Origin: an uncultured Pedosphaera sp. | GTDB lineage: Bacteria > Verrucomicrobiota > Verrucomicrobiia > Limisphaerales > Pedosphaeraceae | NCBI GenBank assembly: GCA_903918755.1 | Contig: CAIXFN010000081.1 | Location: 124,001 to 188,000, forward strand | Reading direction: 5' to 3' | Length of the DNA stretch: 64,000 nt | In this document: piece by piece, positions 1-64,000 of the stretch | Layout of the letters: the number at the start of each line of letters is the position of its first letter | How positions within the stretch are numbered: position 1 is the first letter of the stretch | Position numbers and translations under genes: made by a program | Notes under the pieces: generated by a model | What the model was told of the DNA's origin: nothing | The model's input: the letters and a program-made list of their open reading frames with translations, nothing else | The model's database searches: none

Positions 1-1
1 A

Positions 2-1783
2 CAAAAGCAGTTGGTCGGCGAACACCTGGCCAAATTGCTCAAGAGCCGGATCGCGTTCCATCATAGCGGACTAAGTTATGGGGCTCGTGCGGGCGTCATC
101 GAGCCGTTGGCCAAGGCGGGGCAACTCCGCATTGTCGTCGCCACCATGGGACTGGCCGCCGGCATCAATTTCTCCCTGCGCAGTGTGGCCCTGGCCGGCG
201 CCTCCTACCGGCGGGACCAGGTGGAACAACCGCTCAAATCGGACGAGATTTTGCAAATGTTCGGCCGGGCCGGCCGGCGCGGATTGGACGAAACCGGTTA
301 CGTGCTGATCACGGCAAATGAGTTGCGTTTGCTCGACGCGCATGCCGGCCACCTGGCGCGCAGCGCCGCGGTGGATTGGAGCGCGCTCCTGGGGCTGATG
401 ACCCTGGCGGCCCAAAACCACCGCGATCCGTTCCGGGAGGCCGTGCGCGTCCAGGAGCGCCTTTTCACCACCAAGCCCATCGTGCTCGGCGTCGAGGAAT
501 CCCTGAAGCATCCCGAGGTCCCCTGCGGTTTGAAAACCGATGCCGAGCGCGCGCGGCATGTCCGGCAGTTCGACCGGGAATTCCTGAACAGCCGCGACGA
601 ATGGGAACGGTTCACCACCCAGACGGAAAAGCCGTTGCGCGAGATCTTCATTCGCCCGCCGTTGGCGGCCGACGCCCCACCAGCGACCGCGGAGCCGGCC
701 GCGCTGCCGCCCAGCACGCAAGTGCCCCTGCGTCCGCTACTGACGGAAACGGCCGCGCTGGAAAAGATCGGGACTGGCACATTAGTCGCAGTCGGCACGA
801 CCGGGGAACCGGGAACCGCACCGGCCGCGCCGGTTTACGGACGGAGCTTCGCCGTGGCGGACCGCCTGGTGGACGACCGGGTGTTGATCGCCAAATGGAT
901 CCGCCGGATGACGGATTGGCACGGGCGCCAGGCCCCGCTGGCCGTCTGGCGCGCCGAAATCGCACCCCTGGTGGCGGCGGGGTTGACCAAATTGCGCACG
1001 CCGCTGGTGCGGTTCGTCGAGGAACCCGGGCGAATCCTGGCGGAGGTCAGCCTGGCGGAATTGCCGATGCGGGTCCCGCTTGACCGGCATGGCGTGCCGC
1101 TTTGGAAACCACCCACCCGGGAGGTATTGCAACGCGATTGCGCCCGCTGTGAACTGGTCACCACCTGCCGGCAACTCCCCACGAGCACCGGCACCGCCTT
1201 GCTCTGGCGGCGCCTCGGCCTGGTGGATGCCGCGGGCGTGCCCACCCGTCGGGGGCAGATTGTCAGCTTTTTCTCGCAAGGGGACGGGCTCGCCATCGCG
1301 GCTGCGCTGGAGGATGCCCGCTACCCGTTGACGGAACTCGTCTATGACCTGGCCAACCTGGATGCGGGTTTCCGTTTTTGCGGTGACGAAAACCGCTGGG
1401 CGGGGCGGCTGGCAATCGCCTGCCACCAGCTCTTTGGCCTGCAATCCATCCCGGGTTATCTGGAAAATGGCACCCCACCCAAATACGGTTCCGGGGCGGA
1501 ACAAGTGGTGACTTCGGTCCACCAGAATCCGCTGAACAAACATCAATGGGTCACCGACCTGGTGGGCACCGGGGACATTGATCGCATCATTATCGAGTGG
1601 CGCAGCCTCCTCCGACAAATCGCCCATGCCCCGGAACTGGAATGGACGCGTTGGCAGGAATTACAAAAACTGGCCAGGGGGATGCTGAACGAAACCGAAT
1701 CCCCGACCCTGACCAATCTGCCGCCGCTGGAATATCACCAGACCAAACGGGTGGATCACCGCCTGCAACTGCGCCGCCACTAA
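2..1783 (+). CDS. Ski2/HelQ-like superfamily 2 helicase, C-terminal part (5' end outside window)
   Basis: The reading frame is already open at the first bases, so this is the C-terminal part of a longer protein. The visible start holds the second RecA-like domain of an SF2 helicase: FHHSGLSYGAR, then ATMGLAAGINF (motif V) and QMFGRAGRRGLD (motif VI with the arginine finger). This pattern is typical of Ski2-like and HelQ/PolQ helicases that use ATP to unwind nucleic acid. The remaining roughly 450 residues are less conserved and contain a short cysteine group (CARCELVTTC, codons around 1138-1170) that might bind metal. The N-terminal ATPase motifs lie outside the window. A hairpin terminator just after the stop belongs mainly to efp on the other strand. 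The helicase class is secure; the subfamily is not. Confidence 0.8.
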   Translation, partial: QKQLVGEHLAKLLKSRIAFHHSGLSYGARAGVIEPLAKAGQLRIVVATMGLAAGINFSLRSVALAGASYRRDQVEQPLKSDEILQMFGRAGRRGLDETGYVLITANELRLLDAHAGHLARSAAVDWSALLGLMTLAAQNHRDPFREAVRVQERLFTTKPIVLGVEESLKHPEVPCGLKTDAERARHVRQFDREFLNSRDEWERFTTQTEKPLREIFIRPPLAADAPPATAEPAALPPSTQVPLRPLLTETAALEKIGTGTLVAVGTTGEPGTAPAAPVYGRSFAVADRLVDDRVLIAKWIRRMTDWHGRQAPLAVWRAEIAPLVAAGLTKLRTPLVRFVEEPGRILAEVSLAELPMRVPLDRHGVPLWKPPTREVLQRDCARCELVTTCRQLPTSTGTALLWRRLGLVDAAGVPTRRGQIVSFFSQGDGLAIAAALEDARYPLTELVYDLANLDAGFRFCGDENRWAGRLAIACHQLFGLQSIPGYLENGTPPKYGSGAEQVVTSVHQNPLNKHQWVTDLVGTGDIDRIIIEWRSLLRQIAHAPELEWTRWQELQKLARGMLNETESPTLTNLPPLEYHQTKRVDHRLQLRRH

Positions 1784-1817
1784 AAAAAACCGGCGGCCGG
1801 AATAATCCAGCCGCCGG
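1782..1817 (-). terminator. Rho-independent terminator of efp
   Basis: Arms CCGGCGGCCGG (1790-1800) and CCAGCCGCCGG (1807-1817) pair around AATAAT with one mismatch. On the minus strand the hairpin is followed by a run of eight T (complement of the A run 1782-1789). It sits about 20 bases past the efp stop and directly after the convergent helicase stop. Confidence 0.8.
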
Positions 1818-1836
1818 GCGTAAATTCAGGCAGGCG

Positions 1837-2394
1837 TCAGGCGCGCTCCATGTATTTGCCGGTGCGCGTGTCGATCTTCAGCTTCTCGCCGGTCTTGATG
1901 AACAGCGGGGCCTGGACGGTAATGCCGGTTTCCATGATGACGGCCTTTTGGACGTTGTTGGCCGAATCCCCGCGGACGCCTTCGGGCGCATCCGATACTT
2001 TCAGCACCACGCTGGAGGGCAGTTCAATCGAAACCGCCTTTTCTTCCACGAAGGTCATGGTCACCTGGGCGTTTTCCACCAGGAAATTCATGGCGTCGCC
2101 GACGATTTCGGGCGCGAGGGTGACGGTTTCGTAAGTTTCGGGATCAGAGAACACAAAATCTTCCCCATCCTTATAGCTGTACTCCATCTTGCGGGTCATC
2201 ATCGGGACGACCTCGATCTTTTCCGTGGAGCTGAAGCGCACGTCCGAGGACTTGCCAGTCTTGATGCTGCGGATGCTCGCCTGCACAAAGGCCCGGAGAT
2301 TGCCCGGGGTGCGGTGTTGACTGTCGAGCACCACGGCGATATCGCCATTATAATTGATCGCCATCCCGCGGCGAAGGTCATTTGCTGTAGCCAT
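1837..2394 (-). CDS. efp: Translation elongation factor P
   Basis: This 185-residue protein has the usual EF-P length and three-domain layout: a KOW-like N-terminal domain, a central OB domain and a C-terminal OB domain ending GEKLKIDTRTGKYMERA. EF-P binds between the P and E sites of the ribosome and relieves stalling at polyproline stretches. The domain I loop reads HRTPGNLRAF (residues 27-36). The position of E. coli Lys34 in PGKGQAF is Asn32 here, and the only basic residue at the tip is Arg34. No EF-P-modifying gene (epmA, epmB, earP) is seen in the window. The start ATANDLRRGMAINYNGD resembles YeiP/EfpL, so this may be an EfpL-like subtype. The gene appears monocistronic, with a terminator on its 3' side. 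Confidence 0.95.
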   Translation of the reverse strand: MATANDLRRGMAINYNGDIAVVLDSQHRTPGNLRAFVQASIRSIKTGKSSDVRFSSTEKIEVVPMMTRKMEYSYKDGEDFVFSDPETYETVTLAPEIVGDAMNFLVENAQVTMTFVEEKAVSIELPSSVVLKVSDAPEGVRGDSANNVQKAVIMETGITVQAPLFIKTGEKLKIDTRTGKYMERA

Positions 2395-2515
2395 AAACTA
2401 GATTTCGAAAGCGTTTGCGCCGTCCTTCAAGGTCGGCGAATTGTGGAAAGTAGCCAAACCACGCCTGAATGCAAGCCCGGAATTACCCGGGAGGGACGAT
2501 TTTCAGCGGCGGCGG

Positions 2516-3391
2516 CTAGCGCCACAGGCCCGCGCCTTCAGTGCGGCGGGGTTTGCCATCCAAGCCGCGCCAGATGGGGGTTGGCTTGGCCACGTGGTGC
2601 GTGGTGCGCCGGGTGGAGTCTTCCAAAGTGTACAATGAATAATCGAACGGTTTCTGAAAAAACGTCCCACTGGCCAGCAGGCGCACGCGGTGCCAGGCCA
2701 CAAAGGCCGGCTGGAATTTCCGGATATACGCCGGCATCATGCCATTTGTAACCTCTTTTTCCCGGATCGCGTTGGGCTTGAGGTTCATGTTGTCGCCGGT
2801 TTCGGTGAAGATGGAGGTGTAAAAGGGAACGATTCCCGCCCGCACGCCACGGCGCGCCATGTCCAGGAACCAATGGACATCGCCCAGGTCCCGCCATTTG
2901 GCATCGAAGTACAATTGTTTTTCCTCCAGCACCCGCTGGCGGAGGAACGCGGCGCAGGTCAGGATGGGCAGACGCACCCAAAGATGCTTCTCCCGGGGCA
3001 TCAGGGATCGCCGGTGACACATGTAGTTCCCGGCCGGATCCACCACCACGGTGTGGGCCACAAACAAATCGATGTCCGGGTGGGCGTCCGCGTATGCCTG
3101 CACCGCCTTTAACGCGCCGGGCAAATACTGCTCGTCGCAATTCAGATAAGCCACGATGTCGCCCTGGGCGCGTTTCCAGCCCCGATTGATGGCGTCGTAC
3201 ATCCCCTTGTCCTTCTCGATAAACGCCTGCACCCGGCGGTCGTGCGGGAGCCAATCCTTGGTCTCATCATCCGAGCAGGCATCCTGCACGATGTGTTCAA
3301 AAGAGACGCCCTGCTGGTCCGCCACGGAGGCGATGCACAGTTTGAGCCACTTGGAATTGCGGAAACTGGGGGTGACAATCGTGAAGTTCAT
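2516..3391 (-). CDS. Family 2 glycosyltransferase
   Basis: The 291-residue product begins MNFTIVTPSFRNSKWLKLCIASVADQ, a classic GT-A fold start. It continues with HIVQDACSDDET and DKGMYDAINRGWKRAQGDIVAYLNCDEQ, in which the metal-binding acidic motif (DxD type) appears as NCDEQ. Such enzymes transfer a sugar from a nucleotide donor, usually on the cytoplasmic face during exopolysaccharide or O-antigen assembly. The ATG at 3391 is preferred to upstream codons because the family consensus starts there. It lies 25 bases downstream of the GT4 gene on the same strand and near a WecG-type gene, so the three probably serve one polysaccharide. The substrate cannot be read from sequence. Confidence 0.88.
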   Translation of the reverse strand: MNFTIVTPSFRNSKWLKLCIASVADQQGVSFEHIVQDACSDDETKDWLPHDRRVQAFIEKDKGMYDAINRGWKRAQGDIVAYLNCDEQYLPGALKAVQAYADAHPDIDLFVAHTVVVDPAGNYMCHRRSLMPREKHLWVRLPILTCAAFLRQRVLEEKQLYFDAKWRDLGDVHWFLDMARRGVRAGIVPFYTSIFTETGDNMNLKPNAIREKEVTNGMMPAYIRKFQPAFVAWHRVRLLASGTFFQKPFDYSLYTLEDSTRRTTHHVAKPTPIWRGLDGKPRRTEGAGLWR

Positions 3392-3416
3392 GCGGCGGAA
3401 AAAAAGGGCGCCCGGA

Positions 3417-4658
3417 TCAAGCCTCGGTCGTGCGGATGGCATCGGCCAAAGCGCGCAAGTGCTGCTCCAAAACGAAATTTTGCAGGAATTTTTGCCGGTA
3501 AAGGGTGGCTGGCTCGCGCGCCCCGAGACTTTGGAGCAGTTTGGCGGCCACCTGATCCGGCGCCCGGACGCCCACAAAATAGGCGTAATCCCGGGGAAAG
3601 ATTTCTGGAATGCCCCGCCACCGGGTGGTCAGGGCCGGCAGACCGAAGGCAATGGCTTCAATCAGGTTGGCCGGTTGATTCTCGTTTTGGTAGTAGCTCG
3701 GGAAACAAAACAAATCCGCTTCGGCGAAGGCCCGGAATTTGGCCTCCGTCGTCACATAACCAAGGAATTTGATGCTCTTCTGCAATTCCGGATGGGCCAC
3801 CAACGCGTCGAATTCCTGCCGCTCCGCGGGGTCCATGAACTGGCCGATGACCACGAGTTCCAGCGAAAACGGCGAACCGGTCGCGCGCAATTGCTCGTTG
3901 GCCAGCCGCACGCCGTGCACGGAGTCGAACAGGCCCTTGTCGCGGGTGCAATGGGCCACGTACAAAATCCGGAGCATCTGCGGATCACCACCCGTCCCGG
4001 CCAGATCGCCGGCCGCCAGTTTGCCGCCGTCGGCCAGCTTGAGGCGCGCGGCCAGGCGGGCGCTGCGCCGGGGCAGGATGGCCCGGTCAAAATCGGGACA
4101 GGGATCCGGAATGCCGTTGTTGACCAGGGTAATGGCCTTGGGCAGGAATTTGCTGGCGTCGCCTTTGCTGTAATCGGACAGCACGATACTCAGGTCCACC
4201 GCCCCCATCCGGCGGAAGGTCATGGTCCGCGCCCGCATCTGCACATGGGTCTCCAGCCAGTTCCCCAGCCCGGCGGCATGCCAGTGGAGAATCACCTTTT
4301 TGAAAAACGGCCGACACAAGGCCATCACCATCCAATCCCGGTATAAGGCCGAGCGTTTGCCCGGAGCCGGCACGTAATACATCGTGGTGACGCCATAACG
4401 GTAACGGCACCAGATCGCCTGAAAACAATATCCCAGCAGCAGCAGTACTTTACCCGGCCGCAGGCCGCCGATGTCGTCCATCCGCTTGGAAACGCGGGCG
4501 TTGACGTGGTAGCACTCCAGTCCATACGGGTTCTGCGCCGCGGCGGCGGAGCGCGCGGCTTTTCTCTGGTCCCCGCCAAAACCATTCAGCATCAGCTGAA
4601 TCATGTAGCTTTGGCCGTGGTGCGGCGGGGGCGTATGGGCAAAAACCAGCAATTTCAT
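3417..4658 (-). CDS. Family 4 (group 1) glycosyltransferase
   Basis: The 413-residue protein has the GT-B layout. The N-terminal Rossmann domain starts MKLLVFAHTPPPHHGQSYM, with the glycine-rich acceptor loop. The C-terminal donor domain begins near RILYVAHCTRDKGLF and contains ADLFCFPSYYQNENQPANLIEAIAFGLP, with the EX7E-like signature of GT4. It should add a sugar to a surface glycan precursor at the membrane. The start at 4658 places the acceptor loop at the very N-terminus, as in the family. It is transcribed towards the GT2 gene and divergently from the GT26 gene; the shared 152-base intergenic region likely holds promoters for both directions. Confidence 0.9.
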   Translation of the reverse strand: MKLLVFAHTPPPHHGQSYMIQLMLNGFGGDQRKAARSAAAAQNPYGLECYHVNARVSKRMDDIGGLRPGKVLLLLGYCFQAIWCRYRYGVTTMYYVPAPGKRSALYRDWMVMALCRPFFKKVILHWHAAGLGNWLETHVQMRARTMTFRRMGAVDLSIVLSDYSKGDASKFLPKAITLVNNGIPDPCPDFDRAILPRRSARLAARLKLADGGKLAAGDLAGTGGDPQMLRILYVAHCTRDKGLFDSVHGVRLANEQLRATGSPFSLELVVIGQFMDPAERQEFDALVAHPELQKSIKFLGYVTTEAKFRAFAEADLFCFPSYYQNENQPANLIEAIAFGLPALTTRWRGIPEIFPRDYAYFVGVRAPDQVAAKLLQSLGAREPATLYRQKFLQNFVLEQHLRALADAIRTTEA

Positions 4659-4810
4659 CAAATCGCTGGAGAGGGCGCCTGAAGAAGGGCAGGCACCCGA
4701 CCGAGCGTGCCGCGAATCTAGCCAAGGGGAGGCGGAAAGTGAAGAAATTTGTTGCGTGCCTTTCGCGCCCGGCTTTCCTATCTTCGCGCCGTGCAAACGG
4801 AAGCCACCGC

Positions 4811-5581
4811 ATGAGTGCGTACAAAATCCTCGGAACCCGGGTGCTGGCCACCTCGTATCAGGGGCTGGCCGCGCAATTTTTGGAATGGTCCCGCCTGCCG
4901 CGGCCGAGTCTCGTGGAATTTGCGAACACCCAAATCGTCACGATGGCCCGGCACGACCCCGAATTTCAAGCGGTGATGGCGGACTTTGACCAGGTCATCC
5001 CCGATGGCATGCCGCTGATTTGGTGCATGAACACCCGGGGGGCGAAATTGCGCGACCGGGTTTACGGTCCCACGTTTTTGCGGGAGTTCCTGACTTCCGT
5101 ACCGCCCCAGTATACACACTATCTTCTGGGGGGATCGGTGGAGATCGCCACCCGTCTGCGGGAACGTTTTTCGCAGGCCAATCCCGGGATCCGCTTTGTG
5201 GGTTCCTTTCACGGCCGTTGTTTGCCGGATGGCCGTCTGGCAGGGGCCGCGGAACAGGCGGTGGTGGAGGAAATCAACCGCCTTTCCCCGGATTTCATCT
5301 GGGTCAGCTTCGGTGCGCCCAAGCAGGAATTGTGGGCGAAATTGCACCACCAGCAGATCGCCCGCGGAGTCATTGCCGCGGTGGGGTTTGCGTTTGACGT
5401 GAATGCCGGGGTGAAACCCGACGCGCCGGACTGGATGCAACGCCGCGGCTTGACCTGGGTATTCCGGCTTTGTTCGGAGCCGCGCCGCCTGGCCACCCGC
5501 TATTTTCGCTGGAATTCCCTCTTCCTTTGGTACCTGCTCCGGGACGGCCTCCGGGGCCGTGCGGTAATTCGCGGTAGCTGA
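4811..5581 (+). CDS. WecG/TagA/CpsF family glycosyltransferase (GT26)
   Basis: The 256-residue product matches the WecG/TagA family, which transfers N-acetylmannosamine or related sugars to lipid-linked acceptors in enterobacterial common antigen, teichoic acid or exopolysaccharide synthesis. Visible hallmarks are FANTQIVTMARHDPEF, FDQVIPDGMPLIW, the nucleotide-sugar region HYLLGGSVEIA and the conserved VSFGAPKQELW, followed by GFAFDVNAGVKPDAPDWMQRRGLTW. The ATG at 4811 (MSAYKILGTRV) fits the family start better than upstream codons. The short basic C-terminal tail (WYLLRDGLRGRAV) probably mediates membrane contact. The sugar specificity is not known. Confidence 0.92.
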   Translation: MSAYKILGTRVLATSYQGLAAQFLEWSRLPRPSLVEFANTQIVTMARHDPEFQAVMADFDQVIPDGMPLIWCMNTRGAKLRDRVYGPTFLREFLTSVPPQYTHYLLGGSVEIATRLRERFSQANPGIRFVGSFHGRCLPDGRLAGAAEQAVVEEINRLSPDFIWVSFGAPKQELWAKLHHQQIARGVIAAVGFAFDVNAGVKPDAPDWMQRRGLTWVFRLCSEPRRLATRYFRWNSLFLWYLLRDGLRGRAVIRGS

Positions 5582-5635
5582 ATCAGCGGGGATGGTGTAG
5601 GGTCTGATAGCGGATTCAGCCGCGCGGCAGACTCT

Positions 5636-7063
5636 ATGACTTCATCGCACTTGGCCTTCCTTTTCCTCGGCCCATTGATGGCAGCGCTCACGGTGGGAGC
5701 TCAACCCGGTCCCCGGGTGGTGCTGTCGCCCGTCCCGCCGCTCTCGCCCGCCCTGGAGGACGTCGTCCGCCTGGTGGAGTCCGGCATCGACGAAAATGTC
5801 ACCCTGGCCTTCATTCGGGACACGCACACGCCGTATCAGTTGACCGCGCAGACGATTCCTTACCTCCGTGATCTCGGCATCAGCGTGGCCTTGTTGACGG
5901 CCATGCTGGATCAAGATCGCCAATGGTTGGATGCCGCCCCGGCCCGGTCAGAACCCATCCGGCTGACTCCCCCAACCGCCGCCCCGCTTCCCCCGCCCGT
6001 CCCGGACGAAACGCCGGAACCCCGGGAGTATGAAACGAACGCGGCGCCCGCGGTGGCCACGTTTTACGACCAGTTGTCCCCGTTCGGGACTTGGGCGGTA
6101 ATTCCGGAAGTGGGTTGGTGCTGGCAGCCGCGCGCCGTTGTCTTCAATCCCGGTTGGCGGCCCTATGGCGACGGCGGTCATTGGGTTTACACGGACGCCG
6201 GCTGGTTTTGGCAATCAGACTATTCCTGGGGCGCGGCGACCTTTCATTACGGCCGGTGGCATCGCGATGAGCGGTCCGGCTGGGTCTGGGTGCCGGATTC
6301 CCAATGGGGCCCCGCCTGGGTGACCTGGCGGAAGTCCGGCCAGATTTGTGGCTGGGCCCCCCTCCCCCCCGGAGCCGGCTTTACCCCGGCGGAAGGCTAC
6401 TGGTTCCACGGCCGGCCGGTCGGTCCGGACTGTGGCTTTGAGTTGCCCGAGGACGCTTATAGCTTTGTGGAACTGACGGATTTTTCCAACCGTGAACTGG
6501 TCCGGCCCCGCCTGGCCTCCCCGGCGGTGCACCTGCTCTTCAGCCGGACCACGGTGGTCAACAGCCTGGCCGCTTCCGCCGGAGTCGTCAGCACCAACCG
6601 CGGCAGCCCGTTGGCGTCGCTCCGGGTTTCCCCACCCGGGGAAGGCCGCGCGGCCCGCCTTCAGCAACCCCGGCATTATCCGGTCCGCGCCCAGCGCGTG
6701 AATGCCCAACATCCCTTGATTCAACACGCCACCCTGGTGCCACCCGCGCCCGCGAATCGGGCGTGGCTGCCCCTGGCGCAATCGGATGGCGGGATCGCGC
6801 CGGCTACCTTCCCGGGGCCTTCCGGGCAACCTCCCCAGCCGGAATTCGGCCCCCTCGCCCGCCTCTCGGAGAGCCGCCCCCCCTCGCCCGGTGCCGCTAA
6901 TCCGCCCGCTCTGAACCCGGCCGCTCCGCCCGTTCCCCGCGGATCCGGCCTTTTCCTGCCGACCGTGCTCCCGGCCAATCCCCGGATTTACGTCCCCCGG
7001 CTGCTGCCTCGTCCGGCGGCTCCCAATCCCAATCCAACTGAAGGGTGGACGAAACGTCCGTGA
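5636..7063 (+). CDS. Secreted DUF6600-type tryptophan-rich protein
   Basis: A hydrophobic leader (MTSSHLAFLFLGPLMAALTVGAQ) indicates export. Residues about 30-95 form a helical region (DVVRLVESGIDENVTLAFI) seen in many verrucomicrobial secreted proteins. The centre, from YDQLSPFGTWAVIP, contains repeated short W-x-W style units (WVYTDAGWFWQSDYSWG, then WVWVPDSQWGPAWVTW), the pattern of DUF6600. The last 150 residues are rich in Pro, Ala and Arg and look disordered. The function of the family is unknown; a cell-envelope or surface role is inferred from the leader. It stands alone between wecG and rpoD. Confidence 0.75.
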   Translation: MTSSHLAFLFLGPLMAALTVGAQPGPRVVLSPVPPLSPALEDVVRLVESGIDENVTLAFIRDTHTPYQLTAQTIPYLRDLGISVALLTAMLDQDRQWLDAAPARSEPIRLTPPTAAPLPPPVPDETPEPREYETNAAPAVATFYDQLSPFGTWAVIPEVGWCWQPRAVVFNPGWRPYGDGGHWVYTDAGWFWQSDYSWGAATFHYGRWHRDERSGWVWVPDSQWGPAWVTWRKSGQICGWAPLPPGAGFTPAEGYWFHGRPVGPDCGFELPEDAYSFVELTDFSNRELVRPRLASPAVHLLFSRTTVVNSLAASAGVVSTNRGSPLASLRVSPPGEGRAARLQQPRHYPVRAQRVNAQHPLIQHATLVPPAPANRAWLPLAQSDGGIAPATFPGPSGQPPQPEFGPLARLSESRPPSPGAANPPALNPAAPPVPRGSGLFLPTVLPANPRIYVPRLLPRPAAPNPNPTEGWTKRP

Positions 7064-7224
7064 CACCGGCATTCACAGCGGTTCACCGGGGGGCACCATC
7101 GCTTCGCCCGGGTAACCGCATCCCGGATCGATCCCAAAGAAATAACATTGAACATTTGACTTGTCGCCCGGCGCTTGAGAGACTCACGGGCTGCATTGTC
7201 TAGCAGCGATGGAAAGCAGCATTT

Positions 7225-9030
<1,806 letters not shown>

Positions 9031-9060
9031 AAAAGCGCGCCCTTCGGGCGAAGTTGCCCT

Positions 9061-9291
9061 ATGCAACTGGTAACCGTCTCCAGCGCGTTCAATCCCATTG
9101 ACGCGCAAGTCGTCTGCTCCAAGCTGGAAGCAGCCGGCTTCAACGCGGTGATTACAAACGAACTGTCCGCCCTGAGCATCGGTGGCTATGGCTTGGGCGC
9201 GGGCGGCATTCTCGTGCAAGTCCCGGAAGACCAGGTAGCGGAGGCGCGGGAATTGCTCGCCGCCGAACCCCTCCCGCCCAGCTGCGAATGA
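9061..9291 (+). CDS. DUF2007 family small protein
   Basis: This 76-residue protein matches the DUF2007 pattern: an N-terminal strand (LVTVSSAFNPIDAQVVCSKLEAAGF), a helix and a C-terminal VQVPEDQVAEARELL. The fold is ferredoxin-like, and some members are described as putative signal-transducing or PII-like proteins, but no biochemical role is established. Its last four bases overlap the start of glcD (ATGA), so the two are probably cotranslated. It follows rpoD by 30 bases. Confidence 0.8.
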   Translation: MQLVTVSSAFNPIDAQVVCSKLEAAGFNAVITNELSALSIGGYGLGAGGILVQVPEDQVAEARELLAAEPLPPSCE

Positions 9292-10679
9292 ATCCTGCCG
9301 AGTCCACCCCCGCCCCCCTGCTCGCCAAACTGGTCAAACTCCTTCCGCCCGGGGAGGTGGAACTGGATCCGGCCGCCCGGGCGGCCCGCGGCGGTGACAA
9401 ATGGTTTGCCAGTCAGGTGCCCGACGCCGTTGTGCTTCCGGCCACGACGGAATCGGTGTCCCGGACCTTGCGTTTTGCCAATGAGCACGGGATTCCGGTC
9501 ACCGCCCGGGGCGCGGGCCACGGCTATGTGGGCGGTTGCGTGCCCGTGCGGGGCGGCATCGTGCTGGGCTTGGAACGGATGGATCGGATTCTGGAGATCC
9601 ATCCTGGGGATTTTGTGGCCGTCGTCCAACCGGCGGTGAAGACCCTGGCCCTGCAACAAGCCGTGGAACGCCGCGGCCTCTTTTATCCTCCCGACCCCGC
9701 CAGCCGGGCGGATTGTTCCCTCGGTGGCAATATTGCGACCAATGCCGGCGGACCGCGCTGTCTGAAATACGGCGTGACCCGGGATTACGTGCTCGGCCTG
9801 GAAGTCGTCCTGGCAGATGGGACCGTGGCCCGGCTGGGGAGCCGCACGCACAAAAACAAGACCGGTTTCGAACTGACCCGGATGTTCGTGGGCTCGGAAG
9901 GCCTGTTGGGCATCGTTACGGAAGCCACGCTCAAGCTGATTCCCCTGCCCCCGTTCCGCGCCTGCCTGGCGGTGGGATTCGCCAGCATGAAGAACGCGGT
10001 GCGGACCTTGCATGCCATCTTTCGGGCCGGTTTTCTCCCCTGCGCCCTCGAACTGGCGGACGCGTTCACCCTGGCGGCGGCTCGCAAACGCACGGGCAGC
10101 CAGCGGTTGGGCGGTTGCAACGCCCACCTGATCGTGGAACTGGACGGGCAGGAACGGTCCGTTCGGAGCGAGATCCGGACCTTGGCGGCCATTGTGCAAC
10201 CCTTTGAGCCGTTGTTCATGGAACGCGGCTTTGGCAACACCGCCTGCGAGGCGATCTGGCAATTACGAAGGGAGTTTTCCTATGCCTTGCGCGATACGGG
10301 GCTGACCAAGTTGAACGAAGATATCGTGGTGCCCCGCAGCCGGTTGGAAGATCTGTTTCGCTTTGCCGCCCGGTTGCAAAAGCAACACGGTCTGACGGTC
10401 GCCTGCTTCGGCCATGCCGGGGACGGCAACATCCACGTCAATGTCATGGTGGATTTGAAAACCCCGCAAGCGCAGGAACGTTGCGACGCGGCGCTGGATG
10501 AGCTTTTCCAGCAAGTCTTGGCGTGGGGCGGGGTGGTCACCGGCGAACATGGCATCGGCCTGGCCAAGCTCCCCTGGTGGCCGCTCGCCGCCGGGGTGGA
10601 AATGCGGGAACTCCACCGCCGGGTGAAGAACGCCCTGGATCCCCGGGGCATTCTCAATCCGGGCAAGTTCGTGGCGTAA
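9288..10679 (+). CDS. glcD: FAD-binding oxidase, glycolate oxidase GlcD-like
   Basis: The 463-residue flavoprotein has the PCMH-type FAD domain (VVLPATTESVSRTLRFANEHGIPVT, then RGAGHGYVGGCVPVRGGIVL and GGNIATNAGGPRCLKYGVTRDYVLGLEVV). Its C-terminal catalytic domain carries the GlcD/D-lactate dehydrogenase hallmarks CFGHAGDGNIHVNV and GGVVTGEHGIGL. Such enzymes oxidise glycolate or D-lactate to the 2-oxoacid and pass electrons on to partner subunits. GlcE and GlcF partners are not next to it, so the exact 2-hydroxyacid substrate is uncertain. The start overlaps the DUF2007 gene by four bases. Confidence 0.88.
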   Translation: MNPAESTPAPLLAKLVKLLPPGEVELDPAARAARGGDKWFASQVPDAVVLPATTESVSRTLRFANEHGIPVTARGAGHGYVGGCVPVRGGIVLGLERMDRILEIHPGDFVAVVQPAVKTLALQQAVERRGLFYPPDPASRADCSLGGNIATNAGGPRCLKYGVTRDYVLGLEVVLADGTVARLGSRTHKNKTGFELTRMFVGSEGLLGIVTEATLKLIPLPPFRACLAVGFASMKNAVRTLHAIFRAGFLPCALELADAFTLAAARKRTGSQRLGGCNAHLIVELDGQERSVRSEIRTLAAIVQPFEPLFMERGFGNTACEAIWQLRREFSYALRDTGLTKLNEDIVVPRSRLEDLFRFAARLQKQHGLTVACFGHAGDGNIHVNVMVDLKTPQAQERCDAALDELFQQVLAWGGVVTGEHGIGLAKLPWWPLAAGVEMRELHRRVKNALDPRGILNPGKFVA

Positions 10680-10707
10680 AAAAAGCACCGCCCCAAAGGG
10701 CGGTGCT
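10678..10707 (-). terminator. Rho-independent terminator of the RRM protein gene
   Basis: A perfect 10-bp stem AGCACCGCCC (10684-10693) / GGGCGGTGCT (10698-10707) has a four-base loop. On the minus strand it is followed by seven T (complement of 10678-10684). It lies between the convergent glcD and RRM genes, overlaps the glcD stop and may act for both. Confidence 0.85.
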
Positions 10708-10732
10708 GCGTAAAAGACTGATCCCGGAGGGA

Positions 10733-11098
10733 TTAGCGGCGATCGCGATAACCGCCACCACCACCGCCGCCGCCGCGACGATCACCACCGCCGCCGCCGC
10801 CGCCACGACTGCCACCACCGTAGCCACCGCCGCCACCGGGAGGACGCTCCTCACGGGGCCGGGCTTCATTGACCGTCAGGGGACGGCCTTGAAATTCTTT
10901 TCCATGGAATTGAGAAACCGCCGTATCGGCCTCGGCTTGGGAACCCATTTCGACAAAGGCGAAACCGCGTGAACGTCCGGTGGCGCGGTCCTGCATGATG
11001 TTAACTGCGATGACAGTGCCGGCGGCGGAAAAATGATCTTGCAGATCGTTTTCAGTGGCACTGAAGGGGAGGTTACCGACGAATAGTTTTGTCGCCAT
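10733..11098 (-). CDS. Glycine-rich RRM RNA-binding protein
   Basis: Residues 1-80 form one RNA recognition motif with RNP2 (LFVGNL) and RNP1 (RGFAFVEM). The tail from about residue 90 is a run of Gly interrupted by Arg, Tyr and Asp (RGG-like), ending GGYRDRR. Bacterial proteins of this form resemble the cyanobacterial Rbp and plant GRP families, bind single-stranded RNA and are often cold-induced. The gene is monocistronic with its own terminator. The roughly 210-base AT-richer stretch upstream would give a long leader if the promoter lies at its far end; this is inference. Confidence 0.9.
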
Positions 11099-11309
11099 TC
11101 TCTAATACTTTCATTTCATCCGCCCGCTGTGCATTGGTGAACGTTCCTGTCGTTAGGTCTCAAATCGTCATCGCTCTCAAAGCACTCAACTGACAATTTC
11201 CGGATCACTAAGCCTTTGCTTTCGGACTGAGTAGTAGATTAGTAAAATTTGCCATCCGGGTGCAAGCAAATAATTTATTGGCTTTTTCCCAACCTATTTG
11301 GCAGTCCGG
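11099..11309 (-). promoter_or_regulatory. AT-rich leader/promoter region of the RRM gene
   Basis: This 211-base segment between the rsmI stop and the RRM start is visibly lower in GC than its surroundings. It contains no convincing reading frame. On the minus strand TTGCTT and TTTACT occur 17 bases apart, at the rsmI-proximal end, giving a possible -35/-10 pair and a leader of well over 100 bases. The assignment is weak because no promoter consensus for this organism is known. Confidence 0.3.
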
Positions 11310-12089
11310 TTACCCGCTTTCAACTTCCGGGTCCGGGTCGGCCGTGTCCGCTGGTTCGGCGGGCTCCTCCGCCTCGATTTCCTCCGCCCCGGGCTCCGCG
11401 GCCGTGCCCCCGATAAGTACCACGAACTCCCCTTTCAGCTTCCGCTTTTGCATGATTTGCAAGAGGGCGGCGGGTGTGCCGCTGAGGAATTCCTCGTGCA
11501 GCTTGGTCAATTCCCGGGCCAGCACCACGTGTCGGCCGCCAAACAATTCCGCCAACTCCCCCACCAACTTCTCCACCCGGAACGGGGATTCATAGATGAC
11601 GAGCGTTCCCGGCACTCCCAGAAGCGACTCCAGTTTCCGCCGTCGCTGGCCGGGCTTGCGCGGCAAAAATCCCACAAAGTGAAATTCCCCCGCCGGCAAG
11701 CCGCTCGCGGTCAACGCGCCGATCACCGCGCAGGGTCCCGGCACCGCCTCAACCCGCAGTCCTGCGGCGCGCGCCGCCCGCACCACCCGCTCGCCCGGAT
11801 CGCTGATCCCCGGGCTGCCGGCATCACTGACCAGCGCAATCTTTTCCCCGGCCGCGAGTCGGCGCAGAATTTCCTCCGACCGCCGGGCCTCGTTGAATTG
11901 AAAATAGCTGAGGAGTGGTTTGCGAAAGCCCAGGTGCTTCAGCAAACTGCCGGTGCGCCGCGTGTCCTCCGCCGCCACGAGATCGCAATCCCGCAGGGTC
12001 CGCACAGCGCGGAGCGTGATATCTTCCAGATTCCCAATCGGCGTGGCCACGAGGTAAAGCGTGCCGGCTTGGAGGGGCGGCAATTCCAT
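11310..12089 (-). CDS. rsmI: 16S rRNA (cytidine1402-2'-O)-methyltransferase
   Basis: The product (about 259 residues) has the tetrapyrrole methylase fold and RsmI hallmarks: LYLVATPIGNLEDITLRAVRTLRDCDLVAAEDTR at the N-terminus, SYFQFNEARR, LVSDAGSPGISDPG (SAM-binding) and VPGPCAVIGALTASGLP. It 2'-O-methylates C1402 in the ribosomal P site of the small subunit. The C-terminus has an unusual acidic/proline tail (EEIEAEEPAEPADTADPD) of unknown role. The ATG at 12089 is chosen because homologues begin close to the GTLYLVATPIGN strand; a TTG at 12125 would add 12 residues. Confidence 0.93.
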   Translation of the reverse strand: MELPPLQAGTLYLVATPIGNLEDITLRAVRTLRDCDLVAAEDTRRTGSLLKHLGFRKPLLSYFQFNEARRSEEILRRLAAGEKIALVSDAGSPGISDPGERVVRAARAAGLRVEAVPGPCAVIGALTASGLPAGEFHFVGFLPRKPGQRRRKLESLLGVPGTLVIYESPFRVEKLVGELAELFGGRHVVLARELTKLHEEFLSGTPAALLQIMQKRKLKGEFVVLIGGTAAEPGAEEIEAEEPAEPADTADPDPEVESG

Positions 12090-12161
12090 CCTTCCACTTA
12101 AGGGTGGAGCCGCTCCTGGTGTCAACCTTCATTCACCAACCGGAACACCCCGACCACCCGC

Positions 12162-14558
12162 TCAGGGAATCACCCGCACCCGGTAAAAGCCCTGGGAACC
12201 CCCGACTGGAATGTCCCCGGGCAGGATAGAGGACTCACTGGTGGACTGCACAGTGGTGCGGAGCAACCAATCGTGGAGGTTGGTGGAAGTTTCAAGCCCA
12301 TAGGTAACCCCGGGCTGGCCCTGGATCAGCAATTGCAAGGGCCCGCCCCCGGCCGTGGCCGACGGCGGCAGGATGACCACACTCGGAGCCGTGACGGGTA
12401 TCAATACGCGGAAATTCGCAAAAAGGGCGTAGTTATCCGCCGCCGGATTGGCCAGGGAGGGAAAAATGTCCATGTAGCCGATCATGATGTCGCCGGCGGT
12501 AAAGGCGCTGGTATTCGGGCGCTGGGCGACTACCGTCCCATTTATGCGCCAGGTAATCACTCCGCCCAACTGGCTCAATTCCACTGCCACCCAATGTTTG
12601 CCCGGCGACCCGGCGGTTTCATAGACTCCCGCTGGCAACAATGCCCGATAAAAAGCATCACCGGCATCATCGGAAAGCGCGCCATTCGCCGCCAACCCGC
12701 TGGCCGGAAAGGACAGTTGCCCGGGGTTGCCCCCGGGATTGCCGACATACGCGCGATAATCGCTTGTGGCCCCGCCTTCCCCGGAAACGGCAAACCAAAG
12801 GCCATCGCTGGCACCGGCGGCTCCCGCCCCCCAGTTCACCTCGGTGCCCGTGTGATTGAGGCCAAAGGTCGCGAATTCGGTTGAACCAGTGCCCCCGCCG
12901 GCATTGCCGTTGTAGTTCATCCACAAATCAAACCGCAGCACATAATCCCCCGTCCGGCTGAGGTTTTTGGGATACAGGCTGATTCCCGCTGCCGCCGCGA
13001 TGGCATCGTTCTTGTTCACCGCCACTTTCAAGGCCCGGGCCAGGCCATTGGTGGTGGCGGGGGCCAGCGGGGTGGTCAGGGCCACCCCATTAAAGGTGTA
13101 GCGATTCGTGCTGTAATCATAAGCCCAGTTGAGCGCATCATCCACAATGTTGTTGTCCGAACCCGCGAAGAGCGACCAGTTAGCAGCGCTATTCCCGGCC
13201 AGGCCGTCATAAAAGACTGTCGCCAACGGGAGCATGGCATTCACCGTCAGCGTCGCCACACTGCTGGTCGCCCGGCCGTAAAGATTGGCCACCGTCACCG
13301 AGTAACCACCCGACTGCGCGGGCTGGCAATTGGTCAAGGCAACAGCCGACCGGGTGGCCCCGGCCAGATTCGTGCCCTGAAGCAACCACTGGTAGGACAG
13401 GGGCACCGCGCCGGCCGCGGACACCGCCAGCGTGACGTTCGTGCCCTGATCCACCGACCGGTTCCCCGGGGGCGTAAAGATGATGGGAGCGGGAGTGCCG
13501 ATGGCGGCGCTGGCAATGGCCGTGTCCATGTCTGAATTGCGCGATTGGCAGTCCCAAAAACTGATCCCCTGATAGCCTCCCGGCGTGGCGGGCGTGACAT
13601 CCGCTTTCAAAGCGGCGAAGAACGCCGTGATTTGTGTGCCCGTCACCGGCGAGTAAGATTGCCCCAGCGGCACAATCGGCTTGATCGCGTTCCGGTTCGT
13701 CCCGGTCAGCGCGTTTTGCCAGTTGCGCCAGTCGGTATCCATGTCCGTCACCATTTTGGCCGGGGTGATCCCGAAGGCCCCCCAATAATCCTGGGGCATG
13801 GCCGCATCGCAGTAATACCCAAAAACGGCATAAGGAAAAGCGGTGTGAAAGTGGATGTAGGGGAACGGCGCATAGGCCAGAAAGGTGTTCGGATACGCGG
13901 CCCGGATGCCCTGGCAATATTGGGCGGCCAAAACCGCGTTGTTTCTGTTGGTTTCGTACTCGGTTTCCGCGTCAATGATGAAGCCGTCCGCCCCGAGATT
14001 GAGGGCGTTCAAGGCCACATTAATTTCCCCTTGCACCTGCGTGGCATTATAGCCATAGGCATAAGCCCAGCCGAAAATCTTCAACCCGGCCGCATGCGCC
14101 TGCGCCACCAGGGTGCTGTTAAACTGGCTCCAGATGCCCGTCCCATCACCGCATTTCACCGTGATCCAATTCATCCCCATCGAGGCTTCATAATTGATGA
14201 CGCCCTGCGAGGAATTGACCCCCAAACGGGTCATTGTTTGCGGCATCTGCCAGATCCAATCCCCCTTACCCAGATTGGTGGCCACCACCGAAGATCCTCC
14301 CAAGGGCCGGGCGGGAGGGAGCGACACTTTGCCCACCGGGGGCACGGGCAGAACGAAGCTGGCCGCCATCGCATTTTCGAAAGCGTGATCCCATCCGCCC
14401 AAACCGGCGAGACTGGATTCCCCGCCCTGAGTCCGGCGCTGGTAGAGATCGTGGTCGGGCGGCAATTGGGACCATGATGGAAAGGCGGTCAGAAAAAGCA
14501 GTAAGCCGGCGAGCAGGAGTCGCCCGGCCTCCCCGCCAATTATTAGTCGCAATTCCAT
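12162..14558 (-). CDS. Secreted multidomain protein with Ig-like domain, glycosidase-like N-terminal part
   Basis: The 798-residue protein starts with a leader (LLLAGLLLFLTAFPSWSQ). Residues about 70-340 resemble a TIM-barrel region of putative glycosidases: repeated GADGFIIDAETEYETN, AYPNTFLAYAPFPY and AAMPQDYWG. Next comes an Ig-like domain (PPGNRSVDQGTNVTLAVSA then YQWLLQGTNLAGA). A roughly 230-residue beta-rich, possibly lectin-like region follows (FYDGLAGNSAANWSLFAGSDNN). The C-terminus TYGLETSTNLHDWLLRTT and GFYRVRV is a motif common in secreted verrucomicrobial proteins. No catalytic pair can be named with certainty. It is divergent from the small membrane protein at 14806. Confidence 0.7.
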   Translation of the reverse strand: MELRLIIGGEAGRLLLAGLLLFLTAFPSWSQLPPDHDLYQRRTQGGESSLAGLGGWDHAFENAMAASFVLPVPPVGKVSLPPARPLGGSSVVATNLGKGDWIWQMPQTMTRLGVNSSQGVINYEASMGMNWITVKCGDGTGIWSQFNSTLVAQAHAAGLKIFGWAYAYGYNATQVQGEINVALNALNLGADGFIIDAETEYETNRNNAVLAAQYCQGIRAAYPNTFLAYAPFPYIHFHTAFPYAVFGYYCDAAMPQDYWGAFGITPAKMVTDMDTDWRNWQNALTGTNRNAIKPIVPLGQSYSPVTGTQITAFFAALKADVTPATPGGYQGISFWDCQSRNSDMDTAIASAAIGTPAPIIFTPPGNRSVDQGTNVTLAVSAAGAVPLSYQWLLQGTNLAGATRSAVALTNCQPAQSGGYSVTVANLYGRATSSVATLTVNAMLPLATVFYDGLAGNSAANWSLFAGSDNNIVDDALNWAYDYSTNRYTFNGVALTTPLAPATTNGLARALKVAVNKNDAIAAAAGISLYPKNLSRTGDYVLRFDLWMNYNGNAGGGTGSTEFATFGLNHTGTEVNWGAGAAGASDGLWFAVSGEGGATSDYRAYVGNPGGNPGQLSFPASGLAANGALSDDAGDAFYRALLPAGVYETAGSPGKHWVAVELSQLGGVITWRINGTVVAQRPNTSAFTAGDIMIGYMDIFPSLANPAADNYALFANFRVLIPVTAPSVVILPPSATAGGGPLQLLIQGQPGVTYGLETSTNLHDWLLRTTVQSTSESSILPGDIPVGGSQGFYRVRVIP

Positions 14559-14805
14559 AACGCCGCGGGGAACTATCGCCGCAGAGTCCCGGGCTGGCAA
14601 CCATTGACCAATACCCGCGATTTTTCCAAGCGGTCCAACGGGAACCGCCGCTCCTTTCAGCGCCTGCCCTCCTCTAATTCTGATTCCCACTCGAATGCGC
14701 CCGCAAAAGGGTGCGTCGGCAGATGCCGTATTGGCGCCACGTTATTTTTCTGGCGGAGCGCCGCTTCCTGCGGCAAATTTACCCAATTAATTGAAAATCA
14801 CAGCC

Positions 14806-14982
14806 GTGTTTTGGCGCAAACGTGATAAAGAAAAGGAACGATTCTACCTCCTGCCGGGGCAGGGGGGCCGGGGACTCCGTCGCAAGCGCAACTTGATCCT
14901 GCTGTGGTCCATCATCGCGGGACTGCTGGTCTCCGGCCTTCTGGCGGCCGGGCTTTATCTGGCCAGTTCCGCGCCGCATTAA
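14806..14982 (+). CDS. Small single-pass membrane protein
   Basis: A 58-residue protein (GTG start; a TTG at 14791 would add five residues). It is strongly basic at the N-terminus (WRKRDKEKERFYLLPGQGG, then LRRKRN), followed by one membrane segment (LILLWSIIAGLLVSGLLAAGLYLA). The basic-then-hydrophobic order predicts an N-in orientation. Its stop overlaps the stop of the convergent exosortase gene by four bases. It is not a PEP-CTERM substrate, since no PEP-type motif precedes the membrane segment. The function is unknown; reality is supported by composition and position only. Confidence 0.5.
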   Translation: MFWRKRDKEKERFYLLPGQGGRGLRRKRNLILLWSIIAGLLVSGLLAAGLYLASSAPH

Positions 14983-15962
14983 CCACCCGCCACGGTCCGG
15001 GGCCGTTCCCCCCGGCGCAAGAGCCGCAGGACAAGGTAAAGTCCGGCCAGCGAAAGAAGAAAAAAGATCGGTCCGCCCCGGTGATGGATCCAGGTGTTCA
15101 AAACATTGGGATCGTAATGCACCGCCAACTGCCCGAGCGTAAAAATCCGGAAGCCGTTGCGGAGAATCCCCAGCGGAATCGTGGCCATCACCAAAACCGC
15201 GCGCCGCCAGGGGGAATGCAGGAAAAGATAAGCCGCGATCAGGCTGGTGATCAATAAAACCACGGTGGAATGGATGCCGCTGCATTCCCGCGCAACCTGC
15301 AGGGGAACCGGTTCCATGACCAGGGTCAGTCCGGCCAGAACCACCGGGATACCGGAGAGCTTGAGCATGGCATAGGCCGTCCAACCCGAGGCGTTTTGCA
15401 AAAAAATCTCCAACCAATCCACGAGCCGGGAAGGCAGCGGGACCACCAACCCCAGCAATCCCAACGGATAAGCCACCTGCGCCAACGCCCGCGCTCCCAG
15501 CGTCAACCACCCTCCGGCAATCACAAAGGCGTAAAAAGCGCCGATGACCAAAGCCAGGGAATCCTCCAGACTCAATGCTGGCACTCCCTGATAAGTCAGA
15601 CAATAGGCGGTCAATAATCCGAACCCCGCCACGAACGGCACCAGCGCTCCCCAACTCGCCCCCCGGGGACCTTCCAATCGCACCCGGCGGATCCACACAA
15701 AATAGCCGCAAATGAAGGGTATCAAAAGGATATAGGAGTAGAGCTCGCTGCCAAAGGCAAACTTGGCCAGTGTTACCAGCGGGAATCCAAAGACCAGCAC
15801 TAGCAACCCGGTCACCGCGCTGAACCAGCGGAGCCGGCTCGTCACCATTGGTGACGGCACCTGACCGGTACCGGTCGCGTCACCCGGGGCTGGTTTACGG
15901 GTACGGCCAGTCACTTGGGCGGCGCTATTTCCCGCCCTCATAGAATCCCCATCAGGTGCCAT
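14979..15962 (-). CDS. Exosortase/archaeosortase family integral membrane protease-transpeptidase
   Basis: The 327-residue protein has about eight membrane segments and the three catalytic signatures of exosortases: cysteine in VARECSGIHST, arginine in PLGILRNGFRI and histidine in WIHHRGGPIFF. These enzymes recognise C-terminal PEP-CTERM-like sorting signals and cleave or transfer surface proteins, often in exopolysaccharide-producing bacteria. No PEP-CTERM target is seen in the window. The ATG at 15962 gives the longest form; ATG 15941 has a better GGGG-type ribosome site, and GTG/ATG codons near 15848 would remove a polar N-terminal extension. Confidence 0.88.
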   Translation of the reverse strand: MAPDGDSMRAGNSAAQVTGRTRKPAPGDATGTGQVPSPMVTSRLRWFSAVTGLLVLVFGFPLVTLAKFAFGSELYSYILLIPFICGYFVWIRRVRLEGPRGASWGALVPFVAGFGLLTAYCLTYQGVPALSLEDSLALVIGAFYAFVIAGGWLTLGARALAQVAYPLGLLGLVVPLPSRLVDWLEIFLQNASGWTAYAMLKLSGIPVVLAGLTLVMEPVPLQVARECSGIHSTVVLLITSLIAAYLFLHSPWRRAVLVMATIPLGILRNGFRIFTLGQLAVHYDPNVLNTWIHHRGGPIFFLLSLAGLYLVLRLLRRGERPRTVAGG

Positions 15963-16082
15963 TCCGGCAGATAATACCTCAAGTTATCGCTTTCACCACT
16001 CTGATTGTGCTGATTTATCCAATAGACCGACTCTCCGGCATAGGGTTTGACCGGGAGGAGCGAACCCTGCAAGGATTCCCCA

Positions 16083-16934
16083 GTGGATAATGCGCCAACC
16101 CGGGAACCCGGAATCATCTCCCGCCGCGGCACCGGGCGGATCAGCGTCGCTCTGGTGGCGGGGCAAAGCGCCCTGCTCTCTGCGCTGGCCAACAGCCCGC
16201 TCAAAATCCTCGTCCCGCGCCCGCGCGGCCCCAGTGTGTGGGCCTATTTGAGCAGTTTCGGCGGCGGACTGGTGGCCGGGGATGAAACCCGCCTCGACCT
16301 GGCCGTGGGGAGCGGGGCCAGTTGCTTTCTGAGCACGCAGTCCTCCACCAAAGTTTACCGCAATCGAGCCGGCTTGCCCTGCGGCCAGGAGCTGGCGGCC
16401 CAACTCGCCCCCGGTTCCCTCCTGATTTTGGCCCCGGATCCCGTGCAGGCCTTTGCCGGCGCGGCCTACCGCCAGCGCCAACAATTTCAAATGGCGGCCA
16501 CGAGTGGGTTGGTGGTTGTCGATTGGTTGAGCGCCGGCCGCGCCGCCTGCGGCGAACGTTGGATTTTTGAGCACTACGCCAGCCGGACGGAGGTGTTTCT
16601 GGAGAACCGACGGGTATTTCTGGATTCGCTCTGCCTGGACCCGCGGGACGGTCCGGCGGAGGTGGCCTCCCGCATGGGTCGGTTCAATTGCCTGGCGCTG
16701 GTCCTGGTGCTCGGCGATCCGCTGCGGGAAGCGGCCAACCGCGTGCTGCAGGAAATCGCCGCCCGACCGGTCACCCGGCGCGCCCCCCTCGTCCTGGCCG
16801 CCAGCGCCCACCCGCACGGGGTGGTATTGCGGTTGGCGGGCGAGAGCATTGAAACGGTGGGCCGCGAAATTCAACGCTGCCTTGCATTCGTGCCCGCCCT
16901 TTTGCAAGATGACCCCTGGTTTCGGAAATGGTGA
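16083..16934 (+). CDS. ureD: Urease accessory protein UreD
   Basis: The 283-residue protein matches UreD (UreH): [28 protein letters not shown] at the N-terminus, [37 protein letters not shown] and [16 protein letters not shown]. UreD forms the scaffold that, with UreF and UreG, delivers nickel to apo-urease. A GTG at 16083 with AAGGA seven bases upstream is preferred; a TTG at 16047 would add 12 residues. It is the first gene of the urease operon, 40 bases before ureAB, and divergent from the exosortase gene. Confidence 0.92.
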
Positions 16935-16974
16935 TGCCGGAATAACCACCGCCCACACCGACCGCCTTTATACC

Positions 16975-17742
16975 ATGCACTTGTCGCCGCGCGAAATTGA
17001 CAAACTGTTACTGCACAACGCCGGTTTCCTGGCCCAAAAGCGGCTGGCCCGCGGGGTGCGCCTCAACTATCCCGAAGCCGTGGCGCTCATCGCCACCCAG
17101 TTGCTGGAATTCATCCGTGACGGCCGGCGGGTCGCTGAATTGATGGATCTGGGCCGCCGCTTCCTCGGGCGCAATCAGGTCATGCCCGGCGTCCCCTCCA
17201 TGGTTGCCGAGGTGCAGGTGGAAGGCACCTTCCCGGATGGCACCAAGCTGGTTACCGTCCATCATCCCATCGCCGCGGAAAACGGGGATCTGGCCCTGGC
17301 CCTCTACGGCAGTTTCCTGCCCGTGCCTGGGTTGGCCGCCTTCCCCGCCGAAGCCACCGAGGCGGAACTGGAACCCGGCGCCTGCACGCCCCTGCCTGGC
17401 GACCTGGAATTGAACGCGGGCCGGACCAGCATCAGCCTGGCGGTCACGAATCTCGGCGACCGCCCGGTGCAGGTCGGCAGCCATTATCATTTTGTTGAGA
17501 CCAATGCCCGTCTCCAGTTTGACCGCGGCCGGGCCTATGGTCGGCGGCTCGATATTCCGGCCGGCACCGCCGTCCGCTTCGAACCGGGCGAAACCAAGAC
17601 CGTGCAATTGGTGGAAATCGCCGGGCACCGCATCATCCGCGGTGGCAATAATCTGGCCGATGGTCCCGTCACTCCCCAAAACCTCGCGGCCATGCTGGTC
17701 CGGGTTCAGGAACAAGGGTTTGCCCATCAGGAGGAGAAATAA
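16975..17742 (+). CDS. ureAB: Urease gamma-beta fusion subunit
   Basis: The 255-residue protein joins both small urease subunits. Residues 1-100 are the gamma subunit ([40 protein letters not shown]). From about residue 133 the beta subunit follows ([32 protein letters not shown], then [22 protein letters not shown]). The linker of about 30 residues includes [17 protein letters not shown]. Fusion of gamma and beta is known from Helicobacter UreA; most free-living bacteria keep them separate. With UreC it builds the cytosolic enzyme that hydrolyses urea to ammonia and carbamate. It is followed by ureC after four bases. Confidence 0.95.
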
Positions 17743-17746
17743 TCTT

Positions 17747-19459
17747 ATGGCCCGCCCCATGAAACGCTCGCACTACGCCGACATGTTCGGCCCCACCACC
17801 GGTGACCGCCTGCGCCTGGGCGACACCTCACTGATTCTCGAGGTGGAGCGCGACCACACGGTTTACGGCGATGAATGCAAATTCGGCGGTGGCAAAGTCC
17901 TACGCGAAGGCATGGGACAGGCTGCCGGCGTCGGCCAGGCCGAAGCCCTCGATTGTGTCATCACCAATGCCCTGGTGCTGGATTACACCGGCATTTACAA
18001 GGCGGATGTCGGCATCAAGAACGGGTTGATCGCGGGCATCGGCAAGGCCGGCAATCCGGATGTCATGGCCGGCGTCACCCCTGGCATGATTTTCGGAGTC
18101 ACTACAGAAGTGATCGCCGGGGAGGGGCTCATCCTGACCGCCGGCGGGCTGGACACCCACATCCATTACATTTGCCCGCAGCAGGCCTACGAAGCGATCG
18201 CCGCCGGCCTCACCACCATGATCGGTGGGGGCACCGGCCCCGCCACCGGGACTTGCGCCACGACCTGCACCCCGGGCGCGCATCATCTCAAGATGATGCT
18301 TCAGGCCACCGACGGTCTCCCATTGAATTTCGGGTTTACCGGCAAGGGCAACACCTCGCTGCCGGAAGGGCTGGCGGAACAGATCATCGGCGGGGCCATC
18401 GGCCTGAAACTCCACGAGGACTGGGGTACGACCCCGGCGGCCATCGACTGGTGCCTGCGCCTCGCGGATCTGCACGACGTGCAGACGACCATCCATACGG
18501 ACACCTTGAACGAATCAGGTTTTGTGGATGCCACCATCGCGGCGATCAAGGGGCGCACGATTCACACCTACCATTCGGAAGGCGCGGGCGGCGGCCACGC
18601 CCCGGACATCATCCGCATCTGCGGCGAGCCCAATGTCCTTCCCAGTTCCACCAATCCCACCCGCCCCTATACGGTCAACACCATCGACGAGCATCTCGAC
18701 ATGCTGATGGTTTGTCATCATCTGGATCCCAGCCTGCCGGAGGACGTGGCATTCGCGGAAAGCCGTATTCGCGGTGAGACCATTGCCGCCGAGGATATCC
18801 TGCATGATCTCGGCGCCATCAGCATGATGAGTTCCGACTCGCAGGCCATGGGTCGCATCGGTGAAGTGATCACCCGCACCTGGCAGACGGCGGATAAGAT
18901 GCGCCGCCAGCGCGGTCCGCTGCCCGGCGATTCCGGCCATGACAATGGCCGGATCAAACGTTACCTCGCCAAATACACCATTAATCCGGCCATCGCGCAC
19001 GGCGTTTCGCACGTCGTCGGCTCCATTGAGGTGGGCAAACTTGCCGATCTCGTTTTGTGGAAACCGGCCTTTTTCGGGGCCAAACCGGAAATGGTTATCA
19101 AAGGCGGGATCATCGCCTGGGCGCAGATGGGCGACCCGAATGCCTCCATTCCGACGCCGCAACCGGTGTTCATGCGCCCGATGTTCGGCGCCTTCAGCAC
19201 CGCGCCGGGCCCGATCTCCCTGAGCTTCGTCAGCCAGATCTGCAAGGATCGCGGCACCGTGGCAAAGTTTGGCCTCACCAAACGAATCGAAGCCGTGCGG
19301 GGCTGTCGCAATCTGGGTAAGCGCCATATGAAATGGAACGACGCCCTCCCGCGCATCACCGTCGATCCGGAAACCTACGAAGTCCGCGCGGATGGCGAAT
19401 TACTGGTGTGTGAGCCGGCGCTCGTTCTGCCGCTCGCGCAACGTTACCACCTGTTCTGA
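17747..19459 (+). CDS. ureC: Urease alpha (catalytic) subunit
   Basis: The 570-residue protein contains every active-site residue, offset by four from Klebsiella numbering: nickel ligands His138, His140, His250, His276 and Asp364, the lysine to be carbamylated Lys221 (GLKLHEDWG), and the flap Cys323-His324 in MVCHHLDPS. The N-terminus [20 protein letters not shown] is diagnostic. It hydrolyses urea with a dinickel centre matured by UreDFG. The ATG at 17747 follows AGGAGGAG about a dozen bases upstream, and ureF starts four bases after the stop. Confidence 0.98.
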
Positions 19460-19463
19460 GGCC

Positions 19464-20177
19464 GTGCCCGGACGCACTCCCAGCATTGCTCCGGCACCGC
19501 CCGCGCCGCCGGCGGGTGGTAGCCCCGACTGGCTGCTCTGGCAATTGGCCGATTCTGCTTTCCCCACTGGCGGATTTGCGCACTCTGGCGGACTCGAAGC
19601 CGCCTGGCAAAACGGGGAACTGCGCAACCGGACGGAGGTTCAGGGGTTTCTGGAAACCAGCCTGGCCCAGTTTGGCCGTGGATCCCTCCCTTTCGCCACG
19701 GCCGCGCATACTGCTCCCGCGCGCTTGGCGGAACTCGACGCCCTGTGCGATTGCTTCACGTCCAATCACGTCGCGAATCGTGCCAGCCGCGTCCAGGGCC
19801 AGGCGCTGATCGCGTCCGCCGTCCGGATTTTTGGCACCCCGGAACTCGCGTGCCTGCGCCCGCCCACGGCCCCGCCCTGCGCCCATTTCGCGCCGGTCTT
19901 TGGTGTGGTGGCCCGCACCTTGGGGCTAAATCGGACGGCCACCGCGCGGGTGCTCTTGTTTATGCACCTGCGCGGCCTGATCGCCGCGGTGGTGCGCCTG
20001 GGAGTGGTCGGACCGTTGGAGGCCCAGGGACTCCAGCACCGCCTCGGGCCGGTGGCCGAATCAGTCCTGGTCCGTTGCCAGGATTTGCCCGTGGAAGAAA
20101 TCGCCCAAACCGCCCCCCTGCTGGATCTCTGGCAGGGCACCCAGGACCGGCTCTATTCCCGTCTTTTCCAGAGTTAA
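19464..20177 (+). CDS. ureF: Urease accessory protein UreF
   Basis: The 237-residue product has the UreF signature [30 protein letters not shown], a helical body with [12 protein letters not shown] and [15 protein letters not shown], and the C-terminal [14 protein letters not shown]. UreF bridges UreD and UreG and gates GTP-dependent nickel insertion. The GTG at 19464, four bases after the ureC stop, is chosen. The first 15 residues after it are Pro/Ala-rich, so a slightly later start is possible. ureG follows after seven bases. Confidence 0.94.
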
Positions 20178-20184
20178 AACCGCC

Positions 20185-20937
20185 ATGAACCCATCCGAAC
20201 CGCATTCCCACCCGCATCACCACGGCGACGGCCATGACCACGGCCACACCCATGAACACCTGGATCATCCCGGCCATTTCCATGACCGCGAGCAACCCCT
20301 CAGCCGGGATTTTCATCAACGGGCCTTTACCGTCGGGGTCGGCGGCCCCGTAGGCAGCGGCAAGACCGCCCTGATGCTCGCCCTCTGCCGGAAACTCCGG
20401 GACCGCCTGAACATCGCCGCCGTGACCAATGACATCTTTACCAAGGAAGACGGCGAATTTCTCATTCGCCACGACGCGCTTCCCGCCGAACGCATCCGGG
20501 CGGTCGAAACCGGCGGCTGTCCGCACGCCGCCATCCGGGAGGATATCTCCGCCAACCTGCTCGCCCTGGAAGATCTCCAGCACCATTTCACTCCCGAATT
20601 GATGCTCCTGGAATCCGGCGGCGACAACCTGGCCGCCCATTTCAGCCGCGAACTGGCCGATTACACGATTTACGTCATCGACGTGGCCGGCGGCGACAAA
20701 ATCCCCCGCAAAGGCGGTCCCGGCATCACGCAATCCGATCTGCTCGTGATCAATAAAACCGACCTCGCCGCCGCCGTGGGCGCCGATTTGGCCGTGATGG
20801 AACGCGATGCCAAATTGATGCGCGGCGATGGCCCGTTCGTCTTTTCCCAGGTCCGTTACAATCAGGGAGTGGATGCCATCATTTCCCATGTCATCCACGC
20901 CTGGCAACACGCCACCGCGGTCGCCCATCATCACTGA
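20185..20937 (+). CDS. ureG: Urease accessory GTPase UreG with histidine-rich N-terminus
   Basis: The 250-residue protein has the P-loop [13 protein letters not shown] (51-63), the nickel-binding Cys-Pro-His motif ([11 protein letters not shown]), [30 protein letters not shown] and the guanine-binding INKTDLA. The first 33 residues carry 13 histidines in HxH and HHH arrangements, and the C-terminus ends AHHH. GTP-bound UreG dimers donate nickel to apo-urease through UreFD. Because no ureE is present in the window, the His tail may store or collect nickel; this is inference. It is the last recognisable gene of the operon. Confidence 0.96.
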
Positions 20938-20980
20938 CGGGCGGTTGCTGCCGCCGCAGTCGTAAACCCCGCGGCATCCG

Positions 20981-21009
20981 GCAATTAAGGAGTGAAACTC
21001 CTAAATTGC
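20981..21009. other. Inverted repeat between ureG and the ECF operon
   Basis: Arms GCAATTAAGGAGT (20981-20993) and ACTCCTAAATTGC (20997-21009) pair with one mismatch around GAA. There is no T run on either side, so this is not a standard intrinsic terminator. It may end the urease transcript or act as an operator or leader element for the ECF operon starting at 21131. Confidence 0.5.
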
Positions 21010-21130
21010 GTGCTTCTGCATTGTGCCGTCCTGGCGCGAGGTGGCCGGCGATGAATGCCGATTGTCCTCGGGAAAGAATTCGCATTTTCCATTGAACCTT
21101 TTCTCGCCGCGCGCCTTCCACTGGGTATAG

Positions 21131-21685
21131 ATGCTGTCCGTGCCTGAATGCGAACAACTGCCGGTGTCCGAAGCCCGGTCCGGTGATCCGGACGCCTGGG
21201 ACACCCTGTTCCGCCGTTATCAACTGCCGCTTTATGTGTATGCCTGTGAACTCGTCCATGACCAACAAGCCAGCCTGGACATTGTGCAGGAAACGTTCAT
21301 CGCCGCCTCCCGCCACCTCGGCACTCTCCGCGAGGACGCGAAGTTCGGTTCCTGGTTGTTTGGCATCGCCCATCAGAAATGCGGACACCATTGGCGCAAA
21401 CGGGGTCGTGAACAGGAATTCGCTTCCGGGCAGGCGGCGGAACCGGAGGAATTTGAACCGGCCCCCAGCGAATACCTTATCCGTCGCGAACAGGAGGAGG
21501 AATTTATGAAACAGGTGGCCCGGCTCCCCCTGCCCCAGCGCTCGGTGCTGCTGCTGCACTTCATCGAGGAATTTCCGCTCGCGGAAATCGCCGCCATCAC
21601 GGGCGCCCAACTCGGCACCGTCAAATCCCGATTGCATTACGCCAAGCAAGCTCTCCGCGAACTCCTCACCGAAAGGATCCCATGA
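21131..21685 (+). CDS. ECF-type RNA polymerase sigma factor (cassette 1)
   Basis: The 184-residue protein has region 2 (DTLFRRYQLPLYVYACELVHDQQASLDIVQETFIAASRH) and region 4 (LPLPQRSVLLLHFIEEFPLAEIAAITGAQLGTVKSRLHYAKQALREL) of extracytoplasmic-function sigma factors, with no regions 1 or 3. It should redirect RNA polymerase to a small regulon, often its own operon. Its TGA overlaps the ATG of the next gene (ATGA at 21682), so translation is coupled. The following gene is not a recognisable zinc-type anti-sigma factor. A parallel arrangement occurs at 36402-39410. Confidence 0.92.
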   Translation: MLSVPECEQLPVSEARSGDPDAWDTLFRRYQLPLYVYACELVHDQQASLDIVQETFIAASRHLGTLREDAKFGSWLFGIAHQKCGHHWRKRGREQEFASGQAAEPEEFEPAPSEYLIRREQEEEFMKQVARLPLPQRSVLLLHFIEEFPLAEIAAITGAQLGTVKSRLHYAKQALRELLTERIP

Positions 21686-22086
21686 AATCCCCCCGTGAAA
21701 TCTTGCTCGAACGTCATCGCTCCGCCGTCCCGGCGCTCGACGAAATCCGACGATTGGTGACCGCCCCGGACGCCGTCATCCCAAAATCGCGGACCAGCCT
21801 GCTGACCACGCTCTGGCAGGAACTGTTCGTTTGCGTTCGGCCTGTTTGGGCGGGCCTGGCCGGGATCTGGGTGGTGATAGTTTGGTTGAACCTCCCCGTT
21901 ACGGAGGCGCCGCTCCGCCCGATCGCCACGCTTCCGTCGCTCGCGACCCCCGACTCCCGGATCGCCCTCCGGGAGCAGCGACAACTTTTCTCGCAACTTC
22001 TTGAGCTTAGCCCGGTCTCACTAAGTGAGCCGGTCTGGCATTCCGGCCCGCGCGGTGCCACCGGCGCCACCTGGGCCACGGGCTGA
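21682..22086 (+). CDS. Single-pass membrane protein paired with ECF sigma factor (cassette 1)
   Basis: The 134-residue protein has a cytoplasmic-looking N-terminus (1-50), one membrane segment near VRPVWAGLAGIWVVIVWLN (52-70) and a short outer part with LREQRQLFSQLLEL (96-109). It shares P..WAGLA.(I/T)WV.I..LN and LREQ(R/Q)Q with the 142-residue protein at 38466-38894, which is likewise downstream of an ECF gene. It may be the anti-sigma partner, but the HxxxCxxC zinc motif of classical anti-sigma factors is absent. The role is inferred from position. Confidence 0.7.
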   Translation: MKSPREILLERHRSAVPALDEIRRLVTAPDAVIPKSRTSLLTTLWQELFVCVRPVWAGLAGIWVVIVWLNLPVTEAPLRPIATLPSLATPDSRIALREQRQLFSQLLELSPVSLSEPVWHSGPRGATGATWATG

Positions 22087-22101
22087 ACCTAAACCATTTA
22101 T

Positions 22102-23631
22102 ATGACAAAATCCGACTCCGCACCCTCGCTCCGCTGGCGCCTGCTCCGCTGGGGCTTTATCGGCCTCGCCATCCTCATCACCCTGCTTGCCCTGACCTGG
22201 GGGGAGGAAAACACCCGCGGCCGTCACCAGTGGGAAGGCTACCAGCGCCGGTTGCTGGCCGCCGGGGAAAAACTGGATCTCGCCTCCTTCGTCCCGCCGC
22301 CGGTGCCGGATGAGCAAAATTTCGCGATGACCCCATTTCTGGCGCCGTTGTTCGACTTCCGACCGGACCGGCAGCCGGGGGAATCCGCGTGGCGCGACAC
22401 GAACGCCCTGAACCGGGCCAACAGTTTTGCCCGCGTGCTGGGAAGTCCCAAGAGCAACGGCGAGGGGCGCGATAACCGGCGTATGGTTGACCTGATCAGC
22501 CGTTCGGCCGCGATGGCGGAAGCAGCCAAACGCGAGGGCGCCCCGCCTCCGGACCGGGCCGCCGCCGCCCGGCAGATCATCGCGGATCTGCAGTCGAGCC
22601 AGCCGGTAATCGACGAAATCCGCGCCGCCGCCCAGCGCCCGTATGCCCGCTTTAACATCCGTTACGGTGATGGGCCCGCCACCTTGCTGCCGCACTTGGC
22701 CGTCATGAAGGGCCTCGCCAACCTCTTGCATCTCCGTGCCCTGGCGGAACTGGAACTCGGCCAATCCGATGCCGCTATCGCCGATCTCGCGTTGGTGCGG
22801 AGGACGGCCGACGCCATCCAAAACGAGCCTTTTTTGATCTCCGGCCTGGTCCGCCTGGCCATCATCCAATTGGAACTTCAGCCCATCTGGGAGGGTCTGG
22901 CCCAACATCGCTGGTCGGACGCGCAACTAGCCACTTTGCAAACCAACCTGGGCCGGATCGATCTGCTGGCGGATTATGCCCACGGGATGCGGGGAGAACG
23001 CGCCGGGTGCAATGAAATGCTGACCAAAATGCGCACCCACAAAGGGAATGAAATCGATCCCGCCACCGGATTCGACAATCCCGCTTACTACGCCCTCCCC
23101 GGGGGATGGCTCTATCAAAACCAGCTCGTCATCAACCGGATGCACCAGGACGTGATCCTGGCGGGAGTCGATCCCGTCGCTCAACGCGTTGACCCAGCGC
23201 TTTACACCGATGATTCCGCCCTGACCCGGGAACTGAACTCCGGTTTCATGCCTTACAAAATTCTCGCCCGCTTGCTCCTGCCGGCCGTCAGCAAGTCCGC
23301 GCTCAAATACGCCTATGGCCAGACCGGGGTAAACGAGGCTATCGTGGCCTGCGCCCTGGAGCGTTACCGCCTCGCGCATGGCGAGTTCCCGGAAAAATTG
23401 GACGCGCTCACTCCCACCCTGGTGGCGCGACTCCCGCATGACCTCATCGAGGGCGAGCCCTTGAAATACCGCCGCCTCGCCCCCGACCATTTCCTGGTGT
23501 ACTCGATCGGTTGGAACGAAAAGGACGACGGCGGCGTTCCCGGAGACATCAAGAAAAGCACCAGCAACACCCAACACCCCGACACCACCACCGGTGATTG
23601 GGTCTGGGACAGCGCGGCGGTAGCGAAGTAA
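22102..23631 (+). CDS. Membrane-anchored hypothetical protein of the ECF cassette (cassette 1)
   Basis: The 509-residue protein has one N-terminal membrane segment (16-33) and a large, helix-rich, presumably extracytoplasmic part. Blocks shared with the 679-residue protein at 36402-38441 are PVPDEQNFAMTPFLAPLFDF (67-86), LLPHLAV with ALAELELGQSDAAIADL, LQPIWEGLAQHRWSDAQL, and near the end YSIGWNEKDDGG with GDWVWDSA. The ELELGQSDAAIADL stretch is TPR-like. The function is unknown. It starts 15 bases after the small membrane protein and closes the operon. Confidence 0.7.
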   Translation: MTKSDSAPSLRWRLLRWGFIGLAILITLLALTWGEENTRGRHQWEGYQRRLLAAGEKLDLASFVPPPVPDEQNFAMTPFLAPLFDFRPDRQPGESAWRDTNALNRANSFARVLGSPKSNGEGRDNRRMVDLISRSAAMAEAAKREGAPPPDRAAAARQIIADLQSSQPVIDEIRAAAQRPYARFNIRYGDGPATLLPHLAVMKGLANLLHLRALAELELGQSDAAIADLALVRRTADAIQNEPFLISGLVRLAIIQLELQPIWEGLAQHRWSDAQLATLQTNLGRIDLLADYAHGMRGERAGCNEMLTKMRTHKGNEIDPATGFDNPAYYALPGGWLYQNQLVINRMHQDVILAGVDPVAQRVDPALYTDDSALTRELNSGFMPYKILARLLLPAVSKSALKYAYGQTGVNEAIVACALERYRLAHGEFPEKLDALTPTLVARLPHDLIEGEPLKYRRLAPDHFLVYSIGWNEKDDGGVPGDIKKSTSNTQHPDTTTGDWVWDSAAVAK

Positions 23632-23729
23632 GTTCGCTGGCGGTGGCGGCTGATTGGCCTCCCAAGTTTCGACTTCTCCCGCCTTCCGCCAGTTGCTAAG
23701 GTGCCAAAGTCCTTAATCCAATCGCCGCC

Positions 23730-25430
23730 ATGAAACGTACCATTTTTCCCCGCACAAAAAGGTGCCTCCAAATCCTGCCCCTTGCCGCCTGCCTTTGTCT
23801 CGCCTCGGCCGCCTCGGCTGCCGGCCCCGATGATACGGAGATCAAGACGGTGCTAAAGGAACGCATTGATACCGCCAAACAAGGAGTCGGCATTGTCGTC
23901 GGCATCGTGGATGAACACGGCAGCCGCGTGATCAGCTATGGCAAATTTCAAAAGGGCGGCGAACGGAATGTGGACGGCGACACCCTCTTTGAAATCGGTT
24001 CCGCCACCAAAGTATTCACCTCGCTCCTTCTGGCGGACATGGTGGGACGGCACCAGTCACAATTGGATGATCCCATTTCCGAATATCTGCCCGCCTCGGT
24101 CAAAATGCCGACGCGCGGCGGAAAGGATATCACCCTGCTGGATCTGGCCACCCATTCCTCGGGCCTGCCGCGGTTGCCGGACAATCTGTCGCCGGCCCAC
24201 GCGGACAACCCGTATGCCGACTATACCGTGGCGCAGCTCTACGAATTCCTCTCCGGTTACAAACTGACCCGCGACATCGGGACCGAATACGAATACTCGA
24301 ATCTCGGCGCGGGACTGCTGGGCCACGCGCTCGCCCTGCGGGCTGGCACTAATTACGAGAGCCTGGTCCGCCAGCGGATCACCCAACCGCTGGGGATGGA
24401 CGCCACCGCCATCACCCTCTCGCCCGCCCTCAAACAGCGCCTCGCCAGTGGACATGGTCCCGGCGGCGTGGCCGTGGCGAATTGGGACATCCCCACCCTC
24501 GCCGGCGCCGGGGCGTTGCGCTCCTCGGCAAATGATTTGTTGAAATTCATCAGTGCCAATATCGGTCTGACGCCCTCCCACTTGTTTCCGGCCATGAAAC
24601 TCCAGCACCAACCTCGGCGCGGCGCTGGAGCCGCCTCCGTCCGCATCGGCCTGGGCTGGCACATCACCACCAAATATGGCACCGACCTCGTGTGGCACAA
24701 TGGCGGCACGGGCGGCTACCATTCCTTCATGGGCTTCGATCCCAAAAAGAAAATCGGGGTGGTCGTGCTCGCGAATTCCGCCTACGGCATCGATGACATC
24801 GGCCTGCACGTCCTCGAGCCGCAATACTCCCTGGCCAAATTCAATCCCGCCACCAATCACACCGCGACCAAGGTGTCCGCGACTACTTTGACTACTTATG
24901 GCGGCCGCTATGAGTTGGCTCCGAGTGTCTTTTTTAATATCCGTACCAAGGGCGATCACCTGGAAGCCCAACTGACCGGCCAACCCTACGTGGATATCTA
25001 TCCGGAAACGGAAACGAAGTTCTTCTACACGGTCGTGGACGCCCAGATCACTTTCCAAAAGGACTCCTCCGGCAAAGTCACGGCCCTGGTTTTGCATCAG
25101 AACCAGATCGATCAGAAGGCGGTCAAAATCTCGGACACCGTGCCGCCGGAGCCCACCGTCGCCAAGGTGGATCCCAAGATTTACGATCGCTACGCCGGTC
25201 GTTATGAACTCGCCCCCGGCGTCATCTTCACCGTCAAGCGCCAGGCGGACCACCTGATGGTGCAACTCACCGGCCAGACCTTCCTGGAAGTATTCCCCAA
25301 ATCGGAAACCGAGTTTTTCTATAAAGTAGTGGACGCCAAAATCACCTTCGCGAAAAACGCGACCGGCGCCGTCACCTCGCTCACCTTGCACCAGAACGGC
25401 CTCGACCAACTTGCCCGCCGACTGCCGTAA
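23730..25430 (+). CDS. Secreted serine hydrolase (class C beta-lactamase fold) with two C-terminal repeats
   Basis: A signal peptide (MKRTIFPRTKRCLQILPLAACLCLASAASA) precedes a penicillin-binding-type serine hydrolase domain with SxxK (Ser91-Ala-Thr-Lys94), YxN (Tyr189-Ser-Asn191) and an HxG-like WHNGGTGGY. The last about 155 residues hold two tandem copies of a DUF3471-like beta domain, each beginning GRYELAP and containing a DHL..QLTGQ segment and VVDA(Q/K)ITF. Members act as esterases, D-aminopeptidases or peptidoglycan-related hydrolases; the substrate here is unknown. The gene converges on the Gfo/Idh gene at 25458. Confidence 0.88.
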   Translation: MKRTIFPRTKRCLQILPLAACLCLASAASAAGPDDTEIKTVLKERIDTAKQGVGIVVGIVDEHGSRVISYGKFQKGGERNVDGDTLFEIGSATKVFTSLLLADMVGRHQSQLDDPISEYLPASVKMPTRGGKDITLLDLATHSSGLPRLPDNLSPAHADNPYADYTVAQLYEFLSGYKLTRDIGTEYEYSNLGAGLLGHALALRAGTNYESLVRQRITQPLGMDATAITLSPALKQRLASGHGPGGVAVANWDIPTLAGAGALRSSANDLLKFISANIGLTPSHLFPAMKLQHQPRRGAGAASVRIGLGWHITTKYGTDLVWHNGGTGGYHSFMGFDPKKKIGVVVLANSAYGIDDIGLHVLEPQYSLAKFNPATNHTATKVSATTLTTYGGRYELAPSVFFNIRTKGDHLEAQLTGQPYVDIYPETETKFFYTVVDAQITFQKDSSGKVTALVLHQNQIDQKAVKISDTVPPEPTVAKVDPKIYDRYAGRYELAPGVIFTVKRQADHLMVQLTGQTFLEVFPKSETEFFYKVVDAKITFAKNATGAVTSLTLHQNGLDQLARRLP

Positions 25431-25457
25431 AATCCCGCACCACCCGTCCTCGCCCGT

Positions 25458-26579
25458 TCAGCGCGGGGCGAACGGCGCCACCGCCACCAACCGGCTTTCC
25501 GTGCGCGCGGATTCCAGGCACGCTTCCAGCACGGTTTGGGTTTGCAGCGCCCACCGTGGCCAATCCTCATTCAGCTTGCCCGACCGCACCTGCTCCGCGA
25601 AAGCGCGGAAGAGCTTGGTCTCCTGCGCCGTGGCGTGGCTGTTGCTATATTCGGGCACGGACCAGCGGCGCAAATGCGGTTCCATGCTGTAATCGCAATC
25701 CGTCACGCGGAACACCGGGTTCCGGGTTTCCAACGTGGCTTCATTCCCATAAAACGGCAGGACGAAGTCATCCATTTGCAATTGGCCCAGCGTGCCGTTG
25801 ATTGTGGCATTCTGTTGCAACTCGGTCCGGAACGAACAATAGAAGCCGGCCGATACTCCGTGAGCAAAAAGCAATTCGCCCGAAAATTCCGTCGGCACCG
25901 GGCAATCACCGGCGGCTGGAATCGTGGCCGCCAGCATCCGGCCCGTCACCGCCAGCGGCGTCTGCCACTGCATCGCCCACAAAGCCAGCCGCACGCAGTA
26001 CCATCCCAGATCCCCGACACATCCCAAAGGTTCGAGCGCTCCCTGCGCCCGGATATTGCTGGTGAAAAACTCCGGGGGCGCATTGAAGCTAAACGCCGTC
26101 TGGATCCGGCGGATCTCACCCATCGTCCGCCCGTCATCCAGGAGCGTCCGGGCCAACGGCAGCCGGGCGCTGTGCATGAACATCACCCCATCCAAAAATT
26201 GCACCCGGTGCTCCTGGCAGGCCGCGACCATTTCGGAGAGATCCGCCGCGTCGATGGCACACGGCTTTTCACAGACTATGTGCTTGCCCGCCTGCGCGGC
26301 CCGGATCACCCATTCCTTGCGAATACCGGTCGGCAGCGGAATGTAGAGCCCGTCGATCGCCGGATCGGCAATAAGTTCTTCGTAACTGCCCACGGCGCGC
26401 GGAATGACCTTGAAGGGGACTGCCGCCTGGCACTCCGCGATGAACTGCCGGCTGCGCTCCCCACTCCGGCTGGCCACCGCGGCGACAATGCCGTTGCCCG
26501 TGTGCCGGATGGCCTGCCAGTTCTTCCTCGCAATCTGTGCCGTGCCCAGAATTCCCCATCGAAACTGTGTCGTGTTCAT
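25458..26579 (-). CDS. Gfo/Idh/MocA family oxidoreductase
   Basis: The 373-residue protein begins FRWGILGTAQIARKNWQAI, an NAD(P)-binding Rossmann start, and contains the EKP motif HIVCEKPCAIDAADLSEMV used in sugar dehydrogenases of this family. The C-terminal domain (VMFMHSARLPLARTLLDDG, then GALEPLGCVGDLGWYCVRLAL) fits the alpha/beta substrate domain. No signal peptide is present, so it is cytosolic, unlike the Tat-exported homologue at 55817. It probably oxidises or reduces a sugar or inositol derivative; the substrate is unknown. Confidence 0.9.
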   Translation of the reverse strand: MNTTQFRWGILGTAQIARKNWQAIRHTGNGIVAAVASRSGERSRQFIAECQAAVPFKVIPRAVGSYEELIADPAIDGLYIPLPTGIRKEWVIRAAQAGKHIVCEKPCAIDAADLSEMVAACQEHRVQFLDGVMFMHSARLPLARTLLDDGRTMGEIRRIQTAFSFNAPPEFFTSNIRAQGALEPLGCVGDLGWYCVRLALWAMQWQTPLAVTGRMLAATIPAAGDCPVPTEFSGELLFAHGVSAGFYCSFRTELQQNATINGTLGQLQMDDFVLPFYGNEATLETRNPVFRVTDCDYSMEPHLRRWSVPEYSNSHATAQETKLFRAFAEQVRSGKLNEDWPRWALQTQTVLEACLESARTESRLVAVAPFAPR

Positions 26580-27025
26580 AAGTCGTCCCTTTCCCGATCA
26601 TCCAATTCGAAGGCCGGGAGTACGGACCCAATCATAGATGAATGGCGCGACGGCTCAAATGAAATGCCAACGAACGAAGTGGTTGGTTGGGACAAAACGG
26701 AGGTAGATCAGAGAAAAATTTTCCCACAAAGTGGGGTCGGGACAAACAAGAGCGCGGAGGTGATTTCCCCGTTTGCGGCATGATTTAGTGAACCGCTCGG
26801 GAACGCCCCCGCGCCTATTTCCGACTTACCGCTTTCTCCTGGTGGAGAGATTCCACCAACACGGAACCCTCGGAACGTGGTAAAAGGCTAACTCGAAACC
26901 CGCCAAAAGAGCAAGCTATAAATTGCCGGAATCCCAACTTTTCCTGCTCGCATTCAACCGCCCCGACAGGCACCGTGGGTTTCCATGAATCACGGATTAC
27001 GTCATTCAAATTAGTGGAACAAAAG
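26580..27025. other. Non-coding interval between Gfo/Idh gene and UreF-like gene
   Basis: This 446-base stretch is less GC-rich than its neighbours and contains no convincing gene. A minus-strand frame of 64 codons (26815-27009) is open but lacks family features. The interval separates divergently transcribed genes, so it must hold promoters in both directions. No clear operator or hairpin was found. Confidence 0.5.
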
Positions 27026-27664
27026 ATGCCGGCAACCCTTCATCGCCCGCGTGTGGCCGCCCTCGAAATGCTCGGCGACCTGCATCCGCTCGTCGCCCAA
27101 CTCGGCGCGGTGGAAGGCCTGGTCACCCTGCAGGGCGCGACGGAATCCTTGCAAGTGCGCCAGATCAACGATCGTGCCGCCTTGCGTGATTTCCTCCGGG
27201 AGTATCGCGACCGCATTCTCTGCCCCCTGGAATTGCCCGCCATCCGCCAGGCCTACGACCATGCCGGCCGGAACGAGGTACGCGAGTTGATCGCCCGGGA
27301 CCGCGAATTGTCCGCCACGCCCCTCCTGCAAAACTTCGCCGCCGCCAGCCGTCGCGTGGGCGCCAGCCAGTTGCAGCAACTTCGTCCCTTGCGCGACCAA
27401 CGCGTCGTCCAACGGTATCTGGCTGCCATTGAAAAGGGCGAGGCCCACGGTTGGCACACGCTGATTTACGGGCTTACCCTCTCGATCTATTCGCTCCCGC
27501 TGCGCCAGGGACTTTACGGTTACGCGCACCAATCGATCGAGGGATTCCTCCAGGCTGCGGCTCGCGGGTTGAAACTCTCCGGCGCGGAAACGCAGGACCT
27601 CTTTGATGAACATACCGGCGGACTCCCCGCCACGGTGGAACAATTGCTCCGGCCCGTGGGTTGA
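27026..27664 (+). CDS. Divergent UreF-like helical protein (function uncertain)
   Basis: The 212-residue, all-helical product follows the UreF outline although it lacks the hallmark LPTGGFAHS near the N-terminus. HGWHTLIYGLTLSIYSLPLRQGLYGYAHQSIEGFLQAAARGLKLSGAETQDLF can be laid against [15 protein letters not shown]...[18 protein letters not shown] of the UreF at 19464. ATPLLQNFAAASRRVGASQL matches the middle region. It is about 7 kb from the urease operon, next to an ABC exporter operon transcribed towards it. ATG 27026 is chosen; a GTG at 26975 would add 17 residues. It could be an unrelated helical protein. Confidence 0.5.
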   Translation: MPATLHRPRVAALEMLGDLHPLVAQLGAVEGLVTLQGATESLQVRQINDRAALRDFLREYRDRILCPLELPAIRQAYDHAGRNEVRELIARDRELSATPLLQNFAAASRRVGASQLQQLRPLRDQRVVQRYLAAIEKGEAHGWHTLIYGLTLSIYSLPLRQGLYGYAHQSIEGFLQAAARGLKLSGAETQDLFDEHTGGLPATVEQLLRPVG

Positions 27665-27687
27665 CCGGCAACGGTCCTGACCCGGGA

Positions 27688-28851
27688 CTACTTCTGCATC
27701 TCGGTAGTGTGATGGTACTCCCGGTAGTTGAACAGGAACACCGCCACCCCGAGGAACACCACCGCCGCACAGATCACCGCCACCACGGAAAACGGCACCC
27801 CGCGCATCGGCCAGTCGTAAACCGCCTGCAAGGCATCGTTCCTGCCCAGCAGGCTTTTCAAATGCCGCATCATGGACAGCGTGTTCAAGTTGGTGGGAAT
27901 ACGGCCGATTCCCAATTCCACCACCAGACCATAGACCAGGGACACCGCCATGTAGCGTTGCGTGACCTGGCCCAGCAAAATTCCCAACGCGCTCCAGACG
28001 AGCACCGCGAGCAGTTGGGTGCCCAGGAACAGCGGCAATAATAGTCCCAAGGCGGGGACTTCCTTGCCCGCCCCGGCGACGAACAGCAGAATCGTCTCCC
28101 CCAGCAGCAGCAATTGGAGCCACGTCATTTCCGCGAGAAACTTGCACACGAGCAACTGGGCCCGCGTGAGCGGCCGGGTCGTGAGGAAACTCAACGTGTC
28201 GGCCTGCAACTCGTCCCGGATCAACGCCCCACAACCACGCACACAGACGAGGGGCACAATCATGAAGAAGTAGAAATCCACCAGCCACCGGTAAAACGGC
28301 TCCGGCCGGCTCCACATCGCCACCGCCACCGGCCGGGTCTCCTGCATCAATCGGCGACCGTCCCACGATTTGAACACCTTGAATTGTCGCTCGTCCAGCA
28401 CCGCCCGGGCGCGCTCCAGCAGGCGCTCATGCGCGCCCTTGGCCTCCGCCACCCGCTGCTCCTCCTGCTCCGCGGCGGAGCGCTTTTCATCGCGCGCGGC
28501 ATCGGCCCGGGCGTATTCTTCCCGGTAAATCTGCAGCAGCTTCTCCGCCTGTTCTGGCGTGAGGGTCAGTTCGGTCCGCTCCATCCGCCGCGCCAGATCC
28601 CCCAACTGCTGCGGTGGTGGGCCGATCCAGAAGTACCGCTTCTTCCATTCCTGGTGGCTCTTCACAGAAAAGAAAATCAATACCGGCAGGATCATCAACA
28701 GGAGCAGCCGCGCCGGCAGCCGTTTCCACGTCATCTGGGCGCGCCACGTAAACAACCAGACGCCCCGCAAACCGCCCAGGAAGGAAGGGCGGAATTCGAG
28801 GGTCTTTTCGCCGGGCGCGGGCGGGGCGGGAATGGGGGGTGATCCGGTCAT
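27688..28851 (-). CDS. ABC-2 type transporter permease with helical insertion
   Basis: The 387-residue protein has one membrane segment near residues 45-62, a charged, coiled-coil-like insertion (about 65-165) and then five or so membrane segments ending VAVFLFNYREYHHTTEMQK. This is the ABC-2 permease layout with an extracytoplasmic loop after the first segment. The loop contains LTLTPEQAEKLLQIYREEY and a later VLDERQFKVF, resembling the LTxxQ motifs of CpxP/Spy-type proteins. It pairs with the ATPase encoded four bases upstream. Cargo is unknown. Confidence 0.82.
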   Translation of the reverse strand: MTGSPPIPAPPAPGEKTLEFRPSFLGGLRGVWLFTWRAQMTWKRLPARLLLLMILPVLIFFSVKSHQEWKKRYFWIGPPPQQLGDLARRMERTELTLTPEQAEKLLQIYREEYARADAARDEKRSAAEQEEQRVAEAKGAHERLLERARAVLDERQFKVFKSWDGRRLMQETRPVAVAMWSRPEPFYRWLVDFYFFMIVPLVCVRGCGALIRDELQADTLSFLTTRPLTRAQLLVCKFLAEMTWLQLLLLGETILLFVAGAGKEVPALGLLLPLFLGTQLLAVLVWSALGILLGQVTQRYMAVSLVYGLVVELGIGRIPTNLNTLSMMRHLKSLLGRNDALQAVYDWPMRGVPFSVVAVICAAVVFLGVAVFLFNYREYHHTTEMQK

Positions 28852-28855
28852 GGCG

Positions 28856-29785
28856 TCAGGTGGTGGTGACCTTGTCGAAAATATTCTTCAACGATCGGCT
28901 GTGACTGCGCACCGCAAATACCGTCACGCCGCTGTCCAGCAGCAGGCCCGTCCACCGCAGGTAGAATGCCGTCGCGTCCTTCACCCGGATGCTGAGCAAA
29001 CCGGTCTCCGCTTCCAGATCAAATCCCAGCAACACACCCGCGTCAAACAAGCACCGCGCCAACTTTTCCGGATTATCACAGTGGATCGACAATTCCTCGG
29101 ACCAATTCTTGAGGTCACCCCGGATTTCCTTCTGGCTGCCGGAGGCCAGGATTCGGCCCCAGTTGAGGACCAGGATGTTTTTGCACAATGATTCCAACTC
29201 GGCCAGAATGTGACTGGAAATCAGGACGCTTACCCCCCCGGCCGCGAGTTGCTTCAATAACAACGCCACTTCCTGGCGGCCCATCGGGTCCAGCCCGTTC
29301 ATGGGCTCATCCAGCACCAGCAGGTCAGGCTCGTGCAGCAGTCCCTGTCCGAGTTTCACCCGCTGTTTCATGCCCTTGGAGTATTGCCCCATCCGCTTGG
29401 ACCAATGCACCCGCGGCAATCCCACGCGATCCAGAATGGCCTCGCACCGCCGTTGCACATCCGCTCCGCGCAACCCGGCCAGTAGCGCCAAACCCGTTAA
29501 CCAATCAAGCGGTCGCAAATCCTTCGGGATCGCCTCGCCTTCCGGACAATACCCGATCCGCCGGATCACGGACGGATTGTTCCAGGGCGCCTGACCGAAC
29601 ACCGTCAGCGAGCCGGAACTGGGTTGCAACTGGCCGGTCACGATTTCGATCAAGGTGCTCTTGCCCGCGCCATTGGGGCCCACCAGTCCGGTCAGCCCGG
29701 CCTCGATGCTGAAGCTGACATTGTTCAGCCCCATCACAATGCCGTACCACCGGCTCAATTCCACCGCCTGGATGACCGTGCTCAT
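28856..29785 (-). CDS. ABC transporter ATP-binding protein
   Basis: The 309-residue protein has Walker A GPNGAGKST, Q-loop region RIGYCPEGEA, the signature variant YSKGMKQRVKLGQ, Walker B LLVLDEPMNGLDP and the H-loop SSHILAEL. The C-terminal about 90 residues are typical of ABC-2 exporters. The start ATG overlaps the stop of the upstream permease (ATGA, 29782-29785), and its partner permease follows after four bases. It energises export of an unknown substrate. Confidence 0.93.
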   Translation of the reverse strand: MSTVIQAVELSRWYGIVMGLNNVSFSIEAGLTGLVGPNGAGKSTLIEIVTGQLQPSSGSLTVFGQAPWNNPSVIRRIGYCPEGEAIPKDLRPLDWLTGLALLAGLRGADVQRRCEAILDRVGLPRVHWSKRMGQYSKGMKQRVKLGQGLLHEPDLLVLDEPMNGLDPMGRQEVALLLKQLAAGGVSVLISSHILAELESLCKNILVLNWGRILASGSQKEIRGDLKNWSEELSIHCDNPEKLARCLFDAGVLLGFDLEAETGLLSIRVKDATAFYLRWTGLLLDSGVTVFAVRSHSRSLKNIFDKVTTT

Positions 29786-30777
29786 TCGGGTTTCACTCGT
29801 TGCCAGATCACGTACGCTGCGCCCCCCAACATCAGGATCATGGCTACCACCGCGCCCCAGATTGTGGGAGCGTTCAGCGCCTCCATCGTTTCCGGATGCA
29901 CGTTGCTCATCATCGTGCTCAGGAGGGGAATGGTGTCCTGCGCCACCTTCAAGTCCGTGCCGGGACCGAAGATGGATAGCGCGATCTGTTGCAGGTTGTA
30001 ATTGAAACTGACATGCCGCAACCAGGGCTGGGTGTGGGTTGCGATGGGGGTGACCACGCCGCCCAACACCCACCACATCATCCAGATGGCCACCGTGGAT
30101 TTCTCCTTCACCGAACACGCCGATATCCCCAGGGCCAGCACGCTGAGCGACGTCAGCGCGATGAAACCAAACAGGAGCAAATGGCCCAGGGCCGCGCGGG
30201 AATGCCAGAAGAAGCCCCAGTCCGGCGCCAACAGGTTCCCCACCAGCCAGGCCGCACACACCGGTCCCAGCCAGGTCATCGTCAACAGTCCGAACGCCGC
30301 GCAAAATTTCCCCAGCACATAGTCCCCGCGATTGATGGCTTTCGCCGAATAAACCACGATGGCGTTGCTGGCCAGATCCCGGGTGATGAGCAGCGGCATC
30401 GCCATGCCCAGCGCGAAAATACTGAACCGCAGGAGAAACATCGCGTAAAAATAAAACGCGACATTTTGGGTGGTTCGCACCGAGATTTGCGGATGCTGCT
30501 CCAGCCAGGTCGTGAGCAATTTCACAAACTGCTGCAGCTCGGGATTAAAATTGGACACCCACTGCACCACAATGCTGTCCGCCACCAGCAATTGCCCGAC
30601 CAGGAACAGGATCCCCGCCGCCGCCAGCGCCGTGCTCCAGCACACCACGATCAGGTTGACCATCCATTTGTTCCGCAGGCAGGCCGTCAGGCTGCTCCCG
30701 GCCACGACCCCGCGCCGCCGCCAGATCCCGAGATGCACTCCATCCCAATGCTGATAACTGGTGTTATGAATTGCCAT
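29782..30777 (-). CDS. ABC-2 type transporter permease
   Basis: The 331-residue protein has six or so membrane segments, the first near VNLIVVCWSTALAAAGILFLVGQLL, and a periplasmic loop (NFNPELQQFVKLLTTWLEQHPQI) before the second. DLASNAIVVYSAKAINRGDYVLGKF is the permease segment commonly found in exporters of the NatAB/gliding type. It overlaps the upstream ATPase gene by 14 bases and the downstream ATPase start by four, so the quartet is one operon. Confidence 0.85.
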   Translation of the reverse strand: MAIHNTSYQHWDGVHLGIWRRRGVVAGSSLTACLRNKWMVNLIVVCWSTALAAAGILFLVGQLLVADSIVVQWVSNFNPELQQFVKLLTTWLEQHPQISVRTTQNVAFYFYAMFLLRFSIFALGMAMPLLITRDLASNAIVVYSAKAINRGDYVLGKFCAAFGLLTMTWLGPVCAAWLVGNLLAPDWGFFWHSRAALGHLLLFGFIALTSLSVLALGISACSVKEKSTVAIWMMWWVLGGVVTPIATHTQPWLRHVSFNYNLQQIALSIFGPGTDLKVAQDTIPLLSTMMSNVHPETMEALNAPTIWGAVVAMILMLGGAAYVIWQRVKPE

Positions 30778-31696
30778 GGGAAAGATTCAAGGCCTGGATG
30801 AACGACTCCTCCAGCGCGTTCGGGCTGGGAATGATTTCGAGCGGCGCCATTTTCAACTCGTGCAGGAGCTGCAACAACGGGTTCAACGACTCCGCCTGGT
30901 GATCCACCTTGAGATGGCCGTTGGACAGGAGTTCGCACGCCCAATTGCGGCGCTGGCACGCCGCCTGCAATTCCAGGTGGCGATCCGCCACCACCACCTC
31001 CGCCGCCCCGCGCTTGCGCGCCTTCAAATTCGCCAGTGAATCATGCACCAGCACCTGGCCGCGCGCGATGATGATGATCTGTTCGCAGATGGACTCCACG
31101 TCATGCAGGAGATGTGAAGATAACACCACGGTGATGCCAAAGGTGTGCCAGAGGCTCGCGACCAATTCGAGGATTTGCGCCTGCCCCTTGGGATCCAAGC
31201 CGTTCGTGGGCTCGTCCAGAAATACCACCTGGGGATCATGGACAATGGCCTGTGCCAGCTTCAACCGCTGCTTCATGCCCGTGGAATAGGTCTCGCACTT
31301 GCGATACCGCTCCTGCCCCATCCCCACGAAATCCAGCATTTCATGCGCCCGCTGGCGCGCCGCCTGGAAGGGCAACCCGCTCAATTGCGCGCACAGTGTC
31401 ACAAACTCACACCCCACCATCCCGGGAATGTGGCAGTCCTGCTCCGGGGCATAACCCACCCGCCGGCGGATTTCCCGCCCCTCCCGACCGACCTCGCGCC
31501 CCAGCAATTTGGCCGATCCGGAGGTGATCGGCTGCAATTGCAGCAGGCATTTCATGAAGGTGCTCTTTCCGGCGCCATTGGGCCCCAGCAACCCGATCGC
31601 GCCGGGCCCCACGGAAAGGCTCACTCCGTCGAGCGCCCGTTGCGGTCCAAAAACCTTGGTCAGGCCCGCCGTTTCAATGATGAGGGGGGAAGCCAT
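30764..31696 (-). CDS. ABC transporter ATP-binding protein
   Basis: The 310-residue ATPase has Walker A GPNGAGKST, signature YSTGMKQRLKLAQ, Walker B VVFLDEPTNGLDP and the switch histidine in SSHLLHDV. It opens a four-gene operon ATPase-permease-ATPase-permease running down to 27688. Two complete ABC-2 exporters could form, or one heteromeric complex. The start is the ATG 31696, just downstream of a 285-base intergenic region shared with the AsnB-like gene. Confidence 0.93.
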   Translation of the reverse strand: MASPLIIETAGLTKVFGPQRALDGVSLSVGPGAIGLLGPNGAGKSTFMKCLLQLQPITSGSAKLLGREVGREGREIRRRVGYAPEQDCHIPGMVGCEFVTLCAQLSGLPFQAARQRAHEMLDFVGMGQERYRKCETYSTGMKQRLKLAQAIVHDPQVVFLDEPTNGLDPKGQAQILELVASLWHTFGITVVLSSHLLHDVESICEQIIIIARGQVLVHDSLANLKARKRGAAEVVVADRHLELQAACQRRNWACELLSNGHLKVDHQAESLNPLLQLLHELKMAPLEIIPSPNALEESFIQALNLSHGNS

Positions 31697-31981
31697 GCGG
31701 AGCCGCCTTAGCGGCGGACCTTCCTACTTGCCAGTTTGGTATAACTGCCAAAATTCATGCTCGAGCCTTAATCCGCCGTCATCGCCATCGCATCCTGCCA
31801 ACACAACCCGGCAGCCACCGGGAAGTTGCAAAAATGATACCGGCCTTCATTCGACCCATCCGCCCGCCAACCGTCACGCAGAATCTTCCCGTAATCCTTC
31901 CCCAAGGCAATCCCAATCCGCCCGGGGGACGGGGATCGGTTTTTCGGTGCACATTTCCCGCGCCTGCGCTAGAGTCGCATC
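31697..31981. promoter_or_regulatory. Divergent intergenic region (ABC operon / AsnB-like cluster)
   Basis: This 285-base interval separates two divergently transcribed multi-gene units and must hold both promoters. It contains GCCAGTTTGGTATAACTGCC (31730-31749), in which TTTGG and CCAAA face each other around TATAACTG, a possible operator-like inverted repeat. No convincing gene is present. Confidence 0.35.
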
Positions 31982-33304
31982 ATGAACTTACAGTATGTGG
32001 AGCAGGTTGTGGACCTGACCGATCCAGGCGCCAATCGACTGCTGAATCTCACCGTGGAGGAGGCGCGGGAACGCATTTTGCACGGGCCAGCGACGGCCGT
32101 GCGGGACATTGAAGGCTCGTTCGCGCTCGTGGCGAAGGAAGGCAAAATCGTCCGCCTCGCCCGCTCCTTGGACCGACCGTTGCGCTACTTCCTCGCCAAG
32201 CGGCACGAAGGCCCCGCGTTGGTGGTGGCGCATCGGATCGACGCCATCCTCGGCTGGCTGCGCCAGCAGGGCTTCGCCGCGCAATTTCATCCCGCCTACA
32301 CCCGGATGGTGCCGGCCCATTATGTCGTGCAAATCCAACTGGTGGGTTGCCCCGACCCGGACCCGGTTTACGAACGGTTTTTCACCCCCGCCCGCAATGC
32401 GTTTTCCACGGACACGACCTCGCTGGGCGAAAATTACATCCGCGCCCTGGCGCGCGAAATCGAGCAATGGATCGGCAGCCTGCCGCCGGGTGATTCCATC
32501 GGCGTCGCCTTCTCCGGCGGCATCGACAGCGGCGCGGTGTTCCTGGTGGCCTACCATTGCCTGTTGAAAATGGGACTGGACCCGGCGCGGTTGAAGGCGT
32601 TCACCCTGGCGGTGGGCGAGGGCCCCGACCTCGCGCAGGCGCGGGCGTTTCTCGAACCCCTCGGTTTGGGCATGTTCCTGGAACCCATCGCGGTCGATCC
32701 CGCCACGCTGAATCCGAACGAAACCATTGGCATCGTGGAAGATTACAAGCAGTTGGACATCGAGTCCGCGACCATGGCGCTCGCGCTCTGCCGCGGCATT
32801 CGCGCGCGTTATCCTGACTGGCGCTGGCTGCTGGACGGCGACGGCGGCGATGAAAATTTGAAGGATTATCCCATCGAGGAGAACCCGGAACTGACCATCC
32901 GGAGCGTCGTCAACAACCGCATGTTGTACCAGGAAGGCTGGGGGCTGGGCACGATCAAGCATTCGCTCACCTACTCCGGCGGCTTGAGCCGTTCTTACAC
33001 CCGCACCTACGCCCCGGCGCGTCACTACCAATTTGAAGGTTTTAGTCCCTTCACGCGACCGAATGTCATCGAGCAGGCCGAAGGCATTCCGTTCATCGCC
33101 CTCACGGATTACAACGTGGAACGCCTTTATGAATTGAAGGGCGAGATCGTGGCCGCCGGCGTCAAAGCCGTGACCGGCCTCGACATGCCCGTGTTTCCCA
33201 AGCGACGATTCCAACACGGCGCGGTACCTGCCGAACAATTCCGCCACCGGTTCTCGCCCCGGGAAGCCGAATACCGCCGGCAATTCCTCAGCCTTTACAG
33301 CTAG
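31982..33304 (+). CDS. Asparagine synthetase-like amidotransferase lacking the N-terminal glutaminase cysteine
   Basis: The 440-residue protein carries the Asn_synthase PP-loop VAFSGGIDSGAV (Ser178-Ser183) that adenylates a carboxylate, and LLDGDGGDENL (285-292). The N-terminal about 120 residues look like a shortened Ntn-type domain (DIEGSFALVAKEGKIVRLARSLDRPLRYF). They begin MNLQ, so the catalytic Cys after the initiator Met of true AsnB is missing. It would therefore use ammonia or another amine, or a different chemistry. It is followed nine bases later by a radical SAM gene. The real substrate is unknown. Confidence 0.82.
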   Translation: MNLQYVEQVVDLTDPGANRLLNLTVEEARERILHGPATAVRDIEGSFALVAKEGKIVRLARSLDRPLRYFLAKRHEGPALVVAHRIDAILGWLRQQGFAAQFHPAYTRMVPAHYVVQIQLVGCPDPDPVYERFFTPARNAFSTDTTSLGENYIRALAREIEQWIGSLPPGDSIGVAFSGGIDSGAVFLVAYHCLLKMGLDPARLKAFTLAVGEGPDLAQARAFLEPLGLGMFLEPIAVDPATLNPNETIGIVEDYKQLDIESATMALALCRGIRARYPDWRWLLDGDGGDENLKDYPIEENPELTIRSVVNNRMLYQEGWGLGTIKHSLTYSGGLSRSYTRTYAPARHYQFEGFSPFTRPNVIEQAEGIPFIALTDYNVERLYELKGEIVAAGVKAVTGLDMPVFPKRRFQHGAVPAEQFRHRFSPREAEYRRQFLSLYS

Positions 33305-33313
33305 GCTCACCGG

Positions 33314-34288
33314 GTGGTTTCGGCCTATCCAGAGCGCGGGCGGACGGCGTGGATCAGCGCGCAACGACCGGACCGAAAACCGGCGGATGCCGGCGTGGCC
33401 GCGGGTTGGTTCCAGGAAAAAGAGCGTAATGCCGCCGGGCAAGTCGTGGATTCAGCGGTCATCCTGCTGACCAACAAAGAATGCCCGTGGCGCTGCCTGA
33501 TGTGTGATCTCTGGCAGCACACCCTCACGGAGTCAGTGCCCGCCGGAGCCATTCCCCGCCAAATCCACCACGCGCTGGCGCAACTGGCGGGGCAGCCGGA
33601 ACAAATCAAACTCTACAACAGTGGGAGCTTTTTCGACCCGGCAGCGATTCCGCCCGACGATTATCCCGCGATCGCCGCCGCCGTGAACAGCGCCCGCCAC
33701 GTGGTGGTGGAATCCCACCCTCGGCTCGTGGGGGAACGGACGTTGGTGTGGCAGAGTTTACTGACCGGCAGTCTGGAGGTCGCCTTGGGCCTGGAAACCA
33801 TTCACCCGGAAATCCTTCCCCGGTTGAACAAGAAATTTACGCTCGCCCACTTTGCCGAAGCCACAAAATTCCTGCGGACCAACAACATCGCCCTGCGCGT
33901 CTTCATATTGGTGCGAACGCCCTTCATGACCGAGGCCGAAGGACTCGATTGGGCGGTTCGATCCGCCGCGTACGCCTTTGCTCAGGGCGCGGCGGTGGTC
34001 TCTTTGATTCCCACGCGGCCCGGCAACGGCGCGCTGGACCGGTTGTTGGCAATCGGGGAATTTGCCCCGCCCCGCCTCGCCACCCTGGAACGCGCACTGG
34101 AGCGCGTGCTCGCCTTGCCACCGCACAGCCGTGACTCCAGCCAACGCGTGTTCGCGGACACGTGGAACTTGGAACTGTTTTCCCATTGCCCCGCCTGCTT
34201 CGCCGCCCGTTGTGCGCGGTTGCACCACATGAACTTGACGCAACAAATTCCTCCTGCCGTCCACTGCGCCGCGTGTCACGAACCATGA
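33314..34288 (+). CDS. Radical SAM protein of the Elp3/TIGR01210-like type
   Basis: The 324-residue protein binds a [4Fe-4S] cluster through Cys57, Cys61 and Cys64 (ECPWRCLMCDLW). Downstream blocks IKLYNSGSFFDPAAIP, HVVVESHPRLVGE, VALGLETIHPEILPRLNKKFTL and RVFILVRTPFMTEAEGL match the layout of the TIGR01210 family that includes the archaeal RaSEA enzyme; function need not be the same. Five more cysteines sit at the C-terminus (Cys292, 295, 300, 318, 321) and could hold a second cluster or zinc. GTG 33314 starts nine bases after the AsnB-like gene, and its TGA overlaps the ATG of the FAD gene. Confidence 0.85.
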   Translation: MVSAYPERGRTAWISAQRPDRKPADAGVAAGWFQEKERNAAGQVVDSAVILLTNKECPWRCLMCDLWQHTLTESVPAGAIPRQIHHALAQLAGQPEQIKLYNSGSFFDPAAIPPDDYPAIAAAVNSARHVVVESHPRLVGERTLVWQSLLTGSLEVALGLETIHPEILPRLNKKFTLAHFAEATKFLRTNNIALRVFILVRTPFMTEAEGLDWAVRSAAYAFAQGAAVVSLIPTRPGNGALDRLLAIGEFAPPRLATLERALERVLALPPHSRDSSQRVFADTWNLELFSHCPACFAARCARLHHMNLTQQIPPAVHCAACHEP

Positions 34289-35847
34289 AGTCCAATCATT
34301 TTCAAATTGCGGTAGTGGGAGCGGGGTTTGGCGGCGCGCTCACGGCCATGATCGCCCGGCGACTGGGCTTCTCCGTGGTGCTGCTGGAGCGCGGACGCCA
34401 CCCCCGCTTCGCGATTGGCGAATCTACTACCCCGCTCACCAACCTGCTGCTCGAGGAAATTGCCGACGGCTTCTCTCTGCCGTTCCTGCGCCCCTTGTGC
34501 AAATGGGGATCGTGGCAGCGCGAACGCCCGGAACTGGCCTGCGGTTTGAAGCGCGGCTTCACCTTCTACCATCACGAACTGGACCGTCCCTTCGCGCCCG
34601 ATCCCGAGCATCGCCGCCAGTTGATGGTCGGCGCCAGCCCGCGGGATGAGGTCGCGGATACGCATTGGTACCGGCCGGATTTCGACCAATACCTGGTGCG
34701 CGAGGCGGAGCGCTTGGGCGTGGATTACCGGGATGAAGTCGGGGGACTGGAAATCTCCGAGTTTCGGGAAGGCTGGCAATTTCACGGCCAGCGTCACGAC
34801 GTACCGTTGGAAATCACCGCGGATTTTGTCATCGACGCCACCGGCCCGCGCGGCTTCCTGCATCGCGCCTGGCAACTGCCCGAGGAACCGTTTGCCGGAC
34901 TACCGCCCACCCAGGCGTTGTTCAGTCATTTCACCGGCGTCGCCCCCCTGCCGGCCTGCTTCGATCCGGGCCATCCCGCCCCGCCCTTCCCGCCGCTCAA
35001 TGCCGCCGTGCACCACGTTTTCCCCGGCGGCTGGGTCTGGGTATTGACCTTTAACAACAGCATCACCAGCGCCGGTGTAGCTGTCACGGATGCCCTCGCC
35101 AGTGACCTCAACCTGGCCGAAGGCGCCCCCGCATGGCAGCAACTCCTGCACAGATTGCCCTCGTTGGGCGAAATGTTCCAATCCGCCCAGGCCACCGTGC
35201 CCTTCGTCCACCAACCCCGCCTCGCCTTCCAAAGCACCCGGCTCACCGGACCGGGCTGGGCGCAACTTCCGTCCGCCGCCGGCGTGATCGATCCCCTGCT
35301 CTCCACCGGCTTTCCCCTCACGCTGCTGGGCATCACCCGGCTGGCGCGCATCCTCGAACTGCACTGGAACCGACCGTCATTCCAACCGGCGTTGGAAAAT
35401 TACGCGCGGCAAACACGCAGCGAATTGCAAATCACCGCCCGCCTCGTGGGCGCCCTGTACGCCACCATGGACCGGTTCGAGGTGTTCAAGTCCTTGACCC
35501 TGCTCTACTTCGCCGCCGCAAGTTACTCGGAATCCGCCCGCCGCCTTGGAAAAACCCATCTCGTGGATTCCTTTCTGCTCGGGAACAATCCTGCGTTCCG
35601 CTCGGCCCTCGATGAATTTTGCACCGCGACCACGAATGGTCCGCTCTCCGCCCCCGAAGCTGAATCCCTGGCCTCCCGCATCCGCGCCGCGATCGCCCCC
35701 TTCGACGTAGCCGGATTGACCGACCAAACGCGGGATCCGTGGTATCCGTCCGATGTCCAGGACTTGCTGGAAAACGGCGCCAAATTAGACGCCAGCCGCG
35801 CAGAGATTATGCGCATGCTGGAAAAATGCGGTTTGGGCGCGGAGTGA
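34285..35847 (+). CDS. FAD-dependent oxidoreductase, tryptophan-halogenase-like
   Basis: The 520-residue flavoprotein begins with the dinucleotide motif VVGAGFGG (10-17) followed by LLERGRHPRFAIGESTTPLTNLLL, typical of flavin-dependent halogenases and related monooxygenases. RPDFDQYLVREAERLGVDY and FVIDATGPRGFL follow, and GGWVWVLTFNN stands where halogenases have WxWxIP. The lysine that defines true halogenases could not be placed with certainty. ATG 34285 overlaps the radical SAM stop, so the three genes 31982-35847 are coupled. Membrane segments are not evident. Confidence 0.85.
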   Translation: MKSNHFQIAVVGAGFGGALTAMIARRLGFSVVLLERGRHPRFAIGESTTPLTNLLLEEIADGFSLPFLRPLCKWGSWQRERPELACGLKRGFTFYHHELDRPFAPDPEHRRQLMVGASPRDEVADTHWYRPDFDQYLVREAERLGVDYRDEVGGLEISEFREGWQFHGQRHDVPLEITADFVIDATGPRGFLHRAWQLPEEPFAGLPPTQALFSHFTGVAPLPACFDPGHPAPPFPPLNAAVHHVFPGGWVWVLTFNNSITSAGVAVTDALASDLNLAEGAPAWQQLLHRLPSLGEMFQSAQATVPFVHQPRLAFQSTRLTGPGWAQLPSAAGVIDPLLSTGFPLTLLGITRLARILELHWNRPSFQPALENYARQTRSELQITARLVGALYATMDRFEVFKSLTLLYFAAASYSESARRLGKTHLVDSFLLGNNPAFRSALDEFCTATTNGPLSAPEAESLASRIRAAIAPFDVAGLTDQTRDPWYPSDVQDLLENGAKLDASRAEIMRMLEKCGLGAE

Positions 35848-35948
35848 GCTTCGCCAGCCTGCGGCGGAAGAGGTTGACGGCGACGGAATGCCCCACCCCA
35901 CCGAGCCATGGATCACTTCAAAAACAGCCAATTTGAGGGGCTTCGCAG

Positions 35949-36284
35949 TTATTTCCAATCTACTGGCGCATATGCTTCCCAATGGACAACGGCTTTACTC
36001 TCCGGATGAATCTCAACAGTAAAATCTGCCTCGGCAACCTGCACCCTGCCGCGCAAAAGCGTCACGCCGGTGAACGGCAGCAATTCTGCGCGGCGGTGTC
36101 TCAGTCGCTCCGTCCAATCTGGCCCTCGAGGATTCAAGCGAATCTGCTCATCGAGAAACACAATGTAGGACTGGTCGAATCGATGCTCCTCCAAAGCCGT
36201 GACTTCAGCCGCGTGTTCGCGAAGCAATGCGGGCAGAGACTCCATCCCGCGAACGGCCGCTACGAATAGTTCACGGGAATTCAT
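35949..36284 (-). CDS. Hypothetical protein
   Basis: A 111-residue protein starting MNSRELFVAAVRGMESLPALLREHAAEV, with a helical first half and a beta-rich end (VTLLRGRVQVAEADFTVEIHPESKAVVHWE). No signal peptide or known domain was recognised. ATG 36284 is preferred because GGTGAG lies upstream; an ATG at 36383 would add 33 unconvincing residues. It sits between the second ECF cassette and the FAD gene, on the same strand as the former. Confidence 0.55.
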   Translation of the reverse strand: MNSRELFVAAVRGMESLPALLREHAAEVTALEEHRFDQSYIVFLDEQIRLNPRGPDWTERLRHRRAELLPFTGVTLLRGRVQVAEADFTVEIHPESKAVVHWEAYAPVDWK

Positions 36285-36401
36285 AAGCTGCTCACCACAG
36301 GAAAAGTGTGGCTGGATTGCGGCGAAAATCGAGTGCTTTCCATTGCCTTCAAACGAGCAAAAGCCGGTAATGGAATCCATCATACAATCTTTTCACGCCC
36401 C

Positions 36402-38441
36402 TCACGGCTTGGGTGCCGGTGTGCGCCACACCCAATCCCCGGCTTCGGGGCGATCGCTCATCTGACGGTAAGGGAATGGGTAGTGCCCTTCGGGATCATA
36501 TTTTACCACGGCGCCGCCATTATCTTTTTCGTCCCAACCAACGGAATAGAGAAGGAAACCGCCATCCTTGGTCCGTTGGTAGTGGAGAGGTTTGCCGGAG
36601 ATGATGTCCGTGGGGATCAGATTCATAAACTTCGGGGACAATGCCGCCAGCCCAGCAGGGTATTCGCCGGTGGCCTGGCGGTGGAGTTCAAGGGCACCAG
36701 CGATCCGGGCAAGGTCGAGGTCAGTTTGCGCATGGACGAATTGCGCAGGTGCAATGACGAAGCCACCCACCGCCACACAAACCCAGTTTTCGTGCCGCAC
36801 CTGGCTCGCGAGGAAAGCGGCATTGGTCCGGACCATCGCAGGATAGGCCCGACGCTCGCCCGCTTGGACAACCGGTAAAATCCGTTCATACATCGCGCGA
36901 CTGGCAAAGAGCTTATTCTCGTCAAAGACGCCCGCCGGCAGGTAGGGGAGGAGAAAATTCCACAGCGGAGAAATGACACCTTGGTTCGCCGTATTAAATT
37001 GGGCCATGGTGGCAAATGCCTCCCGCTCCCGCTTACAATGATCCAGCCAGGCATTGACAAAGGCTGCCTCGACGCGAGCCGTCCGGCCGTAGTCTGCCAG
37101 CAAATCAAAACCTCGGAGGGCGGCATCCAGGCGGGCAAGCTCCACGGCCGACCAACGATGATCGGCCAACCCTTCCCAAACCGGTTGCAAGGATTCCTGG
37201 ATGATCCGCAAGCGGACGAGTTGGGAAATGATCGTGGCATCGGATTGGATGGTGTCGGCGAGCCGCAGGGCCGACTCCAAGTCCGCCAGGGCCGCAGGGC
37301 TCTGACCGAGTTCCAACTCCGCCACGGCGCGCAAATCGAGCATGGCGGCGACTTGCCGGATCACGGCGAGATGCGGCAGCAGCGCGCCTTCCACCTGCTC
37401 ATAGTGAATGGGAAAACGGGAGTGCGGCAGCTTGGCGGCTTGTTGCAGTTCAGCGATTTCCGGCGCGAACTTGGTGAGCGCGAGCACAATGTCCGCCGCA
37501 GGCGATTGGGCCGCCTTTGTCCGGGGCCAGAATGAGGGCGTCTCCGGTTCAGTCTCGGGCGAAGGGCCAGCCGGGTCATTGGTCCCTGCTCCCGGGGTGG
37601 GCGCGGAGTTGGTTCCCAGATGGGCAGGCTGCCGTGTACCGGGACGGGACAAAACGTGGGTGTTGCTCCCGGTTGAGCCCGAGGAGGCCGGGCGCCAAAC
37701 ATAACGCCGAGTGGACGCATAGTTGGTCCCCCGAAAAAAGATTTGCCACTCCGCCAGCTTGAGCCGTTCACCCTTGTCCCAAAGCATGGTGGCCGGGGCG
37801 GTTTGCGCTCCGGGACGACCCGTCAGACTGACATTCCAGACGCGTTGATATGCGTTGGTGTCGCGCCAGTTCAGGGTTCGTCCGGAACCATCGACCTCGT
37901 AATCCAATAGCGGTTTGAGCATTGGGGTTAGCGCAAAATTCTGGTTCTCGGGCACCGGCGTGGGGATGAAATGATCCAGCTCCACGAACTCGCCCTGCGC
38001 GGCCATGCCCTGCCGATAGGCATTCCAGGCACGGCGGGCCCGCCAGTTTTCGACGGCATACCCCAGACCAATCAAGGTAACGAGGGCCGCCAGGCAAAAC
38101 AGGTTGCGCCGGATTTTATGCCAGCCCACGAACCAACCAATCCCCTGCTCCAACCGCACAACCATTCGGGGGGCCGGATCTTGGGACGGCAATTCCGCCA
38201 ACGGCCGGCGCCAGGCGCGGCGCAGCGGAATGGCCGTGCCTACCACGAGCGTCGCGATGATGAACGCGATCACGGGTACGAGCGGCTCGCCGACCTGCTG
38301 GTTTGATCCCTGCTCAACGACAATACAAAACAGCATGCCGCCAACCGCCCCCAGGAGGCACAGCAACAGCAACCAGAAGAGCAAGCGCCACCATTTGACG
38401 ACCCGCCGGTTTTCATGGCGGATCAGGAAAGGAATATTCAT
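36402..38441 (-). CDS. Large membrane protein of the ECF cassette (cassette 2)
   Basis: The 679-residue protein has three N-terminal membrane segments (about 17-42, 53-72 and 113-130), then a large extracytoplasmic-like part paralogous to the protein at 22102. Shared blocks are PVPENQNFALTPMLKPLLDY (162-181), LLPHLAV with AVAELELGQSPAALADL, LQPVWEGLADHRWSAVEL, YSVGWDEKDNGG and GDWVWRTP. A low-complexity Thr/Pro/Gly insert (around SAPTPGAGTNDPAGPSPETEPETP) is absent from cassette 1. The function is unknown; it starts 24 bases after the small membrane protein gene. Confidence 0.7.
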   Translation of the reverse strand: MNIPFLIRHENRRVVKWWRLLFWLLLLCLLGAVGGMLFCIVVEQGSNQQVGEPLVPVIAFIIATLVVGTAIPLRRAWRRPLAELPSQDPAPRMVVRLEQGIGWFVGWHKIRRNLFCLAALVTLIGLGYAVENWRARRAWNAYRQGMAAQGEFVELDHFIPTPVPENQNFALTPMLKPLLDYEVDGSGRTLNWRDTNAYQRVWNVSLTGRPGAQTAPATMLWDKGERLKLAEWQIFFRGTNYASTRRYVWRPASSGSTGSNTHVLSRPGTRQPAHLGTNSAPTPGAGTNDPAGPSPETEPETPSFWPRTKAAQSPAADIVLALTKFAPEIAELQQAAKLPHSRFPIHYEQVEGALLPHLAVIRQVAAMLDLRAVAELELGQSPAALADLESALRLADTIQSDATIISQLVRLRIIQESLQPVWEGLADHRWSAVELARLDAALRGFDLLADYGRTARVEAAFVNAWLDHCKREREAFATMAQFNTANQGVISPLWNFLLPYLPAGVFDENKLFASRAMYERILPVVQAGERRAYPAMVRTNAAFLASQVRHENWVCVAVGGFVIAPAQFVHAQTDLDLARIAGALELHRQATGEYPAGLAALSPKFMNLIPTDIISGKPLHYQRTKDGGFLLYSVGWDEKDNGGAVVKYDPEGHYPFPYRQMSDRPEAGDWVWRTPAPKP

Positions 38442-38465
38442 GGTAGATAAATCGGGTTGCCAGTT

Positions 38466-38894
38466 TCAAACCCACGCGAAAGACCCGGTCCGGCTGCCGC
38501 GTGGTCGCGGCATAAAACCCGATGGCGGCTCGACCGCCTCTGACTCCTGCGGCATTACGAGGCGCAGCAATTCCTGCTGCTGTTCCCGCAATACCAGTAT
38601 CAAAGCGGGAGATGTCGGAGGACCGTTCTTCGCCACCGCCACCGGCTCCTGATTGGCGGAGGCGTGATTCAGCGCGGCGATGGCGACCCAGGTGGCAGCC
38701 AGGCCCGCCCAGGCTCCCGGGTGCGGCCAGAACAATGCGGCCAACCCGCCCAAACCGGAGCGCTGGGGAACCGGTGCGGCCGCCGTCGAACGAACGTTTT
38801 TCGCAGCAGTCGCCAGTATCACCCGTCGCCATTCCGATGGAAGGGATCGCAGGGACTGCTGCCGCAATTGGGATTCAAAATCTTCGGGATTCAT
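38466..38894 (-). CDS. Single-pass membrane protein paired with ECF sigma factor (cassette 2)
   Basis: The 142-residue protein has an N-terminal segment FESQLRQQSLRSLPSEWRRVILATA, one membrane segment near AWAGLAATWVAIAALN (61-76) and a following LREQQQELLRLV (102-113). It is a paralogue of the 134-residue protein at 21682, with the same order of parts. It begins three bases after the ECF stop, so cotranslation is likely. It may be the sigma regulator, but no zinc motif is present. Confidence 0.7.
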   Translation of the reverse strand: MNPEDFESQLRQQSLRSLPSEWRRVILATAAKNVRSTAAAPVPQRSGLGGLAALFWPHPGAWAGLAATWVAIAALNHASANQEPVAVAKNGPPTSPALILVLREQQQELLRLVMPQESEAVEPPSGFMPRPRGSRTGSFAWV

Positions 38895-38897
38895 AGC

Positions 38898-39410
38898 CTA
38901 ATGGATCTGGTCATAAAGGGGACGCAGCCGCGCGCGCAATTTGTCTATGCCATAGCGATAACGACTCGCCGCGGTATTCGGGGAAAGTTCCAGGGTGGCC
39001 GCAATCTCCTCAAACGTGAGCCCCGCCCATAATTTCAAATGGACCACCGCCCGCTGGTCGGGCGGGAGTTCGTCCAGCGCCGCCGTCAATCGCTGGCGAA
39101 ACTCGGCGGTGTCGGGATTCTCCGCCGGGGCAAACAGGGCCACGGACTCGGCCGCCAATTGTTCATAATGCCGGTGCCGGGTTCCCTGCCTTCGCATCAA
39201 GTCGATGGCCAGGTTGTGCGCCAGGCGCAGGAGGAATGCCCGCGGTTCCCGCACTCCGTCCAGCAAGTCGGGGTTGCGGGCCAATTTAATGAACAACTCC
39301 TGGAGCAGGTCGCGGGTGTCCGCCTCGTGGCGGGTGAGGTTCAGCAGGAAGCCAAACAACACCGGGGCATGCTCATCGTAGAGCTGCGCGAGGTCAGGTT
39401 GGGCCGGCAT
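38898..39410 (-). CDS. ECF-type RNA polymerase sigma factor (cassette 2)
   Basis: The 170-residue protein has region 2 (LYDEHAPVLFGFLLNLTRHEADTRDLLQELFIKLARNPDLL) and region 4 (LPPDQRAVVHLKLWAGLTFEEIAATLELSPNTAASRYRYGIDKLRARL). ATG 39410 is preferred over TTG 39422. Its sequence is only distantly related to the ECF at 21131, although the downstream genes of both operons are homologous. It likely reads its own operon and a small regulon. Confidence 0.9.
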   Translation of the reverse strand: MPAQPDLAQLYDEHAPVLFGFLLNLTRHEADTRDLLQELFIKLARNPDLLDGVREPRAFLLRLAHNLAIDLMRRQGTRHRHYEQLAAESVALFAPAENPDTAEFRQRLTAALDELPPDQRAVVHLKLWAGLTFEEIAATLELSPNTAASRYRYGIDKLRARLRPLYDQIH

Positions 39411-39488
39411 GTTCACAAGCAAGACGCCCGTCGCCGGCGGATTTGTCTAAATTTTGGGAGAGCGCCAGCCATCCCCTTCCGACAGGAC

Positions 39489-40526
39489 TTACTGGGCGGC
39501 GCTCAATTCCCGGAGTTTGCCGAGCGCGCGGCCATCGGCAATGATTTCCGCCGCCAGTTCCCAGCCTTCCAGCACCGAGCGGCTCCGGCCCGCCACAAAC
39601 AACGCCGCCCCGGCGTTGAGCAGCACCGCATCCCGCCGGGGACCGGTATCTTCATTGCGCAACAAGCGGCGGACAATTTCGGCGTTCGTCTGGCAATCCC
39701 CCCCGGCCAGATCAGCCAGCGCCGCGGGCTGGACGGGGTAATGCTCCAACTCGAAAACTGAAGTGGCAAAACCCCGGTCCTGATAAAACTCGGCCACGAC
39801 ACTGTCCCCCAGAGTGGACAATTCATCGAGCCAGGCATCCCCCACCCGCCCCGTGACCACCATGCCGCGGCGCACACCCAACGCCTGGATCACGCGGGCC
39901 AAAGTCTCCGTCAATTCCGGACGGGGCACGCCCACGAGTTGGGCGGTCGGTTGGGCGGGATTGAGGAGCGGTCCCAGAAAATTAAAAATCGTGCGCTGCC
40001 CGCGCCCAGCGCATATCTGGCGGGCGACTTTGACCTGCTGGAAGGTGGGATGAAAATGCGGGGCAAACAGGAACGCAAAACCGTGATCCCGCAGGGAAGC
40101 GGCGGCGGCCTCGGGGGACAATTCGACGGGAATCCCGAGCGCCTCCAGCACATCCGCGCTGCCGGATTTGGAAGTCACCGCCCGGTTGCCGTGTTTGGCC
40201 ACGGTCACGCCTCCGGCGGCACACACGATGGCCACGGTCGTGGAGATATTGAACGTGTTCAGGCGGTCCCCCCCCGTGCCGCAGACGTCCAGGATTTCCC
40301 GCGCGCGGGTCGCGGCATCGAGCGGCGGAGTGATGGACTTGGCCCGCAGCTCCCGGGCAAACGCGGTGATTTCGGGGGCCGTTTCCCCTTTGCGGGCAAG
40401 GGCGCACAGGAAATCCGCCTTCGCGGTGTCCGCCACCCCCGGGTCCAGCAACTGGGCCACCGCCTGCGCAATCTGGTCGTCCGCCAACGGCACACCGGCG
40501 GCGAGTTGCTGATCGAATTCGTGCAT
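39489..40526 (-). CDS. trpD: Anthranilate phosphoribosyltransferase
   Basis: The 345-residue protein has the TrpD signature VCGTGGDRLNTFNISTTVAIV, followed by VAKHGNRAVTSKSGSADVLEALG, and the helical N-terminal domain ending ITAFARELRAKS. It transfers phosphoribose from PRPP to anthranilate in tryptophan synthesis. No other trp gene is nearby, so the pathway is dispersed or this copy stands alone. The length is normal for the family. Confidence 0.95.
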   Translation of the reverse strand: MHEFDQQLAAGVPLADDQIAQAVAQLLDPGVADTAKADFLCALARKGETAPEITAFARELRAKSITPPLDAATRAREILDVCGTGGDRLNTFNISTTVAIVCAAGGVTVAKHGNRAVTSKSGSADVLEALGIPVELSPEAAAASLRDHGFAFLFAPHFHPTFQQVKVARQICAGRGQRTIFNFLGPLLNPAQPTAQLVGVPRPELTETLARVIQALGVRRGMVVTGRVGDAWLDELSTLGDSVVAEFYQDRGFATSVFELEHYPVQPAALADLAGGDCQTNAEIVRRLLRNEDTGPRRDAVLLNAGAALFVAGRSRSVLEGWELAAEIIADGRALGKLRELSAAQ

Positions 40527-40698
40527 TGCCCGGAGATGCTAACCGGAGCCCAGCCCGGGCCAAAGTCTAAATTGGGGGCCGGAGGCGGGAAACCCGCCGT
40601 GGCCGCCCCGGGCGGAATACCTTGAACCGGCAGCATCCAGCGCGTAACCTTTTGTGCATTCCAAGTCTCATAAGCAGTGTCGGTGAGGAATAGAACGT

Positions 40699-42036
40699 AT
40701 GGCAAAAAATAACGGTTCCAGCTGGTTTTTTTGGTTGGTGGTCCTCCTCGTCCTCGCGGGCGGGGGCGGCGCGGGTTTTTGGTATTGGAAACACGCGGCG
40801 GAAAAGGAGCCGGAATACCGCACGGCCACCATTGCGCGCGGTGAACTAACCCAGGCGGTCACCGCCACGGGACAGTTGAATCCCTTTGTGAACGTGCAGG
40901 TGGGCAGCCAGGTTTCGGGCATCATCAGCAAGCTGTACGCGGACTTTAATTCCAAGGTCACCAACGGGCAGATCGTGGCGCAACTTGATCCCGCCACCTT
41001 TAAGGCGGCGCGGGACCAGTCGGCCGGGGACCTCGCCAGCGCCGAGGCGGCGGCCGAACTGGCCCGCGTGGAAGCGGCCCGGGCGGAGAAACTCCACGGC
41101 CTGAAGTTGGTTTCGGATTCCGAATATGACGTGGCGGTGGCCAATCTCCACCAGGCCGAGGCCTCGGTCATGGTGAAAAAAGCCTCCCTCCAACAGGCCC
41201 AGGTGAACCTGGATCGCTCTACCATTTACGCGCCGATTGATGGCGAGGTCATCTCCCGCAACGTGGATGTGGGCCAGACCGTCGCGGCCAGTATGAGCGC
41301 TCCCACGCTCTTCGTGATCGCCAACGACCTCGCCAAAATGCAAATCGACACCGCCGTTTCGGAATCGGATGTCGGGGGCATTGAAGAGAAGCAGCAGGTC
41401 AATTTCACCGTGGATGCTTTTCCCACCCGCACCTTCCGCGGCACCGTCATCCAGGTGCGCAATGCCGCGGCCACGAACCAAAACGTCGTCACCTATGACA
41501 CGGTGATCAGCGTGGAGAACAAAGACAAGAAGCTCAAGCCGGGGATGACCGCGAATGTTTCCATCATCGTGGCGCAAAAAGACAATGTCATCAAACTCCC
41601 CAACGCCGCCCTGCGGTTCCGCCCCGCGGGCGCGACGAACGGTCCCGCGATGGCGGGCGGCCCGGGCATGGGTATGGGCATGAGCGGCCCCGGGGGACCA
41701 CCGGCTGGCGGTATGGGGGCGGGCCGTGGCGAAGGCGGCGGTCGCCGCGGAGAGGGCGGCGCACCCGGCATGGGCGGCGGTGGCGGGCGCGGGCGGGGCG
41801 AACGGGCTCCCACGCGCACGGTTTATGTCCTGCCCCCTGGTACGGGCGCGGATGGCAAACCCCTGGCCCCCACCCCGGTGCAAATCAAAACGGGCATCAG
41901 TGATGGCGCCTTCACCGAGGTCCTGGACGGCTTGAAAGAGGGCGACGTGGTGGTGGTCGGGATGAACCTGACCGCGAGCCCGAACGCAATGCCGGCGGCA
42001 AATCCGTTCGGCGGCGGTGGACGCCGGGGTTTCTAG
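40699..42036 (+). CDS. MacA-like periplasmic adaptor with glycine-rich insert
   Basis: The 445-residue adaptor has an N-terminal anchor (WFFWLVVLLVLAGGGGAGFWYW), a lipoyl/barrel-sandwich half (VNVQVGSQVSGIISKLYADFNSKVTNGQIVAQLDP), an alpha hairpin (around 105-170), the second lipoyl half (STIYAPIDGEVISRNVDVGQTV) and a beta-barrel domain. Between residues about 313 and 375 a Gly/Met/Arg-rich insert interrupts the membrane-proximal domain. It should link the MacB-type ABC pair encoded next to an outer-membrane channel. No TolC is seen in the window. The export substrate is unknown. Confidence 0.88.
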   Translation: MAKNNGSSWFFWLVVLLVLAGGGGAGFWYWKHAAEKEPEYRTATIARGELTQAVTATGQLNPFVNVQVGSQVSGIISKLYADFNSKVTNGQIVAQLDPATFKAARDQSAGDLASAEAAAELARVEAARAEKLHGLKLVSDSEYDVAVANLHQAEASVMVKKASLQQAQVNLDRSTIYAPIDGEVISRNVDVGQTVAASMSAPTLFVIANDLAKMQIDTAVSESDVGGIEEKQQVNFTVDAFPTRTFRGTVIQVRNAAATNQNVVTYDTVISVENKDKKLKPGMTANVSIIVAQKDNVIKLPNAALRFRPAGATNGPAMAGGPGMGMGMSGPGGPPAGGMGAGRGEGGGRRGEGGAPGMGGGGGRGRGERAPTRTVYVLPPGTGADGKPLAPTPVQIKTGISDGAFTEVLDGLKEGDVVVVGMNLTASPNAMPAANPFGGGGRRGF

Positions 42037-42045
42037 GCCACTGTT

Positions 42046-42830
<785 letters not shown>

Positions 42831-42834
<4 letters not shown>

Positions 42835-44048
42835 AAATCTTTGCCACCCTGCGAATCGCTCTGCGCGCCCTGCGCCGTAATAAATTGCGCACTTTTCTCA
42901 CCATGCTCGGCATGGTGATCGGGGTGGGCGCGGTCATCGCCATGGTCAGTGTGGGCAACGGGGCCAAGGCGCAGGTGGAGGCGCAGATCGCCAGCCTGGG
43001 ACAGAATGTCGTCCTGATTTTTTCGGGCAGCACCTCGCGCGGCGGCGTGCGCACCGGCTGGGGCAGCGCCGGCACCCTGACCATTGAAGATGCCGAAGCC
43101 ATCCGGAAGGAAATCCCGCAGGTGGCCGCCGCGAGCCCCGAGGTCCGCGGCTTCAACCAGGTGGCCTCCGGCAATGACAATTGGTACACCTCCGTCCTCG
43201 GAGAATCTGAGGATTACCTCGATATCCGCTCCTGGCCATTGCAGGAGGGGGCGATGTTTACGGATCAGGACGTCCGCGGCGCCACCAAGGTGGCGGTCGT
43301 CGGGAGCACCACCGCCCGCCAGTTGTATGGCGATTCCAGTCCGGTGGGCCAGATCATCCGCATCAAGAATGCGCCCTTTCGCATTGTCGGGGAATTATCC
43401 TCCAAAGGGTTGTCCGTCATGGGCAGCGACCAGGACGACGTCGTCATCGTGCCCTACACGAGCTCCATGAAACGGCTCGGGGGCGGCACCATGCTGCGCT
43501 CCATCAGCGCCCAGGCCGCCAGCGAGAAGGAACTCGCCAATGTCCAGCAGGAGGTGGTTGATTTGTTGCGGCAACGGCACCGCATCCAACCCGGGCGCGA
43601 CGATGATTTCACGGTGCGCACCCAGCAGGAAATTGCCGAAGCCGCGACCGCCACCTCCAAGGTCATGACCGTCCTGCTGGCCGCGATCGCCAGCGTATCT
43701 CTGCTGGTGGGCGGCATCGGCATCATGAATATCATGCTGGTAAGCGTGACCGAGCGCACGCGGGAAATCGGCATCCGCATGGCCGTGGGCGCGCATGGCC
43801 GCGATATTCTCATGCAGTTCCTCATCGAGGCCGTCACCCTGAGCGTCATCGGCGGCGTCATCGGTATTGCCCTGGGTGTCGGCACGTCCAAGGCGCTGGC
43901 GGCCTATATGAACTGGCCCACGCTTACCTCCCCCAGTTCCATCGTCATCGCGTTTATTTTCAGCGCGGCCGTGGGCATCTTCTTCGGCTTCTACCCCGCC
44001 CGCAAAGCCTCGCATCTCGATCCCATCGACGCCCTGCGGTACGAGTAA
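42831..44048 (+). CDS. MacB-type ABC transporter permease (FtsX family)
   Basis: The 405-residue permease has one N-terminal membrane segment (NKLRTFLTMLGMVIGVGAVIAMV), a large periplasmic domain (about 45-275) and three C-terminal segments beginning MTVLLAAIASVSLLVGGIGIMNIMLVSVTERTREIGIRMAVGA. The last part matches the FtsX core. It completes an adaptor-ATPase-permease tripartite exporter for peptides, macrolide-like compounds or lipoproteins. Confidence 0.93.
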
Positions 44049-44175
44049 TCTCCTGCATGTCGTTTCCCGCTTCCCCCGGCGCCGCGATTCAGTTATTTAT
44101 CTGGCGCCTTCGCGCTGCGCGAACTGTCCGGCCTCCAAAAGGCCCCCGCAGCCAAGCCGGAACGACCATCGCACC

Positions 44176-45138
44176 ATGCCATTGTTGCAGATCAATCACC
44201 TCAGCCTGGATTTTGACCGGGGCGGACGCTCCCTCCGGGCGGTGGATGATGTTTCGCTGCACGTGGACGCGGGCGAAACCTTGTGCCTCGTGGGGGAAAG
44301 CGGTTGTGGCAAGAGTGTCACCGCGCTTTCGATCGCGCGCCTCGTCCCCGCGCCCCCGGCGAAGTATACCGGCGGGGAAATCCTGCTGAACGGACGCGAT
44401 GTTCTGCAAATGTCCCAGCGCGAATTGCAGGCCATCCGCGGCGGGGTGGTCAGTTATGTTTTCCAGGATCCCACCGCTTCCCTTAATCCGGTCTTTCGCG
44501 TCGGTCACCAGATCATGGAGTCGCTCAGGCTGCACCGGCCGGAACGGGCCAACGCGGCCGAGGTCGTGCGCCTGCTCAAACTGGTGGGCATCCCCGCGCC
44601 CGAATCGCGGGCCCTTGATTATCCGCACCAAATGTCCGGCGGGATGCAGCAGCGCGTGATGATTGCCATGGCGCTGGCCTCGGAGCCGAAATTGTTGATT
44701 GCGGACGAACCCACGACCGCCCTGGACGTCACGATCCAGGCCCAGATTCTCGAACTGTTGCTGGATCTCAAACGGCGCCTGGGTATGGCCATCCTGCTCA
44801 TCACCCACAACCTGGGCATCGTGGGCGACATGGCGGACCGGGTGGCGGTGATGTATGCCGGCCAGGTGGTGGAGGAAGCGCCCGCGCTGGAATTGCTGCG
44901 GCGACCCCGCCACCCGTATACCAAGGCTCTGATGAATTCCGTGCCCAAGCTCCGCGGGAATCTGCCGCGCCTGCCGGCCATCGCCGGCAACGTGCCCAGC
45001 CTGGGCGACTTTCCCTCCGGCTGCCGGTTTGCCCCGCGGTGTCCCGTGGCCCGGCCCGAATGCGCCGCCAGTGCGCCCGCCCTGCTGGAAATCGAACCCG
45101 GACGCCGCGTCCGCTGCCCCTATACCACGCCATTGTGA
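44176..45138 (+). CDS. oppD: Oligopeptide/dipeptide ABC transporter ATP-binding protein (OppD/DppD type)
   Basis: The 320-residue ATPase has Walker [51 protein letters not shown], Walker [14 protein letters not shown] and the C-terminal [12 protein letters not shown] with [15 protein letters not shown], whose cysteines mark the Opp/Dpp ATPases. It drives peptide uptake with OppF and two permeases. The permeases and binding protein are not in the window, so the pair may serve components encoded elsewhere. Its TGA overlaps the GTG start of oppF. Confidence 0.9.
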
Positions 45139-46103
45139 GCCTCCTCGAAGTCAAAAATCTCCAGGTCCACTACCCCGTCAAGCACGGCGTTTTCAGCCGG
45201 GTGAAAGCGCACGTCCGCGCGGTGGATGGGGTGAATTTTTCGGTCGCTCCCGGCGAAACCCTCGGGCTGGTCGGCGAAAGCGGCTGCGGCAAAACCACCC
45301 TGGGACGTGCCATCGTCAAATTGGTGGAACCGACCGCCGGGCAGATTATTTTCGACGGCGAGGACATTGCCGGTCTTTCCGGGGCTCAGTTGCGGGCGCG
45401 CCGGCGCAAGTTCCAGATGATTTTCCAGGACCCGTACGGGTCCCTGAACCCGCGGATGAACGTAGGCCAAATCATCGGCGAAGCGATTGACATTCACCGC
45501 CTGGCGGACAGTACCAGCGCCCGGCAAAAGCGCATCCTGGACCTCCTGCGGGGAGTGGGGCTCGACCCCAGCCATGTGCACCGCTACCCGCATGAATTTA
45601 GCGGCGGCCAACGGCAACGGATCGGCATCGCCCGCGCCCTGGCGGTGGAACCGGAACTCATCGTCTGCGATGAGCCCGTGAGCGCGCTGGATGTCTCCGT
45701 GCAGGCGCAGATCATCAACCTGCTGCAGGACTTGCAACAGCAGCGGGGTATCGCCTACCTGTTCATTGCGCACGACCTGGCGGTGGTGGAACACATCAGC
45801 CAGCGGGTGATGGTGATGTACTTGGGCAAGGTGGTGGAGTTGGCGGAGGCCCGGACGATCATCAGCGCCCCGAAACATCCCTACACCCAGGCCCTGATTT
45901 CCGCCGTGCCCGAAGTGGACCCCGATTCCAAACGGCAGCGGATTATTTTGCCCGGCGACGTCCCCTCCCCCATGCATCCTCCGACCGGTTGTCCCTTTCA
46001 TCCCCGCTGCCCGCTGGCGCAATTGCCGCGGTGCAGCACCGAAGCTCCGGCGTTGCGCGAAGTGGCACCTGGCCACCTGGCCGCCTGCCACTTCGCGCAG
46101 TAA
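45135..46103 (+). CDS. oppF: Oligopeptide/dipeptide ABC transporter ATP-binding protein (OppF/DppF type)
   Basis: The 322-residue ATPase has [68 protein letters not shown] and the cysteine-bearing tail [18 protein letters not shown] of Opp/Dpp ATPases. The GTG at 45135 overlaps the oppD stop; an upstream frame was rejected because it runs inside oppD. It works as the second ATPase of the peptide importer. Confidence 0.9.
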
Positions 46104-46113
46104 AAAACGCGGC

Positions 46114-47961
46114 TTATTTCCCGCCCCAGTGGCCTTCGGCGAAGCGCCATGAGGTTTTCGTCTCGCGGGTCAGCGGCAGGTTCAAGAGACTCGCGCGAAC
46201 CATTTCAATCGGCATGGTGTTGCCGGCGAGCACCGCATCGTTGAATTGTTTGTCCGTCATCCGCCCGCCCGCCACCGCCTCTTCGCGGAGGGACCACAAT
46301 TGCATGCCGCCCAGCAGGTAGCCGCATTGATAGAGGGGGGAATAGGCGCCCCCCACAAAACGGCGCACCTCGCTCGTGGCCCCCGAGCGCTCGTGACCGA
46401 CTCGATCCACCAGGAAATCAATCATTTCGGGGGGCGTCATCTGGCCCAGGTGAAACTTCAGGCTGACGATGATCCGGGCGCACCGGTGCATCCGCCAGAA
46501 GAGCATGCCGATGCGTTCTTCCGGCGTTTGGGAATACCCGAGATCCCAATAACGCAATTCCCAATACAAGGCCCAACCCTCGACATAGAAAGGCGTGCGG
46601 AACAGGGAGCGGTAGGTCCGGTTGCGCTCGGCGGCAAAACCTTGCAAATGATGACCGGGGATCAATTCATGGGGCACCACGATGTGGGTAAACGCCCGGT
46701 TATTCCCGCGCATCGCCATGAGCTTGTCCTCGTACTTCATCTCATCCTTGGCGTACGCCACCATCATGTTCTGGCCGCCGTATGCCGCGAACGGGAGGGT
46801 CTTCTGCACTTCTGGCGAGCTCATCGTCAGGCGCCAGGTCTCTTCGCAAAGCGGCGGAATGGTCACCAGATCGTTCTGTTTGAGAAAGGCGATCGACTGC
46901 CGGGACAGCGCGGTCACCATTTCATCCTGTCCGCCCGGCGGGGCGTAATCCGCCTTGACCCGGGCCAGCGCGGCCTTCCAATTGTTCGAGCAACCCATTT
47001 CGGCGGCGGCCTTTTTCATCTGTTCCTCGCACCAGGCAAATTCCCGCTCGCCCACCGCGATCAATTCCTTGGGCGTGTAAGGCAGGTGCTCTGCGGCCAG
47101 ATCCACCGCCAGTCCGTCCGCACCGATGGGGTCGCCCACCAACGGGTCCTCGTCTTTGCCCTTCAATCCCGCCACGTCTTCGCGGAGATATTTGGCGTAC
47201 TCCGCCATGGCCTTCCCGGCGTCTTCCTGCGGTCGATTGACCCACCAGGAGAACTCCGGTTGAAAGCCCTCATAAAATCCCGCCCAGGTATTCAAGGCGC
47301 CATGCAGGGAGGAAACCGCCTCCGCCGCGCGGCGGGCCACCACCGCGGAAACTTTCAGCCCTTTGCTGCCTTCGGCCTTATCCCCCTTCTCGGCTTTTTC
47401 GCCCTTATCCGTCTTGTCCCCGGCTTTCTGGCTCTTCCCCTTCTCGATCCGGGCGCGCACTTGTTTGATTTGCTCCGGAAAGCCGGCCAGCACCTCGGCC
47501 GCGGCACGCGCATTGACCGGCGCCATTTTGCGCCGGCTCAGTTCCAACTCCTGCATGGGCTTGCGAAAGGGCAGCAAGTCATCCATTTCCTGCAACCGCT
47601 TCCGGTCCAGCCCCACATGGGCGATTTCCTCCGCCAACTTATCGCGCAGGAGGATGTAGTCTACGCGTCCCGCCTGGTCCAACGCGTCAAAATTCACTTC
47701 CTTCAACCGGCCCTGCCAGTCCCGGTAAACCCGCTCCATCCGGTCGAAACGCGCCTCGGACCAGGCTAGGTCGTAAAATCGCGAGGTGTCGTTGGCATCG
47801 GCCGAATAGCGGCGGATGAATTCCTCCATACTCTTACCCGCGCGGGCGGGCTCGGTCAGCGTGGCGGTTTGCGCCCGCAATCCGGTCGGGAGGACAGTCA
47901 GACTGGCGAGCAGTCCCAAGGTTAAAGCAAATCCGCAGCGGGGGGTGGAGAGCAATTTCAT
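46114..47961 (-). CDS. Exported DUF885 family protein (putative metallopeptidase)
   Basis: The 615-residue protein has a signal peptide (MKLLSTPRCGFALTLGLLASLTVLPTGLRAQ) and is helix-rich, as is usual for DUF885. The conserved HELIPGHHLQGF combines a HExxH-like zinc-binding helix with the PGHH motif of the family. Residues about 185-200 form a Lys/Asp/Glu-rich charged run (KGEKAEKGDKAEGSKG). DUF885 proteins are regarded as putative carboxypeptidase-like metalloenzymes, not well characterised. The gene is convergent with oppF, only ten bases apart. Confidence 0.85.
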   Translation of the reverse strand: MKLLSTPRCGFALTLGLLASLTVLPTGLRAQTATLTEPARAGKSMEEFIRRYSADANDTSRFYDLAWSEARFDRMERVYRDWQGRLKEVNFDALDQAGRVDYILLRDKLAEEIAHVGLDRKRLQEMDDLLPFRKPMQELELSRRKMAPVNARAAAEVLAGFPEQIKQVRARIEKGKSQKAGDKTDKGEKAEKGDKAEGSKGLKVSAVVARRAAEAVSSLHGALNTWAGFYEGFQPEFSWWVNRPQEDAGKAMAEYAKYLREDVAGLKGKDEDPLVGDPIGADGLAVDLAAEHLPYTPKELIAVGEREFAWCEEQMKKAAAEMGCSNNWKAALARVKADYAPPGGQDEMVTALSRQSIAFLKQNDLVTIPPLCEETWRLTMSSPEVQKTLPFAAYGGQNMMVAYAKDEMKYEDKLMAMRGNNRAFTHIVVPHELIPGHHLQGFAAERNRTYRSLFRTPFYVEGWALYWELRYWDLGYSQTPEERIGMLFWRMHRCARIIVSLKFHLGQMTPPEMIDFLVDRVGHERSGATSEVRRFVGGAYSPLYQCGYLLGGMQLWSLREEAVAGGRMTDKQFNDAVLAGNTMPIEMVRASLLNLPLTRETKTSWRFAEGHWGGK

Positions 47962-48077
47962 AACAAATTAACTGCGTCAGAGGCTGCCGGACCGGTCGGC
48001 AATCTTCAATGAAAAATTCCGCCCGGGGCGGAGGAAACCAAGTAGGAAGGATGTGCCCGCGCGGAAACGGCTGGCGC

Positions 48078-48105
48078 AGCGGCCCGGCGTTTCCGCCGGG
48101 CCGCT
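48078..48105 (-). terminator. GC-rich hairpin with GNRA loop downstream of the DUF1080 gene
   Basis: A perfect 12-bp stem AGCGGCCCGGCG (48078-48089) / CGCCGGGCCGCT (48094-48105) closes on TTTC, which reads GAAA on the minus strand, a GNRA tetraloop. It lies 12 bases past the DUF1080 stop. No T run follows, so it may be a transcript-stabilising hairpin or a weak terminator. Confidence 0.55.
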
Positions 48106-48116
48106 ATCGCGGAAAC

Positions 48117-48863
48117 TTACAACTTGCGCAGCCAGATGTTGCGATAGCGAACGGGATTCCCGTGATCCTGGAGGACCAGCGGGCCCGTCGGGACAATGCC
48201 GCTGAGGGGCGCGGCGGTGGTGGCATCACCTTTGACCGGGATATGGTCCTGAACCAGCACGTTGTTGTGGAACACGGTGAAGGAACCAGCTTCCGCCACT
48301 CCCTCGGCCGACTTGGAAGGCGGGTGGAACACGATATCATAGGCCTGCCATTCGCCGGGTTTGCGGCAGGCATTCACCAGCGGCGCGTTGTGGCCGTAAA
48401 AAGCCCCGGTCTGGCCATCGAAATAGGTCTTGTTGTTGTAGCAATCCAGCACCTGGATTTCATATCGCCCCATGAAATAGACGCCACTGTTGCCGCGCCC
48501 TTGACTGTCGCCTTTGACTTCCGCCGGCTCCGCCCATTCCACATGGAGTTGGATGGCGCCAAATTCTTCGCGGGTGAAAATATTGCCCTTGCCGTTCACT
48601 TCCGCGTAGCCATTTTCCACTTTCCAGAGCGCTTCGGCGCCCTTGTCCCCGCGCCACTTGGCCAGATCTTTTCCATCGAACAACACGATGGCGTCCGAGG
48701 GCGGCGAACCCGCGGTGCCGGGAGTGACCACTGGAGGCTCGGTCGGGCCCTTGGCCGCAGCCGGCTTGTTGGTTTCGGCCGCCGACAGTGCGGCGGGCAG
48801 CAACAGGGCGGCGCAAGCCCCCAGGAGGATGGATGTGAAAACCGTGCAGGAAGTTTTTTTCAT
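48117..48863 (-). CDS. Exported DUF1080 (3-keto-disaccharide hydrolase) domain protein
   Basis: The 248-residue protein has a signal peptide ([29 protein letters not shown]) and a DUF1080 jelly-roll: [61 protein letters not shown] and [10 protein letters not shown]. The family is named for 3-keto-disaccharide hydrolysis and is greatly expanded in Verrucomicrobia and Planctomycetes. It probably acts on glycan fragments released by the upstream enzymes. ATG 48863 gives a perfect leader. It follows the transglutaminase-esterase gene by 34 bases. Confidence 0.9.
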
Positions 48864-48897
48864 TTGGTTGACCGGTGATGTGTGATGTGGTGCGAGT

Positions 48898-51336
48898 TTA
48901 CGGCAAAGTGATTTCGGCGGTAAAGGCCAGTTCCGGATCGCCGCGGCGTTGCAGGGTCTGGCACAGCGTCCGCAGCGCGGGTTTGATTTGCTTGGTGGTG
49001 CTCCGGCCATTGCATTCGAGCGTCACGGGCTTGCTAAAATCAACCAACCGGGAGTCCAGCAGGATGCTGGCCGCGGCCAGGCCGGCGGAAAGTTTGACGG
49101 TGAGGTGGTTATCGCGGCAGGCGGCGTCGATATCTTGACCGGAAACCGCCTCCGGCACATGCAGCCAGAAGAAGTCGTGAATGACGCCGTCGGTCAGGTT
49201 CCAGGTCAAATCCCGTGGTACCGGGTTGCGGACAGCGGCATACATATCGACGATCTTATCGCGATCCGGCAACCCGGAATGCGGATGGTCCGCGATGAAT
49301 TGGACCGTGACCGGGAAGATGTCCCGCCGATCGCCGCGCAACTCTTTGATGGCCACGTCAAACTCATGAATCCGGGCAATGCGGCCGTAGGCCGTGTCCT
49401 TCTCCCCCACCATGGTGCTGAAGAACGTGTTGCGGAGGGTCACCGGCACAGCCCCATCCGCCAGGGCGCCGGCGCTGGCGTGAACCGCCGCGAAGTGATC
49501 GGGGATTTTCGGCCCGATGGCAAAAGCCCCGTAGCCGCCATGGGAATAGCCCATGATGAACTGTTTGTTGGGATCCGTGTCGCCGAACAGCAGGAACTCG
49601 CGGAGGAGATTGTCAATCAAGGGATAAATGTATCCGGTGTAGAAGCCGTTCCAGGTGTTGTCCGGGGCGCGCAAAGCCACATAAATATAACCACCCAACT
49701 CGGGATGATCCCGGTAGTAGATCTGCATGTGCCGCCACTGGCTGTCATTGAGTTCCTGCGGCGCCCCACCCCCGCCGTGCATGGCAATGAAAATCGGCCA
49801 GCCGTGCGGCGGCCGCAAGCCGACGTGTTTGACCGTATAAGGGCTGAGATGGGATTCGAAGCGGGCCTGGTGGGCGTTGAAATCCTCCAGCAGGGTCTTA
49901 TGTGCGGATGTCAAGCCCTGGTAAGCCTGCCATGTGGCCCGGCGGACCGCCGGTTCGTTGGTGGCCAGCAGTTGCTCCAAATCGGCCGGGAATTCCCAAT
50001 TGGTCCGGGCCGTAGCGTCCGCCTGGAAATAGGCGGTGACCGCCGCTTTCAATTTGGTCTCGTCCCCGGCCGCCAGCGGTTGGACCACCGCCGGCGGCAC
50101 GTATCCCGGCATGTTAAACACGGGCAGGGGCGGGATGCCTCCCAGGAAAACGGTCAAAACTTCCTCCGTGTTGGTGCCGGTGGTGAAATACTGGGTCCGT
50201 TGCTTTTCCGCCAGTTCGGTCCGTACCACAAACGTGCGTTGTTTGGGCACCACGAAAGAAACGTGGTCGTTCATATCGGCCGTTTCCCCCTTGCTGGAAT
50301 CCGTAAATTGAACGCTGGGATCGGCGGCATCCGTCACCGTGACTTTGGCCACGACGCGTTCCCCAACCGGGCGATCCATGACCTTGACCCGCAACAGCGT
50401 TTCGGTGGGACCCGGCGGCCGCGCCTTGGCGGCATAACGGTCGGTGACATTAACGGCGGGAACGTCGTCGGCCTCGTGATTCCAAGTCATGGGGAACGTC
50501 ATGCCGGTCCGCTTGAAGCTGGTGGCGAAGATGGCGTGGCGGAGGTCGTCGCGGGGAGCCTGGGAGGCATTGCCCACGAACCAGCCCCGGTCCAAGCCCT
50601 CGGGACTTTGCTCGGCAGCACCGGTAAAATGCCAGCCGCCATCCCAAATCTCCACCCAGGTGTGATTGCCCGAATTATTCGCCCAGAGGGGGGTGCCGGC
50701 GATGCGGGCGGGCACGCCCACGGAACGACAGGCATCAACCAGGAGGATGGACAGCCCTGTGCAGGTGGCCACCCCGGTTTCCATCGTCTCAAAAGGCCCC
50801 TGATTGGGCGCGCGGCGTTTGGTGGAATATTTGACCTTCACCAGCTTGAACAATTGGTCGTTGATTGCCTGCGCCGCCGCTGCCGGGGTCTTGGCATCTT
50901 TGATGAGCGGCAGGCTCAATTCCCGCATGCGCTCGCGCCAATCATCGCGCCGCTCATCCAGGCTGGCATAGGGCAGCACCTCGTTGAGGAAGATGGCGGG
51001 AGGAATTTGGGCCGCCCAAGGCGCCGCGTGGAAGGACGTATAGGCACGCTCCAGATTACCGAGCAGGAAGGGGGCAGACAGGGTCTGCAGATCCCCGGCG
51101 GGCATGTTGGTGAGCAGGAATTGGAGCCCCTCATTCTGCGCGGCGGGAACTTTTGCCAGCGCCTCTTCCAGGGCCGGGCGATTGGTGCCGGACCGTTCTA
51201 AAGCCGCGGAAACGGCGGGTGGCCAATCCGCCGCGGAAACCGCCATTGAACTGGTCAGCCCGCCGAGGAGCAAAGCCAGGAGCAGCCCGGCCGGGCGGGC
51301 GGTGTGGGGGGAGAAAAGGGTGGGCAATTTGTGCAT
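48898..51336 (-). CDS. Secreted transglutaminase-like/esterase fusion protein
   Basis: The 812-residue protein has a signal peptide (cut after AVSAA, about 36). A transglutaminase-like domain (about 150-290) carries a complete triad Cys192 (ATCTGLSILL), His225 (NHTWVEIWDG) and Asp232. A beta-rich linker (about 300-450) follows. The last 350 residues form an alpha/beta hydrolase with nucleophile Ser598 in GYSHGGYGAF and a likely histidine in GVIHDFFWLH, resembling secreted esterases. The combination suggests cleavage or cross-linking of peptide bonds plus ester hydrolysis on a glycan or glycoprotein. Substrate is unknown. Confidence 0.8.
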   Translation of the reverse strand: MHKLPTLFSPHTARPAGLLLALLLGGLTSSMAVSAADWPPAVSAALERSGTNRPALEEALAKVPAAQNEGLQFLLTNMPAGDLQTLSAPFLLGNLERAYTSFHAAPWAAQIPPAIFLNEVLPYASLDERRDDWRERMRELSLPLIKDAKTPAAAAQAINDQLFKLVKVKYSTKRRAPNQGPFETMETGVATCTGLSILLVDACRSVGVPARIAGTPLWANNSGNHTWVEIWDGGWHFTGAAEQSPEGLDRGWFVGNASQAPRDDLRHAIFATSFKRTGMTFPMTWNHEADDVPAVNVTDRYAAKARPPGPTETLLRVKVMDRPVGERVVAKVTVTDAADPSVQFTDSSKGETADMNDHVSFVVPKQRTFVVRTELAEKQRTQYFTTGTNTEEVLTVFLGGIPPLPVFNMPGYVPPAVVQPLAAGDETKLKAAVTAYFQADATARTNWEFPADLEQLLATNEPAVRRATWQAYQGLTSAHKTLLEDFNAHQARFESHLSPYTVKHVGLRPPHGWPIFIAMHGGGGAPQELNDSQWRHMQIYYRDHPELGGYIYVALRAPDNTWNGFYTGYIYPLIDNLLREFLLFGDTDPNKQFIMGYSHGGYGAFAIGPKIPDHFAAVHASAGALADGAVPVTLRNTFFSTMVGEKDTAYGRIARIHEFDVAIKELRGDRRDIFPVTVQFIADHPHSGLPDRDKIVDMYAAVRNPVPRDLTWNLTDGVIHDFFWLHVPEAVSGQDIDAACRDNHLTVKLSAGLAAASILLDSRLVDFSKPVTLECNGRSTTKQIKPALRTLCQTLQRRGDPELAFTAEITLP

Positions 51337-51354
51337 ACGACTGGAGGTGGCGGT

Positions 51355-53628
51355 TTACGGTCGGCGGCGAACTTCCTGGACCAACTCCACGTCAACAAAA
51401 TGCGCGGGCCGGGTCTGGTGACCATGCACGGCAATCATATTGGCACCCGCATGGAGCGCGCGCTCCGCGGCGGGGGAGATGTCCAGTTCTTCATAGGTTG
51501 CATTCTGCGCGGCGGACTTCACCGCCAGAACGCCATTAATGAAGATTTCGACGTCCGCCAGGTTCATAACCTTCAACGCGAGTTGATGCAATTCCCGTTT
51601 CGTCAGCACCGCTTCCCGCCGCAGCCAGAGATCCGGCTTGTCCCAGGCCGTGCGGACCCTACCGACAACGTTGGTGCCCGCGCCGAATCCTGCGGCCCCC
51701 TCTGTCCATTTTGTATCGTCAAAGCCGGTTGCCACCCACCCGACATCGGGTTTTTCCACCGTGTAGCGCCACCGGAGCGGTTCCGCCGCCGCGGCGTGCG
51801 CCACCATGGTGAATTCGGAAACCGGCGGAAACTGGCCCCGATGCGCGGCGGCCACCTGCTTTACGTCCACCTTTTCCACCCGACGGTCGTAGGTGAGCAA
51901 ACCGTTGCACTCGGTCTCCACGTCCGTCAATTGCGTGTAAACCGCCGCGCACAACCCGGCTTCCGCCTCCAACTGCCACACCTTGCGCCAGAGTTTTAGA
52001 TAATTGCGGGTCAACTCCTTCGTCCCCGTGGTGGCCCGATAGCCCCAGGCATTGGTCGACACCCAGACGTGCCCGTCCACTTTGAGCCCCAGCCCGCCAA
52101 ATTCACCCAGCACCGCCGCCCGGGTGGCTTCCTGCTTCGGCACATCCGGCCCGGGATAGCTATGCGTGTCCACCAGGTCGCCGACCTTTTGGTCATGCCA
52201 GCCGCTGGTGCTGTTGATCAGCCGGGAGTGATCCATTTCCGTCACCCACCGGGTCAGGCGCGGCGTGTCATACTGTCCCCACCCCTCGTTAAAAATGGTC
52301 CAGACAATGATCGACGGGTGGTTGTGCCGCTGCGCGAGCATGGCCCGCAATTCGCTCTCAAATTCCGCGGCTCCCACCTTGGTATTCACAACACCATCCC
52401 GGTCCTTGCTCACCGCGGTGCCGCCATCACCATTCGGCATGTCCTGCCAGACGAGCAACCCGAGTTTGTCGCACCAATAATACCAGCGATCCGGTTCCAC
52501 CTTGATGTGCTTGCGGACCATGTTGAAGCCGAGCTTTTTCATCTCGGCGATGTCGAACCGGAGGGCCGCATCCGTGGGGGCGGTGTAAATGCCGTCCGGC
52601 CAGAAGCCCTGGTCCAGCGGGCCGGCTTGAAAAATCACCTGGCCATTCAGGCGGATGCGGGTCACCCCTTTGGCGTCCTTGCCCAGCGCGATCTCCCGCA
52701 TGCCAAAGTAACTTTTCACGGAATCATTTCCCCAGGTCACCTGGAGGTCATAAAGGAACGGATCCTCCGGCGTCCAAAGGTGGGCCTGGGGAACCGCGAG
52801 GAAAAGATCCTCCCCGGGCTGACCGCTGACTTCGCCCACGACGCGCCGGCCAGCGCGGGCGGTCACCCGCACCGGAACACCGGGTTGGCTTCCGCCGGCC
52901 AGCACCTTCAAGCGCAATCCTCCGGCGGAGACATCGGGGGTCATGCGCAGGGACTGAATATGCGCCGCCGGAACCGGCTCCAACCAAACCGTTTGCCAGA
53001 TGCCGGAGGAGGCCGTGTACGCGATGCCTCCGGGTTTGCCAAATTTGTTGATGTTCTGTTTACCCTTGGGTTGGTAGCCATTGGTGGGGTCGAACACGGC
53101 CACCACCAGCTCATTGTCGGCCCCGGCCTTCACCGCGTCGGTGATGTCCACGGAAAAACCATCGTAGCCGCCCCGGTGCTCGCCCACGGCCTGACCATTC
53201 ACGTAGACCTTGGCTTCCCAATCCACCGCCCCAAAATGCAGCAACCACCGGGAGGTTCCTTTGGCCGGGGGGGCGGAGAACGCGCGATGATACCAGAGCC
53301 GGACGTTATTGGTCAGGGAACGGGTGACGCCCGAAAGCGCGGACTCGAATGGGTATGGAACCAAAATCTTCCCCTCGTAGTTCGCAGGGGCCGGAGCGTC
53401 CATGGGCAGCACGCGGTAATCCCACAAGCCATTCAGATTGACCCAATCGCGCCGCACCATTTGGGGGCGTGGATATTCGGGCAACGGATGCCGTGGATCC
53501 ACCTGCGCGGCCCACGGGGTCAAAATGTGGTTGGTCCCCAATTTCCATTCCTGGGCGGGGACCGACGGAGCCAGAGCGGCGACCAACAAGATTCCGGCCA
53601 ACCGGCCGGCGAACATTTTCAATTGCAT
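51355..53628 (-). CDS. Glycoside hydrolase family 2 protein (beta-galactosidase-like)
   Basis: The 757-residue protein has a signal peptide (FAGRLAGILLVAALAPSVPAQ) and the GH2 order: sugar-binding jelly roll (ILVPYPFESALSGV to WEAKVYVNGQAVGEHRGGY), Ig-like domain, TIM barrel and a C-terminal beta domain (from about 640, FDDTKWTEGAAGFG). Catalytic residues are Glu448 (TIFNEGWGQYDT) and Glu509 (LGEFGGLGL). The enzyme removes beta-linked sugars by a retaining mechanism; beta-galactosidase, mannosidase or glucuronidase activity are all possible. It is 18 bases upstream of the transglutaminase-esterase gene. Confidence 0.92.
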   Translation of the reverse strand: MQLKMFAGRLAGILLVAALAPSVPAQEWKLGTNHILTPWAAQVDPRHPLPEYPRPQMVRRDWVNLNGLWDYRVLPMDAPAPANYEGKILVPYPFESALSGVTRSLTNNVRLWYHRAFSAPPAKGTSRWLLHFGAVDWEAKVYVNGQAVGEHRGGYDGFSVDITDAVKAGADNELVVAVFDPTNGYQPKGKQNINKFGKPGGIAYTASSGIWQTVWLEPVPAAHIQSLRMTPDVSAGGLRLKVLAGGSQPGVPVRVTARAGRRVVGEVSGQPGEDLFLAVPQAHLWTPEDPFLYDLQVTWGNDSVKSYFGMREIALGKDAKGVTRIRLNGQVIFQAGPLDQGFWPDGIYTAPTDAALRFDIAEMKKLGFNMVRKHIKVEPDRWYYWCDKLGLLVWQDMPNGDGGTAVSKDRDGVVNTKVGAAEFESELRAMLAQRHNHPSIIVWTIFNEGWGQYDTPRLTRWVTEMDHSRLINSTSGWHDQKVGDLVDTHSYPGPDVPKQEATRAAVLGEFGGLGLKVDGHVWVSTNAWGYRATTGTKELTRNYLKLWRKVWQLEAEAGLCAAVYTQLTDVETECNGLLTYDRRVEKVDVKQVAAAHRGQFPPVSEFTMVAHAAAAEPLRWRYTVEKPDVGWVATGFDDTKWTEGAAGFGAGTNVVGRVRTAWDKPDLWLRREAVLTKRELHQLALKVMNLADVEIFINGVLAVKSAAQNATYEELDISPAAERALHAGANMIAVHGHQTRPAHFVDVELVQEVRRRP

Positions 53629-53733
53629 ACCATGGGACCAAAGCGAGGCCAACTGCCGGTGATTACAGGCCGCTAGTTTAGGGTGAGGGCGGGTGCCTGG
53701 GCTATGGCACAAATGAACTAAAATGCCAGAACC

Positions 53734-55815
53734 TCAGGGACGCGCGGCGGGGCGAACCCGGATGAGTTTGACTCCGTGGCGCGGAACCGTCGCGGAAAAA
53801 GATTCCGCGAACTGCCCCAGGTCCGTCTGCGGCCACAAATCGCGCACCGCCAGTCGGCCTTTCAGCCCCAATTCGGTCCACGCCACCTGCACCCGCTCCG
53901 GAAATTCGCCGCGATTGAAAAGCCCGACCGCCTGGCTGCCATCCGCCATCGCCTTGGCCCAGACCTCGACGTTTTCCGTTTTGGAAATCCGGTGCGCCTG
54001 GCGTCCGAGGGGATCCTGATTCACCTCCAGCACTTCATCGTTGGTCAAAAGGTTGCGGGTGAAATCATCCAGTTGTGTCATATCGCAACCAATCAACAAC
54101 GGGGAAGCCAGCAGGCACCACTGACTGATGTGGGTGTAAAGTTCATTGGGGGAAAGCCGCGTGGGATGCAGCCGCCCACCGCCCAACTTGCCCACCACGA
54201 ACATATCGCAATCGTTCCAATGACCGGGCCCGGCCACGCTTTCCCGGCCGTTCTGGCTGAAAGCGATAAAGTCCATGCTCGGCCAGGTGTCCGTGATGTC
54301 ACCGGTAGTGCGCCAGCAATTGGCGCCCACTTCCCGGGCCCAAGGCCAGACATCCAGCGTCTCACTGAGGCTGAAAACAATATCCCGTCCCGTCGCGGCC
54401 AAGGCATGGGCCATCGTCTCCCAAGCCCGCCGCTGCTCGAATAGACTCACGTCGCGGGCGGAATGCGTCGTGTAGCACCAATCATACTTAAGATAGTCAA
54501 AACCCCATGCCGCATAGGTTTGGGCATCCTGCGCTTCGTGTTCGAAGCTGCCGGTATATCCCGCGCAGGTGTACATCCCGGGCGAGGAATAGATGCCGGC
54601 CTTCAAGCCCCGCTGGTGCACGTAATCGCACAGCGTCTTCATATCCGGAAATTTCCGGTTCGGCAAAACGCGCCCCCGCTCATCCCGCCCCGGACCGCTC
54701 AGCCGGGGATCCTTGGAACTGTGCTGGTTTTGCCAGCAATCATCGATGTTAATATAACTCCAACCGTGGTTGATCAATCCGCTCGCCACCATGGCATCCG
54801 CCGCGGCCCGGATTTTGGCGTCATCGGGATCCCGCCCAAAGACGTTCCAAGTGTTCCATCCCATGGGGGGCGTCAGCGCCAGGGTGTCACCGCCAACAAT
54901 TTTCAAGTCGCGCTCAGCTTTACCGAGAGCGTTGTGCACGGTCACGGTCACGTGCCATTCCCCGCGACGGGTGAGCACTCCGGTGATGCGGCCGGAATCC
55001 GGATCCAAATGCAGGCCCCGGGGAAGATGGCGGGCCGCGAATTGAAGCGGGGCCTGCCCGGTGGCGGGAATTGTAAACAGAAATGGGGACCCCGGCCGCG
55101 CGCCATAGACCGCCGCCCCGTTGATCCGCGGTTGCGCGGCGGGTTTCGGGGTCAACACGTAGGAATCTTCCAGCGGCGGCGGGACGGCTTTGGGCGGCGC
55201 TCCCCGCATCGTAATGTAGGCGTCGGCCCAATCCGCATCATCATAGTTGATGGCATCTCCGAGGCTGCTCACCACCAACACCATGGTCTGCACCCCGTCC
55301 AGGTCCACCGCCACCGGCTCGGCGGGCATCCCGGTTTGCAAAAGGCGGCTCTTCCAGAGCAGCCGGCCATCACCGTAAATTTGAAAAATGACCCGACCGT
55401 TGACCAGGCGATATTCCGGCATGCCCAGTTCATAAGCGCTCCGCAGTTCCCGCTGCACAATGGGCGACACAACCTCATCATCGATACCCACATTGGCGGT
55501 AAACCGCCGGGCCTCGCCCCGCAAATTGACCCACAGCACACTCCGGGCATGCGTGCCCACGCCATTGGTGTAGCGCTTCCCGCTGATTTGGAGGAAGCGG
55601 CCCATCACCGACCGGTTCGCCTGCGGAGAAGAGTCCTCCTGCAGCATCTGGCCGAGGTCGAGCGTACTCAGCGGCACATTGGTTTCCCCCGGCGCAGCCG
55701 CGAGCGGGGTCGCCGTTTGCGCCCCAACCGCCGGGGCCGACAGAAATATCCGCCCGGCCAGGCCGAAAATCGCGAGGAATTTCCGGCCCGGGAACGGCAT
55801 CACTCGCTGACTCAT
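53734..55815 (-). CDS. Alpha-galactosidase (GH27) with NPCBM domain
   Basis: The 693-residue protein has a leader (KFLAIFGLAGRIFLSAPAVGAQ), an NPCBM sugar-binding domain (about 46-205, with THARSVLWVNL and YDDADWADAY), a short Ig-like Ig/cadherin-type domain (225-306) and the GH27 barrel starting TPPMGWNTWNVFG. The nucleophile is Asp445 (LKYDWCYTT) and the acid/base Asp506 (CWRTTGDITDTW), both placed by comparison with human alpha-Gal A. It cleaves terminal alpha-galactosides. ATG 55815 is one base after the Gfo/Idh stop, so it is cotranslated; ATG 55800 is an alternative. Confidence 0.93.
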   Translation of the reverse strand: MSQRVMPFPGRKFLAIFGLAGRIFLSAPAVGAQTATPLAAAPGETNVPLSTLDLGQMLQEDSSPQANRSVMGRFLQISGKRYTNGVGTHARSVLWVNLRGEARRFTANVGIDDEVVSPIVQRELRSAYELGMPEYRLVNGRVIFQIYGDGRLLWKSRLLQTGMPAEPVAVDLDGVQTMVLVVSSLGDAINYDDADWADAYITMRGAPPKAVPPPLEDSYVLTPKPAAQPRINGAAVYGARPGSPFLFTIPATGQAPLQFAARHLPRGLHLDPDSGRITGVLTRRGEWHVTVTVHNALGKAERDLKIVGGDTLALTPPMGWNTWNVFGRDPDDAKIRAAADAMVASGLINHGWSYINIDDCWQNQHSSKDPRLSGPGRDERGRVLPNRKFPDMKTLCDYVHQRGLKAGIYSSPGMYTCAGYTGSFEHEAQDAQTYAAWGFDYLKYDWCYTTHSARDVSLFEQRRAWETMAHALAATGRDIVFSLSETLDVWPWAREVGANCWRTTGDITDTWPSMDFIAFSQNGRESVAGPGHWNDCDMFVVGKLGGGRLHPTRLSPNELYTHISQWCLLASPLLIGCDMTQLDDFTRNLLTNDEVLEVNQDPLGRQAHRISKTENVEVWAKAMADGSQAVGLFNRGEFPERVQVAWTELGLKGRLAVRDLWPQTDLGQFAESFSATVPRHGVKLIRVRPAARP

Positions 55816-55816
55816 C

Positions 55817-57211
55817 TCAGAGTTTCCAACCGGCGCGGAACGGAATCTGCACCAGCGTGTTGGCCACATCGTGATTGGTGAAGCGACCCGCCGCCCCATC
55901 CCATTTGAGGGTCTGGCCCGGGAAACGCAACGCGATGAGCCCCAGCAACCCGACCTGGGTAAGCGCGCCACCGTAATCAAAATTGGAGCCGGCTTTGCGG
56001 CCATTGAGAATGGCATCGGCCCAGTCCCAGGCGTGCCCTTTCACGCGGGTGATTTTCTCCGCCGGGGCGTTTTTGCCGGAGTGCTGATCCATCAGGGCGT
56101 CCGGCAGGATATGACAACCGCCGCCGCCATGGGAGCCGTGCACGATCATGCCTTTCGTGCCGAACAGGATGGCGCCGATGCCCGGCACTTTTTCATCCGT
56201 GGTAAATTCCTGCGGCCGGGGGATGGTGGTCTTGCCGTCGTGCCAGACCAACTGCACGGGCCCCCGCGCACCTTTCGCCGGAAACGAAAAGGTGATCTTC
56301 GTCCCCGGCGGATAGGTCATGCCGTGGATCGCCGGATTGTAATCCGTGACTTCCGCCACCACGCTGGTGGGGGCGCCCAAATCCAGCGCCCAGTAGGCGG
56401 GATCCACGACGTGACAAATCCAATCCCCGATCGCTCCACCGCCAAAATTCAGCCAGCCGCGCCAGTTCCACGGCACCCACAGGGGCGAATAGGCCCGGAA
56501 GGCCGCCGGCCCGAGCCACAGGTCGTAATCCAAACCCTTGGGCACTTCATGCGTTTCCTTGAGCTTGTCGAGCTTGGGAATCTGGCAATAGACATCCTGG
56601 AAGGCACCGCAACCGGCGTGCACAGTGGCGACATCCCCGATGGCGCCCGACCAGATCCACTCACAAACGCGGCGGATCGTGTCACTGGAGTGCCCTTGAT
56701 TCCCCAATTGGGTGACCACCTTGTACTGGTTGGCGGCCGCCATCAGCGTGCGGACTTCATGGATGGTATGCGCGAGCGGCTTTTCGCAGTACACGTGCTT
56801 GCCTCGGCGCATGGCTTCCATCGCAATGACCGCATGGGTGTGATCGGGCGTGCCGATGACCACGGCATCGATCTCCTTGCCCATTTTGTCGAGCATCACC
56901 CGGAAATCCGTAAAGCGCTTCGCCGTGGGATACTTGGCAAATTCCTTGGCGGCGTAATTCTCATCCACGTCGCACAAGGCGACCATGTTATGCCCCAAAC
57001 CAGCCACTTCATCCACATCGCGTCCACCCTGGCTGCCGATGCCGATGCCCGCCACATTCAACTTCTGGTTGGGGGTGACGGCGTCGGCTCCCAGGAGTCG
57101 GCCGGGCAAAATGTTGAACAGGGCGATTCCCGCGCCCGCACCTTGGATGAATTGCCGCCGATTGAGGCCGGTGGCGCGCGCCCCGGTCCGGGCTGATTTG
57201 GAGATGCTCAT
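55817..57211 (-). CDS. Tat-exported Gfo/Idh/MocA family oxidoreductase
   Basis: The 464-residue protein begins with a Tat signal containing NRRQFIQGAGAGIALF, then the Rossmann motif NVAGIGIGSQGGRDVDEV and the EKP motif HVYCEKPLAHTIHEVRTL. The C-terminal domain binds the sugar. Export by Tat implies it folds with its NAD(P) cofactor before crossing the membrane, as in other verrucomicrobial homologues. It probably oxidises sugars released by the neighbouring glycosidases, in line with the DUF1080 gene downstream. The substrate is unknown. Confidence 0.92.
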   Translation of the reverse strand: MSISKSARTGARATGLNRRQFIQGAGAGIALFNILPGRLLGADAVTPNQKLNVAGIGIGSQGGRDVDEVAGLGHNMVALCDVDENYAAKEFAKYPTAKRFTDFRVMLDKMGKEIDAVVIGTPDHTHAVIAMEAMRRGKHVYCEKPLAHTIHEVRTLMAAANQYKVVTQLGNQGHSSDTIRRVCEWIWSGAIGDVATVHAGCGAFQDVYCQIPKLDKLKETHEVPKGLDYDLWLGPAAFRAYSPLWVPWNWRGWLNFGGGAIGDWICHVVDPAYWALDLGAPTSVVAEVTDYNPAIHGMTYPPGTKITFSFPAKGARGPVQLVWHDGKTTIPRPQEFTTDEKVPGIGAILFGTKGMIVHGSHGGGGCHILPDALMDQHSGKNAPAEKITRVKGHAWDWADAILNGRKAGSNFDYGGALTQVGLLGLIALRFPGQTLKWDGAAGRFTNHDVANTLVQIPFRAGWKL

Positions 57212-57260
57212 GGGGCGAGACTAGCAGAAGCCCGGCTCGCTTGGGAATGGCCCACCGGAA

Positions 57261-58712
57261 CTAATTTACCGGAACTTCGCCGGGCAGCCAGAGCCCGGTG
57301 GGATTCGCCACGCGTCCCGCCGGACGCACGCCGGGACCGGAGTTTGTCCCGGCCCCGAGGTCGGCTTCCATTCCAGCGACCAGTTGCGCCAGCCGGCGGA
57401 CCACCTCCGGATTTTGGGCGGCCACATCGGTGCGCTCGCCGATTTCCGTATCCAAATTGTAAAGATGCGGAACAAAGGGAGTGGTCGCCGTCGGCAACTC
57501 ACCCGCCCTCGCCACCACGGAGAGCTTCCACGGCCCGGAGCGCACCGCCTGCAGGCGGCTGCCGTTGAAATAGTAAAAGGCTTCGTGTGGGGACGTCTTG
57601 CTCTGCTCAAACAGGAGGGGGGAAATATCTTGCCCGTCGATCTTCCGATCTGCCGGCAGGCTACCGCCTGCCAATTTCACAAACGTGGGCAGGAAGTCAA
57701 AATTGGCCGCCACGGCATCGCACGAAGTCCCCGCCGGCACCCGCCCGGGCCACCACGCGATGGTCGGTTCGCGCACTCCCCCTTCCCAGGTGCTACCCTT
57801 GCCCCCCCGCAACGGACCGGCCACTCCCGCATTGGTGCCTTGCGGCAGCCAGGGGCCATTGTCACTGGTGAAAATTACGAGGGTGTGATCCGCCAGTCCA
57901 GTCGCGCGGACGGTGTCGAGCACTCGCCCGGCGCTGGCGTCCAACTCCTCAACCCAGTCGTTGAATGGCGTGCCGTTGCGCCCGCGAAATTTATCCCCGG
58001 GATGGATCGGGGTGTGCACCGCAGTGTGCGGCAGGTACAGAAAGAAGGGCTGCTTTTGGTGATCCCGGATGAATTTGACCGCCTCTTCCGTGTAACGCTC
58101 CGTCAAACTGTCCTGGCCACGCCCATTCACCGTCTCGATCACCCGGTCGTCCCGGATCAGAGGCAAGGGGGGCGTCTGGCTTTTTTTCGCAGGCGCATTG
58201 GTGGCCGCGGCGGCGGACTCATTCGGCCCCATGTCATTGGAATAGGGCAGTCCGAAATAATGATCAAACCCATGCCGCGTGGGCAGAAAATCCGGATGGT
58301 CGCCCACATGCCATTTGCCAATCACCATCGTGGCGTAACCACGCTGCCGCAGGAGATCGGCCACAGTTTGCTCCTGGGAACTCAGGCCATCGGAGCTTTT
58401 GGGGAAAAGCACGTTCGGCAACGAAACGCGTTTGGCATAGCAACCGGTCAGAATTTGCGCCCGGGACGGGGTGCAGACCGGGGCACCGTAAAAACTCGTA
58501 AGCCGCATCCCTTCCGCCGCCATGCGGTCCAAGTTCGGCGTGCGGTTCGTCCGCGAACCAAACGGACCGATATCGCCGTAACCAAGATCGTCGGCCAGGA
58601 TGAGGATGACGTTGGGGGGATGGGTCTCGGCGCGAACCGCCAGGGGGCTAAAAAATCCGGCCCATAGGGCCAGGCACAACCACAGGTTCATCACAGTTCT
58701 CATGCATAGCAC
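57261..58712 (-). CDS. Exported type I sulfatase
   Basis: The 483-residue protein has a leader (LWLCLALWAGFFSPLAVRAE), the metal-binding LILADDLGYGD (Asp41-Asp42) and the Cys-type maturation motif Cys80-T-P-S-R followed by AQILTG, in which the Cys becomes formylglycine. TMVIGKWHVGD and FTSDNGPW complete the alkaline-phosphatase-like site. It hydrolyses a sulfate ester from a sugar. A formylglycine-generating enzyme is needed but not seen in the window. It follows the second sulfatase gene by 12 bases. Confidence 0.95.
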   Translation of the reverse strand: MLCMRTVMNLWLCLALWAGFFSPLAVRAETHPPNVILILADDLGYGDIGPFGSRTNRTPNLDRMAAEGMRLTSFYGAPVCTPSRAQILTGCYAKRVSLPNVLFPKSSDGLSSQEQTVADLLRQRGYATMVIGKWHVGDHPDFLPTRHGFDHYFGLPYSNDMGPNESAAAATNAPAKKSQTPPLPLIRDDRVIETVNGRGQDSLTERYTEEAVKFIRDHQKQPFFLYLPHTAVHTPIHPGDKFRGRNGTPFNDWVEELDASAGRVLDTVRATGLADHTLVIFTSDNGPWLPQGTNAGVAGPLRGGKGSTWEGGVREPTIAWWPGRVPAGTSCDAVAANFDFLPTFVKLAGGSLPADRKIDGQDISPLLFEQSKTSPHEAFYYFNGSRLQAVRSGPWKLSVVARAGELPTATTPFVPHLYNLDTEIGERTDVAAQNPEVVRRLAQLVAGMEADLGAGTNSGPGVRPAGRVANPTGLWLPGEVPVN

Positions 58713-58724
58713 CGGCCGGGAAAC

Positions 58725-60176
58725 TCATTCGAGCGGCTGCGGATTTTTCAACGGTTTTTCATTTGAATAATTGAACTCGGCGGGGCGCGGAGTTTCGCTC
58801 GTGAGGGCCACCTGATCGCCAAACGCACCCTGCTCCGCCTGCAAGGTGGCCGTGAGCCGCGCCAAATCGCCGGCGTGGGTGGCCTCGCCGGCGAGGTCAT
58901 GCATTTCAAAAGGATCCGTCGCCAGGTCAAACAACTGCCGCTTGTTGATCAGCGGATAGGCGATGAGTTTCCAGCGATCATCCCGGACCGCTCGTTGAAA
59001 GGTGCGGTACGCGGTAAAAATGGTCTCCCGGTGCGTCGCGGTCTTCCCTTTGAGCACCGGCAGGAGGCTGCGACCTTCACTACCGGCTGGGCCGGTGATA
59101 CCGGTCAACTCGCCCAGGGTGGGAAAGATGTCGAAGAGGTAGCAAAGCGCATCGGTCCGGGTGCCGCGCGGAATCCCCGGCCCGGCGATGATCAACGGCT
59201 CGTGCGTGGCGTGATCGTATAAATTCTGTTTCCCAAACAAACCATGACTGCCGATGGCCAGACCATTGTCACTTGCAAAAACAATAATCGTGTTCTCCGC
59301 CTGACCGCTCTTCCGCAAGGCGGTGAGCACCCGGCCGATCTGCTCATCCATGAATGTGATATAACTGTAGTAATCCGCCAGATGCTGGCGCACGACTTCC
59401 TCGGTCCGGGGCCAGGGCGCGAGTTGCTCGTCGCGGATGGTCATTTCGCCATTATCGAAGGGGTGGACGGGCAGGAAATTCGGCGGCACCGGCGGTTTAT
59501 GCCGGTTGTATTCCGCATGGTAACGGGTGGGGGCGACCCGCGGATCATGCGGGCAATTGGGCGCGAAATAGCACAGCCAGGGTTTCCCGGAGCTCTCTTG
59601 TTGTTGGATGAATTCCACCGCGGCATCGGCAAACAATTTGACCGAATGCTCGCCCTTCGGCCGGATCTGGCTGACCAATTTGTGGTCCGGCGAAATGGCG
59701 GCCAGGCCCAATTTGTAGGGGTCGCCCATTCCGCCCATGAAAACGGATTTGCCGGAATCAAAACTCCGCAGCAGGGCCTCCTCCTGGTTGTGCCACTTGC
59801 CGGTGATAAAAGTCGTGTAACCGGCCTTGGCGAACTGCGCCGGCCAGGTGTCCTGCCCTGCCAGATTGTCTTTCACGTGAAACAGGGACCGTCCCGAAAG
59901 CAACATGGCGCGCGAGGAGACGCAAACTGCGCCAAGCGCCCCCCCCATCAGATAGGTCCGCGAAAAGACGGTGCCCTCCCGGGTCAACCGGTCCAGATTG
60001 GGCGTCCGAATATGGGTGTTCCCCAACGCGGCGATGGTGTCAAAGCGCTGGTCGTCGCTGAACAGGAAAAGTATGTTCGGGTGCCGACTGGCCGCCCCCG
60101 CAGCACTTTGCCCCGGCGCGGCGGCGATGGCCACGGCCAGCAACAAGAAGCCAATCAAGGCGGATCGCACTTTCAT
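58725..60176 (-). CDS. Exported sulfatase with C-V-S-S-R maturation motif
   Basis: The 483-residue protein has a leader (ALIGFLLLAVAIAAAPGQSAA), FSDDQRFDTIAALG with Asp41-Asp42 and the maturation motif Cys85-V-S-S-R89 followed by AMLLSGRS. The third position is Ser instead of the usual Pro. TFITGKWHNQ and FASDNGLAIGSHGL follow the family. It should remove sulfate from a glycan of the same pathway. Its ATG (60176) overlaps the GH92 stop (ATGA), so both are cotranslated. Confidence 0.92.
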   Translation of the reverse strand: MKVRSALIGFLLLAVAIAAAPGQSAAGAASRHPNILFLFSDDQRFDTIAALGNTHIRTPNLDRLTREGTVFSRTYLMGGALGAVCVSSRAMLLSGRSLFHVKDNLAGQDTWPAQFAKAGYTTFITGKWHNQEEALLRSFDSGKSVFMGGMGDPYKLGLAAISPDHKLVSQIRPKGEHSVKLFADAAVEFIQQQESSGKPWLCYFAPNCPHDPRVAPTRYHAEYNRHKPPVPPNFLPVHPFDNGEMTIRDEQLAPWPRTEEVVRQHLADYYSYITFMDEQIGRVLTALRKSGQAENTIIVFASDNGLAIGSHGLFGKQNLYDHATHEPLIIAGPGIPRGTRTDALCYLFDIFPTLGELTGITGPAGSEGRSLLPVLKGKTATHRETIFTAYRTFQRAVRDDRWKLIAYPLINKRQLFDLATDPFEMHDLAGEATHAGDLARLTATLQAEQGAFGDQVALTSETPRPAEFNYSNEKPLKNPQPLE

Positions 60177-62569
60177 TTCCGGCTGGCCGTGCTGAGAGAG
60201 GGTGGGCGCTGGGCGGCGTCGGCTCCCCACTTTTTGTTCGGCTGCGGACCCATCAGGAGTTCCAGGGTGCCGCCGGCCACGATTTCCTCATGCCGCAACC
60301 AGGCGCGTGCCAGCGGCCGGCCATTGAGTTGCGCGCTTTGGATGTAAACATTCTCGGCCGAATTGTTCCGCGCCGTCACCCTGAAGGAACCGCCGCGGTA
60401 GTACGCCGGATCGAGCCGTACCGTAACCTGCTCAAACAGGGGACTGCCAATCAGGTAAACGCCATCCACCGGGGAGACCGGGTGAAAGCCGATGGCGCTC
60501 AGGATGTACCAGGCGGACATCTGGCCCACATCCTCATTGCCGCACAATCCTTTGACGCCGCTGCCATACGCATGCTCCATGATGAATCGGGACCATTTTT
60601 GGGTCAGCCACGGCGCCCCGGCATAGGTGAACAGGTAGGCCGCATGGTGCACGGGCTCGTTGGCATGATTGTAATAATCATTCCAGTTGAAACTCTCCGG
60701 GGTTTGTTCAAAAAACTTGGTCAGGTAGCTGAGAAAATAGTCCCGGCCCATGAGTTCCATCAATCCAGCCACATCCTGGGGCACAAACCATCCCTGCTGG
60801 TACGGATTGCTCTCCACGCATCCCTGGCCATGCGCCGTGGCGCCCTGCCAGGCCGTCCAGGAACCGTCCCGCTGCCGCGCCCGCATATTCCCCACGGACG
60901 GGTCATAAATGTTCGTATAGTTCATGGCCCGCCGCAGGAACAGGCCCGCATCATCTGCTTTCCCCAACGCCCCGGCAAAGCGCGCGGTGGCGTAATCAAA
61001 ATAGGCATTCTCCAGCGTCCAGGAAATGCTGCCGGGAACGTAGCCCAGCTTTTCATAATCCCCTTGATCCGCCCGGGCGCACCGCGGCCCCATCACGCTC
61101 TGGCGGCAGAGTTGGTAGGCCCGCTCCGCATCATACCCGCGAATGCCTTTCAAATACGCATCCGCAAACACGGAGACCGCCGGATCCCCGATCATGCACC
61201 CCGACTCGACGCCCACAAATTCCCACCGCGCCAGGCTCCCACGCCCGCTCAATTCCGCCTGTTGCATGAGCGAATTGACCGTGTCGTTCACCACATCGGG
61301 ACGCGCAATGGTCAACCACGGATATTGGCTGCGAAAAACATCCCAGCCGCTAAAGACCGTGCGATACGTGAAACTGCCGGTCTGGTGCACCTTTCGATCC
61401 GCGCCGGTATACTGCCCGTCGCTGTCGGAAAAGGCGCGGGGATCGATCATGGAATGATACATGGCGGTGGCAAACGCCTCCCGCTGGATCGCCGTTCCGC
61501 CCTGCACCGTCACCCCCGCCAGGGCCTGCTCCCAGGCGGCGCGCGCGGCCGTGCGGACCCGGCCAAAATCCCAGTCGGGGATATCCCGCCGCAAGTTTTC
61601 CCGCGCTCCGGCCACGCTCACAAAGGAAATGCCGGATTTCAGGAGCACCACCTCCCCGGGGCTGGTGTTGAATTCCGCGTAAAATCCCAGGTGCTTGCCT
61701 TCCCATTCGCGGCAACCGGGCAGCACCTTGGCGGTCGCGGCGGCGGCCTGGTAGCGCGGGCTTTCAATCTCATGAAGACGGCGCTTCCAATCGTCCGGAA
61801 TCTCTGCCGACCAGACGCCGAAGTTGGTCAAGGGACGGTCAAATTGCGCCGAGAAATACACCGTGTAATTGGCCTTGCCCCCGCCGTTCCCCCACCCCCC
61901 ACCGTCGGGGGTACACTTCATCCAGCCCTCGATGGTGTGGTCATCGACCAACTTCACGGATTGCCGGACACTGGTCCCCGCCACCCGGCGGGAAAGGTCG
62001 ATCTGAATGCGCGCGGGGGATGCCTGGGGAAAGGTAAATCGCAGGATGCCCGCCCGGGCGGCCGCGGTCATTTCCGCCCGGATGCCGTAATCCTCCAGCG
62101 TGACCGCATAATAGCCCGCCTGGGCAATTTCCGTCTCATGCCGGAAGCGGGATCGATAACCCACTTCCGCATCCTCGACTCCGCGACCGGTATGCAGCGG
62201 CCCCGTCGTGGGCATGACCAGAAAGTTGCCAAAATCGCCGTGCCAGCCCACCCCGCTCATATGGGTGAAACTAAACCCTTCGATGGTGTGGTGGTGATAC
62301 GAGTAGCCCGGTCCATTGTCCCCCCCGGTAATGGTATCCGGACTGAGTTGGACCAGGCCAAAAGGGGTGGCCGCACCCGGAAAAGTTTTGCCTTCGCCAA
62401 ACTCGCGGCTGGTGCTGGCGCCAATCATCGGGTTGATGCAATCGACCAGCGGCTTCACCTCCGCCCGCAAAGGTTCGGACAAACCCCATCCGAGCAAGCC
62501 CCCCGCCATCGCCACCACCGCCCGCAGGGAAACCTGCCGGGCACCCCACCGCAAACACAGTAAACTCAC
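60173..62569 (-). CDS. Glycoside hydrolase family 92 alpha-mannosidase
   Basis: The 798-residue protein has a leader (VVAMAGGLLGWGLSEPLRAE), the N-terminal beta-sandwich starting NPMIGASTSREFGEGKTFPGAATPFGLVQLSP, and a helical barrel with GNEDVGQMSAWYILSAIGFHPVSP, the GH92 hallmark. GH92 enzymes are calcium-dependent, inverting exo-alpha-mannosidases acting on N-glycans or mannans. The gene leads into two sulfatases and a Gfo/Idh, and is itself only 15 bases after the pseudopilin gene. Confidence 0.95.
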   Translation of the reverse strand: MSLLCLRWGARQVSLRAVVAMAGGLLGWGLSEPLRAEVKPLVDCINPMIGASTSREFGEGKTFPGAATPFGLVQLSPDTITGGDNGPGYSYHHHTIEGFSFTHMSGVGWHGDFGNFLVMPTTGPLHTGRGVEDAEVGYRSRFRHETEIAQAGYYAVTLEDYGIRAEMTAAARAGILRFTFPQASPARIQIDLSRRVAGTSVRQSVKLVDDHTIEGWMKCTPDGGGWGNGGGKANYTVYFSAQFDRPLTNFGVWSAEIPDDWKRRLHEIESPRYQAAAATAKVLPGCREWEGKHLGFYAEFNTSPGEVVLLKSGISFVSVAGARENLRRDIPDWDFGRVRTAARAAWEQALAGVTVQGGTAIQREAFATAMYHSMIDPRAFSDSDGQYTGADRKVHQTGSFTYRTVFSGWDVFRSQYPWLTIARPDVVNDTVNSLMQQAELSGRGSLARWEFVGVESGCMIGDPAVSVFADAYLKGIRGYDAERAYQLCRQSVMGPRCARADQGDYEKLGYVPGSISWTLENAYFDYATARFAGALGKADDAGLFLRRAMNYTNIYDPSVGNMRARQRDGSWTAWQGATAHGQGCVESNPYQQGWFVPQDVAGLMELMGRDYFLSYLTKFFEQTPESFNWNDYYNHANEPVHHAAYLFTYAGAPWLTQKWSRFIMEHAYGSGVKGLCGNEDVGQMSAWYILSAIGFHPVSPVDGVYLIGSPLFEQVTVRLDPAYYRGGSFRVTARNNSAENVYIQSAQLNGRPLARAWLRHEEIVAGGTLELLMGPQPNKKWGADAAQRPPSLSTASRK

Positions 62570-62584
62570 GATAACGAAAGACAG

Positions 62585-63424
62585 TTAAAAGCGCGTGGGA
62601 CGGTCGATCTTTGCGGAACTCTTGGACTGCAACCAGTCGATGTCCAAATTATTGGGGGAAGGAAAACCATACCCCTTGGGCAGGGTCGTCCGGTGATCCC
62701 GCCATTTGTGAATTTCCGAGTGGCCATCCGCGAACGAGAAGCTGCCCGCGATATTGTGATACGTGGCTGGCACATCGGTGGTCTGCTTGCCGGGCATGTT
62801 GTTCGGGTCATAGGTATCCATGTCCGTGGCAAAAAAGCCGTCGTTGATGCTCAAACCTTCGTCCAGGATTACAAACGTGTTCGATGGGCCGGGGCGCTTC
62901 AGGTCGGAGGATTTCTGATACCCGAAATATCCCGGCGTCCAGTGGTTGCCACCGTTGCCATCCGAACCAATATAAGAATTCATGGAAACACTGCGGGCGC
63001 AACGCCGGCCGATGTAGGGGGCGACGGTGCATTTGCGGGGATCCCCCGGGCATTGATAAACCCCGACATTTTGCCCCAGATATTTTCCCAGCATCTCCTT
63101 CGGCAACCCGTTGTTCAAATCCAGAAAATTGGCGGGGTTGCCGGGGTCGGAAACGTCCCCGACCAACCAGGCCCGGGAATCGGGGAGAAATTCGTTAAAA
63201 TCACCAGAATAATTGATCCACGCCAGCGTGAGTTGCCGGGTGTTGTTCATGCACTGAATCCGTTGCGCGTTAATCTTGGCCTTGGCCAGGGCTGGCAGCA
63301 GCATCGCGGCCAGAATGGCAATGATCGCGATGACCACGAGCAATTCGATCAGCGTGAAACCACCGACGGCATGGTGCCTGGGATTTGGGCACAAAACTGG
63401 GCTGCAATTGCTTCTGTGATTCAT
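62585..63424 (-). CDS. Type II secretion pseudopilin-like protein (DUF1559-like)
   Basis: The 279-residue protein has a prepilin leader and cleavage/methylation site [29 protein letters not shown] (from about residue 22), then a large C-terminal domain with [37 protein letters not shown] and [14 protein letters not shown], as in the abundant verrucomicrobial DUF1559-like proteins. It would be cut after Gly by a prepilin peptidase and inserted into a pseudopilus or the membrane. It is the first gene before GH92, apparently cotranscribed. Confidence 0.88.
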
Positions 63425-63530
63425 CAGGTCAGTTTACCATCCTCCGTTGCCCGAGGCAACTGGCACGTTGGAACTATATTCCAGAAATTGCCGGGCACCG
63501 CCCCGAATTCCGGGCACCTTTGGAGCCAAC

Positions 63531-63562
63531 AAAAAAGGGGCATCCGCTTGCGCGGATGCCCC
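63531..63562 (-). terminator. Rho-independent terminator of the Ig-like protein gene
   Basis: A perfect 11-bp stem GGGGCATCCGC (63537-63547) / GCGGATGCCCC (63552-63562) is closed by TTGC, which on the minus strand reads GCAA (GNRA). Six T follow on the minus strand (63531-63536). It ends the gene at 63582 and separates it from the pseudopilin gene. Confidence 0.9.
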
Positions 63563-63581
63563 CTGTGGTAGATCGGACGGC

Positions 63582-64000
63582 TTATTGCATCTGGATGCGA
63601 TAGAACCGTTGACCCGTGGGCGCGACACTGGCCGGCACCGTGATCGGCAAGCCGGTCCCGTTGGTGGTGGTCAACGTGGTCCAGGCGCCGTTGGTGAGCG
63701 CGCCCTTGTACTGAATCACGTATTGCGGTCCGACCTGACTCGGGAATGTCAGGTTGATGGCGGAACCACCATACGTGGCGGTGATGGCAGGATTGCCCGC
63801 GATGGTAAGGTTTTGCACGCTGCTGGTCACGGAATGGAACCCGTCGTTCACAATCACGTCGTACTTACCGACGTTATCGGGTGACCGCATGCTGTTGATC
63901 GTCAGTGTCTGGCCGTTCTGGTTGGCGATGTTCGCGCTCTTCGCCAGGTTGATCCCGTTGAACCGCCATTGATAAGCCGTCGTTCCGGACGCGGCGGTCG
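63582..64000 (-). CDS. Secreted Ig-like domain protein, C-terminal part (5' end outside window)
   Basis: The minus-strand frame stays open to the window edge, so only the last 139 codons are seen. It holds the end of an Ig-like domain (AYQWRFNGINLAKSANIAN...TLTINSMRSPDNVGKYDVIVNDG) and a final beta domain ending YVIQYKGALTNGAWTTL and GQRFYRIQMQ, a C-terminus common in verrucomicrobial secreted proteins. The catalytic or binding part lies beyond the window. A strong terminator follows. Confidence 0.8.
   Translation of the reverse strand, partial: TAASGTTAYQWRFNGINLAKSANIANQNGQTLTINSMRSPDNVGKYDVIVNDGFHSVTSSVQNLTIAGNPAITATYGGSAINLTFPSQVGPQYVIQYKGALTNGAWTTLTTTNGTGLPITVPASVAPTGQRFYRIQMQ

Follow-up and report, generated by a model that had tools for sequence, protein, structure and literature searches.

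Three-gene ECF sigma factor operons with a chimeric, probable anti-sigma factor and a pseudopilin-like partner in Pedosphaera-related Verrucomicrobia

Among described regulatory systems, the closest in plan to the one reported here appears to be CnrYXH of Cupriavidus metallidurans, in which the ECF sigma factor CnrH is accompanied by the zinc-less class II anti-sigma factor CnrY and by CnrX, a membrane-anchored periplasmic sensor. The class I systems RpoE-RseA-RseB and SigW-RsiW likewise unite an ECF sigma factor and a membrane anti-sigma factor in one autoregulated operon, and EcfG is paired with NepR, a soluble, two-helix anti-sigma factor controlled by PhyR. The class II anti-sigma factors CnrY and NepR embrace their sigma factor from outside (PMC8103513). 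The trio described below shares with CnrYXH its three adjacent genes, a short, single-pass and zinc-less putative anti-sigma factor (P2) and a membrane-anchored periplasmic third protein (P3). It differs in that P3 is far larger and pseudopilin-like, with no sequence relation to CnrX and no match to it in a PDB sequence search, and in that there are three kinds of anti-sigma N-half and a swapped input half; the gene order differs as well. The likeness to the class I systems is limited by P2 types A and B, in which the zinc motif of class I is missing and no match to a class I family was found, and by P3, which was unrelated to RseB in all searches made. Unlike NepR, P2 is membrane-bound. The original prediction regarded the locus as a candidate for an undescribed signalling system. 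No description of the trio was found in a literature search of incomplete coverage, while the general kind (ECF sigma factor, membrane anti-sigma factor, periplasmic partner) is known; out of the ordinary, as far as found, are an anti-sigma factor of chimeric make-up, an input half that is exchanged, a partner that resembles a pseudopilin and a promoter embedded in a sigma gene.

Two such trios lie in the window, the whole 64,000-nucleotide stretch of DNA that was analysed: operon A at 21131-23631 on the forward strand and operon B at 36402-39410 on the reverse strand. Each probably combines a gene switch (the sigma factor), a probable membrane-bound restrainer (P2) and a large, outside-facing membrane protein (P3). 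As to layout the original prediction held throughout, with both trios present where claimed, all of the quoted P2 and P3 sequence motifs found in both operons and neighbouring genes overlapping or nearly touching (Table 1). Both sigma factors carry regions sigma2 and sigma4 above the Pfam cut-offs and these two regions only, as defines an ECF, and they are indeed only distantly related (26% identity, E 5e-8). P3-A and P3-B are clear paralogues (34% identity, E 3e-87 by BLASTP), and the similarity of P2-A to P2-B (34% over 53 aa, E 4e-5) is confined to the C-terminal half. No family in Pfam or NCBIfam matched either P2 or either P3. The sigma-B gene starts with ATG, and a TTG 12 bases upstream is a possible alternative. 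In the source genome (7.19 Mb, 118 contigs, 58 Sigma70_r2 matches) the two operons are the sole places of the P2 C-half, and distant P3 relatives without P2 occur on contigs C71 and C28. Urease genes (ureC-like, ureF-like and ureG-like by sequence; 17492-20937, +) stand directly upstream of operon A, with no sign of a functional link.

Table 1. Features of operons A and B in the window
Feature	Position	Strand	Remarks
Predicted sigma-A self-promoter, TTGAACCTTTTCTCGCCGCGCGCCTTC	21092..21118	+	12 bases before the sigma ATG; 1 mismatch to the motif
Type-A ECF sigma factor	21131..21685	+	Sigma70_r2 1e-13, Sigma70_r4_2 7e-13
P2-A	21682..22086	+	overlaps sigma-A by 4 bases (ATGA); lies between sigma and P3
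P2-A landmarks			type-A N-half ..PREILLERHRSA..LDEIRRL; TM helix and common periplasmic half from ~21817
P3-A	22102..23631	+	membrane-anchored periplasmic protein; helical domain and putative GspG-like C-terminal domain
Predicted sigma-B self-promoter, TAGACAAATCCGCCGGCGACGGGCGTC	39423..39449	-	exact motif match
Type-B ECF sigma factor	38898..39410	-	Sigma70_r2 5e-13, Sigma70_r4_2 2e-11
Second predicted sigma-B promoter, TAGACAAATTGCGCGCGCGGCTGCGTC	38921..38947	-	exact; in the sigma-B coding sequence, 26 bases before the P2 ATG
P2-B	38466..38894	-	3-base gap after sigma-B; assigned by C-half similarity and sigma-P2 chain model
P2-B landmarks			type-B N-half DFESQLRQQSLRSLPSEWR..IL; TM helix and common periplasmic half from ~38741
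P3-B	36402..38441	-	like P3-A, plus N-terminal extension and central insertion

Searches from both sides show that the trio is a real unit conserved across the order (Pedosphaera/Limisphaerales, 'subdivision 3' Verrucomicrobia). P3 relatives, distant members included, were present in 55 of 58 related genomes. In 79 loci drawn from GTDB genomes, 84 P3 genes had 1.8 kb or more of sequence on their upstream side; 65 of these were preceded by both an ECF gene and P2, and 18 by neither. An independent search with the P2 C-half, which gave new loci, detected it in 65 of 116 genomes from the order against 7 of 289 across the phylum; an ECF gene upstream together with P3 downstream was seen at 56 of 61 such places, and P3 at 59 of 61. 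Outside the order, the four credible C-half matches all sit in trios as well. Late iterations of the P2 profile drew in shifted-frame reads of sigma genes, which were left out by stricter thresholds, and the majority of the genomes compared were metagenome-assembled (MAGs). Homologues of P2 and P3 thus mostly adjoin ECF genes, rather than standing mostly away from them as the original prediction had named as grounds for giving it up. About one fifth of the P3 genes (the 18 of 84) stand alone in varied contexts, so P3 can presumably act without this sigma factor and P2. Some loci depart from the common arrangement. One P2 place without a separately detected ECF gene (L196:2506-3204, -) holds sigma-A and P2 as one reading frame in which the end of sigma region 4 is lost, by fusion or by assembly frameshift. 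The order distant P3 relative, ECF gene, zinc-finger anti-sigma gene recurs identically in two species (L013:5215-7800, on contig C28 of the source genome, and L074:7700-10340). At L066:3-3988 an ECF sigma factor fused to a multi-helix membrane domain is followed by P3, which here appears to go with yet another kind of sigma factor, without P2.

P2 proteins proved to be chimeras, with three unrelated kinds of N-half on one common half that comprises the TM helix and periplasmic tail. Type A is marked by PREILL.RH....LD.IR and type B by FE..L.RQPLR.(I/V)P.EWR..IL, and type C is the zinc-finger anti-sigma domain zf-HC2, above cut-off and at up to 42 bits. Profiles of the N-halves gave no match across types, whereas profiles of the C-half (TM helix to end) matched across types in 34/35, 28/28 and 7/7 cases, with none of about 8000 background ORFs reached at E<1e-3. 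In a sigma tree that also included 45 further ECFs from the same genome, type-A sigma factors formed one clade of 27 (support 100/99) and type-B sigma factors a clade of 34 (99/74); these clades are not sisters, and type-C sigma factors fell in two places. In every one of 112 trios the nearest-neighbour sigma factor had a matching P2 N-type, and because of this match P2 is very probably an anti-sigma factor. Its cytoplasmic half is the part expected to bind sigma, since it changes with the sigma factor and is a known anti-sigma domain in one of the three kinds. The original prediction stressed that the membrane partners lack a zinc motif. This stands for P2-A and P2-B of the window, where no zf-HC2 match (HxxxCxxC) was found, and fails as an argument against anti-sigma function, given the zf-HC2 domain of type-C P2s and given that the motif is missing from about 44% of class I anti-sigma domains, zinc-less anti-sigma factors being common (PMC7406223).

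A structure model of sigma-B with P2-B is consistent with this assignment. The two genes are in frame, one stop and one codon apart, and were folded as a continuous read with TAG taken as Gln, a modelling device that implies no read-through; the resulting artificial chain was modelled from six paired rows and read out as secondary structure and pLDDT. Within this artificial chain, P2 residues 181-200 reached a pLDDT of about 95 and P2 formed helices at 177-183 and 192-210. The sole strand residues were 93 and 187, the former in the linker between sigma2 and sigma4 and the latter in P2; since the model holds no others, these two would pair as a beta-bridge between P2 and the sigma linker. The modelled sigma-B appears to take the closed form seen in anti-sigma complexes, with best fits to RpoE/NepR (Z 17.1, the best and the likeness to EcfG-NepR), SigW/RsiW (14.7) and CnrH/CnrY (13.0), whereas RNAP-bound ECF sigma factors differed from it by an rmsd of 21-28. 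The structure prediction that had been suggested for this pair is favourable as far as the confident P2 N-region, the bridge and the closed sigma factor go, in an artificial chain read for secondary structure and pLDDT.

Comparison of the regions upstream of the operons, as had been proposed, gave each sigma type its own motif. The type-A motif TTGAACCTTT-N12-CATTC was detected in 37 of 41 type-A operons at a constant distance, mostly 12 bases before the start codon, and the type-B motif TAGACAAAT-N13-GCGTC in 54 of 58 type-B operons, also at a fixed distance. Shuffled sequences yielded no comparable motif pair, with at most 5/41 (A) and 8/58 (B). The site of operon A has the -35 element TTGAACC and the -10 element CCTTC in place of the consensus CATTC. 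At up to one mismatch, the A site of operon A is unique in its genome, and exact B motifs are confined to operon B; a regulon search of that genome gave no above-chance target apart from the operons, other B matches being as many as the control's. Among the 58 relatives, exact A sites precede type-A sigma genes except at L264 and L267, where they precede prepilin genes (N_methyl and TIGR02532 above cut-off). Each sigma type thus seems to have its own self-promoter with ECF-type -35 and -10 elements and hardly any other strong sites. Self-promoters as such are ordinary, because autoregulation is predicted for about 55% of ECFs (PMC8103513).

A second predicted type-B promoter lies within the sigma-B gene, where it encodes ..IDKLRARLRP.., a peptide conserved among relatives as (L/I)DKLRxRLRP. 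The site was present at up to one mismatch in 55 of 57 type-B genes, and relatives repeatedly show pairs of B sites spaced by about 502 bases. Its first codon ended in -TA in 54 of 57 genes, compared with 3.5% of other Leu/Ile codons (p ~8e-75, a value that overstates significance in treating loci as independent). The following codons were similarly restricted: Asp was GAC in 56/56 (63% elsewhere), Lys AAA in 55/56 (58%) and Arg CGT in 56/56 (8%). Because codon choice departs so far from background, above all in -TA and CGT, the motif appears to be kept by rare codons and to be no mere by-product of the conserved peptide. The simplest reading of this predicted promoter is negative feedback, with extra P2 and P3 made once sigma is active. 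In most type-A operons no internal promoter was found; the internal scan of these gave three exact matches, which could come from a site nearby or upstream that the scan picked up.

The third gene had been described as encoding a large membrane protein. P3 is membrane-anchored, and P3-A is not polytopic: its AF2 model (pLDDT 92.4, pTM 0.92) shows a helix at residues 10-53 leaving the membrane, a helical domain, a long helix at 396-426 and a small sheet, that is, one helix and a large periplasmic part. The N-terminal extension of P3-B adds about two hydrophobic segments by sequence, and relatives also have long P3 frames (714-776 aa). The C-terminal helix and small sheet appear to resemble the pseudopilin GspG of type II secretion. 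T2SSG (PF08334) was the commonest family match, found weakly in 48 of 91 P3 family members at E<=0.5 (best 4e-4) and not in P3-A itself, and the three best PDB sequence matches of P3 were all GspG chains, each weak (E 0.13-0.22). P3 differs from GspG in its large extra helical domain and in the absence of a prepilin cleavage/methylation motif from the N-termini of P3-A and P3-B. Foldseek with the whole protein found no PDB match at E<=0.001, and VIA-align returned only common helical-repeat arrangements (Z<=9). At L066 a prepilin-like gene lies directly upstream of the ECF-P3 pair. At L304:104-1889 (contig C110 of the source genome), the ECF gene closest to type A precedes a reading frame of 403 aa, which joins a cytoplasmic portion to about two membrane helices and a complete prepilin/DUF1559-like portion (GFTLLELLMVIALLGV.., ..CDGH), possibly an anti-sigma factor fused to a pseudopilin. 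The window itself has a prepilin-like gene at 62588-63433 (-). Prepilin-like genes are abundant in this phylum, so single neighbours of this kind mean little. Since the C-terminal domain of P3, the additional A promoters at L264 and L267, the L066 neighbour and the C110 frame agree, pseudopilus- or secretion-related sensing serves as a lead and first hypothesis.

We consider it likely that each operon is a self-contained transmembrane switch in which P2 is the anti-sigma factor, P3 its sensing partner, and output and input cassettes have been re-paired. The cytoplasmic N-half of P2 would hold the cognate sigma factor closed, its single helix would cross the membrane and its short periplasmic tail would act as receiver for P3, which is the probable sensor. 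A signal would cause P3 and P2 to release sigma, and freed sigma would transcribe its own operon from the type-specific promoter; in type B, the internal promoter would supply extra P2 and P3 and limit the response. From sequence, this model draws on the order and conservation of the genes, the occurrence of three kinds of N-half with a single C-half, the matching of types, the exchange and the promoter motifs; within it we infer the anti-sigma activity, the role of P3 as sensor, P2-P3 contact and promoter activity. Counting against it, hardly any sigma targets were found outside the own operon, leaving the physiological output missing. That same scarcity would make P3 the main target of sigma and so favours a different arrangement, in which P2 senses by itself and P3 is an envelope- or secretion-related output switched on by sigma; P3 also occurs alone, and its C-terminal domain is pseudopilin-like. 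A mere output should track sigma and its promoter, however, whereas the inheritance of P3 seems to follow the periplasmic half of P2. When trios of unlike type are compared, distances for the P2 C-half correlate with those for P3 at 0.39 (the largest of 300 within-type shuffles reached 0.19) and with those for sigma at 0.07. This correlated inheritance may reflect linkage rather than contact. We regard P3 as output as unlikely.

In the transmembrane switch as we propose it, the output cassette would consist of promoter, sigma factor and P2 N-half, the input cassette of P2 C-half and P3, and evolution would re-pair the two, joined inside P2. On trees of 112 trios, type labels changed twice for sigma (the minimum), 23 times for P3 and 24 times for the P2 C-half. 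The nearest neighbour was of the same type in 87 of 112 trios for P3 (about 46 expected by chance) and in 85 of 112 for the P2 C-half; P3 thus seems to retain some memory of type. Trios of different type often adjoin, as B-A in L044, L054 and L076 and as a tandem of three, B-A-C, in one genome (L047:2042-10736), which may offer the occasion for exchange. We also considered vertical divergence of ordinary paralogous ECF/anti-sigma operons, with P3 exchange as tree error from short, saturated or chimeric MAG sequences. In favour of this reading, the P2 C-half is poor in both columns and strong forks, the P3 trees come from quick methods, and MAGs supply many of the sequences. Nevertheless, the P3 tree requires no fewer than 6-7 changes for A and B when only strongly supported forks are counted (10-13 in an earlier tree of 92 rows), P3 is 72% identical between one type-C and one type-A trio whose sigma factors are 25% identical, and vertical divergence would not by itself place unrelated N-halves on one C-half; we judge it improbable. 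The data point instead to repeated swapping of P2 C-half and P3 between unrelated sigma lineages, for which the joint would have to lie inside P2, near the membrane helix. The original view of membrane modules kept while sigma factors diverged captures the shared C-half and P3, and needs correction in that the P2 N-half switches kind with sigma while C-half and P3 are exchanged. That P2 might be a membrane tether or activator needed by sigma, which the lack of any anti-sigma family match in type A and B P2s would permit, is very improbable given the zf-HC2 domain in the same place in type-C P2s and the closed sigma factor of the sigma-B/P2-B model.

A broader and tentative hypothesis, which we hold to be possible rather than probable, is that these are order-wide plug-and-play circuits in which pseudopilin-derived periplasmic sensors of pseudopilus- or secretion-type assembly have been re-plugged onto unrelated ECFs by recombination within the anti-sigma gene, and in which the coding sequence of one sigma type holds a promoter for its own restrainer. 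How new signal-output pairs originate is a general question in bacterial signalling, and the domain swap seems here to have been run many times, one membrane receiver being combined with three unrelated sigma-binding heads and the joint lying within one small protein. The natural chimeras would provide a ready set for testing anti-sigma/sigma specificity and the transfer of a periplasmic signal through the membrane. The predicted promoter kept by rare codons in a sigma gene offers a clear case, open to testing, in which coding and regulation overlap, and roles are suggested for two unannotated families in a widespread, hardly studied bacterial group.
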